Shown: piece by piece, positions 1-64,000 of the stretch
How positions within the stretch are numbered: the stretch's first letter is position 1
Layout of the letters: each line of letters begins with the position of its first letter
DNA from: Chondrosia reniformis
Lineage: Eukaryota; Porifera; Demospongiae; Chondrillida; Chondrillidae
Direction: 5' to 3'
DNA length: 64,000 bases
NCBI GenBank assembly: GCA_947172415.1
Contig: OX359193.1
Coordinates: forward strand, 7,000,501-7,064,500
Notes under the pieces: generated by a model
Database searches by the model: none
Told to the model about the DNA's origin: nothing
What the model saw: the letters and a program-made list of their open reading frames with translations, nothing else
Position numbers and translations under genes: made by a program

Positions 1-1351
1 AATCAAAGTAGCTACTTACCTACTGGATCTTCCTGTACAGCACTTTGTTTAGGGGCGGGGCAGGGGGATTGCCCTCCCCCTTGATAAAAGTAGTAAATAA
101 ACATGTTTGACTCTCTCAATATTTGTTTTTCCCTCCTTCCTTGTATATAGAACCATGATACATACTGGGTATATGTTTATTATATGTCTCCAGCTGAGAT
201 TGATAACCTTAATAACATTCATTGGTTTAGGGAGTGTCTTAAGCCTGCCAGTTGGTCTTTACCACAAAGCCTGTGTGGGAATCACAACACTCAGTCCTTT
301 CTTCTATTATATGTAGTGTACTGCATATGTATACATATAGTACTGTATGTACTGCAGTTTATATGTACAGGCATACATCTGGATATTAATAATTCTATAC
401 ACAGACAATAATTACATATTATACGTATATATAGTCACTGTTAGTGTAATAATTGGTCTGTTTATGGACATGTTCAAATGTCCCATTCCAAAGTGCTACC
501 CACTATTGCATCTGTTCACTGTTCACAGTCATTAAGGAGACTTAATGGATAAAAGTTTTATATTCCGCTGCCTTAGAACATGGGGTTTTTAATCTTGTAA
601 GTAGCACCTGTAGTAACGGTGTTCATTTCCTTTTGGGCTAACGTTTCATTTGTAGGAAGTTTCAATTAGATACAACTGACCTTCCTAATTGTTTATTTTT
701 GGATAGCTCCTGCATTCCATGAAAAATCTAAGATACCATTTTCCTACATGCAATATGCCTATTCTGTAAAAGAGCCTATAGGGGAACTAAACCTGAAGAG
801 AGCTTTTGGATGAGGATACAGGAGTCTTTTCCCTTCTTTCATCATCTTCTCCACTGGGTCAGACAGCCGTTTCTGGGAATTCTACCCTTCATCAATGATC
901 CTGGGAGTCCTTGTCTTTTCTTTATCTTGATCTTCTGTGAATCCATGCACTCCTGATGTATACAAGTACATACGTATGTATGAAAGTAGGAAGTTAATTA
1001 CACAAAGGTAGTACAAAGACTATGATGAATGATTCTAATTATTTATTTGGTACGTAATTTATGTGAATATATCAGGATTTCACTTAAAATACCACAAGGA
1101 AAAGATTGATTGATTGGATACCACAAGAGAGGGAGGCAAAATACAAGTTTTAAGGCAACCTAGTTCTATATGTTTATTTGCTATTAAAATTTGGCAATTT
1201 GACCTTCTCTAAGAGGAAAATTAAATTTTAAGAGAAGCAAATTGTCCCCTATAGAAAGTCTGTATATAATACATACGTATGTGTGTGTGTGTGCATAGTG
1301 GCATGCATGTATTTAGTCTTTACTGTTGTTTGCAACTGACACTTTGTGTAG
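1..1351. other. Intron of the DLG gene, no exon recognised
   Basis: The first recognisable DLG exon begins at 1352 in the middle of a codon, so this stretch should be intronic and the gene's 5' exons (most of the L27 domain and the start codon) should lie off the left edge. I looked for an L27-like exon on the plus strand and found none. It contains one copy of a dispersed repeat (718-947, listed separately) and several TACGTA palindromes; otherwise it is AT-rich unique sequence. Confidence 0.6.
718..947 (+). repeat. Dispersed repeat, copy A
   Basis: About 230 bases strongly similar to 8928-9166, in the same orientation. Shared landmarks are AAAAATCTAAGATACCATTT, AGAGCCTATAGGGGAAC, CTCCACTGGGTCAGACAG and TTCATCARTGATCCTGGGAG. 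The copies differ by small indels in a pyrimidine-rich stretch. A diverged reverse copy lies at about 45735-45870. Non-coding; probably a non-autonomous transposable element. Confidence 0.8.
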
Positions 1352-4300
1352 ACATTCAAGAATTCTATGTACATACGCTGGATGCGTCACTCCCTGAGTC
1401 TCAGAAGGCAGACCAGACAAGACAGTTGGCAGACAGATGGAAGACCCACTCTCCAGTGCCTACTACACCAAGGGAGGACCAGCCTCAGGAGAGAACAGCT
1501 CCTTTTACTAGCAGTACACCGCAAAAGGTTCTCCCAGTTAGTTCATTTTAAACATTTTGTGGCATGCATGATGAATGCCTGGTGAATTAAGGCCATATGT
1601 TTTTGAAATGGTAATTTGTTTGGTGCAAGCACCTATACAAGTAGCTTGGTGCAACAATGCTTATGTGGACCCTAAAAGACATTATTCTTTGGAATCTCCT
1701 GGTTTACCGGTCCATTGTACATGCTAAGAGCCTTGAGATTTCCCATTCACTGTTTAATGGATTGCAGAATGTGTCATTTACTTCAAATGAGCCCAGTAGT
1801 CCTCAAATGGCTAAGTTTTAATTGTAACACAGCCTATTGTAGAAGAGAACCTTGGGCAACCTGGCAATGAATGGCAAAATACCTTTGTTAATTATAGCTG
1901 TAGCACTAACTGAATCAATATTCTGAATAGCATGTTTCTTGAAATTTTACCTATTTCTTAATTTTCATGATTATGAAAAAGTTAGCTAACGTACTGTACT
2001 GATGACGGATGTTATTAGAGTAAGTTATGTGCATATGTACGTATGTAATATATGTCTGTCATTCTCTGCGCAGTCTCCCATACCAGTGGTGCAGCCAACA
2101 GAGGTGAAGCCATCAGTCAACCATGTCCCTCCTGTACAGGACCCTAATACTGAGATGGTTGTCCTTCACAGGGTAAGTGCATCATCCCTTCTCCAACCAT
2201 CATGATGTACCCAAACATGGCAGTAAGGGGTGTGTTATATACGTACGTATGTGTGCCACTCTATATGGTCAGCCTTTTCATTGCTTTTTCAGATGTGCTG
2301 GTCACCGTTGCAAATACTGACATTCCTACTTTTTAAAATGTTTTTATTTAATTTCAGTGTCTAGACATCCATACCAGTGTCATCACCTTGTGGCTGATAC
2401 TCTTTCTCATTGTATTATTTCAAAAGACCGTGCAGGGCTGCATAGACCCCTGGGATTGATTTTTCCCTCTAGACTATTGGGAAGCTAATATAAACTGCTT
2501 TGACACTCTTATACGTACCATTGCCCCCCTAAATTTTGAAAATTTTTACACAATATACGTATGTGTATCGGTCATGCTGTAAGTACGTAAGAGTGTACAA
2601 GTACGTATGCATGTATCTCTATACGTATGTATAGGGCAATGAGGGCCTCGGATTTAGTATATCTGGTGGCACGGACAACCAGCATATTCCTGGAGACAAC
2701 TCAATTTACATCACCAAAATCATAGATCACCTTCCGGCTGATAGAGACGGAAGACTCAAGTGAGCATATTATACAAATTTTTGTACTTCTTACTTTAAGC
2801 AATCAATGTTGAGGAGTCTACGTACATTTTATTTGAAGCAAGAGACATTTACGTATTTGGCAAGGAAAGCATATCAAAGTATATTAAGTTTTGGTTAGCC
2901 AAATTTTACCAAAGCTTCAATGTTAGCCATCTTGTTTTGACATAAAATGGCTGCCATATTTACAGTGGGGTTGTATCCCTTCATGCATAGGTTGGATCAC
3001 AAGATCTTAAGTGTCAATAGTCGCAACTTGGTCAATGTGACCCACCAAGAGGCGGTCCAGGTACTGAGAGAGGCGGGGTCCACTGTCACCATTGTCGTGG
3101 CTACCTCAACAGGAATCCCTATCTCTCCTCTGAGAAAATCTCAGAGTCCAGTGGCTAGATATGTGAACATTGTCTTAATCAAGGAGCCAGGGAGGGGTGA
3201 GTGTGTTCTTGCATGTGAAATATTATTAAACTGTAGCATAAAATCTCTGTCTATTTTACGTAAGTATGGTACAGATGGAAGATGTGTGAAGACATCAATC
3301 AGATACCATATGCCTCTACAAATTTGTGTGAAGGATTAGTCTGTATATCTGTCTAAAAATCTTCTGTATGTCTCACTAGGTTTGGGCCTTTACTCTTAAG
3401 TACATAGTTGTAGCATGTTGAAAATGATGTGTTTGATTATTCGTGTAACGTCTCAAGCTAGAGAAGTAATTCTTAAATTGCCTTCTTGTACTCCTTCACA
3501 GGTCTTGGCTTTAGTGTCGCTGGTGGCACAGACAATGTGCATGTTGAAGGAGATGACGGCATCTTTGTTACCAAGATCATCCCTAACTCTATTGCGGATG
3601 AAGAAGGGACCTTGGCCGTTGGCGACCGGATCATCAAGGTGAGTAATTGTGGTTCCTTTCCTCAAAGACACACGGCTAGTGTAATATCCCCCTCCCTCCC
3701 CTTTAGGTCGATGAGAATAGCATGGTAGGGGTAACACATTCTATGGCTGTGGAAGTGTTGAAGGCCACACAGGGTAAGGTGTTTCTGGTAGTACAGAAGG
3801 GTGCTCTCCAAGAGATTGGCATCATGCCTGAGGGAATGCTAATTCAGCCAGAGGAACAAGTGGACGGGAAGCAAGCCTTCCCTCTTGATGTTGTGGAAGT
3901 TGAGGTGAGTTATGTAAGACTAAACCATCCCGATGCATTTACATAACATTTACATTTACATAACAGGATCTTATACTAGCCTTTTGTACGAGAATAAAAT
4001 CTGTTATTATCACACAATGCAGTCTGTTCATTCCTAATTAAGGGATGCGTACCTCCTACCTGGAAGCTTTGGGGAGAAAAGAAAAAAAGGAAAAATTCTC
4101 ACCCACCATTTTTTGTATCCAATTAGGTAGCTATGTATGTATATATGTCAGTGTGTAAGTATTTACGTAAGTAGATGTTTAAGTGCGTATTCACACAAGT
4201 ACGTAAGTAGGTGTGTGGGTCTTCATTTTACTTTCAATGTTATTCTAAGGTAAAGGAGGCTGTTGAAATTGAACCTTACAAGATGAGAAAGGTCACCTTT

Positions 4301-7030
4301 GAACGACCTTTGGGCACCGGCCTGGGATTCAACATTATTGGTGGAGAGGACCAGTATGGCATCTTCATATCTTACGTGGCACCGAGGGGTGTGGCAGATA
4401 AGAGTGGACTGATCAAGGAGGGAGACCAGATTTTGGAGGTGTGGCACATGATGAGTGTATTATATTATATCTAACATACCTTGGGTGTGTTAGATGTACT
4501 GTATATACGTACGTACTTTCAATAAATTATTCTTTTGAGAAATGTGCATGCATGTATGTACGTATAAGTACATATAAAGGGTTAGAAATGGAATTACGTA
4601 TGCATGTACGTAGATACGTACATACCGTGGTACCATAGTGTCCTTGGTGTATTGGTATGTACATACATACGTATGTATGTAGAAAGGTACAATCTGTTTT
4701 GTCTTATAACTCAAAAGTGTAATTTTACAAAATTCAATGTTTCATACACCAAGTCATCCAAATATCTATGAATTGTTCAACTGTAAAATATATGTCTATT
4801 CACGTAAACATGTCAATGATGAATACACAGTACAGACCACAATCTTCTGTTGTTCATTCTCTGTGCAGGTAAATGCAGAAGACCTTCGTAGCGTGTCCCA
4901 CGATCAGGCAGCCAAGTGCCTCAAGAATGCTGGGACCACAGTTGAGCTGTTGGTGGAGTACCGGCCCAATGAGTATCAACAGTTCCAAATCTTTGTGCAA
5001 GATGTCAAGGAGAATGAGCTAGTGCCTACAGGGTCCATAGTGCCCACACCAAAGAAGGAGTTCTACATCAGGTGTGTGTGTGTGTGTGTGTGTGTGCGTG
5101 CGTGTGTATACCTGTTTACTCTGTCTTGGCCTTCTGAAACCAGTTCTTAAATTACTGAATGGGTTGAATTGCGTTCCACTAATTTTCACTTTCTTGTCCA
5201 TCTGAAGGTGTTTGTGTAACTACGATGCTGACTCAGACAACACTCGTCGTGAAGCAGGCCTTAGCTTTGACCATGGAGACGTCCTTCATGTGCTGAATGC
5301 TGGTGATGATGAGTGGTGGCAGGCCGCTCACGTAGATGCTAATATGATGGATGGGAAACCAGGTCTCATTCCTAGCAGAAAGAGGTCAGCCTCCAATAAA
5401 TCAAATTTTATCAGTTTCTCTGTGTTTTCATATTTTTTCTGAAGTTTTCATTACCTTTCTCTGTGTTTATGTATATATATCTATGTATTAATTTCCACCA
5501 GTTTCTATATGTTTAATGCGAATGTGCATCACCTTAGCAACGTCACCTAATCCTTGTCTGTTGAATGTCATTTGTTAGGCTTGAGAAGCGAGTCAGGGCA
5601 CATGTGCATCACCTTAGCAACGTCACCTAATCCTTGTCTATTGAATGTCATTTGTTAGGCTTGAGAAGCGAGTCAGGGCACAGAAGAGGGCTGTCAATTT
5701 CCCTAGTAAGAAGAATGGTGATACTGAGGATAAAGTTGCCAAGAAGAGTAGTAGCTTTAGAAAACTTTTCAAGAAGAACCGAAAGACTGCATCAGATGAT
5801 GCTGTTGGAGATGATGACGGACCAATTCTTACTTACGAGGCAGTCAAGATTGAACAAAGTTAGTGATAAAGGCCATAAGTAATCATTTTGTTATTAAATG
5901 TTAATAACTCACCTTTTATTGTACATAGTATTGAGTATTGAGTAACCTAATATAGGTATTTACGTATACGTATGTGCATATACAACGATACTACAATTTT
6001 ACATATTTTATGTATTCAGAGGGTCAGGCTCGCCCTGTTATTATCCTTGGTCCTCTGAAGGATGACTTGAATGATATGCTGGTGCAAGAGTTTCCCGATG
6101 AATTTGCTGGTTGTGTTCCTCGTAAGTTCTCAACCTCCAAAATGTTGTGTGCAGATGAAGTAATGACTAATGACTTATGCACACATGTTATTTACAACTG
6201 AATATATTCAAATTTACAACTTAGTAACAACTTGAAAATAGGTTTCAGAATGAATGGATCCATTTATAGACTTAATTGGCCATTCCTTGTAGCTTTCACT
6301 TTACATTTCTTCCACAGATACAACGAGACAACCCCGAAGTGGAGAAGTTGATGGAAGAGACTACCATTTTGTTGTATCAATTGAGCAGATGGAGAAGGAT
6401 ATTCAATCACACCTCTTCATTGAAGCAGGGAGGTACAAAGATAATCTTTATGGTACCAGCATCAGAGCAGTAAAGGACGTCGCTGAACAGGGAAAGCACT
6501 GCATTCTAGGGGTCAGTGGGTATGCAATCAAAAGACTTCAAATGGCCAACCTTCATCCTATTGCAATCTGTATGAAGCCAACTTCAAATCAAGCATTAAT
6601 GTAAGTCCTCTATCTCAAAGGGTGTGTATAAACAACATTGTAGTGTTGATATTATTATTTATTGTTTACGCATGTTGTTGTGATTACAGTTAGGATGGTG
6701 AGCCTGTTAATGTTGTATACGTACGTACTTCTGGTTGATATCCATCCTGTAGGGAGGTCAATCCTGACCTAGCCTCTGATGCTGCCCAGGACCAGTTGGA
6801 AAAGGGTTTGAAAGTAGAACAAGACTTTGCAGAGTATTTTACTGGTCGGTTTCCACAAAGATGATGTTGCAACTATTTTTAGATTTCATTTTTTATTAGT
6901 CTTTCTACTTCCATTATATTTAGCAACTATTGAAGGAGACACACTAAATGAACTGTATGAGAAAACAAAGTTGTCCATCAAAGAGCAGTCTGGTTTCCAT
7001 ATATGGGTGCCCTCAAATGAAGAGATTTGA
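1352..7030 (+). CDS. DLG: Discs-large (DLG) MAGUK scaffold protein, 5' end off window
   Basis: Membrane-associated guanylate kinase that clusters receptors and polarity proteins at cell junctions. Fourteen exons are visible: 1352-1527, 2074-2172, 2635-2759, 2991-3196, 3502-3638, 3707-3904, 4250-4438, 4869-5071, 5208-5384, 5659-5858, 6020-6121, 6318-6600, 6753-6844 and 6924-7030. They join in frame for 764 residues to a TGA. In order they encode the end of the L27 domain (DIQEFY, as in vertebrate DLG1), a Pro-rich linker, PDZ1 (GLGFSISGG), PDZ2 (GLGFSVAGG), PDZ3 (GLGFNIIGG), an SH3 domain (GDDEWWQA), a basic hook, and a catalytically inactive guanylate-kinase-like domain ([10 protein letters not shown]-terminus [11 protein letters not shown]). 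This domain order is diagnostic of DLG rather than other MAGUKs. The hook exon has a duplicated 3' splice site just upstream (see findings). The start codon is not in the window. Confidence 0.95.
5072..5106 (+). repeat. TG microsatellite at a DLG splice donor
   Basis: A (GT)n run starts exactly at the donor after PDZ3 exon 4869-5071, so the 5' splice site is the first unit of the microsatellite. Confidence 0.85.
5522..5681 (+). repeat. 80-bp tandem duplication spanning a DLG splice acceptor
   Basis: Two consecutive 80-base copies (5522-5601 and 5602-5681) with one mismatch (CTG versus CTA). Each holds an intron end TTTGTTAG followed by the first bases of the hook exon (GCTTGAGAAGCGAGTC). The true exon uses the second acceptor and begins at 5659. 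Confidence 0.95.
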
Positions 7031-7862
7031 TGTTGAACTTACTTTCCTAACTTCTTTACGTACATTTTTACTGTGTAGTTATTAGCTAGTCTTCCTGTAT
7101 TCTGTAAGTATTACACTTGCCAACATCCCAACAGTCACATTGTAGCTTCCATGACTATTGTTCTAATGTTATTGTAGTACACTTAATGGATTGAGGACAC
7201 TTAACGACCTCCTTAATGTTGCCTATCTTTTAATGATTGAAATACAACCTTTGACTTATATATACTGCACATGACCAGTCATGCCAAGTTTCATTATGAT
7301 CTGAAGGTAGCTGTGATATAAATGTGATGACCACAGCTACAAGTGTGTATGTATTCACTGACTGTTCCACAATATCAAGGTATACGTATATACGTAGCTC
7401 TGACAGTTTAAAAGCAACTTGTACAAGTAGTATAGGTTATATATGTACGTATGTACAATAGATACAATTGGTACAATAATACATTCATACATACAAAGCT
7501 ACAATAGGCACAATGGTAAGGCAATAATCAGATTAATTGTGTTCATAGTGGGTTTAAAAGAGGTCGTTTTATTTTATTAATGGTACCTAGTTAACTTTCA
7601 CATTCGAAGATTGTATTGTATAATACCAAATCCCTACATACGTATATACTGTAAGTCAGTCTATATAGGAAAACAATCAACTAATTTTTAATATTAAAAA
7701 TTAATTCTGAATGGTAATAGATGAAATACGAAAGTTTACATGAATACACATCCCACAAAGCTACGTATGTACGTATATACGTATATATATATATGATATG
7801 TACTTACGGACCTTGATCTATAAATCAGAAGTACGTGGGTAATGTTGAACAGAAGTATACTA
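7031..7862. other. Intergenic: DLG 3' UTR and receptor 1 promoter
   Basis: No coding signal on either strand. AT-rich with many TACGTA/TATACGTA palindromes. Should hold the DLG 3' UTR and the promoter of receptor gene 1. No TATA box or terminator can be assigned with confidence. Confidence 0.5.
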
Positions 7863-10143
7863 ATGCTGCAGCTTGTCTTTTGTCTATCACTGACTATTAG
7901 ATCTGCAGTCACTTCAAAAACAACAGGTACATTTGTCTACTGTATATAGGAGCATTGCTACTAGTAGTATTATATATAAATGTGCTTTAATATTAGAAAA
8001 CTGTATATACAGTAGAACCTCGGTTATCCGAACCTCAATTAACCGGCTGGAGCAACCCAAGCGCAGCTTGTGGAGGAGTACGGGATCAGAAGTTCGACCG
8101 CTGGCGATATCAAAATTACATATTCATTAGGATGATTCACATATCCGGCCGTTTCACTTATCCGGCCATAGCTTGGTCCCATTGAGGCCGGATAACCGAG
8201 GTTCTACTGTAGTGTGTTCTGTTACATATGTGTAGTTTTAACGCAGGAGTAGACTTAAGTATATATATATATATATATAGTGGCACTGTTTATTAGAAGC
8301 TATTATACCAATATACATGTACATATGTAGCTGCCATATAAACATGTATGTAATTGCCATTTGCTCTTAACACAGTTAATTGTAGCCAATCAAATGAGTG
8401 CATACTTGTGTTGGCTGATTTTGAATTCTGCTGTAATGGCACTTTGACAAACCTATCACTGTATAAGGTGAAACCAAGTATCAATAAGATATTAATACTA
8501 CAGAGCAACAATAATACTCAACAAACACACTATACAGTAGTTGATGGAATAAACCTTACAGCCCAGCAGCTGCAGAGTACATCTGATATTCTCTCATTTT
8601 TAAATTTCAAATTGAACACCTTTGTTCACTCTGGCAATAAGATTGCTTTTGTCTTTCCCGGGCAACAGTCAAAAAAATCTTGTCAATGTACTACAAAAGA
8701 ATTGGCAGGTATGGTGCCAGATATTAATATCCTTACCACAAAGGTATCTGTTACATTGAACTCAATACCAACAAGACCTGAAGAAGCTTTAAGCTATCAC
8801 GGACCGGCTCCATTTACAGTTAAATTTGCATGCAAAAGTGAAGGTACGCAACCTTTTATACAACGCATGTCATCCCATGAATTTTGAATGTATGTATATA
8901 CATCTTGTGTGCATTATGACTCAAATATACATGAAAAATCTAAGATACCATTTTCCTACATGCTATGTCTATTCTGTAAAAGAGCCTATAGGGGAACTAA
9001 ACCTGAAGAGAGCTTTGGATGAAGATACAGGAGTCTTTTCTTCCTTCTTTTTCCTTCTTTCATCTTCTTCTCCACTGGGTCAGACAGCCGTTTCTGGGAA
9101 TTCCACCCTTCATCAGTGATCCTGGGAGTCTTTTTCTTTATCTTTATTTTGATCTTCTGTGAATCCTTGACATGTATGCATGTCATTTGCAAATTTGTAA
9201 TAATATTTAGATCCACTAACATCTGTTTTTTTATGTAGAAGTGGCTACAGGCCCAGGACCAGGTTTTAGCAAGCTGGAATTTCCGGCCACTATCATCGTA
9301 ACTACTGTCATATTACCAGTGCTTGTATTGATTGTCTTGTCAGTACTTGGAATACTGTATTGGAGACACAGGAAGAACAAGAAACAGGTTGTGAACTTGT
9401 CAGATCAACTTGAAAGTAAGGAGTTTCAGAATACGTGTGTTATAATTTAAACCAGTAACCATAGTAACCATTTATATGATTTAGGACCATCTCCTCAAGG
9501 AAATACTTCCTTGTGTGAAGATGAATACTCCGTACCAATGGACTGTATAGCACCACCTCCTCCTGTTTCTTCAAGACCAGTCAGGGATAAGGTAGGTCTA
9601 GATTAATATCATATGCCGCTATAATAAGTACATGTGCTCTCAAACATATATAGCAACAACATGGAAATACAAGACATGCAGATTGCTACCAATGTAGAAA
9701 CAATCATTCAACGGTGAGCATGTCTGTAAGGCTCTAACTGTTTCCATATCACCAGCACATTCATCTATATTTTCAAAAGATATGTGTGTTTCAGTTGATA
9801 ATTTGTTCTCCTAATAATGTAGGGAGAAATTGTATACTCAAAGTATCCACCTACTGCCCTACAGCCTCCAGTAGTGTCCAATGCCTACAGTACAGAACCT
9901 GTACTAGATAGTGCTAACAGTAGCTCCACACCTCAACCTGTGAAGTCACACACAGAAGACCAAGATGGAGATGTCAGCAAGGAGGAAGAGAGGAAGGAAG
10001 CCCTCTATTTTACACCTGAAAAGGGAGGGAGACTCAGTGAAACATCAAGTGACAAAGAAAATGATCCCAATGGGAAGACAGCCAATTTCTGTCCTCTCCC
10101 CCAGGAAATTGAAGATGAAGAAGGCCAGCAAGATATAAACTGA
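7863..10143 (+). CDS. Orphan single-pass membrane receptor 1
   Basis: Five exons: 7863-7926, 8376-8843, 9239-9415, 9485-9591 and 9823-10143, giving 378 residues. Exon 1 is a typical signal peptide (MLQLVFCLSLTIRSA). Exon 2 is an ectodomain of about 155 residues with several N-glycosylation sites (NCS, NGT, NLS, NLT) that I cannot assign to a family. Exon 3 carries a transmembrane helix (about residues 195-219) followed by basic RHRKNKK. The tail has a conserved VPMDCIAPPPP segment followed by RPVR, an SH3-ligand-like proline motif, and tyrosines in IVYSKYP and EALYF contexts that could be phosphorylated but do not match an ITIM exactly. The tail exons are paralogous to those of receptor 2, with near identity in the last exon. 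Function unknown; a signalling surface receptor is the inference. Introns 1-3 are phase 1 and the last is phase 0. Confidence 0.8.
8010..8209. mobile_element. pogo/Tigger-like MITE in intron 1 of receptor 1
   Basis: A 200-base element with terminal inverted repeats: CAGTAGAACCTCGGTTATCC at the left and its imperfect complement (GGATAACCGAGGTTCTACTG) at the right, flanked by a TA target-site duplication (8008-8009 and 8210-8211). No transposase ORF. TIRs beginning CAGT and a TA target are typical of Tc1/mariner-pogo non-autonomous elements. Confidence 0.9.
8928..9166 (+). repeat. Dispersed repeat, copy B
   Basis: Second copy of the repeat at 718-947, lying in intron 2 of receptor gene 1, about 8.2 kb away. 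Long stretches are identical (for example around CTGTAAAAGAGCCTATAGGG), with differences concentrated in a CT-rich block. No target-site duplication or terminal repeat could be fixed by eye. Confidence 0.8.
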
Positions 10144-10650
10144 AAGTTATATAAATTATTCCATGCATCAGGTATTGTTATTATCACTGTATATGTACTT
10201 CATAAACAAGTCAGTGTAAGTATACACCACACTTAGCACTTCTCGAATAATAATCACTACACCATTTTTCTTATGTTATACAAAGCTTTATTTACAAAGG
10301 AAACTCAATTTAGCTAATTTGTATTATACACGTACGTATATATACAGTGCAAGTTACAATATACTAAGGTAATCTAATATAAATAAATAAATAATTAAAT
10401 AATATATATATCTTTTCAGAGTTGAGCTATAAAGACTGTTCACATATACATTATATAGTTGATAAAGTTGGAGTTATTATAGTTATTAGTAGGAGGTGCC
10501 ACAATTATTAATTTAATTTCTGTTTCAGTAAATACATTCGTAGAATGAAGAGGAAACCGTATACATATATATAAATAGCATTTTAAGAAGCCCTTGCTGT
10601 GTAGTTGTTGGTCTGTTGGGTTGCAGTAGTTAATATTGAAGACAAGAAAT
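10144..10650. other. Intergenic between receptors 1 and 2
   Basis: About 500 bases of AT-rich sequence with TACGTATATA motifs and no coding signal. It presumably holds the 3' end of receptor 1 and the promoter of receptor 2. Confidence 0.5.
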
Positions 10651-12921
10651 ATGCTCATGGTTATATTGTTTCTTCTGAAAATGTCATTTTTAAGCACATA
10701 TGCGTCTGAAGGTAGAGTGTCTTTTATTATCAAGTAGAGGCTATTTAGTTATCTAACTATATACGGTATATATACTTAAACCACCTGCACTTGACAGCAA
10801 CACTGAAAGTATATAAATATTAGTCTTTATTGCTGGCTTTGTAATATCACAGAGCTATACTGGATATGTGCAGCCATCACTCCTTACAAAGCTAATATAT
10901 ATATCTCTGCTCTGCTGACAATATAAAACTATACCTTTGCCATATACACACCTACATATATATATCTATATCTATTGAAGGATTTATAGTTGTTGTAAAA
11001 TCTAAAGTATACACAGATATAACAGTTATGAGGTAATAATTTTTTGGATCTATATTAAAATAACAAGACCATTTAATAACTATATACAGAGCTAATTTAT
11101 ACTCACTACGTATGCATGCATGTTTTAAGATGTTCATATGTAGTTCCAATATATTTAGCAAGCTGTTCTTGTGGAGTTATTTCTACAAGAAAACAGTTCT
11201 ACTGTGAAGGAAATGTAGCGGAACTGTATGAATTAATTACAGACAATCAGAGAAATGCAATGCCTTCAGATAAGCTGCTATTACAAGACACTTCAACAGT
11301 AAAATCCTTTTCTGGTGAAAAGTTAAAGGGATTGTCTGTTTCCTGTACAAACACAATAGGAATTCTTCTTGACCCTAAGTTTGAAAATAAGCCTTGCAGC
11401 TATAGCTATTGCAGAGAACATATGGAAGATTGGTTCTCTAAAGACAATCATTATGATGTAGTACAGTGTCCAGAAGATCTAGAGGTTCAGCGTGGAATAG
11501 ATTATATCATATGTGTCAATTCTCCTATTTTGAAGATTCTTGTAGAGTGCATGAATTTCTGTGACAATACCCAAACACAAGGTATAGTGTGCGTTTTATC
11601 ATACATGTACATACTGTACATATGTACTAATGAAATAATGCAAAATTAATGCCTATTTCTATATATTGTTTGACCTACAGTAACTGATGCCCAAAGATTT
11701 ACACTGGCAGTATCATTTGCTGCTATATTTGGAACAGTAATAATTTTAGGTGTTGCTATAGCGATAGGTTTGTGGTTTTATAAGTCCAGGACTAACAAGA
11801 GGAGACCTCAGGAAAACCTAGCTCAACAAGACAGTGAGGACATTCTATATTATCATCTTATTATATATAATATAGAATGTCCTGCATGTCCGTAATGATA
11901 TATATATTATACATTACGGACATGCACTGTATATCTACATATAATATTATGCTGATATATACATATATAGGGCCATCCCCTCAAGGTAATGCTGTTGTAT
12001 ATGAAGAGCTTCCCTATGATACACACGTCACTGACTACTCCATACCAGTGGACTGTATAGCTCCACCACCTCCTGTGGGCTCTAGACCAGTCAGGGAGAA
12101 GGTAGATAAACCAACAGACTCAACTGTCCATACATTTCATTCTTAGTATGTAAGGGTGAATGAAGTATCAGGTTAGGGCCTTTCCCTAGTAAATATAGTA
12201 TGTAATAGTATATATATGTAATAGATAGTCTATGAGTACATGGCCCATGCAGTGGAGAAAAAAAGAAAAGAATCTTATAACTGCATCCTCATTCAAATAA
12301 TTATAGGTTTGCCCTAATTAAGCCATGAAAGTTTATTCTTCATTGAGTACATGTTTAAATATTTTTTAGAGTACGTTCACGCATAGTTCCAGTGAAATGG
12401 TATTGTTATTATGATGTACCCATATGTGAGCTTTTAATGGCTCAACCTATATATATGTTATATATGAGTATGTTATGTAGCAACAAAATGGCAGAGACTG
12501 TTACCAATGTGCCATTAACAATCAGTCAACAACTGTGAAATCAGTAAGCTTAATTCAGATAATCTAACTTTACATGAAATCTTGGCATGGAAATGCATTC
12601 ATGTAGGGAGAAATTGTATACTCAAAGTATCCACCTACTGCCCTACAGCCTCCAATAGTGTCCAATGCCTACAGTACAGAACCTGTACTAGATAGTGCTA
12701 ACAGTAGCTCCACACCTCAACCTGTGAAGTCACACACAGAAGACCAAGATGGAGATGTCAGCAAGGAGGAAGAGAGGAAGGAAGCCCTCTATTTTACACT
12801 TGAAAAGGGAGGGAGTGAAATATCAAGTGACGAAGAAGATTATTTTCATAGAAAGACATCCAATTTTGGTCTTCTCCCAGTTGAAAATGAAGATGAAGGC
12901 GACCAGCCAGATATAAACTGA
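10651..12921 (+). CDS. Orphan single-pass membrane receptor 2
   Basis: Five exons: 10651-10711, 11159-11581, 11681-11833, 11971-12101 and 12607-12921, giving 360 residues with the same intron phases as receptor 1. Exon 1 encodes a signal peptide (MLMVILFLLKMSFLSTYA). The ectodomain is Cys-rich (about ten cysteines, including CSC near its start) and has no visible similarity to that of receptor 1. The transmembrane helix is about residues 170-195. The tail repeats the conserved IPVDCIAPPPP and RPVREK motifs and the final exon is nearly identical in DNA to that of receptor 1 until the last quarter, where they diverge. The C-terminal tyrosine context becomes EALYFTLE, a YxxL motif with Ala rather than a hydrophobic at -2. 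Donor 11833 could also splice to the extra module at 13970. Ligand unknown. Confidence 0.8.
11837..11925. repeat. Two adjacent hairpins in an intron of receptor 2
   Basis: Inverted repeats 11837-11883 (arms AGGACATTCTATATTA and complement) and 11884-11925 (arms GCATGTCCGTAATG and perfect complement), placed back to back three bases after the splice donor at 11834. Confidence 0.85.
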
Positions 12922-13969
12922 AAGACTCTTTATATATACACACTATCAGTATTTTACTTCATGCATAAATTATTATTTATATTCATAATTTGGTAAACAA
13001 GTCATTTTCTATATATACACCACGCTTAACTCCTCTCAATATGAAAATAATCATTAACAGTCCTTATTCATTTAGTGCATTATATATTATATGTAATATA
13101 TTCCTATACTAATCTCAATTAATTACCATTCACACAGTATGAGTAACAACATACTTGTAACATGTAATACGGTATATACATCTGTGTACATATGTAATGT
13201 TGAGCTATATATATATGTTTACATTATTTTTATAGGTCATATCTTCAATAAGACAACTCTATCAGCTTTCTTTGCATGTAGCTACTACAGTATAACTTCT
13301 GTGTGGACATGTTACTGTATGAGACTTTATTAAGTACATTGAATGAATAAGGAGTGCTTGTTGCGATCATTATGAGAATATAGCCTTATTCACTCTCAAT
13401 AGGGCTTTATTCTCATGCAAAAAGATTGTAGCTTATATTAATCAATCAATACTTTCTTTCTCCTGTGCAGAGTTATAACTATCTTATTGTACGTATATGT
13501 ACGTATATGCATGTATTCATAAATTTGCATGGATACTTTTATAAGTATATATTTTTCTTTTAGAAATTCATCTTTTTACTTTTTGGAGTGTCACAGTTGG
13601 TTAAAAATTTTAGACATTCCACCACTGGGTCTGATCTTGATGAAGAACCACATCCGCCATGTTAAAACGTTAGATGACGAGCTTCCAAAAAGATATATAG
13701 CTTAACAAATTATAAGATTGAATAACTATATAGACATCTTTTGTTTGAATTGATCAATTTCATTATAAGATAATTATATAGAAATACTAGTAAGAATCAT
13801 ACGTAGGTCACTTGTTTGTAAGTAATGTTCACCGATCGGCTTCCCCTCACCCTGACTCCAAAGACTATTTCTCTTCTGTTGGTGATATGTAACAGAGGAT
13901 TATTGGGTAAATGACATGTAAATATAGTTAGTATATATTGAGCAGTATATGATTGATTAATTCTTTTAG
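12922..13969. other. Gap upstream of receptor module 3, no ectodomain found
   Basis: About 1 kb in which an ectodomain exon (about 420-470 bases in genes 1 and 2) would be expected if module 3 were a normal gene. No open frame of that size with a phase-1 exit exists here on the plus strand, and no signal-peptide exon is seen. A short open piece at about 13563-13660 with an acceptor is not convincing. AT-rich with TACGTATATG motifs. Confidence 0.55.
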
Positions 13970-15700
13970 GAGCAGCACACAATTCAACTGATTTTGAGGT
14001 CTCCTTAGCATTTAATGGCATATTTGGAACGGTAATAGTGATTGCTATATTGCTGGCCATCATTACAATACTCAGTCTCTATGTTCGCAAGAAAAAGTTG
14101 GAAAGAGCTCAACAACTTAATCGTAAGTGTTCAACTAAATATGCATGCATATACAGTATGTATATGAACTTCATGCAGTGGTTTAAGAAAAGGTATAGAA
14201 ATAATAATATACCTCTTTTAAAGAAAATCACTCTTTATGAATAATTGTAGAGTCTCAATCATCAAATGGACCACATCCTCAAGGCAATACATCTATATAT
14301 GAGGAGCTTCCAAATGTGGCTATCACTAAGTCCTCTAAACCAGCTTCAGTGGACCTTAATTTACCACCACCTCCTGTGACAGCAAGACCAGTTAGAAGGG
14401 AAGGGAAGACACGTCTAATGACTGAAGTACATATTACACTACACATTGAGGATAAGTATATACTAGTCTATTTTAAACATGTTATGAAGCAAAAAATGGC
14501 CAAGACTGCTACCATTGTGGTTACAGTAATCGGCCCTCAGTTGTGGAACTAATAAACTCCAGTTATTTGAATTGTTATGGAAACTAAGTTCCTAGATCTC
14601 TGTATATACTTTTGTATGCAAGAACATATATGTATATGATATATCCTGCATTTATATATAAACTAATAACTATATATGTACCAACTTGGTATGCATTGTT
14701 TATGTACGTTGTTATATATTTACAGGGTGAGGCTACGTACAAATATCCATTCACTACGGCTGGTTCCTCGTCACAAGAAGCATCCAATTTGCAGCCTGTT
14801 CTAGAAAGTACAGATGACGTGTCACAAACTAGAGGAAAGGTCAATGCAAATAAATGATGATGCAATGGTTTACTTCTTCTTTAAAGTTACAGTTGCATGC
14901 AATCATAGTTTCTCTAATTCAAATATTGTACATATGTAATAATATAGGTGAAAAATGCTGGCAGAACAGATTTGGGCCACTACAGACGTGCTCAGAGTCA
15001 GTCATTTTCTATGAAATCAGTGAGGTTTAAATATGTTATTGTGCACATGCTACAAAATCAAAACAGGTTTCTTAGCTAAAGTTTCAAATTAATTTATTAT
15101 TTGAATAGAGCATATACATAAGCATATGAATAAACATTCAATTTTATGCACTTTCACTTTCCTTAAAAATAGAGAGGAGTTGTACACACTGTACATATGC
15201 CCACTAACTTACAGACAAGAACATTCTTGAGCACGTCCAGCTCACAGCCTGCCTTAAAAGGTGACGAGAAGAGTAGTCAGGTGTCATTTGATAGGGAAAA
15301 GGATACAAGAAACGATGGAAATCCTTCTTGTCAGGATGCTTTTAAAATGGATGGCTATGCTGTTCCAATAGACTGTATCCGTTCCTCCACTTTTACAAAA
15401 AATTCTTATGAGAAGATGAGGTTGACCCGGTCACTAAGAGGAACGCCTATCAGAAGCCATGGCAACCTACAAAGGAACTTACCAGTCTCTACAGAGAATA
15501 ATGCTGCAACAACAGAGATGACTAAGACTGATTTAGAAGAACATTTCCATAGAGGAGAAGAAGGTTCTCCTAGTTGTAAGGGAGAAGATCATGATATTAA
15601 AAAGAGAAAAGGAAGTACACAAGAATCCCGCTATCATTTCATCAAGGAAGACCTAGAAAGTGGTACCTTCTGTGAAAATACAATTGTCAAAGAAACATAA
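13970..15700 (+). CDS. Receptor module 3: transmembrane and tail exons without an ectodomain
   Basis: Exons 13970-14122, 14251-14426, 14726-14839, 14948-15019 and 15173-15700. The first is exactly 153 bases and phase 1 at both ends, like the transmembrane exon of receptor 2, and encodes a similar helix (shared IFGTVI). Next come an SH3-ligand-like LPPPPVTARPVRR, a GEATYKYP block equivalent to GEIVYSKYP of the other two, and a long unique C-terminus that again contains YAVPIDCI. Either this is the 3' part of a third receptor whose ectodomain is missing or was not recognised, or it is an alternative 3' end for receptor 2, whose exon 2 ends in the matching phase 1. Intact frame and good splice sites argue against a decayed pseudogene. 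Confidence 0.65.
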
Positions 15701-16319
15701 CTCTTACAATAACATGGATATACATTATTTCAAAGTTTAGCTGGTGTGAATGTAATATAATCCTGTTATGGTCAAAATAGATGTAACCTCTAGCTGTGAC
15801 TGTGTACCTGTTTATGTACATGACATGCAACCATAGCAACTGACTTCAAGAGGATATTCCTCTTAATGTGTATACATATGTGATGTTGTGTTATTGCTAC
15901 GTATATGCTTAAGTTTTAATAAATGCCCTATCTCTTACCATTACCACTTGTATACCACAATTTTTACGCACTTTTAGTGCTGTAACTCTACATATATATC
16001 AAATGGAACTAATATATACTTGGTGTCAGCAATCACAGACATCTATAAAGCATAGGTCTATTGTGTTTTTAAAATTTTGATGGATATCTATATATCTCTC
16101 ACCATACATTAACTTTGTATACCAATCACATACAGCAAGATACTACAAAAGGAATAAATGTCGTTGAATATGTGGAGATATTACTACATCCTTGTTCATT
16201 TCAGATGTCACAGGATTAAGATGTGCATAATATATGTATGTACAATACATATTCAATAAAAATAACACATAAAATCATATGTAGTGTTAGTCAAGAATGC
16301 AAATATGAAAGGTCTATTA
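15701..16319. other. Intergenic, convergent 3' ends
   Basis: Between the stop of receptor module 3 (+) and the stop of ATG4 (-). Contains AATAAA-type signals near 15917 and 16253. No coding signal. Confidence 0.5.
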
Positions 16320-19300
16320 TTAATCAGTGGTCTCATCTTCCTTTTCAATTACCACGAATCCTTCATCAGGGTCCGATGGATCAGCATTTAATAATATAAA
16401 TGCTACAAGGAGATATATGGAGATAAAACAATGATGTAACTCTTTATTTTACATCTATTGGATATATAAAGTGAATAGTCACTGCAAGATATAGTGCAGC
16501 CAGATAGCCAAAGTCAGTTCAAAGTCCAGTTCAAAGGAACCAGATAGCTGGTTAACCTGGTATGGTATACTTTGGTGGTGAGTTTGGATGACTGGGAGGT
16601 ACTAGTTGCCATTCTTATAAGGTTTCAGTCCAAGATAAGACTTTGGTCACTTGGCTGGTCTGGGCAATATCTTCCAGTGGTTATTCACTTCTTTCATCAC
16701 CGTCTTTGCTTATGCAATAACTCCCTTATTATAAGATTTAAGATATACGTACTACTTGCTTAAGTCGACATCCTACAGGTAGCATAACTCTGATTATTAC
16801 TCACGTTCAATATCTTTTGTTTTCATCTCCCTAACTTTAACATTTTGAAAGTAATGCGGTCTACTTGGTAGTAATTCAAACAAGAGAGGTTTCTCTGTCA
16901 TTAGTTCCTATGGAGGAGTAAAAGGAGAAGAATATGTGTAGAACAAAGATACCAAAAGTACACTCCATATCCCATTAAACTGAAGATCCTATTATAAATT
17001 CCTAATATTCTCTCGGTTGCATAACGTCCATTCTTTTACATAAAATTACTCCTTTTTCCAAGCTAAGTTGCAATTAATTTTAATTTACAAAATCACAAAA
17101 ATGCCAATATGTTTTGACAGCTCTGGTGCTGTCATAATCAGGGCTAGCACCAGAGCTGTCAAAACAAGTTGGTACAGAGAAAGGAGTTCTTTACATAAAA
17201 GAGAGAGCCTATTGGTTTGAGGGAACTTTACACATATTGCAGGGTGGACTGAAGCATCATGTATACCTCAAGCATATACTCACAACGCCACTTCACAGAT
17301 CATGACCACATGTCTAACCTTTTCAATATTGTGGCAGAAGTCATGCAAATGTTCTGAGGACTGGATGAAGAACCCCTGCACAATATATGTAGATATATGT
17401 ACATATCAGTAGCAGGTGCTCTACGTGGCTCTAATATATATACAATACTGTGCATATACTGGTCACACCCACCAGAGAAAGGGAAGGGTCTAACTCCTTG
17501 TAATGCATAATTTGTACACTGTTGCAGTGGTAGGACTCGTCTGAGAAGGTGCCACCCTGCAAGTTCACTGACGGCTGGGTGGTGTGAGGATCATAGAATA
17601 ACAAATAGTCACCTAAAGTTAGACATACAATATATATATCTTCAAAGGTGAACTACATACAATATATACAGTACATATGGCCTAGTATACAGTACATATG
17701 ACCCTGTATACAGATTAGTATATACGTAGTACATACAGACTAGTATACAGTACATATGGGCCAAGTATACAGGCTAGTATACAGTACATATGGGCCAAGT
17801 ACAGACTAGTATACAGTGCATATGGGCCTAGTATACAGACTAGTATACAGACTAGTATACAGACTAGTATACAGTGCATATGGGCCTAGTATACAGACTA
17901 GTATACAGACTAGTATACAGACTAGTATACAGACTAGTATACAGTGCATATGGGCCTAGTATACAGACTAGTATACAGACTAGTATACAGACTAGTATAC
18001 AGTGCATATGGGCCTAGTATACAGACTAGTATACAGACTAGTATACAGACTAGTATACAGTGCATATGGGCCTAGTATACAGACTAGTATACAGACTAGT
18101 ATACAGTGCATATGGGCCTAGTATACAGACTAGTATACAGACTAGTATACAGTGCATATGGGCCTAGTATACAGACTAGTATACAGACTAGTATACAGAC
18201 TAGTATACAGTGCATATGGGCCTAGTATACAGACTAGTATACAGACTAGTATACAGACTAGTATACAGACTAGTATATATGTACCTCTGTAGCCTACAAA
18301 CCAGAGTGCATGTCTGGGTCGACCTCCAATGATACCCACACTCTGGGGCATGCTGAGACACTTCTATAAGCAGGATAGAAAAACAAGACACAGGTGCATC
18401 ATCTACACACACCCCCACACATTAACACACACACACCCCCACCTACATACCTTAATTCCAGGCCAGTATACGGGATTAAAATGTTCATTTCCCAGTCTGA
18501 GTGGAATTACCAATAGTACTGATCTGATGACACCCGCATCTGAAGAACTGCTCAACGATGACGGAACACTTGAATCTTCATCCAAAGTGGCTTCAGTTGG
18601 GACAAATTGAGGTCTGATTACCGATGTACCTACACATGTATTGGCAAGGAGCAAGGTTTTAGAAATATCCCGGGGGGGGGGGGGGGGGGATACAATATAG
18701 CAAATATTGACAGGGTAATCTAATTAAAAATGTCTATATACAGTGCAAGTTACAATATATTAAGGCAATCTAATATAAATAAATAATTAAATTTACTATT
18801 AAAAATAGCAATTTAACTTGTTTCAAAGGAGGAGCAAGTGCCTTCGGCCCCCCTAAAGGGTTAGAGGCGTGACCTTCTGTGTGTGCATGTGAGACTGTGG
18901 CACTGTGTCTCTTTACCTATATTGGCGTAGCTCTGAAGGAGGCTTCCTGCCATTAACTGCTTGGGGAGATTGGAGGTGCTCATCTCCTCAAAGGAACTAC
19001 TGACTGCTGTTGAGCTGTCACCCGCTGGCAAGTTACTCATTGACATTACTTGGTAGTCTTTGAGGGGATCCCTGTCATCAGTATGGGAGGCGTGATCTGA
19101 TAATAACAGTCCAGAGGGGTGGCTTTTTGTCTTGATTACAGGGTTAGCCTCCTCCTCAACACATACTTTTCCAGTGTAATAAGTGAAAGGTGTTTTTAAA
19201 ACAAGCTCTACAGGAGAAAGTGAAAGACTACTCTTACGCAATCCAGAGTTGTCAAGGCCTGTCTGTGTATGCTCAGACATACCGAGGTCATCCTTAATAA

Positions 19301-21635
19301 CAGTCATATCACTGGCAACATGAACACAAACTTGACTCCAACTGTCTAAATCAGTCAGCTTCCTATTAATATACATATAGTATAGGTGGGTATAGTACAA
19401 TACATATAGTATAGGTGGGTATAGTACAATACATATAGTATAGGTGGGTATAGTACAATACATATAGTATAGGTGGGTATAGTACAATACATATAGTATA
19501 GGTGGGTATAGTACAATACATAGAGTATAGGTGGGTATAGTACAATACATAGAGTATAGGTGGGTATAGTACAATACATATAGTATAGGTGGGTATAGTA
19601 CAATACATATAGTATAGGTGGGTATAGTACAATACATATAGTATAGGTGGGTATAGTACAATACATATAGTATAGGTGGGTATAGTACAATACATATAGT
19701 ATAGGTGGGTATAGTACAATACATATAGTATAGGTGGGTATAGTACATATAGAGGTAATATCTCAACAACTGGACTGTGAATCCTAGTTCAGGCTTGTGT
19801 GTACTTGCAAAGGTACATGTTACACTAATTCAGTGGGTAGGCAAGTTGATGGCTACATATTCACGGCCCAAGGTGTGCATGTGTGTGAGAGGGAGATTGA
19901 GAGGCCGTACAGACCTCAGCACATGAGCTATAGTGTTTGGTCCATGCCACTCTCCAACATGTCTCCCCAAATCAGTTCCCTGCATGGCTATACGCTGAAT
20001 TGAGTATGTACTGTCCTTCAGATCCAAAAACTTCCACAATATCTACGAATGTATCAAATCTCTTTATAATATCAAATTGATACTGAAAAGGAGCATCTTT
20101 ATAAGAAGCAACAGAACAGAGTAGAACCCTACAATCATTACATTGGCAGCACTAATGTAGTATGTGAACTTACCGTTGTGTATCTAATGTTCTGTTTATC
20201 TGTCTCCAAGTTCCAGTTCCATTCTAAAAGGAGAAATATAACATGTAACACTGTAGAGGTACAAGCTGAATGTATATGTAACTATAGGTGAAACAGTATT
20301 GCTTCTGATGTTACTAAGGGATTATCACTTTGGCTATTCATTACAAATTGATAGGAAGACTAGTGAAAGTGAAAATACAGCCTATGGACGTGTGGTTAGC
20401 ACATTACTATGCAGCTCCATTGTGATCTGTAATTAGCTCAAGTCAACCACGCCCACAGTTCAAGTCAACCACGTCCACAGCTCAAGTCAACCACGCCCAC
20501 AGCTCAGTACTCAATAATGAGTCTAAACGATTTGTTACGAGTGCTTTAATATTGTTGAATTGACTGGTCTGCTACTCTATACTAGCATAGGTGTGTGCCA
20601 TGTGGGGTGTGTACCATGTGGGGTGTGTGCTATGTGGGGTGTGTGCCATGTGGGGTGTGTACCATGTGGGGTGTGTACCATGTGGGGTGTGTGCCATGTG
20701 GGGTGTGTACCATGTGGGGTGTGTACCATGTGGGGTGTGTACCTGGTGGGGTGTGTACCTGGTGGGGTGTGTACCATGTGGGGTGTGTACCATGTGGGGT
20801 GTGTACCATGTGGGGTGTGTACCATGTGGGGTGTGTACCATGTGGGGTGTGTACCATGTGGGGTGTGTACCATGTGGGGTGTGTACCATGTGGGGTGTGT
20901 ACCATGTGGGGTGTGTACCTGGTGGGAGGTGCTTTCTTATTAGTGTTTCTGCTAGCATCATCTGTCCGCACCTGAGAGTACATCCCCATCCAGTATCTGA
21001 CGACAGAGTAGTGCCACCTGAGGAGATGCAGTGGAGGACACTACTCACTTAACAGACGGTTGTTATATGATACTTGAATTAAGTAGCTACAAGTATGTAG
21101 ATAGTAACAGTTAGCTCAGAGGACCATAAAATTCACTTTGAAATCAATCATGTAAGGTGTATACAGTAATAATATAAATCCTTCATTCATCGAAAAGTTC
21201 AATTCTTACTAATGGTTTTGAATCCCTTTCTGTATGAACACCATATCTTTGATCTGACAGCTTTCCTAAACAGCTCCTTATCTACACTCAGCAAAAAGGA
21301 AAATTAAAATTTCATTTGGTGTGACTAAGTGGCTTATTTACAAAGCTATTGAATTTTAAATTTGAGTGTCAACTACTTTCTATAGTTCCACATACATACA
21401 TTTCAAGATACTTCACAAAAACTGTTCTATATATGTGTGTACTTGGCTCTTAACTTCCTAATATAGAGCATAGTAGGGATTCTTAATTAAATGTTAGGCA
21501 GTGGTGGTGGTCCGTACCTTGGGGTAGCTGGTACCTTTGTCCCAAAAAGATACAATCTGAAGGCAGGCGAGTATCATCTTCCATGTCTACTGCAACTACC
21601 TCTGAGATAGCCTCATACGTGATACCTACATCCAT
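16320..21635 (-). CDS. ATG4: Cysteine protease ATG4 (autophagy)
   Basis: ATG4 trims the C-terminus of ATG8/LC3 and removes it from membranes. Twelve exons on the minus strand: 21635-21518, 21281-21210, 21017-20919, 20223-20174, 20042-19915, 19362-18917, 18629-18451, 18363-18285, 17612-17473, 17375-17319, 16907-16805 and 16402-16320, closing in frame at 517 residues. The start is MDVGITYEA, matching the family's N-terminus. The catalytic Cys is C76 in SDTGWGC (human C74); the Asp and His are D398 and H400 in FYDPHTTQP. Other hallmarks are SYRKGF, GEWHGPNT and MPQSVGIIGGRP. Exon 6 (446 bases) adds a Ser-rich insertion of about 110 residues absent from human ATG4B. The C-terminus has an acidic LIR motif, FVVI at 506-509. 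Several introns are full of minisatellites. A microprotein ORF precedes it on the same strand. Confidence 0.95.
17110..17166. repeat. Perfect 21-bp inverted repeat (hairpin) in an ATG4 intron
   Basis: Arm TGTTTTGACAGCTCTGGTGC (17110-17129, one further base pairs) and its exact complement ending at 17166 flank a loop of about 15 bases. It lies between ATG4 exons 10 and 11. It could be a foldback element or a small-RNA precursor. Confidence 0.9.
17690..18284. repeat. Minisatellite, 12-bp core, ATG4 intron 8
   Basis: Arrays of TATACAGACTAG alternating with TATACAGTGCATATGGGCCTAG, about 600 bases. The array runs up to the splice donor of ATG4 exon 8 at 18284. Open frames across it (LVCILVCILV type) are artefacts of the repeat. 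Confidence 0.95.
18672..18689. repeat. Homopolymer G run
   Basis: Eighteen consecutive G on the plus strand in ATG4 intron 6. Possible quadruplex former on that strand, and a likely place for sequencing length error. Confidence 0.9.
19372..19748. repeat. Minisatellite, 29-bp unit, about 13 copies, ATG4 intron 5
   Basis: Unit TATAGGTGGGTATAGTACAA plus TACATATAG. A few units carry AGAG instead of ATAG. 29 is not a multiple of 3, so all three minus-strand frames are open and give false 111-302 residue ORFs rich in YPPIL and TIPTY. The array ends about ten bases from the acceptor of ATG4 exon 6. Confidence 0.97.
20441..20505. repeat. Short tandem repeat, about 24-bp unit
   Basis: Three copies of CTCAAGTCAACCACGCCCAC-like units (one with TTCAAG and one with CACGTCC) in ATG4 intron 3. 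Confidence 0.85.
20589..20928. repeat. Minisatellite, 17-bp unit, about 20 copies, ATG4 intron 3
   Basis: Unit GTGTGTACCATGTGGGG on the plus strand, with CTGG and TATG variants. It begins inside the last bases of ATG4 exon 3 and its donor, and gives artefact ORFs on both strands because 17 is not a multiple of 3. Confidence 0.97.
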
Positions 21636-21726
21636 CCCGACTACGAGGGCACCACACTTTATAACTGAGAGAGTGACTTGACGTAAGGGGACTCCCCAGC
21701 TAATAAAAGCTACTGTTAACTTACAC

Positions 21727-21885
21727 TCAGTTACTTTCGGCTTTCTTCTCTGTTTTTTGCGTTTCCTCAACAGATAAGATCTTACATACAACTCTGGGTC
21801 CGTACCAACCAACGATTATGCCACATAAACCTAACACTATCCTTTGTGCTTTCGTCAGTCTTCGGTAGCTCTGCAGGAAAGTCAT
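21727..21885 (-). CDS. 52-aa membrane microprotein upstream of ATG4 (PIGBOS1-like?)
   Basis: ORF from ATG at 21885 to TGA at 21727 on the minus strand. It opens with SYRRLTKAQR, then a single hydrophobic helix (IVLGLCGIIVGWYG) and a charged, Lys/Glu-rich C-terminus. Length and layout (basic RRLT-AQ start, one Gly-rich helix, charged tail) recall PIGBOS1, a 54-residue mitochondrial outer-membrane microprotein; that match is from memory and unverified. It ends 92 bases before the ATG4 start and no strong splice acceptor separates them, so both may sit on one transcript. A four-codon ORF at 21896-21882 overlaps its start codon. Alternative: a regulatory upstream ORF of ATG4. Confidence 0.5.
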   Translation of the reverse strand: MTFLQSYRRLTKAQRIVLGLCGIIVGWYGPRVVCKILSVEETQKTEKKAESN

Positions 21886-21954
21886 CTTACGTCCATTTTA
21901 AAGGTCAATGCCTCAAACACGTGATTATCGTTCAAATCGCACGGCTCGAAAAAG
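21886..21954. promoter_or_regulatory. Putative bidirectional promoter, ATG4 side and PCYT1
   Basis: Only 69 bases separate the microprotein ATG (21885, minus) from the PCYT1 ATG (21955, plus). The space contains CACGTGATTATCG, including an E-box CACGTG at 21919-21924. CACGTGA is the CLEAR/MiT-type element known to drive autophagy and lysosome genes. Its role here is inference. Confidence 0.55.
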
Positions 21955-24481
21955 ATGGCTGACAGTTTAGGAAAGCGCTCTTTGAAGGCTCGGGATCCCG
22001 AGGATATTCCAAATTCCAAACGAAGTTATAATTCTGAAATTTCAATTACTGGTTACGTGAAGGAAGCAGCACCTACCCACGAGGATCTGCTTCAGGCGAA
22101 CCTTTTACCAGCCGCGAGAGAGGTGCCTCTAACCGTGGAAGAAGCCAGAAAAGGGACAGTTGGTAAGCTGTTAAGCATGCGTTTGTAATCGCAATTCAAT
22201 CAACGCAATTCCATAGATCCGGTTAGAGTGTATGCAGATGGAATATTTGACCTCTTTCATGTTGGTCATGCTCGATTGCTGAAACAGTGCAAAACTATGT
22301 TTCCAAACGTTCACCTGATTGTTGGCGGTACGTTAGTGCACCAGTCGCGCCATGCATCCATTATTGCATTAGAGGTTTTATGACTTAAATGAGATCCTCA
22401 ACAACCTCCCTTTATCCACCTATCTCAATATTCCAAAACACAATTTCCCCAGGAATGAGAGCTGATACAAGGTATTGTACATCAAGTTACTATACTTGGA
22501 TCAGAGATATATACTTAATCTATTATTTATTTCTCTATCCAAATTTTATATAATAAGCAGCTTACCATACACTGTACCTTACTTTTGGACCTTTCCAGGC
22601 TGGTTGCCTTAAAGTTTAATTTTCTGTAGCGTGGTACTGCAGTTATATTTTATTATTGTGTACTTATTGTATTTGTTTATTGAATGGCTGTTGTTATGTT
22701 AGTTTGTGGAGACTCACTGACCAACAAGTACAAAGGAAAAACTGTTCTAAGTGAGGATGAGCGTTATGAGCTAGTGCAGCACTGTAGGTATGTGGATGAG
22801 ATCATTACAGATGCGCCGTGGTTCCCTAGCTTGGAGTTCCTTCGTGAGCACAAGGTCAGAATAACCCACAAGTATTGTGTGGGAGATTTAAGGAAAGGCA
22901 TTTCCACAAATCTTTACAAAGCTAATTTCATTAATCATTGTAAATACGTACGTTGATTTTGTAGGTATACACATAGGGCAAATTGTGTATTGTACAGTTG
23001 TTAGGTACTTCTAAGGCTTCAGTCTACTGTGTACATATACTAACTATGTCAAGGCTTTAGGCTTACACCAGAAATTGGATAAAATATTGATCCAGCACGC
23101 AAAGTAATTATAAAATTACAGTAGACAGCAATAACAGTTACAAAATATCATGACAAGACTACTGGTATATATACTATGTCAATTAGAAGTGGGCAACTTT
23201 ACTACAACTACACCAAGCCACTGTATTTTCCATTTCATTATTGTAACATTAGTGGGATGGCTTCTAATTATAGTAGCAGGAAAATTTTCCCTAAAATTAT
23301 GTAAATTTTGAAATTTAAATTGATAGTATGTTTATATTACAGATCATGTGTTTGTATTCTTAAAAGACTGAAATGAAACTAATTATATCAATACCAACTT
23401 TTACGTAATACCTATATTTGAGATCAGGATCATGACCTTTTAAAATGCAGTAAGGCCAGTTTTATTACCAACAACTCAAACAACCAAGCTCCCCTTTGAC
23501 CTCCAACCTTTGACCTTCTATATGACAAGTAGATGGACTCAATTGAATGTCTGCTATAGATTTCTGCAGTAATATTTCTTCCTTTTTGCAAGATGAACTA
23601 TTCAATTAATTAACTAATTGAATATAAAATGCTAGAATAAAACTATTTTCTCATTCATTACATTCTAGATTTACCCCACCCACTCATGGAGTACAATGAG
23701 CTACACATATGTTAAATATTTTTTTATACAAGATACTAGCTTGATGATACAGACTGTTGAAATGTCAGTTGCATGCACAATCAATTATTTTGGTAGATGA
23801 TCTGCAAAGTAACACATACGTATCTAAAAGGCAATACATGCACTTGGAAATACTCTACCATTTCTGTGTAGATTGATTTTATTGCTCATGATGATATTCC
23901 TTATAACTCAGCTGGCGTGGAAGACTGCTATAAGGAATTTAAGGAGAATGGGATGTTTGTTGCTACTCAGAGAACTGAAGGTGTCTCAACCTCTGATATC
24001 ATTGCTCGTATTGTCAAGGATTATGATATGTACATTAGACGGAACCTGAAACGTGGCTATACACCCAAGGAACTCAATGTCGGGTTTATGAAGGTACAAA
24101 GAAAAATACTGAAAATGACATTTTACACAAACAATTTTCTGTCCTTAATAGCATCAAGAAGTCAAAATGAGAGAAAGAATGAGTAAAGTAAAGCAAAGCT
24201 CAAAGGACTTTGTTAAGGGGTTCCTCAAATTGTTTGGAAGAGATGGAAGAATTGTATGTGTTTAGAAATGGTTTGATTTATTTATTAAAGGACATTACCA
24301 TTTTCTTTTTCTTCTTTAGAGTGAATTCTTTCATGACCAGAAAGAGAGGATTAAGTTTGCATTTTCTACTTCTCCGCTTAGTCCTGATTCATCATTGGAT
24401 GGGGAAGAAATACAGGAATATGAAACATTTGAAGGATTTGGAAGAAATTTCTCAAACTGTTCTCAAGATGATTCAGATTAG
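21955..24481 (+). CDS. PCYT1: Choline-phosphate cytidylyltransferase (CCT)
   Basis: Makes CDP-choline from phosphocholine and CTP, the rate-limiting step of phosphatidylcholine synthesis. Six exons: 21955-22162, 22217-22327, 22703-22854, 23872-24093, 24152-24253 and 24320-24481, giving 318 residues. Catalytic domain: [13 protein letters not shown] with the HxGH CTP-binding motif at 84-87, RYVDEI, and [11 protein letters not shown] at 191-201. It is followed by a short amphipathic, Lys-rich region ([12 protein letters not shown], then [11 protein letters not shown]) matching the membrane-binding helix, and a Ser-rich acidic end (SQDDSD). It is shorter than human CCT-alpha (367 residues), mostly in the M and P regions. 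The N-terminus has a basic KRS cluster that could act in nuclear import. Confidence 0.95.
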
Positions 24482-24629
24482 AAACGTTTTTAAGTAAACA
24501 CATATCCTGTATAAAATGACAACAGTTATTTAATTAACAGTTTACAAAGTGATTATTTATTACACTAATAATGTTCTTGCTTAAAAACTGTAAATAACAC
24601 ATGTAAATAAGTAAATAATTAAGAGAATA

Positions 24630-25340
24630 CTAGTTTTTAACATGAAGCACTTTTCTTGTTGCATCTTCTTGATTTTGTCCTAAATACTGTCTGAATGCTG
24701 ACCTAGAGTCTTCATTTTCACTTTGGGAACCATGATCTACTGTGGTAGCTGTCTGGAGAGGTAAACCCCCTATTAATGGAAAGGGTGTGACCACACAAGG
24801 ATTGTATCCCAACAGTAGTGAAGTGAAGGGCATGGCTCCATGCATACTCAAATTTGTGTCATTGCCTTCTGTGTGAGAGATGAATTGTGGTGCATTTGGA
24901 TATCCTTTGAAAGGTTCAGTCTGCATCACTGCTAGCCTACTACGTGCTGCCAGGTACTTTCTCTGCTTACATCTCCTGTTTTGAAACCACACTTGCACCT
25001 GATTTTGCTGAAGACCAATTTCTTCTCCAAGTTCTTTGGTTTGTTGTCTTGTGAGATGAGGTCCTTCCTTAAATGCCTTCTCAAGTGATTCCAGTTGGCG
25101 GTCTGAGAACTTACTGCGACTCTTTCTTCTTCTCTTCCTTTGGGATGGGGAGGAGGGGTGACTTGCTTCTGAGGGTGGACTGCAAGGAGATGCACAAGAG
25201 TGGTTCACATCAATATCCTCTCTGTTGACTTGCTCTTTAACTTCTTCAAAAGGTCTCTTGCGGTTGATCCTCTCACTAGGAGAAGCACAGCTCTCCTTTA
25301 GTCCAAGAATATTTGAGATAGAGAAGGAAGTTTGACTCAT
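24630..25340 (-). CDS. Intronless homeobox transcription factor with eh1 motif
   Basis: Single exon of 236 residues. An eh1 Groucho-binding motif FSISNIL lies at residues 6-12. An acidic/Ser-Pro linker leads to a basic stretch (QRKRRRK) and a complete homeodomain with F8, L16, F20 and recognition helix VQVWFQNRRCKQRK (W48, F49, Q50, N51, R53). Cys at position 54 is unusual. The eh1 plus Q50 layout fits an NK-like ANTP-class repressor, whereas VQVWFQNRR is also common in PRD-like and LIM classes, so I do not assign the family. It is probably a DNA-binding repressor. A TATA box lies upstream (separate entry). Confidence 0.9.
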   Translation of the reverse strand: MSQTSFSISNILGLKESCASPSERINRKRPFEEVKEQVNREDIDVNHSCASPCSPPSEASHPSSPSQRKRRRKSRSKFSDRQLESLEKAFKEGPHLTRQQTKELGEEIGLQQNQVQVWFQNRRCKQRKYLAARSRLAVMQTEPFKGYPNAPQFISHTEGNDTNLSMHGAMPFTSLLLGYNPCVVTPFPLIGGLPLQTATTVDHGSQSENEDSRSAFRQYLGQNQEDATRKVLHVKN

Positions 25341-25394
25341 TGTGAAAGCTTGTCTCTTTGAATGTTTTGATATTGCTCTTTTGAGCTGACACTT

Positions 25395-25402
25395 CTTATA
25401 TA
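25395..25402 (-). promoter_or_regulatory. TATA box of the homeobox gene
   Basis: TATATAAG on the minus strand, 55 bases upstream of the homeobox ATG at 25340; the implied start site near 25370 would leave a 5' UTR of about 30 bases. Most housekeeping genes in the window lack such a box, which fits a regulated gene. Confidence 0.6.
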
Positions 25403-25917
25403 ACCAAAAGATGGGTCAGTGTTAATTTTTCAATCACTTCTCTTTAAGATGTATCTTTCCTTTCAGATAATAAGAGTGCTAATACATAAATCAACCTATA
25501 GTAAGAGTGTTAACAAATTAGCAACTTCAAATGAAAAGGAACTTTTATTATAATTGACAAGTTCTTTGAAGTAACATTTCATGTAAGCAAACTCTTTGAA
25601 ACACATTTTGATGTAGTTAAGTTACTATGGTAGAACAAAGCGTATAGTAATAATGTGCATGCAATGGATTATATGAAAGGCTAATGTGTTTAGTGCATAA
25701 TGTTCTTAAATTTTAGAAGAACATTTGCAAATGTTATATAATGAATTGCATATAGGTATTGATAAACAAATCAAATGTCATTATTATATCTAAACCTTTA
25801 TGGCAGTAGCCCCACTATCACGTAATCACTAGATATAAAGGCCTCTTTTGATACACTTACATAAAGGGCCTCTTTTTGCATGTAGACTATACTGTGTGAT
25901 TGCACAATTCATTTAAA
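25403..25917. other. Intergenic between divergent homeobox and RNF7 genes
   Basis: About 500 bases with no coding signal. It probably holds regulatory sequence for the homeobox gene. Two similar short blocks AAAGGGCCTCTTTT/AAGGCCTCTTTTG (25838-25877) stand near the RNF7 end. Confidence 0.45.
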
Positions 25918-26542
25918 ATGGCGGAGATACTGATGACTGATGTTATTACAGAAAACGGCGAAAATGACAAGAATAAATCTAGATTGAAGTCGAGTAAATC
26001 TCAACAGAACAACGGAAAGCTCTTTAGTCTGAAGAAATGGAACGTGGTGGCCATGTGGCGCTGGGACGTGGAGTGTGACACTTGTGCCATATGTCGAGTG
26101 CCCGTACAAGGTAAGGCCATCCGACCTGATTGGGACACTGTATCTTAATCATATTTATACGTCATCTAGATGCCTGCTTACATTGCCAGTCAGAGAACAA
26201 GCAGGAGGAGTGTGTCGGTGAGTTGAGTGGGTAAATTCATCATCGTGTACTAGAGCAATGTGAGTACTAGTGTAGTTGGGTAGAATTTATAGCACAAATT
26301 TGGTTTGATGGATATTGAGGCAAGTACCCCTACCCTAATTTACAAAGTGCCTTGTATTTTTATTAAAAATAATTTAAATTTTGTTTACCTTTTTACATTG
26401 TGTCTACTTTCCTTCCTTTGAAGTTGTGTGGGGCGAGTGCAATCATTCCTTCCACAACTGTTGCATGGCTCAGTGGACTAAACAGAACAATCGCTGTCCT
26501 CTCTGCCAGCAGGAGTGGGTTGTACAGAGATCAGGAAGCTAG
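25918..26542 (+). CDS. RNF7: RING-box protein 2 (RNF7/RBX2/SAG)
   Basis: RING subunit of cullin E3 ligases, mainly CUL5, recruiting E2 and driving NEDD8 transfer. Three exons: 25918-26110, 26170-26217 and 26424-26542, 119 residues (human 113). The motifs are very close to human RNF7: [54 protein letters not shown] and [12 protein letters not shown]. All zinc ligands of the RING-H2 fold are present. The N-terminus is longer and Lys/Ser/Asn-rich. The CQ[AS]ENKQE-type sequence points to RBX2 rather than RBX1. Confidence 0.96.
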
Positions 26543-26711
26543 AGGATTCTGAGAGAAATGTGTCTATGGATGACCTGCACACTAGCGTAGTGTACATAAT
26601 ATTTGTACGTGATGTAGCGCTTTTCTTAATGTAATATGTATTGCAGCTTATGACCGAATCAATGGATTGACTTCATCATGTACGGATATGGGCGCAATCA
26701 TTATTAATTAA

Positions 26712-28454
26712 ATGGCGAGCGGTAGCAAAGCAACAGTAAACTGCAATAGCGAGTCACAGGTTACCGAGGAGAGGGAGTTAGTGCTTCTTTTTAATGGCTC
26801 ACAAGTTCGAAGATATCCGTTTTTAAGTACTGGCCAACAATACATAATAAGGAGTACAGATATAGTTGCAAATATTTCAGCTAAATGTAGAGGAAGTAGC
26901 CTCGAGCTGTCTCTGTCAGACAATATCGTCATCGAACCGGTGCAAAACGCGTCCTCAGTCCCCGTCTATTTAGAGGAAAGGAGTTTCTCAGTTTCGCAAC
27001 TGCAGCCTCTCCTGGACTGGAGGGCCCCCATGGCCACAGAGGAAGGCAGACATTGCGGGACGCGTGAGTCCAGCTACCCGCGAATCGTATCGTTCACAGG
27101 TATCGTGACCTCCAGGAGATACATAGAAGACTCGAAGAAGACTGCCCCTGCAGTAAGGCTTCTAGAAGATCTAGAAAGTGATAATATTTCACCAGAAGAC
27201 AGGCTAACGACTATAGGGATTTTAAGAGCAAGTTACAAGGAATTTGAATCTCATAAAATCTGCCCAGTCTATAATACCCATGAACTGGAACTTCAAGTTG
27301 TGGATCTAGTTTCTCCCGATGTTATAACAGTATTCTGCAATCTTAAAAGTATACCCCAGCCAACATGGCTGGTTCCAATGACCAGAGTGACATTTAACAA
27401 GTTTCTTTTAACCAAATCACTACAGTATGATAATGTATATTGTACACATACACCAATGTCCACAATGATGCCTGCAAGCTTACCTGGTGCTGAAGAGGTT
27501 GCATCATCACTGCATTTGAGGTCAAATGTACCAGTCGTCTACATTTCCCAACTTTTCCAAGATGTTCTTACCTTGAGGGCCCATCAATCGTGTATTGAAC
27601 TACGTGGGAACATCCTTAGTACACTACATTTGAGTCTAAAGTTTCAGTGCGATAGCTGCAATCAAGTTGTTGTAAATGGTCAGTGTAGGGAGGGATGTCC
27701 TTCAGCTAAGAAAACTGTCAGGGAAGATGCAAAGTAATACTTTCTCTGCTCACCTTTTTGCTTATGCATCCATTTTGTTTCTTACAACAGGTTTCTATTT
27801 TTTGATGGAAGTGGCGAATGTGTGGTCTGTTGCCATGGTGATGTAGTCAACAGTGTTCTTGGGATATCCAATCAAGTTTGGACTGGTTTTAAAGACTCCA
27901 GCAAGAATGTTGGACAGTTGATATATGCCATGCACACTCAAGCATTAACACAAGTATCCACTCTGACCGAAATCTATGACATCAGTACTCCTGTGAGTCG
28001 TATACTCACTTCATCTATTACTTCACTGTGGTGACTATAGATATGTTTCAATTTAGGATTTGAGTAAAAGGAATACTTTGCTGTCAGACTTTGCAAAGCA
28101 AGTTTCTTGCAGTGATGTCCACAGAGCTCTCAGAGTGGTAGGACAACCCTTTGTACCAGCCACAGAGCTAGTTCAAAAAGGTAAACTCAGAGAGCCCAAC
28201 TTGTGTGACTTTGTGTTGTGAGAAAGTGTGTGGTTTAAAGTGCTTACAGATAGAATGGTAAATGGTACACTATCTGTTTATCTCGGTTAGGTCTTCCTCG
28301 AACCAGGCAGCTCTCTGTGAGTGGAGGGAGGTCTCTTAGTTTGTTGAGCATACCAAGGTTGCATGTTAGACTGCTTCATGCTGAATCCATTAACTACATC
28401 AAAGAAGCAGCCTTACTTATGGAGGAAAGCAATCTGTCGTCCTCATCAAGATGA
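26712..28454 (+). CDS. CTC1: CTC1-like CST telomere protein (short form)
   Basis: Four exons: 26712-27733, 27791-27992, 28057-28180 and 28291-28454, 503 residues. The C-terminal part looks like the last OB folds of CTC1, the large subunit of the CST complex that binds single-stranded telomeric DNA and aids fill-in synthesis. FLFFDGSGECVV followed by VLGISNQVWTGF resembles the human FLEDGTAEAVV and LGLCPREW region, and RLHVRLLHAES resembles RLRLSCLSIRES near the human C-terminus. A Cys cluster (CDSCNQVVVNGQCREGC) lies just before, where CTC1 has a zinc-binding insertion. Human CTC1 is about 1217 residues; this model holds only the C-terminal part. The ATG is preceded by an in-frame stop (TAATTAA just upstream), so the short form may be real or upstream exons may be missed. 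Family call is from similarity by eye. Confidence 0.65.
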
Positions 28455-28901
28455 ACTGATTGTCAAATGCATAAGTTTAATTTTAATGGAACCATAATAT
28501 TGAGATTCAAGTTAATGTTAAATTTATTGTTAACCTAAGTACAAATGTATGCAGCTTTTAGATGGTATGTCTTTCAATGTCTAAAAAAGCTGTTTAGGTA
28601 AATATTTGGTCAAATATTTTAACCGTGAGGGTCTTCATCAGTGAATGAAGGATTGGGCCTTCAAATTCTTTTTATAGACACTTTCCCACATTTTTTTACA
28701 ATTTCTGTCACATGTTCCTCGAGATGTATACGTATGTACATGTAGGAGTACAGATCTAGAATGATTTGTGTGAATAACCAAAATTTACAAAACGAGCAAA
28801 GCACAAACATTATTGTTATTGGAGGGCAGGTAAACAGGCTTAAGATATATACAGGAGATGTATATGTACACCAGTTAATGGCAGATGGACACAAAATACA
28901 C
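28455..28901. other. Intergenic, convergent CTC1-like and AMPK gamma 3' ends
   Basis: About 450 bases between two stop codons on opposite strands. AT-rich, no coding signal. Confidence 0.5.
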
Positions 28902-31900
28902 TCAGTGATCAGTTAAAATTAAAAATTTCAGAATGTCTGAGAGAGACACCACTCCAACGACATGCTTGTTATCATCTACTATCACAAGACGATGTACCTA
29001 AATGGAGAGGTGCAGTCACAGTAAAGGAGTGAACCAGATTGATGGAGGGTACATGGATGGTGGGTGGGTGGATGGATGGGAGGGTGGATGGGTAGATGGG
29101 AGGGTGGATGGGTAGATGGGAGGGTGGATGGGTAGATGGGAGGGTGGATGGGTAGATGGGTGGATGGAAGCAGCCAGTACTGATCATGAAGAGTGGAGAG
29201 AAAAGGTGAAATGCTGCACAGAGCCGAGGCAATAAGTAAATCTCACCTTTGCAGATACAATCTTGGTGATGATGCTGTCCAGTGAATCACTGGCCTTGCA
29301 TGTATGAACACCTTCCTATAGACCAGCAACATGTGCAGTTAAGTATAGGTAAACTAAATGGTGAGGTCATGGAGTCACATAGTGCAAAGATCTCTACCTG
29401 TGTTCTGTGCTTAAGAGCGGTTGACAGCCCAACATCCAAGTTGTTGTACGTTCTCTCTACTGCCAAGTTGATGACATCAAACTTGGCATAAATATCAACC
29501 ACCTGACCTATAGGTATGTACACAAATAAATATCAACCACTGGAGGTAAAGGTTCACACATTAGAGCACAGCAAAACAATAAGACTATTTAAAACATCAT
29601 TTGATAATTCAGTTGTAGAGATAACTTGTGCAAGGTTGCTACCTGACAGTGACACTATGGGAAGAGCTGAAACACGTTTTTCTGCAAACACATTTAGAGC
29701 TGCAATTACAGCTAAATCTGGAGTACCCTGAGGGAGAAGATCACAAATTATTAAATTACAAGAAGGTTGCCATGGCTGTGTCTTACTGTAGCTATGTTGC
29801 TATATGTTCCAATGCCAAGTTCACCAATGGGCTTGCTCATGTAGGATGGCTTGGAATTTCCAACACTGATTAACTAAAACAGTAAAGTGAATATTTGACC
29901 ACAAATTACAATCTATTTTAATGTACTGTACAACAATAAAAACCTAACTTCTAACACAATAGATCATGTTCTAGAGGTTTAAGACATCGTAGTGCTTTTG
30001 TCTGGGTCAGGTATGTATGCGCGTGGTACGTTTAATATTGAACATGTGCTACATTGAGACATTGCTTAATCATAGACCGCATATAGTGTGTACAGTTTGA
30101 GTTACAGAATTTGAAGGTATTTATTGATGGTGTCACATACAGTATCTAAGACTGTGTTCACACTGAAACCACCCAGTTGTCATAAAATTGTTTTCAATGA
30201 TCAGAGCAAACACAACTCTTGATAATATGTAATTTGATGCAATTCAATAAGTCGTGCTTGAGACATTTTGAAGTCTCTTTGAAGACTAGTACTTGTTACC
30301 CAAATCACAGACATCAATATCATAGGTAGGTTTCTGTTTTGACAACACATGACACAGTATTTCCACATAGAGACTGAGCGAACGAACAATCACAGTCTTC
30401 TTGTAGTACACATGACTATCAAATGTTCCCTTCAGAAATTTACTGGAAGTTACCTTGAAATTAACTAGAAGCCACAAAAATGCAGTTCCCCTTAACCAAA
30501 AGAAGACACTTGTACAAAACCATACTAAAAGTAGTGGCTCAGACTACATAGTGTTATGCAACACCCACAGAGGATTGCATAAGACTCACATTATGGTAGA
30601 GAAAATGCAAGATCCTTTTATGTGTCAGAATATAAAGAGCATTTCCTGTTTTACTGTCAATCACGGGCAATCTGTGAATCTTGTGAACCAGTAGCATGTG
30701 AGCAGCATCATATAAACTACATCACAGAAAAAGGAAGCCTCTTGAACAACATAGCTGCTTCTCCCCTACTGTGGCTTAGCAAAGAAGGGCTTCTTCGTAA
30801 GGAAGTACAGTTGAAAACTCACACACCTAGAGAGCTTCAAGATCTAAAGAAGTACCATACCTTTCCATTGGGTCTATTCTGACTAGTGTGGACTTCAATT
30901 TGGATTTCTCTCCCTCTGAATCTAAAGGAAGGAAGTTTAGATAGAAAACTCACATTCTCCCAAAGAGGTGGGCCAGTAACAGCTAAAAATAACACTTACA
31001 ACAGCGAAAGTCATGAATAGTTTGCTCTTCAAATTCATCCATTCTGACCTACAAATCACCAATAAAGAAATACATATAAACATGGACATACTGGAATGTG
31101 ATCAATATTCAAAAGCTGTTATTTACAGCAGTACAAGGGCAATACATTAATTACAGGAAACAGACATGTGACAGCCGAAATAGCAGAGCTCCATTGGTGG
31201 TTGCTAGGTAACAGGTATTGTTCAAGCATGAGGCTTACTATGGGAGACTTGTAGTGATAGCGTAGAATGTTGATGAAATCAGTGATAGTAAGCATGCCTA
31301 TAGAAGGAAGGAGATGGAATGAGATCAATTAGGATGCTATCTCAGAACAAACATGACCTTTGCACTTGAATAATCACAGTCAGTATATAATCAACAGATA
31401 TGACAGAATGAGACAAAAACAATGTTCAAATGATACCAAATACAATACACTGTATGTTGCATATATTAATTCTTTGGTTAATTATATAAATGGCCTTCCA
31501 AGGTATAAAGCTCCACTCTACTGAATAATCATACATACATTCATATTCACTTTCAATCATTTGTCCAATCTACAATAGGCCAGTCGGGTACACACGGACA
31601 TGACTGTACAAGTTCCCCAAAGTATGATGATGATAAAAGACACATACTCAAATATAAGTTATCAATAATAATAATAATAAAATAGTAATTTCCTGAATAA
31701 GAACCTACTCACCAACAAACTGTTTCCTGTTGGAGTCCCACAGGGGAGCAGATCGAATGCCGTTGGCTACCAAGGCAAAAAAGGCCTTTTTGACACGTAA
31801 TCTCGTGTCAAAAACCACAATTTTAGTGCTAATCGGAACGACATCGTAACAAAGTTGATTCTTTAGGAAATCGGCATAAACATTCTCCAATGAAGTAGCA

Positions 31901-33565
31901 ACACCTAAAGCAAGTATTACATTGTGAGCTACAAATTGCCCTTGTAGTCCTGGTATCTGTACATCACTAAATACAACTACCCTACTACACCTTACAAGCA
32001 TCAAAAAGGATCTTCAGACGGTGCAACTACCACTCTATACAGGGTATCTTTTAGAATGTATCACAAGGCAAGTACGATACAGTAATATTTTGAGGAAGTA
32101 ACCTAGTTCAAGTAACCTAGTTCAAGTAACCTAGTTCAAGTAACCTAGTTCAAGTAACCTAGTTCAAGTAACCTAGTTCAAGTAACCTAGTTCAAGTAAC
32201 CTAGTTCAAGTAACCTAGTTCAAGTAACCTAGTTCAAGTAACCTAGTTCAAGTAACCTAGTTCAATATGTTATTTGCTTTTAGACTATCATTAACTATCA
32301 TTGATGGGGCAAATGCCACGCCCCTAAAGGAACCCCTGATATGTACGTACATGTATATATACCAGAGGGTGTGACATGTTATACGACCTTGAACTGTGGC
32401 TATTTTATGTTAGTAAGTTATATTGCATGATTAAACTGTGAGATGGAATTATCAACTCAATCGTACTTGTATCCATATCTGGTGTGAGTGTCAGGCCGTG
32501 TATGTCCTGCGGAAGGAGGAAGATAAACATAATGAACTACATCTGCAATATATAGCACAGAACAGAAAAGCTGATTTTACTATAACAATTGAGCCACCCT
32601 AACCATATGTTAAAAGATAGAAGACAAATTGAGATATTCTATGTAGGCACATTGAAGATTGAATTCATATACACTGGGAGTGGCTGGTGTGTGCAGTGGG
32701 AGTGGCTGGTGTGTGCAGTGGGAGTGGCTGGTGTGTGAACCATTCCAGCAGTCATGTGTAAGTATACATGTACTGCTCAAAATTGAATGAAAAGGTTTCC
32801 AAATATACTTACCAAAGGAACATCATCATCATCATCAAATGGCGCATCAGACAGATGCTTAAAGCCCTCATCTCCTTGTTTGCTATCTCCTACTGGGCTC
32901 AAGGACTGTGCCTTTGTCAAATAGGAAAAACAAAATGGATTTGGTTCCGGAGAATCGCTATTTTGTTCCTCTCTCAGTCTGGGGATAGGAATGCCTGCAT
33001 TTACATTTGTAGATGGAACGTAGTCTGCCAAAGACTGTGACATTTCTTCAATCGATTTGGGTTTTAAGTTGGATCCTGAGGTATTGCGACTCCTGCTCCC
33101 CACAGGAGGTGTGGTGATGACTTCCTGTTCATGTCGCCCTGACACCCCATTTATAGAAAGGTCTGTGGGATGGGCAGATTGAACAGAGGAGTTTCCCCGA
33201 GACATGTCCATGCTGCAGGACGCTGTGGGATATGATGAGGACATCATCACAGATGTTGCAGGCAGGCAAAATAAATTCATTCTGTCGTGCATATTCTCCT
33301 TCTTAGAAGGCAAGTCTTCAGCAGGATGAGATTTCTTGCCTTCTTTAGATTCTGTAACATCATCTGTCTGATGTATAGAAGTCTCCTTATCCATCAGGTC
33401 AGTAGCACGCCACTCCCAGTACCAATCGGAATCCATGACTGCAATTTCATAACTCTCAGATTTAGATAGCCTGTCTCTGGATTTGGGCCTGTTCTGGGTG
33501 GGTGTGTTGGGGGCCGTGGCCCACTCTCCATCCCCTCCCCCTACATTGTTCTCATCCTCCGCCAT
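28902..33565 (-). CDS. PRKAG: AMP-activated protein kinase gamma subunit
   Basis: Nucleotide-sensing subunit of AMPK. Twelve exons on the minus strand: 33565-32813, 32506-32467, 31904-31713, 31297-31213, 31043-31000, 30921-30861, 30716-30590, 29873-29787, 29727-29643, 29507-29398, 29315-29247 and 28997-28902, 582 residues in one frame. About 264 N-terminal residues are low-complexity and Ser/Pro/Asp-rich, as in long gamma2-type isoforms. Then come four CBS repeats with strong family motifs: [79 protein letters not shown] and GVVSLSDIL. Basic and Asp residues that bind AMP/ATP sit in HRLPVID and HRLVIVDD. Exon 5 uses an acceptor (GTCAG) one codon inside a competing TAG, the only choice that keeps the frame. 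Confidence 0.95.
29048..29165. repeat. Minisatellite, 20-bp unit, AMPK gamma last intron
   Basis: GGGAGGGTGGATGGGTAGAT repeated about four times with partial units (GGTGGATGGATGGG) at the ends, between exons 11 and 12. Confidence 0.9.
32096..32263. repeat. Minisatellite, 14-bp unit, about 12 copies
   Basis: AGTAACCTAGTTCA repeated almost without mismatch in AMPK gamma intron 2; the homogeneity suggests recent expansion. Confidence 0.97.
32670..32738. repeat. Short tandem repeat, 22-bp unit, 3 copies
   Basis: GGGAGTGGCTGGTGTGTGCA-type unit repeated three times in AMPK gamma intron 1. Confidence 0.9.
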
Positions 33566-34556
33566 TACTCAACTGCATGCACTGAAAGAAATGCCCTGCA
33601 ATCAAAGGTACACAAAAATGTGGAAATAAAAATATTTAGGAAAGTACATTGAATAAAACATAAAGGTGTACTTCTTCCAATACTAAGTACACAGACATAC
33701 ATACTAAACTTCCAACAGTTACTTGATCAGATATTGAAACATAAAAAACTAAGAGACAGAATTATTACTCCCAAGTACTAAATACTTTAGTATAGATAGG
33801 TGGGTAGTGACTATATTAAGGTATTTAATAATTCTGAATAATGAAAATACTAATAAATCCTCCAAATAGTCTGTATGTATTCAGTTTGTTTGTCATGACA
33901 TTAAGAGATAGGGGAACTGCGCGAGAGAAGATTTGTATGTGCAGAGAAATATAGTGAAAATCAGTCAACTGGCTTAGGTCCCGGTCTAACAGAGCTACAA
34001 ACGCACACAAGCACAGCTGTAAGTCTTATTCTATCCATAAGGATTCATTAACTTGCCACTAACTCACTGGAAAGTTTAGAAATGACGACGCCACCACATT
34101 CGTTTAAACCCTTGACCCCGGATGAAGAGCCATTTTGTATAATAACGCCGGAGCACTATTAACGCCCTAGGCTCTAAAATAATAAGCGGAAGAAGCGATT
34201 AGACTTACGTACCCCTATAGTTTCCCACAAAATATTTTGATATTCAATTCCTGGAAAGTCATAATGAAAGTACTGTTGGGGATAAATTCAAGGCGGCAGA
34301 CGATCTAATTCAGTTACGACTGAAAGTTTACACTATTTTTTGTTGCAATTTGCAGTCTCGTCAATTTTGAAGATATTACTAGTGTTACCCAAATAGAGTG
34401 AGCAGTATACCTCTAGATAGTCAGTAGAGTCTTTAGCTGTAACCGTAGATCTACATCTGCAACCTCTAGTATCTACAGCTGATAGCTGCTAACCAGAACA
34501 GTTCAGCTTCATCTGCAAATATCTTGATTTCATTTTTCATCACATTGCAGCACTTT
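33566..34556. other. Intergenic between divergent AMPK gamma and TNF ligand 1
   Basis: About 1 kb with no coding signal. A splice acceptor (CATTGCAG, ending at 34550) lies just upstream of the TNF1 ATG, so TNF1 probably has an upstream non-coding exon inside this stretch. Confidence 0.5.
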
Positions 34557-35810
34557 ATGGAGAAATCGCCAGAAGCAAGTTGGGAGCTCGAGAAGAGTCA
34601 CGGGAGAGGCAAGGGGTCTGCTATCAATGTGCTCATCGTGGCAATAGTGTTGGTGTTGTGTGGAGCAGTTTTGTCACTGATAGTTTGGAATTTCAAACTT
34701 AACCTCCAAATTCATGATGTGGAGAGTGAGGTATGTATTGTAGTATATGTGCATGCATGCTGAAATACTGTGGTATATCTAAAGAATTGCAGTTATTGGT
34801 TTCTCGGCACTTAGCATTAAATTATGCTAATCATTGCAGATAATCCAGCTCAAATTTGAAGACAAAAACCAAACTTCTGATGACAAGAGAAATTACAGTT
34901 AGTTAATTTAAGCCCTTAATACATGTATGTATACAGCTCGTGCCTGATATCAGCACTGTCTGTGATCTATTAAGAGGTAGCTAGTTTCTGTTATTACTAG
35001 AATGTTTGTGAGAGCAAAATTGATATACCACTATTGGTATAGCATTATGATTATGTTGCATATTTATATCTGCTTCTCTTGTGAAAAATGTTTTGTATAT
35101 GCAGGAATGAGAAGAAGCCATCTTATTGAGGTTAGATACTGTATGCCTTATAACCTTAGTAAGTTTGACCATATGGTTTGACTTCTTGTCGATGGGCAAG
35201 CAGCCTCAGACATTCAGTTGTGACAATTCTCTCTCTTCAGGAAGATCAAACACCATCTGCTCATGTAGTTACATGCATCAATGGATTCCAATCATTGGGG
35301 AACATAGCCGGTAAACACATTTTATTCTCTTAATGAGTATCTCTTTAACCAAATTTCTTCACCTCCTATTTCTTCCTAGCTGATGGTGTTTTGACCAATT
35401 TCTGGTTGGCTAGTAACAGCGAATCAGATGTCAACTGCAAACAGACTCACAAAAATATTATTCATTGTCAAGGAAACATGACACTTGAAGATGGAAGTTA
35501 TCTAAAAGTTCCTCGAACTGGTATATACCATGTTTATGCTCAGCTGGGCCTGGTCACTCACCATACCCCAACACCAGGATTTAACATTGCCAGAATATGC
35601 AATGGTAGTAGAACTGATGTATTAGAGACATTTGAGACTGCATTCACCTCAAGAAGGAATCACCTATCTTATCCTTTCTTAGCTGGAACATTCCAGATGG
35701 AAAGGGGGTGTGGTTTTGCTATTACAATAAACACTTTTAAATTTGGCAGACAATTGCAGTTTTCACACGAGGTGTCCCAAACATTTTTGGGCGCATTTCT
35801 TGTTCACTAG
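34557..35810 (+). CDS. TNF-superfamily ligand 1 (type II membrane protein)
   Basis: Five exons: 34557-34730, 34840-34897, 35105-35130, 35241-35310 and 35380-35810, 252 residues in frame. A short cytoplasmic N-terminus is followed by a transmembrane helix (about residues 22-46, INVLIVAIVLVLCG), a stalk encoded by two tiny exons, then a TNF homology domain that opens with PSAHVVT (strand A), holds YLKVPRTGIYHVYAQLGL (the conserved G-x-Y-x-[VI]-Y-[SA]-Q strands) and ends FLGAFLVH. This start and the FxGAFLV end are diagnostic of TNF ligands, which act as trimers on TNF receptors. A second gene and a spare head exon lie downstream. Confidence 0.93.
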
Positions 35811-38800
35811 AACAAGTTGATGCATTTGAGCAAGTCTTGCCGACCAAGCCCGAGTAACAATCTACATTGTATTAACTACTACTGCAACTTTTTATTATTT
35901 TTGCAGTTTGTGTTCTAAATTATTTTACTGCACATTGAATAATGTGTTACATATTCCTTGCATAATAATTAAAGTTGAAAATCAAATTAATAATACAATA
36001 CATTTAATAACAAAAAAGAAAGCAACAGCAAATTATATATGACACTTACGTATAACTAATAATGAAACATGATTATAACATGAAAAGGCCTAACTGTACA
36101 TGTCCATATACAATTGAATACTAGATGACAATAATACACAAGAATATGTATATAATCTAAAAATATAATCTAATACAAATATACTGCACTACAATATAAT
36201 ACAAATAAACACAGTAATACAATATAATACAAATACTGTGACAGTAATACAGTATAATATATACAATATAGCTTTTCATATACATATACATATATATACC
36301 CAATAGAAATTGAACTGACACCCTAAAGGTTAGATGCAACTCTGGACTCCCATACAAACAAAGGATATAGACTAAATAAACAATAAAAATATGAATTTAA
36401 TTTAATATTCACGACAGCTCAATGAATATTGCTATATGCCTACATACAGTATATAACTAACAGAACTGTGCAGCAATTAAGTACTTTATATAGGCCTTCA
36501 CTACTCCCTATGCATGGTCAGTTTCATAACCAAAGGTCTGCATGAAACACGTAAACTCATGAGACATCCAACTTCAAGTTGCATCGAAGATTACCCATTG
36601 ACTAACTGTCTTGTTTACTGCACACAACTTTCAAAATGAACTGCTTGGTAACATATTGCTGGAAACAAATTTTTTAACCAGGAAGACATACAAATGAGGT
36701 TATGCTTTTACTTGGTTTATGGATGCCACATAGCTACACATCACCCACTATTTGCAACATCAGCACTTTACTCAACACCCCTTGAAGAGACATAGGTGTT
36801 TGTGGGCATGGAGGGGTATCCCAAGGGAAAGTTTGCTAGATAATTGTAAGGGACTGGCAAGGTTTTACCATTCATGAGGAGAGGGCCCCTCCCCAAGAAG
36901 ATCTGAACAATAAACTGGTCTTTTATTATAATACTACAAGCTTGGGAATCTTGGGTGGCGTTTAGAATGCTCTAGTGTGGTGGAGAAATATGCAGCTTTC
37001 AGTGGATATATTTAATAGTAAGTCCCTGGTCAGTAGCCACACAACTGAGATTATGTAGTTAGGAAGTACCCTCTACTATTTCTGTAATTCCTAGTAACCT
37101 TTCTCACACTGGGGCTGATTAGAGAAACTACCCAATACCTTTACTTTAGTCACAGGGACACTCCTAAGAGGATAAAAACGCTCTTCCTTCCTTTTAAGTA
37201 GCTATTAACTGGCTTCAGAGCTACAGAGAGGATGGTAGGCTCTTTTAGGTAACAACTGTAGGCAAATCCTTGGGATATTTACTTTTAGGCCCTTATGGAA
37301 ATGTATACCATAGCTCCAAGATCAATAACTGAGTTAATCAACATTTAAATAGCCATAATGGGTATTATATTTCCATGATACACATGAAGCAGTAAACACA
37401 GCAGCCCCTCACTTGTCTTGTCAAATTACCAAGGGGAGGTTAGGTTCAAATTCCAGAGCCATTTATCAGGTATCAGGCTTATTAAGGCCATTAATGGCAA
37501 GGAGGTTAGAAATCAATTTTATGGGTACAGATAAACATAGACTAAGGCAACTCTATTTTAAAAAGTAACTATGGTAACTGTGTTTTTCCTATAGTGAGTA
37601 TCATAGCTAAGGAAACCCATAAATATATTTTATACATATACAGTAAAAACTCATTTCCTATACATGTTATACTAAAGGTAATAAGCCCTGGACAAGGATA
37701 CAGTTGGACTCTTTCTTTCTCATCTGATCCTGAACATGTACTTTATATGCTAAAGAATATAAAAATGGGACGTTAGGTTGGATGTTACTTCAAAGTAACA
37801 CACTTTAGTGTTGCTCTCCCAGTTCCCAGAATGAGGTGTCACTTCTGTAAGTGAAAGTATGCTTTGTCTCCATGGAGATTGCACTCCTACGTACATCTCA
37901 GCCCCCTGGCAATGAATACATTAATACTGTTATCTTCAAGGAGCTCTGAAACCTACAGGGAATGTGGGAAGGAAGACGTTACAGTGTAGCATGATATCAT
38001 GCAGCTTCAGAAAGAGTCATCAAGTAATTTCAAGTAAATGTATGGAGCTTGGTTTGTCAATTTCCATAATATAAGCTATATACACTACATAAGGTATACA
38101 CATGTACAGGTCTGTATATCCACAGACATTATAGAGAGACATTTTAGTATATTCAGGTATGCATAAATGTGTACCTATATATACGTACACAATGTAGATT
38201 TCAGTAAATATGGTTTGTCTGTACAGCTGCAATTACTGTAGAATAGATGTAACATGTTTTAAGATGGTGTATTAAATTATTTATGGGATGGGCACATGCA
38301 GACGCTCATCTATCAATTAACACAAATATGACACTTTAAAGGGAGACATTCAGATTAAGCAAATGTTATTCTGCATACAAAATACCCAGTGAGGGTAGCT
38401 AATGGTGCTGTTACCAAGGAAGTGAGTCATTCATGATCAACTGCCTTTTGTAATCCATACAATCACTGGAGGGATAGGAAAGAAAACCTCCTTTACATAT
38501 ACGTACGTATATGGCCCAAGATCTAAAAAAACAGGAAATCTAATCATCATACTTACATTAGGGAAATTTTGTGGAATTACCTGGATATTGGAGTTCCAGC
38601 TGGTATGTCTATATACCTATCATGGAAGTGGAGTTAACTTGTAAAGGAAACCTTCTATGATTTCAATATTTACCTTAAATACTTAAGGTTATCTTGGGGG
38701 TATTTCTAAAGAATATACGAGCAATCAAAGATGAGGAAATCATGAACTACATAGTAATATTAGTGTGTGCAAGAATACACTCCTAAAACATACAGTATAT

Positions 38801-41384
38801 TACATTGGTAACTGCAGACTTTTAGGAGGCAATGTTCATAGTTAATCAGTAACTTCAAAGAGCTGCTGTGTGTCATTCATAGCTCCACCTACTTAATGAA
38901 ATTAGTCAGTATTTTATTATTGAGGGGTTAGGTTTATGAGATTCATAGTGTAAAAATCAACAATGAACACAGCCCACAACAGATGTCTCCCATTGGCTCC
39001 CAAGAGAGAAAGAGCAAAACAATGAATATCAACTAGCAGTTCCAGCTGCAGGGACCACAGGCACACAGCACAAACAGATAAGGGTTTTCAGTGCTATAAT
39101 ACTTATCTCACCAGACAACCACATGCACACACAAAGTATATATAGAGCGATAGAGGTATATATCTAGATAGTGAATTCTCTATATATTTACTGTGGCAGA
39201 AACACCCCTTAACTTCAGTGCATGCATATACTGTCAATTACAACTATATATATTACTTATATTGGTAATATATATAGCCTGCAAAGATGTAGGAGATAAA
39301 TGTACGTACGTATATAGTAGTGCATGAATGTATTTATAGTTCTCTATGCTACTTTATGAAGCTACAGTACATCAGAAAGTGTGGTAAGTATATATGTATG
39401 TATATGTACACTGCATGAAAAACATATAAGATATAGTTATGGGGAATGACTGTCAATGCTATATATGTATAATATAGTTTCTTAGTGATAATACATACAC
39501 TATACATTTATACAGGGGGAGGGGACCAGGACCCATAAAATGCATAAATATGAATATAACACATGCATGTATATATCCAGTTTTTGTAATACGTTATATA
39601 TGTATTTACGTATGTGTACATATATACAAACGAGTATATATATACACATATATATACTCGGCATGGCAATGGAGTATAATAGTTGTATATAGCCTATTGG
39701 CTATATATAGGACTTCCACTGAAGTACAATTACTATATTTAGGCTATAGTCCTCGTCTCTGTGCTATAACTATGTATTTGCAAATGTACACGTGTATATA
39801 CAATCTATAATATACACCTATCCTTAAATAAGGCAGTATATAATGCCATAGATGATTGTAGACACACTTTGTATGTACTATTGATTTCTTCTTGAAATAA
39901 TTAATAGGATAACATATATAAATATATCAATAGTACATATATAAACAATTTAAGTGTTATAATGGGTGATAACACTAAATATAAATATAAAGAGTACTAT
40001 ATAGGTCTGTTTATAATTGATTATGCAAAATTTCTATTAACCAGTACACTATATTACATTTCTCCTATTAATGGAATGTTTCATATATGTATAAGTAGCC
40101 TTATCAAGGTTTATTTTTACCAATGGGGCAGAGTATCATATTTCAAATTCATAGCCTCTGAAACTGAAAATAAACAGTTTGTGTGGGGGGTCACCTATAA
40201 TTATAATCATTAACCAGCCCTCCACAAGATCAACAAACCCTGATCATCCATCGATCTGCAATTGAGGTCTATATACAATTTTATTTTATGCTGTATATTA
40301 CATACCATATATGTATATATGTAAACGTATACGTATAGGTGGTACATAGGACAGATTTGTTTAGAATGTCCATACTTGCACCTCCACATACTTACATGAT
40401 AGCAGTTTCTTTAGCTACATCATTGTGTACTATTGTTGTACAAATCATAATGCATGGGAACCAATTAAGCATGTAACAATTATCAGAAATTTCAATTAAG
40501 TTACAGGATCCTTGGCAACAGGTAAACAAACTGGTTGATGTAAATAATGCATAATATTCACAATACTTTGTTCCATAGAGGGGCCCCCAGAGGGGAGGAA
40601 GGAGATGGAAGGGAACTGTGCTCCTGAATGAGGGTCCAATAGAGGCCAAGGGAAGTGGGATACCTTAGTGTCTACTCCTCTATATACCCAGGTGTGGGCA
40701 GATAGCTACAAGTATACGTATATGCACATATTCAATGGCTATATAATCAATTCTAGTTAAGATGGTGTCACTGTTAGAACTGGACCCATCTGTGGCAAGA
40801 AACAGCATCATAAGGCTTGTGGGTTATATAAATAAAGAGAAATAGTTTTCCACAGTGACACATGGCTTATAGCCCTAATAACACAGTCAGTTTGGGTAGT
40901 AACATAGTCAGTTTGGGTAGTAACACACTTAAATCAAATCCAATACTCTTTGCTATTTCACATTTATTAGATACCAACAATTACGTACAAGAACTGTTTC
41001 AGATGACATACACTGATTGTAATATACAGCATTTAACATATTACTTTACTCACAGTATTATATATAGTATATACAGACAAATGTTTAAGAGCCTGGAGAC
41101 TAAAGTTGACATTTCATTTTCAATTTCCTTTTTCCTAGAATGTCACCATCACGTTATGCTTAAAGAAGCTTGGGACTATAATATCTCTGAAGGGACTGAG
41201 ATCTGTATTCACCATGCAGAACCAGACAATATCTGTTACCTTAAATGTAGCCACAAAACTTAGTTCTTCACCTTCCTACTCTTCCCTCTTCCTAGAAGCC
41301 CCTGTGTTTATCTTCCTGGGTCACACCCACTTCTTCCTAACTTCCTGTGTATTGTAATTCCAAGAAACCCAAACTCAAAGGTGC
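35811..41384. other. 5.6 kb gene-poor stretch inside the TNF cluster
   Basis: No supported gene. 39200-40350 is very AT-rich with dense TATATA and TACGTA motifs. An open frame at 40862-41263 has a plausible acceptor (TTTCCTAG) at about 41139 followed by a Cys/His-containing segment (EICIHHAEPDNICYLKC) to a TAG. It might be a 3' exon of an unseen gene, but its upstream half looks non-coding and I recognise nothing in it. Confidence 0.45.
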
Positions 41385-41392
41385 TATAAAAG
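41385..41392 (+). promoter_or_regulatory. TATA box, likely promoter of TNF ligand 2
   Basis: TATAAAAG at 41385-41392. A start near 41415 would give a 5' UTR exon ending at a donor (TTCAAG then GTAAAA) at about 41587 and a second exon beginning after TTTAG at 41943, 16 bases before the TNF2 ATG. Several TTCC (ETS-like) motifs lie upstream. Inferred from sequence only. Confidence 0.5.
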
Positions 41393-41958
41393 GAAGAGTA
41401 AAGCAGCTGTCAACAGCAAGAGTAAATAGCTAGCAATCTCCAAGGATCACCTTTTAAAACTTCAGAGCTCTTCTCCTTCCCCCAAGGGTCTCAATCTAGG
41501 CTGAGCATATCCTTCTGCAGCAAGTATTTAAGCTCCTTCAAAAGTTCTGATTGAAGGATTTTACAGGTTTCCAAGACTCCTTCAAGGTAAAAAGGTCCTT
41601 GCATTTTCAATTTATCCAGTCAATAAACTACAGGGGTGGTGAGAGCTCCTAAAGGGAGGGGCTCCATCTCTCATGGAACTGGGCGGCAAATTTTTACACT
41701 ACTACTACTACTACTGAATTTGTTGAAAAGTCTCATTAGTGGGGGCCTGGGCTAAGCTTCAGAATGAGGGGCTAAGACCCCCTGCTTACACTGTACAATG
41801 CTTAGCCTTTGTTACCAGCATATGATTGGAGCTGTGTGGATAAATATGCATATATACATGTAGTAGCCAGTATGTTTATAGCTACATATATCACCTATTT
41901 TGAATGATGTATAGTTTGTGATTGCCTATATTGTGTCATTTAGACTGAGGCTTTCATT

Positions 41959-43910
41959 ATGAACCCGGAGTGTGGTCAGACAACAAATAAGTCCTCTCAA
42001 GTGGGAGCTAGCTCCAGAGGGAAGAGTCTGGCACTGGTCATATTTGGACTTGTGGTAGGCATTGTTGGTTGCAGTTTGGTAGCTGGTGTCAGCTACTATG
42101 CTGGTAGAGAGTCTCAAAACAAAGGAGGGGTGGAGACAGGGGAGTTTAATTGGGTGAGCCAGCTGCATCATCTGTGGTTGTAAATTATAGCCCTATAACA
42201 AGATTCATACTGTAAATAATAGCCCTATAACAAGATTCATTATGTACACACCCATCCTTCTAAAATAACCTTAAAGAGGTCAGAATATATTCGTAAAGGT
42301 TCATCCTGGCCTTTATCTAACCAGATACAGACAGATCATGGGGTTATATGACATACAGGTGGAGATCGTTGGTAGTTATATAGACTAACCATGGCCTTAA
42401 ATGATGTGTAAACGATGTGCGGTGCCCGGCGATATAAAAGTGGATAGGATCACGTGATGTCAACAAATAAATATACGTAGCCTAGAATACAATTTAGTGC
42501 TCGAATCGACCATACGACGATTGTACGTATTCAAACCGTAGGCTACTAACCCTTAGATTCGGCTTCTTAAGGACGTCACGTAACTAGTCACACTGCTTAC
42601 AGGATCGCTGCTAGATCTTTCTTAATAAGTTGTGTGTTAAAATGGTCCTACAAATCTGTAACTTTGTAGCTAGACCTGAAGTATTACTGAGATTGGAGGA
42701 ATGAAGTCCAATATTCATTCTATTGATTATTCATCTTTTCATTGATTTACCTTTGCACAAGCAATATGCAATTACTTTCCATTTTCCATTCACTTGCAGG
42801 ATGATGTTCAGCATGATCCAAGCAAGGTTGTCAGAAGGAATGGTGAGCTCAGTTGCTATATCTACTTGTGCAGTGCAGTTTGTTATCATAGCTATCTTTG
42901 TATGTATTTAGCCCCATGGCAATGCAGTTCCAGTCTTAATGGAGTATGTTAACCAGATATACTTTATTGTTAACCTGACTTATTTTATCAAACTAGATTT
43001 GGTACAAAGTAAGGATTAACCTGCTGTGCATGATAAATGCAATTTTGTCCTTTTTCCTTTAGACGCCTGCTGCCCATATAGTTGGAAGCAAACCTCCCTT
43101 TGCCCATCCATCTTCACCAATTAACGTGACAAGTTAGTTTTCATTTCATTCTTACATTAAGTGACACACAGGTAGTGCAGTAGCACATGGGTGTAGCCAC
43201 AGGTAGTGCAGTAGCACATGGGTGTAGCCACAGGTAGTGCAGTAGCACATGGGTGTAGCCACAGGTAGTGCACTAGTACATGGGTGTAGCCACAGGTAGT
43301 GCAGTAGCACATGGGTGTAGCCACAGGTAGTGCAGTAGCACATGGGTGTAGCCATAGGTAGTGCAGTAGCACATGGGTGTAGCCACAGGTAGTGCAGTAG
43401 TGCATAGGTGTAGGCACAGGTAGTTCACAGAGCGACCAAATGTACACCACTCTTGCAGGTCCGTGGAGACAGGGCAGTCGGATCATACCAATTAATCTCA
43501 GTTGGACGTGCACTGGATCACATGCAATTCTGAAGGGAGGCATGGTTGTGGACAGCCATGGTTACCTCACTGTACCAAAAGCTGGAGTGTACTACATCTA
43601 CAGTCAACTGCTGATAATAGACCAACGAAGCAACCGTCTTGTCCCCCTTGGGAGCTCAACCCTCAAATCAACCAAGAACGGGTGGAGGGTGCTCATGAAG
43701 ACATCTGTTCCACTTGGTATTCTTCATGGTGGATCAGGAAATGAGATGAGTGAAGCAAGTACATACCATGGGGGGCTGTTCCAGCTAGATGCCAATGACA
43801 AGATAGGAGTGCAACTAAACAATTTTCAGCGTTTTGTTCCGGAGCAAACTGTGAAGCTGGTCAATGTCAACTCCTATTTTGGTGCCTTTCTAGTGGATAG
43901 CTACAACTAA
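41959..43910 (+). CDS. TNF-superfamily ligand 2 (type II membrane protein)
   Basis: Exons 41959-42153, 42800-42842, 43063-43132 and 43459-43910. Residues 1-22 are cytoplasmic, then a transmembrane helix (LALVIFGLVVGIVGCSLVAG) and a Gly-rich stalk. The third exon is 70 bases, as in ligand 1, and opens with TPAAHIVG. The head exon has GYLTVPKAGVYYIYSQLL and ends YFGAFLVDSYN. Exon 42800-42842 ends in phase 1 but the next must be read in phase 0; ligand 1 has a 26-base exon making the same transition, so a small unseen exon between 42843 and 43062 is likely (or donor GTTGTC at about 42827 is used). An AATAAATAAA signal lies at 43920. Intron 43133-43458 contains a minisatellite. Confidence 0.88.
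43166..43425. repeat. Minisatellite, about 31-bp unit, 8 copies, TNF2 intron
   Basis: Unit CACAGGTAGTGCAGTAGCAC followed by ATGGGTGTAGC. It fills nearly all of the 326-base intron before the head exon. The minus-strand ORFs across it (LPVATPMCYCTT) are artefacts. Confidence 0.96.
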
Positions 43911-44382
43911 TTGTGTTACAATAAATAAAATGGTCTTGGAGATTGTGTTACATTTTCCTTCCACTGACAGTCCCAATCTAAATATTTGTAACTGTAAACT
44001 TATTAATTTAAGTGTATGCTAATAATTTTAACAACATAATAACATGCCTTTTTGTGTGTCTTGCTGATTGAAACTACCTTGGAGACCAATCCAATCTGTA
44101 TAACAGTTCAGTTTTACAAAGTTATTTTTTGTAACATTGGAATAAATAAACCCTGTGTATTATCTGCTACTAGATTGATACATATAGAGAGAGATTCAAA
44201 CCATTTTTATTGTATATATATGAAGAACTGTGCTTACTCCTTAATATTTTGTGCATGCACACATTGAAATGGCTATGTATTATTTATTAATAGTGACTTC
44301 TCCTTCATAATGAATTAGTTTGCAAGCCCCACTTGCTTGACTATGAATGAATCTTGATTGTATCATTTTTGATAATACATAG
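43911..44382. other. Gap before the spare TNF head exon
   Basis: About 470 bases. Contains polyadenylation-like AATAAATAAA at 43920 and AATAAATAAAC at about 44141. No membrane-anchor or PAAH-type exon was found here. Confidence 0.5.
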
Positions 44383-44861
44383 GTTGGGAAAACCTGTATG
44401 GCCAAACTTTCACTATAATAAACTTCACAGAAATTCATCCTAGGAGTTACATCAAAGGAGTGCAACTTTGTCATGGACAAGGGACTTACATACAAATTCA
44501 AACTTGTGGCTTGTATCATATCTACAGTCAGGTAACATGGAGGACAGGAAGGATGGTACACCCAGCTGCCCATAGACAGGAAGGTGCACAGTTTGGTCAC
44601 GAAACAATACTTATTTCATTATCCCATCTAAAATGCCAATGTGGTGCAGTCAAAAGAAAGATCATACGATACAAAGAAAGACTTTTAGCGACAGAATATC
44701 CAATATTACCAAGCAGGAATCACTATGGTATCACTTCGGTCCAGTCGGGGGCTTTCCCTTTGTGTAAGGGAGACAGAGTGTACATTCAAGTCCTTCCGCT
44801 GACCCCATGCTGCATCAGCTACCTACCAGAACACACCTTCTTTGGACTGCACATGTTATGA
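44383..44861 (+). CDS. TNF homology-domain exon without anchor exons
   Basis: One phase-1 exon beginning after ATACATAG and ending at TGA (44859-44861). Encodes about 159 residues of TNF head: INFTEIHPRSYIKGVQL, then the hallmark CGLYHIYSQVTW, KGDRVYIQVLPL and the end EHTFFGLHML. Compared with ligand 2 it has extra cysteines (CQCG; TPCC). No upstream exon for membrane anchor or strand A was found, and its phase matches the donor at 43132 of ligand 2, so it may be an alternative last exon of that gene, or the 3' part of a third gene. It is open and intact. Confidence 0.75.
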
Positions 44862-45467
44862 AGAAGTGTCGACTTGATTGTTATCCACACATTGCTATAT
44901 TGTTTATTTATATAGTAAATTATGTATATATACCAGTGTATTGAAATGATAATCTGATGTAATTACAATTATGAAAAGCATATATTTTAAGATTCAAATG
45001 GGTATTTGGATAATAATGATACGATTACATCATGCAGTCAGTGAGTAATAATTTATGCATATACAGATCAGTTCAAGATCGTATGTATGTACATGCATGA
45101 AAAATAATATAGGCATACGTACGTTGCAACAGATATACAATATCAGAGCTCAATTACAAGGTTATCAGATAAACCAAACCATACATACACACAATACTTC
45201 TTTAGTATAATTTATACAGGAAATTCTTACCACTCTGTTGTTAGGCAGGATCGATGCATTAGTTAAACCACTCCTGAATACGTACGTATACATGTACCAT
45301 GTGCAGATATATATACTAAGAAAGAGATCTAAGAGTGTACTTATGTTTACTTGTGACTGTAATTATTAGACTGACAATTCTAGTCAACTGATATATTATG
45401 TAGCACCTCTTAATTACATAGTTAAAATCTTTCCATCCATACAAAACCAATCAAATATTCATTATTT
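44862..45467. other. Intergenic, convergent TNF head exon and LRR gene
   Basis: About 600 bases, AT-rich with ATACGTACGT and TACGTACGTATA palindromes; no coding signal. Confidence 0.5.
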
Positions 45468-48400
45468 TTAAATTAGATTCTGTCTTAGCCTCTGTTTACA
45501 ATTCACTGAACATACATTAAATATAAAAGGAAGTTCTTTCATAATACTGGGACAGTTCTCAACTGCTCTTATTAGCCTCATTCCAGATCCATACATTGGC
45601 TTGCGACACATCTGACACTCCTTGCCACGGCAACTATAACAAATTCACATAACAGAGATGTACTTTCAGACTGTACTACATATTCTTAGGGGAAAATGTA
45701 CAGATAATTTTAACGTTCATGAGCTAGAGACTAAGAAAAGAAAAGAAAAAGGTAAAGACTCCCTAGATCACTAATGAAGGGTGGAATTCAAAAGAAAAAC
45801 TGTTTGGTCCAGTGGAGGGAGAAAAGAAAAAAGTTATCCTCATCAAGGTTTACAGGTTTTCCCTAAGTAGTAAAACTCGAAAACTATTTGCATTCTTTCT
45901 TAACCTCATATTGATGTCAACCATTATCATAATAAATACTCTACTTTCCTAAAGACTTTATTGGCATCACTGTAACCATTTAGTTGTAGGATCTAAAGTG
46001 ACAGTAGAAACTTTAGGGATGCGGATTCACATACATAATATTCATTATCTCAGCTCTTACAAGTACAACTTCTATTTTTAAGATTCACTTCTCAAATATA
46101 GAAACCTTGGTGTATTTTTAATTCCCACAATACATTTATCTTACCCTTGTAACCATTGAGTAACTTCAAAAGGAAGTCTCTGCATTCTCCCTTTTGAGCG
46201 GTCAATACATACCAGACACATATCAAACAACCTCTAAAAAGGAAGAAAGAAAGTGAATATACGTACGTACATTGCAATTAATCCAAGGTACATAATGTAA
46301 TGTATATAATTATATATATATATGTATGTATATACGTATATCATATTAGATGAAAGTGATAGTGGCCAACCACAACTACTGATTTTGTGGCTTTTATGAA
46401 GTAAATACATTTTTGGATGCCAATAAAGCATTTGTAATAGTAAATTTATGCATTTTGACCTGAGGCCTTCTTCAATGAAATCCATGAATGTAATTGTGGT
46501 TACCATTGGCTGGTTTCTAGTCATTTCTCTCCAAAGCAAGGGATGCATGAAATTGTTTTCCACGTTTAGCTGCTTCAGTTTCAAATTAACAGCACTACTT
46601 GGCAAGCCTGCTAATTCATTTCCCTGTAGATATAGCTTCTTCAACTTGCTAATTAAGGATGCAACAAGAAGAAAGATACACAAAGTTAAAAATGTAATAA
46701 AAAATGTAAGGTTCAGTACACAGCAATGCTTTCAATCATAAACCTTTTACCCTGTGAATGGCCGCAGACAAGTGAAGTCTGATCTTTACATAGTAATGTA
46801 GCAATATCAACAATATCTTACAAGACATCTTTGTATTAAGAAAAACAAGCTGCGAAAGTGAGAGAAATTTAATTGAATCCTTCATTTGCAGACATACCTT
46901 AATTGGTTTAGATCAGTTGAAAGCCATTGAATGCTATTGTGAGCCACATCAAGTTCCACCAAAGACTTTAAAGTGTATAATCTGAAACAGTTAAACAGAT
47001 TCCATTACCTCTTGTAAGGCTACAGGTATTGGCAAACATAAGAGCAACAGAGCCAATTCAGAGAAACCTAAACCATCTCTAAGACTTCTTCACTAAAAAA
47101 TTAAAATTCTAGTGTAGATAGCCTAGATATAATTGAATAAAAAGGTATTGGAAATCAATGTGTTGTTAAAAGTTGATTGCACCCTGCTATTTGTATGCAT
47201 ATTGGTGTGAGTTGTGTCATCTGTTTGAGCTCGACACACTCACCCTTTGGGCAGACTGGACAGCAGGCAAAAGGAAACACAAAGAATTTCTAATTTTTTT
47301 AATTTGGAGATTGCTAAAGCAAAACAGAAAATTGGAAAAGATAGATATACGGGTACATCATTGTGTGCAGGGTTTGTGTATAATTATAATGTTTGGGTAC
47401 ATGTGCACTAACAAACAAGGTCAAGCTGATATTCAACTAGAAACATGATGGATAAGTGGATCTTGGTCAGCTACCTATCAAGTCCAGGACCACAGGTTTA
47501 AACCACAACCATTTTCTTTCACAGATATGTGGCTAGATTCTTACTACTACTACTCTCTCTCTCTCTCTCTCTATCTCTCATATACACACAATTCATACAC
47601 TCTCTCTTATATTCATATGCCCTGTTTGTAAGAGTACTGTATACGTATATTTTTATCAACTGGCCAGCTGATACTAGTCAGGTACTAGCTTGTGTGAGCA
47701 CCTTCCGGTATCTCTTTCAGTGGATTGTTCCTCATCTTCAAACACACAAGTTGTTCTAATGAGAGAATGGTGAGGGGAAAGGTCCTCAAGTCATTGAATG
47801 AAACATTGAGGTACACTAGAGTTGTGCTCAGAGGAGACAGGTCGGGAAGAGTTGAGATGAAGTGAGCCTTCAAACTCAGTATGTGACCTCCATTCAGCAT
47901 ACTCTCTATAACAGCTAGCTCAGCTGGAGTTGCAGTTCCATCTGGTTCAGCTATAAAGACCATAAGTAGATTCATTGTGTGTTGACTAGTGGACAGACAT
48001 GCCATTTCTTACCAAAAGGAGACCCTGTTCTTCCCTCTCCACAAAAGTACTTGGATTTGCTAGCATGAATAAACCTTGACTTCTCTCCAATCAGATCTTG
48101 CCATCTATATAAATATGTGCATTTAGTGGCTGCAACTACACCATTTCATAATGACCCAGTTTAATTGTATAGGCTACTAGGAATTGGTGTTCTACTTAAT
48201 TCATATACCAATATAACGGGTATACCTTTTACTCCTTTCTTCTAACTCCCTTGATATCTCAGCAGATGGCTTTGGCTTAAAGCCAATTTCAGCTTGTTCA
48301 GGCATGTCTTCCAGTAACACTTCTTCTAACAATGCCTTTAGTTCTAGAAAACACATTTAGAGGTGTATTACGGATATGCATGCAAGTGTGCAACTCAGTT

Positions 48401-49218
48401 TCGGGTAATAATACTTGTATCTATGTAAAGGATTTAGGCGATCAGGAGTGTCTATGGGATGTGCTGACGGATGGTGTTAACATTCATAAGTAAACTTAAA
48501 AGGTCCACCACTCACCCACAACTGTTTGTCTAAAGGGAACTCTGTCAGTCTTCTCTTGGATAGGAGCTACAGGGATATCGAGGGTTAAATAACGGCATTT
48601 CACATACATATCAATTTTATGTATGCAGAAAGCATGTACCTGCAATTGTCACAGTGTGTATCTGTTCTTGTCTTGGTACCTGTGTGGCAAACCAACTAGT
48701 CAGTTTTAAATAGTTTTGCTTTGAAATTACAGCCTTGTTCAGCGATGAAGGCATCATAATCTGCTGTGATGTTACTTCCAGGGATTGATCCTCTTCAAGG
48801 TCTCCCAATACACCTGACAGACCTCCTGAGAGAGACAAAAATACAGAAATATAGAGATCTATGCAAAGCTACGTATTTCTATACAAGTGTTAACAAGTTA
48901 GCTTGGTGTTCTCATATAAGAACTTAATCGGTTACCTGAATCTCGCAGATTGCCCATTTCATTCTGCAGAAGGCGTAGTGCTCCGCCGAAGCTCATTCCC
49001 ATGAAGTGTGCCCCTCCCTTGAGAACTCTTCCTTGAGGAAATGGTGGAGGCCCACTTGGGTTGAGCGGATAGATTCTCAAATCATCCACAACTTGCACAT
49101 CGCCGTCGTATTGTGCTTTCAAATGAGCCCTGAAATTCAGTGTCGTCTTGTTTTCGTCGGAATTCTCCTTAAGTGTTGGAGGTTTTGGTCTTCTCAAAAG
49201 TGGAATGGACATTGTCAC
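45468..49218 (-). CDS. Leucine-rich repeat protein with C-terminal Cys domain
   Basis: Minus-strand exons 49218-48936, 48825-48640, 48566-48516, 48343-48226, 48104-48013, 47950-47702, 46981-46898, 46648-46504, 46233-46145 and 45633-45468, about 485 residues. The N-terminal half is polar with no known domain. The middle has LRRs (TTLVYLNVSFNDLRTFP; LKKLYLQGNELAGLP; LKQLNVENNF). The end has RLFDMCLVCIDRS, then CRGKECQMCRKPMYGSG and ELPFIFNVCSVNCKQRL, a Cys-rich tail of the kind seen in several vertebrate LRRC proteins after the repeats. Start is either of two near ATGs (MTMS). All exons join in phase except 47702 to 46981, where one base is missing or extra (see findings). Function unknown; likely a protein-binding scaffold. 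Confidence 0.8.
45735..45870 (-). repeat. Diverged reverse copy of the dispersed repeat
   Basis: The reverse complement shares TTCCACCCTTCATTAGTGAT, a CTCCACTGG-like block and a GATGAGGATA block, in the same order as copies A and B. Lies in the last intron of the LRR gene. Confidence 0.65.
47548..47579. repeat. CT microsatellite
   Basis: (CT)n run, preceded by (ACT)n, in an intron of the LRR gene. Confidence 0.85.
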
Positions 49219-49395
49219 ATTTATTTAATGATACATCTAATCAACATATTTGTTTGTTTTAGCGGCCATTTTGCGAGTTGCTATGGTGGTCTAAAATGGC
49301 GATCAGTGTATGAAAAGCAACTAGTGTTCAAGACTTAGTGACACGTGCCCTACCCACGTGTTCATTTTACGTAAATATAGAGAAAGGCAGGCACA
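49219..49395. promoter_or_regulatory. Compact head-to-head promoter, LRR gene and RPL10A
   Basis: 177 bases between divergent start codons. Contains GTGACACGTGCCC with an E-box CACGTG, a second CCACGTGT and TTTTACGTAAAT. No TATA box. Short GC-richer promoters of this type are common to housekeeping genes in compact genomes. Confidence 0.5.
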
Positions 49396-50344
49396 ATGAG
49401 GTAAAGAATCGGTTTCTTTTTGCCTCAATAAATTTGTAATCGCAACGACTTTACGTCTGACAGAGTGTTTTAAGATCTTATTTTGTATATTGTAGCAAAG
49501 TTTCCCGCGATACGTTGTACGAAACCGTGGACACAGTCCTAAAGGGCTCTGTGGAGAAGAAGAGGCAGTTTTTGGAGACTGTCGAATTGCAAGTAGTTTT
49601 AAAGAATTACGATCCTCAAAAGGATAAGCGTTTCAGTGGAACAATAAGGTAAGACTCACTGTTTGACTAGGAAGTGAAACGTTGACCAAATCGGTTGCAA
49701 TAGGCTTCGCCATGTTCCCAAGCCCAACAAGAAGATATGTCTCCTCGGTGATGCGCAGCATTGCGATGAAGCTGCCAAGAATAGCATACCGTGTATGACA
49801 GTAGATGACTTGAAGAAGTTGAACAAGGATAAAAAGCTAGTCAAGAAATTAGGTAAGTTCTGACTCCATCTGCTGTTCTCCGTGCATTGGCTCACCGGGA
49901 TATGACTTAGGTGAATATGGTTTTATTATTTTGTGAATGTAGCCAAAAGGTATGACGCATTTCTAGCATCTGACAGTGTCATCAAGCAGATCCCAAGACT
50001 TCTTGGACCCGGTCTAAATAAGGCTGGGAAATTCCCTGTTCTTCTTACTCATAATGAGAAAATGATGGACAAGATTGAAGAAGTTAAAGCCACGATAAAG
50101 TTTCAAATGAAGAAGGTATGCTCCCTCTTGTGAATGTAGCCATGCTTATAGCAGTGTGGTTGTTGTCATGTAGACCTTGGTGTTGGGCGTAGCCATTGGA
50201 CATGTCAGCATGAGTGCAGATGAACTGGTAGCCAATCTTCATTTGGCCATCAACTTCCTTGTCTCTTTGCTGAAAAAGAACTGGCAGAACATTCGCACAC
50301 TTCATGTTAAGAGCACCATGGGAAAACCCCAAAGGTTGTACTAA
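49396..50344 (+). CDS. RPL10A: 60S ribosomal protein L10a (uL1)
   Basis: Component of the ribosomal L1 stalk. Five exons: 49396-49400, 49496-49648, 49704-49852, 49943-50115 and 50174-50344, 216 residues (human 217). Exon 1 codes only five bases (ATG AG); the protein begins [13 protein letters not shown]. Strong family blocks: [62 protein letters not shown] and the end [11 protein letters not shown]. Exon 1 is fixed by the donor GTAAAG and the phase 2 junction. RPL10A is convergent with the MYND gene. Confidence 0.98.
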
Positions 50345-50627
50345 GCAACAGGGGGTGTCCCGGTTTCAAATTCAACATTTACCAAATATTTTGGGAGCGG
50401 AACCAAGCTCATTGATTAATTATTGCTGAGATTGAAGTGTAATATGAATATGAATTGAAATTAAGTTAGTGAATATGGTAGACCTCTGACATAATATACA
50501 TACATAGATTCCAACTATATCAGTAAATAGTAATAAACCAGACAATACTACACGATTGAGCGTATGACTTGAGTACATTTGATACCTAAATTAAAGATAG
50601 TTGGCAATTTAAACCAGTTTAAAGAGT

Positions 50628-51317
50628 TCATCTGAATATTGGTAATCCATCATTCTTCATCCACATATGGAATCTGGTAAACTCTGTGATTGCCTTGCAC
50701 CGAACCTTGTGTCTTGCCTTCCAGTCTTCAGTTTGGCATTTCTTTCCACAGTACAGTCCGACCATACAGCGAGCACATTTGCTCAGTTTTTGGGTGTTGC
50801 AACCCTTTTTATCACAATTCCAGCACACACTCATTTTCTTGCTTTTCCAACACTGAGTTGACACATCAAACAAGTCGTCTAACCTGCAGGGGATCACCTT
50901 GATCTTGGTCAGGTTTTCAACGCGTAGGCCAATTTGACCATCCAAGAAATGATGATATTCAGCCCCCAGTATACAAATAGTTCGACCATTCTTTAGCTGG
51001 GTAAAGTCGAAAAACCCATCTTCTGGATAGAAGAATATTGGAATCTCTCTTGATCTATTCCTATCACTAACATAGACCCTGTTTTTAAGGAATGCATGCT
51101 GAGACAGCTCATCATGACTGATTTCCCCCATGAAGCACCAAGTCCTTATAGGCTCGTAAAGTCCAGACATTTCATTTAACTTGTAATAATTCAAATCAAC
51201 CTCCTTATCGCATGGAAGTTCTCTAAAGCCTGGAAAGGATGCCTTATCTGCAAAGATGTCTTCGTCTGGACAAGGAAAGGTCAAGGCAGGAGTTGAGGAT
51301 TGACCTCCCGTGGCCAT
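50628..51317 (-). CDS. MYND zinc-finger protein
   Basis: Single coding exon of 229 residues. The C-terminus has a complete MYND zinc finger: CWNC, then C-x(4+)-KLSKCARCMVGLYCGKKCQ and WKARHKVRC, binding two zinc ions and usually a proline-rich partner peptide. Residues 1-160 show no domain I can name (FPGFRELPCDKEVDLNYYKL; FYPEDGFFDFTQLKNG). There is no SET domain, so it is not an SMYD methyltransferase. Head to head with BRCC36. Confidence 0.85.
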   Translation of the reverse strand: MATGGQSSTPALTFPCPDEDIFADKASFPGFRELPCDKEVDLNYYKLNEMSGLYEPIRTWCFMGEISHDELSQHAFLKNRVYVSDRNRSREIPIFFYPEDGFFDFTQLKNGRTICILGAEYHHFLDGQIGLRVENLTKIKVIPCRLDDLFDVSTQCWKSKKMSVCWNCDKKGCNTQKLSKCARCMVGLYCGKKCQTEDWKARHKVRCKAITEFTRFHMWMKNDGLPIFR

Positions 51318-51568
51318 GACTGGAAAATAGAGTTAAATGCAAAATCATAAGCGCTTAGTTACTAATAGATCTAGACTACAGCTTACCCTTTTACATAGCA
51401 TTTAGTGGGAAGATGCAACCACTTACCAGTAAGGTCGCACGATGAGACAGTTCAACAATCTTCCTAAAGGAACTCAGCTTAAAGCACCGAAAAGAAAAGA
51501 CTGTTACGCCTCCGCACAGTAGTTTTGGGAACTGATTCCGGTAGGGTTGTGGTTGAGATAACGATAAA
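51318..51568. promoter_or_regulatory. Shared promoter region, MYND gene and BRCC36
   Basis: 251 bases between divergent ATGs, with no TATA box and no uninterrupted coding frame that continues into either gene. An intron in the MYND 5' UTR is possible. Confidence 0.4.
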
Positions 51569-53367
51569 ATGGTGCTCAAAGTTGAGCTACTATCGGATGT
51601 CTACTTGGTGTGCCTCATCCACGCGTTCTCTACAGAGAAAGAAGAGGTGATGGGATTGCTTATCGGAGAGGTTTGTCTATTAGTGATATTTAACTACTTT
51701 AGTTATCGTTGATCGCTGTTTACATGTGCTTAGATTTGCGATGACGTCGCAGTGGTGTCTGCTCTGTTTCTGATGAGGAGATCTGACAAACGGAAAGACA
51801 GAGTAGAAATATCACCCGAACAACTCACAGCTGCTTCCATCGAAGCAGACGTATCTTTACCAAATATAGATAATATTTTCAGCTTCCTGTGTCATACGGG
51901 CGATCATCACCCCTGTAGAAATAGCTAATGTTATATCATTGAGTCAATATGGAAGTTTTTATATCTGTAGTCATTTGTCATCTGTCACTATGGGTGTGTG
52001 TGCATGTGATACTCCTTAATTGACTTGTGATAGCGACTGTCTCAGGAACTGGACAATCCTAACCTTCATGTTATTGGATGGTACCATTCCCACCCACACA
52101 TAACAATATGGCCCTCGCATGTAGGTCAGTTCAGTGCAGTCCTTTTGTATTCCTATGCCCTATATCATGAATAATCTAACACACCATTTTTCTAGGGAAC
52201 TAAACTTAGTGAGAGCTTTGGATGAGGATACAAAAATTTTGTATCCTCATCCAAAGCTCTTACTATGTTTAGGCCTTGACTGTAGAAAAGATGTAGTAAG
52301 ATGGTGTTTCAGATTACTCAATATATACATTCTGACTAGATATCAACACACAAGCTAGTTACCAGTTAATGGATTCAAATTTCATTGGAGTAATCTTCTC
52401 ATGTTTTGGTCATGAAAATAAACAGGTGCATGTCGGCACATATGTGTTGTTGCTAAAACTTGATAGTTAGATAATGTCTGTCTTGTAGGGGTATCGTGTT
52501 CAAGCTACTTGTTTCCAGTCTGAAGTTTCAAAGAATGGAACTGGGTATGGGAATAGATAGAAGAGTGCAATGACTAGACATATTCTCTGACTGGATTTAT
52601 AAAGATATGATGTTTGGTTTCATAATCTGTAGTTATGAAAGAGTAGAAGTTCCGTTTGCTGTAGTCCCATCTAAAAATGGCTGTCTTTCAGGGCCTTGCC
52701 TGTCAGCCCTGCTTCAGCTTCCTTCCATCCTCCTTGAGGAAGAAGAGGAAATATACCATACCATTATGAAGTGAATACCGTCCTCCCTCAGATATTTGTA
52801 CTTTTATCTACACATTCCTTTGCTTGATTTGTGCAGGTCCTGCAGTGAAAGTATAGTGGCACAGTTGGAGAATACAGCAGGTATACAATTAATTTATATT
52901 ATAAAATAAGAGATATACATAGCAATCTATTGCAGTATTTGAGCACAGAATTGATCTCACTTATGTGTGAACATTGTATCACATATATGGTACTTATGTA
53001 TGTTCATTATTTTGAGGATTCAAGTGGTGGCCTCTGATTGGCCAATTACCTGGGCTATACACATGAATGTGATTTAATATAAAGGACAGTGTTTGAATCA
53101 AAATTGCACATATTGTGAGTACATACATCCTTTACCAGTAATAGAGTCTTTGTCAGAAGGGCATATGTACTGTTGATCTTTTCAGTGTATATATATCCCC
53201 TCTTTTCTATTTCAGTATACAACAAAATCATATGTCACACACTGGACAAAGTCTGCGCTCCAATAATATCACTGTTAGAAGAACGGCTAAAGCACCAGAA
53301 AAGAGAAATAGAAAAGTTGAAGAAGGAAAAGTTATTTCTAGAAGCACAGCTGGGTGGAGAGGTGTAG
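51569..53367 (+). CDS. BRCC3: BRCC36-type K63 deubiquitinase (JAMM)
   Basis: Zinc metalloprotease that cleaves K63-linked ubiquitin in the BRCA1-A and BRISC complexes. Eight exons: 51569-51670, 51734-51850, 52034-52124, 52340-52425, 52489-52544, 52633-52770, 52837-52880 and 53216-53367, 261 residues. The JAMM site is intact: E26 in EEVMGLLIGE, H91 and H93 in HSHPHITIWPSHVD with D104. SDKRKDRVEISPEQL is nearly identical to human BRCC36. The last exon forms a coiled coil (LEERLKHQKREIEKLKKEK) as used to bind ABRAXAS. It is shorter than human (316 residues), mainly by missing the insertion before RRSDKRKDRVE and the linker before the coiled coil. Confidence 0.96.
52200..52272. repeat. 73-bp near-perfect palindrome in BRCC36 intron 3
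   Basis: Arm CTAAACTTAGTGAGAGCTTT plus GGATGAGGATACAAAA faces its near-exact complement with almost no loop. The arm matches the GGAACTAAACCTGAAGAGAG/GGATGAGGATACA segment of dispersed repeat copies A and B, so this looks like a foldback derivative of that family. Confidence 0.9.
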
Positions 53368-53610
53368 GAGTGTGTTATGCAACCTTACACTTCACCAATG
53401 TTAATTGATACATGTACTTTGTTAAAAAGAATATGTCAAAAGACAGTAAATACAGTTGGCCTTAAAAATTACGTGGTTATGGAATGTGAGTGATAATGTC
53501 CATGTGAGTTGAAGATATTCATGGTTAGATGTTTGCCAATTTTGAACCAAGTTCACCTAAAAGTACCAACAGGAATAGATAATCATAGGAACACTCTAAT
53601 ATTTGCCTTG

Positions 53611-55832
53611 TCACTCACTGTGCAACAGCTTTAGGTCCTTCAGCTGCTGTTCCAACTTTGTGGATTTCTCTTCCACAATCTTCTTTTGTTGAACTGCTAG
53701 GTCTCTCTCCCATTTTATCTTTTCAATGGTAGCCAGGGCATTCATCAGCTGCTCCCTCATTGCACCTTCTGAAGGCGACTCCTTTAATTGTTGCTCTGCA
53801 TTTCTGAGCTTGGATCTGGTGAATGTTAACTCTGATTCCAGTGCTTTAACAGAATGCACTAAATTCTCCATCTGTGATACAATGGAGATGTTTGGCATAA
53901 CTACTGGTTCTTTAATGGGTTTTGGGATCATGTGACTGTCATATGATGACAGCTTGGCCTTCAATTGGCTATCAGAGGGAACAGTCTTGAGAACCAGATG
54001 ATCATCAAATGAAGCTGCAGATGTCAAAAAAGAGTGAAACCCTGTCATACTGTTGGTGGGAGATCCTTCATCAACATCATCCCCCTCTACATCATCGAGT
54101 ATGATCATGGTGTCCTATAGGAAGTAGGCATACATAAAATTGGTATACTGGAGAGCATGTAGTACTCTCCAGGTAGCAGACAACAGTTCATTCACATTTA
54201 CTGTCATATCTGTTTCCAAAAGGTCTTTTTCTTGCTGCCTTGCAGAGAAGCTGTTTGTTGGCACTTGACTTTGCCCGACTTGTAATGCTCCGCTCTGGAA
54301 AATCAAATACAAACATTGAAATGTAATAAGCTTTTCTGTAACACTGACTGACCCCAAATGTCTATTTTAGAGTAAACGAAGTGGACAAAATAAACAACTG
54401 ATCCAGTACACCAAGTGGCAATACAACACACAAGCCATAAAGCACAGATTTGGTATGAACATGGGAGGTACGCATAAGATTAGTTCAAGTGTGACACTCC
54501 ATGTAGTGACTCTACTAACACCCACACAAGGAAACCATGCTTGTGGTCGCACACTCCCACACCACACCCACACAAGGAAACCATGCCTGTGATCACACAC
54601 CTAGGTACAAAGGCTTCTATCAAACTGTTTTTCATGCCCACACACTCCTACAGGTATCTACAAGCCTGCCCCTGCGCACTCCACCCACATGCTGTGTACA
54701 CCATCAACCCTATTCCCAACAATACATTAATAAGACACATCACATATACAGACCTGATTGCCCCCATTCTGCATGACTCCGGCTGATTGGCCTGTGGGTG
54801 TTCCCTGGTGAATTGGGTCACTTACAAACCGTCCCCTCTTTAGTTCAGGCATGTCCAGTACATTACCCAGAACTGCACAATTCCGGCGCACTATGCCAGT
54901 TTGTGCATGAGAAAACTTTTCCAGAATAAACTTCCACCTTTGCTTCTGCTGTAGCTTATCCATGCCAGGCGTTACCAAGGGAACAAGACACCGTCTCCAC
55001 ATGCGAGACTTGCATGGTGTTATATCCAGCTGTTCCACCCCAGGGCAGGGGTGGTGAATAAACTGGGAAGGCGGGTATAGACCATAGCAGGCGTGGCACA
55101 GCAGACAGGGGGCGTTGGCCTTGTGGTACAGATTAAGGAAAAAGGTAGCATAAATCATTCCAAGACATTTGTGGACTACCTCAAAGCTACATTGCAGCTC
55201 ATACGGCAGCTGATACTTGGGGTCCTTCTTGGCATTCTCAATGAAGGCAACCACTTGTTTACCCATGGCCTGAGCTTGAAGGGGAGTGCAGCGGTCATTG
55301 CTACTCAGGACAGGTATGTTCACTCGTGGTACATCCTGCGGTTTTTGGGGGTTGGTGGTTATAGGTATAGGCTTGGCGCTTTGCTCACCCTCAGATACAG
55401 CAATGGTGTGCCAGCCTTCAAGGTTGAGCTGCTGGGATTGCTGAGCTGGCATATTGACACGTTCATGATTCTTTCTCAAGTGTTCAGCTGAGTACTGATT
55501 GGTGGAATGAGAGCTAGGGGGATCCATCACGTGAATATGGACATCAAGGTGGTTGTTTTCCTGCGCTGTTGGCTGACCACTGGAAGATGAGGCTGAAAAG
55601 GGAGGCTGGTGGCATGGAGAGTTAGGTTCTTCACTTTTAACAGCTTCGGAGAAGAAGAGATGCGTTATATATCACTTCTACACAAGATTTAAGTGCCGAA
55701 CTTACTTATAACAACGGGACACGGCGAAGTGGATTCTAATTTTTCGTTTTCGTTATCGCTCTAATTTACAGCACAATTAAAGTTGAGACTAATAAATAAA
55801 TTATTTCTAAAAAGTGTGACTAAACTTACCAT
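53611..55832 (-). CDS. SKI: SKI/SnoN-like transcriptional corepressor
   Basis: Exons 55832-55830 (the ATG alone), 55760-55706, 55643-54754, 54294-54166 and 54114-53611, 526 residues in frame. Residues about 170-265 match the SMAD4-binding SAND-like domain of SKI: VVHKCLGMIYATFF, CLLCHACYGLYPPSQFIHH, a Trp in KSRMWRRCLVP, then a Lys/Gln-rich helix ending KFILEKF. The C-terminus is a coiled coil (EKIKWERDLAVQQKKIVEE) as in SKI/SnoN. A sumoylation-type VKSE is at 21-24. SKI proteins bind SMADs and block TGF-beta targets. The DACH-homology domain that normally precedes the SMAD4-binding domain is not recognisable. SMAD4-contact residues are partly altered, so binding is not certain. Confidence 0.8.
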
Positions 55833-56617
55833 AATTTCTCGCTACAGAGAGGCTCCTTCTAGCGGCGAAGACAGTGGTACTGGTGCGTACAAGGTTGCGG
55901 ATTGGTGGTCAACTAATCGCCACCTTCACGCGTACACCTTGTCATGCACCCACACACACACCCACGCCTAGGATGACGTAATATCACAACCTAAAAAGGA
56001 TTGCAAGCATATTCTATCGCCTACCGCTCCTCCTAGGATAACAAAACCACAAGTGTTCATATATGAGTCTCTTCTAAACTCTTGCAGATAACTAGTAGAA
56101 GCCTCTCACAATGCCATAGCCTGATATTGTTTACTTGTGTATGTCTTGGGGGAACATTATTATGTTGAAAAAAAAACTGTTTCAAATCCTAAAAATTATT
56201 GATTCATCTTTAAATTTCAATGTCAAATGAAGTCATTATAAGCTATATTTGACAAGTCATTCAATAAATAATAACATCTCGGAAATATCAATAACCTTAA
56301 CTACTATTATGATTATAATATAAATTAAGCATGGGTAACAACAATAAAGTGTCAAGTTAAAAAGCTGTTATAGCAAATATGTGTATGCAGTGGGACATAG
56401 AGACAGAGAACGGAGTCCTAAAACAAACAGAGTTCTTCTGAAAAACTATACACTGCAAGAAGAGGGGAGAAAGAGAGATAAATTATTTAGTCTAACAATA
56501 GTCCTCAAATATGAAGGTGGTATTAGCCACCAAATTAAGCATTTTACAAGCAGCACCGCTAGTGCACACTTGAAGAGATACAGAATAGTATCTTGATAAT
56601 TGAATCTATTTATTATG
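55833..56617. other. Intergenic: SKI-like 5' flank and kinase 3' UTR
   Basis: The SKI-like promoter and kinase 3' UTR must lie here. A 20-base CA-rich stretch is at about 55948-55967. An AATAAATAATAAC string (about 56264) and AT-rich runs follow. No coding frame is supported. Confidence 0.5.
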
Positions 56618-60163
<3,546 letters not shown>

Positions 60164-60667
60164 ATTGTATATTAAATCTTCTTCAACTAGTTCCTAATTG
60201 ACCAAGGAACTGAATTTCAAGCGATATACTACAAATTAAATTCAATAGGAATGTGAATTGTCAGTTACTCACCGTTAAAGTGAATAGTAAATTATAATCT
60301 ACAAAGAAAAGGCACTTGGTATCTCCATTTTCACGGAACCTATTGGAATGTGAACCGGAACTGCTTCTCATTACTTCCGTTGATATAGAACATTACTATG
60401 ATTTTTGTGACGATCGGTATTAGCTAATATAGATTATCTATACTTATGTAAGTATAGTTAATCTATGGTAAACTTATCATAGCATGACTTTAGGAAGTCG
60501 ATATTGATCAAAGTGGCTACTTCTTTTAAAAGTAAGCTACTATTCTAGAGAAAATTCTGTTCGTAACATTTCCATTGTAATATAAAATAATTTGCATTAC
60601 TCAAATACATTACATGCCTGATTAACAAGGTAGTACTATAGATACTATTAATAATACAAGTTAATAC
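60164..60667. other. Intergenic between kinase and LAMP-A
   Basis: About 500 bases. Contains the kinase promoter and LAMP-A 3' UTR; a short inverted repeat (AGATTATCTATACTTA and complement) occurs near 60430-60462. No coding signal. Confidence 0.45.
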
Positions 60668-62504
60668 TTATGAGGAAATAACTTCATAGTCTGTCTTCTT
60701 GCCTCTGTTTCTAAATCGCCCAATGATGTATGCAATCACCACAATGATGACGAGACCTGCTAGTGCAGCCCCAACTGCTATGGGTACTATGATATTATTT
60801 GGGAGGTCGTGACTGCATTCCCTTACATCTGTATATACAACAAGAGATTGAATCATTAACATATGACCACCCAGTGCCATTTGGGGACAGCCATGTGACT
60901 GTCATGTGACAGCCATGTGACTGCCATGTGCTCTTAGAGCAGTATAAACCTACCACCAAAGTCGTTTCCTTTGAAATGGAATGCTTGGATTTGAAAGTTA
61001 TCAATAGTAACACTACCAGATGTTCCGTTATCTCCCTTTAAGTCACTTAGGTTAATACTGCTACACTTGTAGGACTGGAAGTCATCAAGAGTATAGATGT
61101 CTCCTTTTTTAGAAATCATTCCCTTTGGAACAGTGGCATTCACAATGGGAGGTGTGCTGTTAAACCTCACATTAACTTGATTTAAAGTCCATATCTTTTT
61201 TGTAGCATTCTAATTATGCAAGATGTACAATCAATCAACAATTGTACATACTAAACTCCACCGTTATATGCAGGGACTACACTAAATAGGGAAACTCTGT
61301 ACAAGATTACATTTGCTGCAATATGGTTATTTTCTTTTCTCTACAGTCAAGGAATTCAAACTCACAGCATTTAAAAAGAAACTGAGGACAAAGTTCTCTT
61401 CATTCCAAGTAATATGAACAGTCAAGTTTGCATTATTATTCGTCAGATTACCAGTAATGGTCACAGAGCTAGAGTTGGGCAATGCCAGGTTAGCCGTTGC
61501 TGTCACAGTCTTGTTGGTACCATCCTGTACAAGGAAGGACTTGCCTTTAAAAATGTCATCAAAGGTAACTAGGAATAACTACAGATATGACTTACGACCA
61601 ACAAACAGAGCTCGTGAATATAAGGCCCTATCTCTCAGAGATTAACAAGTAGGTCTACATAATATGTAGACCTACCTACCTATGAATATGCACAGCCTAA
61701 ATATACATACTATGCATATTCATGCATCACTGTACATACGTACGTACAGCCATTTTGTGTTACTGGTGTGGTTGAATAGAGCTATATAGCATTGATGGGT
61801 GAACATGTAGAAGTAATGGGTTATTTCACAGTGAAATGTTTGATGGAATGAAAATATATACAGTCTCTTAGATGTAGTGCACAATTACATATTTTCTCAA
61901 ATACATCAAACAATACTGCACAGAAATCAACAATTACAACTTTTCTATTAATGTCAGCCATTTTAGTCTGTAATTTTGACTTTATCTACTAGTGTGACAG
62001 CAGAAAACATTTCATTTTTTTCCTTTTCTATCTCCCTCCTCAGGAAAGCAAATCAAAAGTAACTATAAATTTGCCAATCTTCTCAGACTACACTGTTGAG
62101 TATACACCAAGTGTCTCTTACCTTCTGCTGGTATGTCAGCTGAATATTCACGGTGCCCTCGAGGTCGAATAAGAGTACCGTCTTATTTTTCGGGTTGTAG
62201 TACTTGTAGGCATGCGGACTGGGAGTTGGTGTTGGAGAAGGGCTAGGAACGGTCGAGGAGTGTACCGAAGTTACGCTATCAGAAGTTGTGGTACTAGCTT
62301 GTACGGAAAAACTTGGGGTAGGAGCCAGCGAGGTGGAACCGGTGGCACAGGAAAGGTAGCCTGTAAAATCGTTGCGAACAGAGGGAAGAATATAACATTT
62401 TAAAAACTGACATAGATATAGCCGATAAAATCAGAAATTACTGAAGGTGTTTCAACTGCGCATTTACCTATTAAAAGTAGAAAAAGCAATTCCCCTTTCA
62501 TCAT
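60668..62504 (-). CDS. LAMP: LAMP-like lysosomal membrane glycoprotein A
   Basis: Exons 62504-62468, 62360-62122, 61524-61366, 61209-60954 and 60828-60668, 283 residues. Signal peptide KGELLFLLLIG; a Ser/Thr/Pro-rich mucin-like hinge (TPTPSPHAY region); one LAMP lumenal domain with DLEGTVNIQLTY, NKTVTATANL, CSS and FQIQAFHF followed by a conserved Cys (REC); then a transmembrane segment PIAVGAALAGLVIIVVIAYIIGR, close to vertebrate LAMP1. The tail is short, ending DYEVISS, with a YEVI tyrosine sorting signal (YxxPhi) for lysosomal delivery. It has one LAMP domain rather than two, like CD68/LAMP5. Tandem with LAMP-B. Confidence 0.93.
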
Positions 62505-62849
62505 GGCGGCGGCTCTTCTTCTTGGTCCCGATCACGTGAATGCTCTTGTGCAACTTCAATCATCGATTACGAAATCTCGCAGGGTGGTGTATGTAACCAT
62601 AGATTATATATGATGTAACTTTGTTGTATTTTGCACTTTCTAGACTACCTTCAGATTTCAACTCACACTAGCTCACAACCATATAAGTTATGCATATAAG
62701 TATGCGTCTCTAGACACTCCCAAAGTCGAAAGATGACCCTTCCAAAGATAACCATATAAGTTATCACAAATTTATCATTCCATTTTCAGCAAGCTGTAAT
62801 CACACTTGCCTTGTGTACATATAATATTAAAAACACAATAGTCTTATAG
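62505..62849. promoter_or_regulatory. LAMP-A promoter region with CLEAR-like E-box
   Basis: Includes TCACGTGA at 62533-62540, 29 bases upstream of the LAMP-A ATG. TCACGTGA is the consensus CLEAR element bound by MiT/TFE factors in lysosomal genes. The rest is AT-rich and holds the LAMP-B 3' end. Confidence 0.6.
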
Positions 62850-64000
62850 TTATGATGAGATTACTTCATAGCCACCCTTCTTCCCCCTATTTTTGACTCT
62901 TCCAATTATGTATACAATCACCAGTATTGTCACCAGACAGAAGAGAGCTACTCCAGCTGCAATTGGTGGTACTATGGAGCTAGACTGAATACAATTCCGA
63001 GCATCTATTGCACAGCAAGAGAATATAGTGAAGTGATACGTATAACCACCCCATGATAATCTTTCAGCACTCAAAACAGTAATCACTTGGAATCAGACCA
63101 GTGGCTGTAAGCTTTTAGATGTTGTACTATTGAGCTAACACATGCACAATGAATTGTGTTTACCTGTATAGCTAGGTATCTTAGTCATGTGACTGTCATG
63201 TGATAGATAAAGAAACCACAACATTTAGATAGGAACTTACTGTCACGGTTAAGGCTACCTCCATCTCTAAATTCAAAAGCTTGAATTATAAAGTTGTGGA
63301 AATGCATATTAGCTGATGTTTTATTTTGGCCAGTTAGTTGGAGTGGCATGCTAGCATCAGAATCACATCTATAAGCACGTTCAAATTGTGAATGTATTTT
63401 CTTTGCATCTGGACCATCCACAGAAACAGTTCCATTATCAATTGTAGCGTTGTGAAGAGGGTCTGTGTTAGTAAAGTATAACTGTATTTTATTAACTTCC
63501 CACATCTGCTGACCTCTTACATAATCCTAGAAGAAGTGAAGCAGACATATTATACAGAAAAAATACCACTTTGTTTCCACTCACAGCATGTAACAAGAAA
63601 GTTAAATTAAAGCATCCCTTCCTCCAAGCCAGGGAGACATTTAAAAATCCATCTGTTGAAGTTTTTTTCAGATTACCAGTAATGGTCACAGAGCTAGAGT
63701 TGGGCAATGCCAGGTTAGTCGTTGCTGTCACAGTCTTGTTGGTACCATTCTATACAAGGAAGGACTTGTGTTCTCAATGTAGCAATGCACTCAGAATAAC
63801 ACATACATGTATCTATAAAGATTACTCAGATGAAGTCTGCCTGTGAGATGTATTCATTTCATAATATATCGCTCTTGGGAGAGCACCTGGACAACACTTA
63901 CCTTCTGGAGGTAGGTCAGATCAAAGGATATAGTGCCTTGCAGTTCAAAGAGAAGAACTTTTGTACTATACTTGTATGTATAAGGATCAGGGGGTGGCTT
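62850..64000 (-). CDS. LAMP: LAMP-like lysosomal membrane glycoprotein B, cut by window edge
   Basis: Exons seen: 64000-63902 (partial), 63749-63585, 63526-63241 and 63004-62850, reading KPPPDPYTYKY, LLFELQGTISFDLTYLQK, NGTNKTVTATTNLALPNS, a lumenal half with CDSDASMPLQLTG and FIIQAFEF, a lumenal Cys (RNC), and the membrane anchor PPIAAGVALFCLVTILVIVYIIGR. The tail ends GYEVISS, the same YEVI sorting signal as LAMP-A. Exon structure is the same as LAMP-A. The signal peptide and mucin-like hinge lie beyond 64000. Confidence 0.92.

Follow-up and report, generated by a model that had tools for sequence, protein, structure and literature searches.

Why should two neighbouring sponge genes for probable membrane proteins, whose outer halves have nothing visible in common, carry almost the same DNA, silent positions included, in one piece of their tails? 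The question arises in a 64,000-nucleotide stretch (the window; C5:7000501-7064500), which represents one haplotype of one individual and belongs to a 15-contig genome of 117,379,552 bases. The presumed source is odChoReni1.1, the HiFi assembly of Chondrosia reniformis, whose primary quality value is given as 69.8 in the available part of its description (PMC12181767); base errors are therefore unlikely. We call the two genes A and B, and a third member immediately downstream C. Most likely, the near-identical piece of tail (the 'patch') was copied recently between the neighbours. The picture that we favour, and consider very probable from the sequence, is that A, B and C, all probably type I membrane proteins, form an old tandem triplet, and that A and B within it have undergone a recent interlocus conversion.

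The models of genes A and B were built by hand from splice signals and reading frame, that is, from sequence only. Gene A (7842-10143) has six exons and encodes 405 amino acids, and gene B (10651-12921) six exons and 381 amino acids. Exon order is identical in the two hand models, as are the intron phases (1,1,1,0,0). Exon 1 supplies the start and a putative signal peptide; one exon encodes the ectodomain, the next the transmembrane segment, and the remaining three the tail. Hydropathy found one strongly hydrophobic stretch, and so the receptor anatomy proposed in the sequence-only reading holds at the level of hand-built models. By eye, the helix of A contains no charged residue. All three proteins are probably type I and single-pass, and would share one conserved tail with tyrosine and proline motifs. 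The features are listed in Table 1.

Table 1. Exons of the hand-built models of genes A, B and C, and the two copies of the patch (positions within the window)
Feature	Positions	Strand	Basis or measure
Gene A exon 1, start and signal peptide (putative), phase 1 at its end	7842..7926	+	modelled by hand, GT donor present; mean of hydrophobic window 1.81
Gene A exon 2, ectodomain, symmetric 1-1, 5 sequons (N-x-S/T)	8376..8843	+	hand model
Gene A exon 3, transmembrane helix, then basic residues	9239..9415	+	hydropathy 3.07
Gene A exon 4, PQGN / YSVPMDCIAPPPP / RPVR block; LCED, ITIM-like tyrosine absent	9485..9591	+	
Gene A exon 5, DCYQC block	9654..9713	+	
Gene A exon 6, final coding exon, carries the stop	9823..10143	+	
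Probable conversion patch, A copy	9817..10031	+	215 nt, differing from 12601-12815 at 2 bases
Gene B exon 1, start and weak putative signal peptide	10651..10711	+	hand model; no window reaches the 1.8 hydropathy threshold
Gene B exon 2, ectodomain, symmetric 1-1, 10 cysteines, no sequon	11159..11581	+	hand model
Gene B exon 3, transmembrane helix	11681..11833	+	hydropathy 2.6
Gene B exon 4, ITIM-like VVYEEL, YSIPVDCIAPPPP, RPVR	11971..12101	+	
Gene B exon 5, DCYQC block	12481..12543	+	
Gene B exon 6, final coding exon, carries the stop	12607..12921	+	
Probable conversion patch, B copy	12601..12815	+	pairs with 9817-10031
Gene C exon 1, tentative, signal peptide not clear, directly followed by transmembrane exon in phase 1	13825..13906	+	hand model
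Gene C transmembrane exon	13970..14122	+	
Gene C exon with PQGN, ITIM-like SIYEEL, LPPPPV..RPVR	14251..14412	+	donor weak by eye
Gene C exon with DCYHC block	14490..14539	+	donor weak by eye
Gene C exon GEATYKYP, likeness to A/B exon 6 suggestive	14726..14839	+	
Gene C small tail exon	14948..15019	+	hand model
Gene C last exon, YAVPIDCI and SRYHFI; probably corresponds to A/B exon 6	15173..15700	+	

A repeat search returned the patch as a single direct repeat, 99% identical, and both of its differences change an amino acid (V/I and P/L). Exon by exon, A and B were compared in codon alignments from which gapped codons were dropped. Within the patch, 205 of 207 nucleotides and 67 of 69 amino acids are identical; 2 of 160.2 non-synonymous sites have changed, and none of the 46.8 synonymous sites. 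The other tail segments are quite different. The rest of exon 6 matches at 82 of 105 nucleotides and 20 of 35 amino acids, with 5.0 changes in 19.2 synonymous sites (dS 0.32; dN/dS about 0.77). Exon 4 matches at 84 of 105 nucleotides, with 9.0 differences in 25.8 synonymous sites (dS 0.47), and exon 5 at 37 of 48, with 4.7 in 8.0 (dS 1.1, from a gappy alignment with only 8 synonymous sites). In all, the alignable tail outside the patch has 18.7 synonymous changes in 53 sites. Further upstream, the transmembrane exons (63/147 nt, saturated) are related but far diverged, and exon 1 matches at 28 of 60 nucleotides. The ectodomain exons match at 140 of 324 nucleotides in a forced alignment, saturated and not above shuffled sequence; because these sequences cannot be aligned, a dS value for them is meaningless. 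Distant homology of the ectodomains, suggested by the spacing of their cysteines by eye, was rejected on the same forced alignment, which is no better than shuffles.

The sequence-only reading had reported near-identity of about the first 210 bases of the last exons, down to silent positions, ectodomains with no visible similarity, and diverged transmembrane exons, and all of this is reproduced by measurement, with 2 of 215 bases different in the patch. It had also confined the identity to one exon. Only the patch is indeed near-identical, but it begins 6 bases before exon 6 and ends inside that exon. The proline-rich VPxDCIAPPPP and RPVR block, which had been proposed as the signalling handle, is located in exon 4, outside the near-identical exon.

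The contrast between patch and surroundings is very unlikely to be a chance clustering of mismatches. When the 470 tail columns, with their 59 mismatches, were shuffled, none of 100,000 shuffles had an equally long run with two mismatches or fewer (observed 214, longest shuffled 135). With the synonymous counts rounded to 0/47 versus 19/53, Fisher's exact test gives p = 9.5e-7. If exon 5 is left out, p = 1.3e-5 (shuffles 0/100,000), and if the patch is set against the remainder of exon 6 alone, p = 0.0013 (shuffles again 0/100,000). Zero changes place the 95% upper bound on silent divergence in the patch at 6.2%. The left edge of the patch lies 6 bases into the intron before exon 6, and the right edge at a 6-base indel in mid exon. 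Diverged homologous sequence flanks it at either end, with exons 4 and 5 lying upstream and the remainder of exon 6 downstream.

We infer conversion because silent identity is limited to a single patch whose edges fall in an intron and in the middle of an exon, and the diverged homologous flanks on both sides place the patch within an older duplication. The event is read from one sequence, and from gene models built on that sequence. In a recent repair event, one gene would have received the patch, some 215 bp long, from its neighbour, and the copying would have been confined to the stretch in which A and B are still alike enough to pair, halted by the diverged intron on the left and by the mid-exon indel on the right. 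The two amino-acid changes would be later than the copying, or would have been present already in the copied allele. If so, the patch offers a clean case from nature of conversion staying within the stretch that two old duplicates still share.

'Gene conversion or very strict selection' were the alternatives offered by the sequence-only reading, and the first is the one that fits. Selection acting even on silent sites, by way of an RNA element, a splicing signal or an overlapping frame, might keep the two copies equal, and the left edge of the patch does lie near a splice acceptor. Such constraint would need to end in mid exon, however, where the remainder of exon 6 has the dN/dS given above. 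RNA folding of the A copy shows no excess structure (z -0.88; 36 of 200 shuffles as good), and no antisense stop-to-stop frame of at least 75 amino acids, the shortest listed, covers either copy. Nor does the patch have a DNA match in gene C. We consider strict silent-site constraint most improbable, and on the A-copy folding and the DNA comparison with gene C it was ruled out as the main cause.

Gene C (13825-15700; 386 amino acids) is the third tandem member, downstream of B. Its hand model is tentative, three of its donors being weak by eye. Exon 1 joins the transmembrane exon directly, with no ectodomain exon between, and the tail is longer than those of A and B. By eye, the exon 5-6 pair appeared to be duplicated inside C; support for this is weak, and we do not claim it: 111 of 2000 shuffles were as good as the match of C exon 14948-15019 to exon 5 of B, and 182 of 2000 as good as that of C exon 14726-14839 to the last exon of C. 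The anatomy of C raises another possibility, that the cluster is one complex gene in which an ectodomain exon of A or B can be joined to transmembrane and tail exons from B or C, all in phase 1, with C as an alternative tail. The phases agree, exon 1 of C lacks a clear signal peptide and no ectodomain exon is seen in C, but A and B each have their own start exon and their own stop codon. We judge a single complex gene unlikely, and continue to treat A, B and C as an old triplet with a converted patch.

The family appears to be small: searches of the 117 Mb genome turned up three members, side by side. Exon 4 of B finds three places, all in this cluster, and exon 4 of C finds the same three, that in A only at E 0.32. 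The last exon of A finds two places and an unrelated match at E 2.8, and the A ectodomain finds itself and a match with stops at E 1.6. The B ectodomain, the B transmembrane exon and the last exon of C each find only themselves. These exon searches are limited in sensitivity: the B transmembrane exon did not pick up its counterparts in A and C, nor did the last exon of A pick up the last exon of C, although a relationship is likely in each case. More diverged members elsewhere could thus be missed. The family is not named in the best-ranked titles of our literature searches.

What the tails might do is suggested by short motifs. The ITIM pattern is [ILVS]xYxx[ILV]. B matches it once (VVYEEL), C twice (SIYEEL and SRYHFI) and A not at all; A carries LCED where B and C have YEEL. 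YxxP occurs in all three tails, as YSVP, YSIP and YAVP. It is plausible that the tails recruit SH2 and proline-binding proteins. Since B and C have an ITIM-like site and A has none, A may signal differently; it is possible that B and C are inhibitory and that A has a different role. The ectodomains would then bind different extracellular partners, with the tails feeding one tyrosine-kinase/SH2 and proline-binding pathway.

Tails kept alike beneath ectodomains under diversifying selection would be expected of polymorphic or paired recognition receptors, belonging to an allorecognition or immune locus, and the sequence-only reading had leaned this way. The tandem membrane proteins, the ectodomains that look unrelated, and the ITIM-like motif in B and C but not in A all accord with the idea, as does the position of the genome's three found TNF domains, 20-29 kb beyond gene C. 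So, too, does a precedent from Botryllus, in which the outer half of uncle fester is without similarity to fester, according to the available part of PMC12065747. On the other side, the genome search counted three genes with each ectodomain in one place, within the sensitivity of the search. No known domain came to light either. The Pfam scan gave no match for A, none above the cut-off for B (three fell below it: FixQ, MAGE_N and zf-RING_UBOX, E 0.22 to 1) and none at the cut-off for the last exon of C, the sole C exon scanned. PDB sequence searches gave no convincing relative; the best match of A, TNFRSF13C (E 0.087), begins at the end of the ectodomain and takes in the transmembrane helix.

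Paired immune receptors, specifically, are a poor fit. Closely alike, homologous ectodomains mark the paired kind, and those of A and B have no detectable similarity; it is ectodomains, not tails, that such receptors share. As described in the available part of PMC5701461, classical paired receptors have ectodomains in common and differ in signalling, the reverse of A and B. The same source provides the closest parallel to the patch: SIGLEC11 and SIGLEC16 are neighbouring receptor genes, as A and B appear to be, and owe to conversion one stretch that is much more similar than the remainder. In that pair, however, conversion affects the ectodomain exons, and signalling differs, whereas in A and B it would have affected the tail exon, beneath ectodomains that look unrelated. 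In architecture, the nearest likeness is to the fuhc locus of Botryllus. There, as the available part of PMC12065747 has it, fester, uncle fester and FcoR are clustered membrane receptors with ITIMs in some partners, and the outer halves of fester and uncle fester share no similarity but are equal in architecture. The Botryllus receptors contain Ig and sushi domains and include highly polymorphic members; in A, B and the last exon of C we find no known domain, and we know these genes from one haplotype.

The polymorphic recognition-receptor idea is, then, open but unsupported, and we consider it distinctly unlikely. Its most elaborate form is more doubtful still: a sponge recognition locus of orphan receptors, ITIM-bearing and ITIM-less, that exchange the entire ectodomain exon, with its 1-1 phases, hold a signalling tail constant by conversion, and lie beside all of the TNF ligands found in the genome. 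Gene conversion is a common process in duplicated genes and is, alone, no proof of an immune recognition system. A, B and C amount to an orphan three-gene sponge group with an ITIM-like tail in two members. Were the ectodomains variable, they would become candidate sponge recognition machinery; nothing here shows variability.

Every one of the three TNF domains that the genome was found to contain lies in this window. Their nearness suggested that A and B might be TNF receptors, an identity that we rejected since the Pfam scan found no TNFR_c6 in them; matches to TNFR_c6 at E <= 0.01 occur in the genome only on contigs C8 and C3.

As background, 200 kb of contig C1 (5,000 N) was scanned for near-identical neighbouring pairs. 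The scan gave 19 rows and no clear coding pair; 16 of the 19 had at least three matches in the 264 kb compared. Among the two-match rows, one of 381 nt has no open frame, and those of 401 and 140 nt are open in one copy only. The same scan of the window listed a second patch, described below, and missed that of A and B, which BLAST had probably merged with the less similar sequence beside it, and so the scan is a weak control.

This second patch belongs to two LAMP-like copies in tandem, which lie on the minus strand at 60.7-63.8 kb of the window. As in A and B, near-identical sequence lies next to diverged sequence, though the patch is shorter (101 nt, 3 mismatches), and this likeness speaks for the conversion reading. 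Elsewhere the pair aligns over 45 amino acids at 64%, over 33 at 33%, and otherwise in short pieces. Whether it is a true parallel to the A/B patch is uncertain: it starts about 20 bases before an apparent splice acceptor in the second copy, and the first copy is open in frame throughout. Unlike A and B, the LAMP-like pair belongs to a known family, with Pfam Lamp2_2nd and VAS1_LD above the cut-off in one copy, and just or well below it in the other.

TNF domains (Pfam PF00229, E <= 0.01) were found at three places, all of them in the window; the whole genome was searched, and at this threshold the search gave no TNF domain outside these three frames, so that the TNF domains found in C. reniformis span about 9.4 kb. 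Pairwise identity among the three is low (23-25% in the main aligned pieces). The TNFR cysteine-rich domain has two genome matches at the same threshold, neither of them on the contig that carries the TNF cluster. According to its citation in PMC7674686, a TNF ligand and a putative receptor were published earlier from this sponge (Pozzolini 2016).

Coordinates of the features discussed (window positions, except for C3 and C8, which are other contigs of the same genome)
Feature	Position	Strand	Evidence or location
TNF-domain frame 1	35349-35807	+	Pfam PF00229
TNF-domain frame 2	43401-43907	+	Pfam PF00229
TNF-domain frame 3	44376-44858	+	Pfam PF00229
TNFR cysteine-rich domain match	C8:6127070-6127183		genome search, E <= 0.01
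TNFR cysteine-rich domain match	C3:6781836-6781928		genome search, E <= 0.01
204 bp element	8008-8211		intron 1 of gene A
Short dispersed repeat, copy	825-918		repeat search of window
Short dispersed repeat, copy	9046-9139		intron 2 of gene A
Short dispersed repeat, inverted partner	45737-45833	opposite orientation	repeat search of window
Open frame, CTC1 match	26712-27734	+	E 2.9e-13
LAMP-like tandem pair	60671-63768	-	Pfam Lamp2_2nd, VAS1_LD

Gene A, one of the probable receptor genes, carries one of the listed elements in each of two introns. The 204 bp element in the first is bounded by perfect 23 bp inverted repeats and, judged by its sequence, looks like a small non-autonomous transposon; its 21 bp end words have no further exact match within the window. 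The second houses a copy of the short dispersed repeat.

Elsewhere, one open frame is similar to CTC1, a component of the CST telomere complex. In the LAMP-like pair, the copy at 60.7-61.2 kb scores above the cut-off for both Pfam families and the other below; a near-identical patch of 101 nt (61443-61543 versus 63668-63768) lies within the pair.
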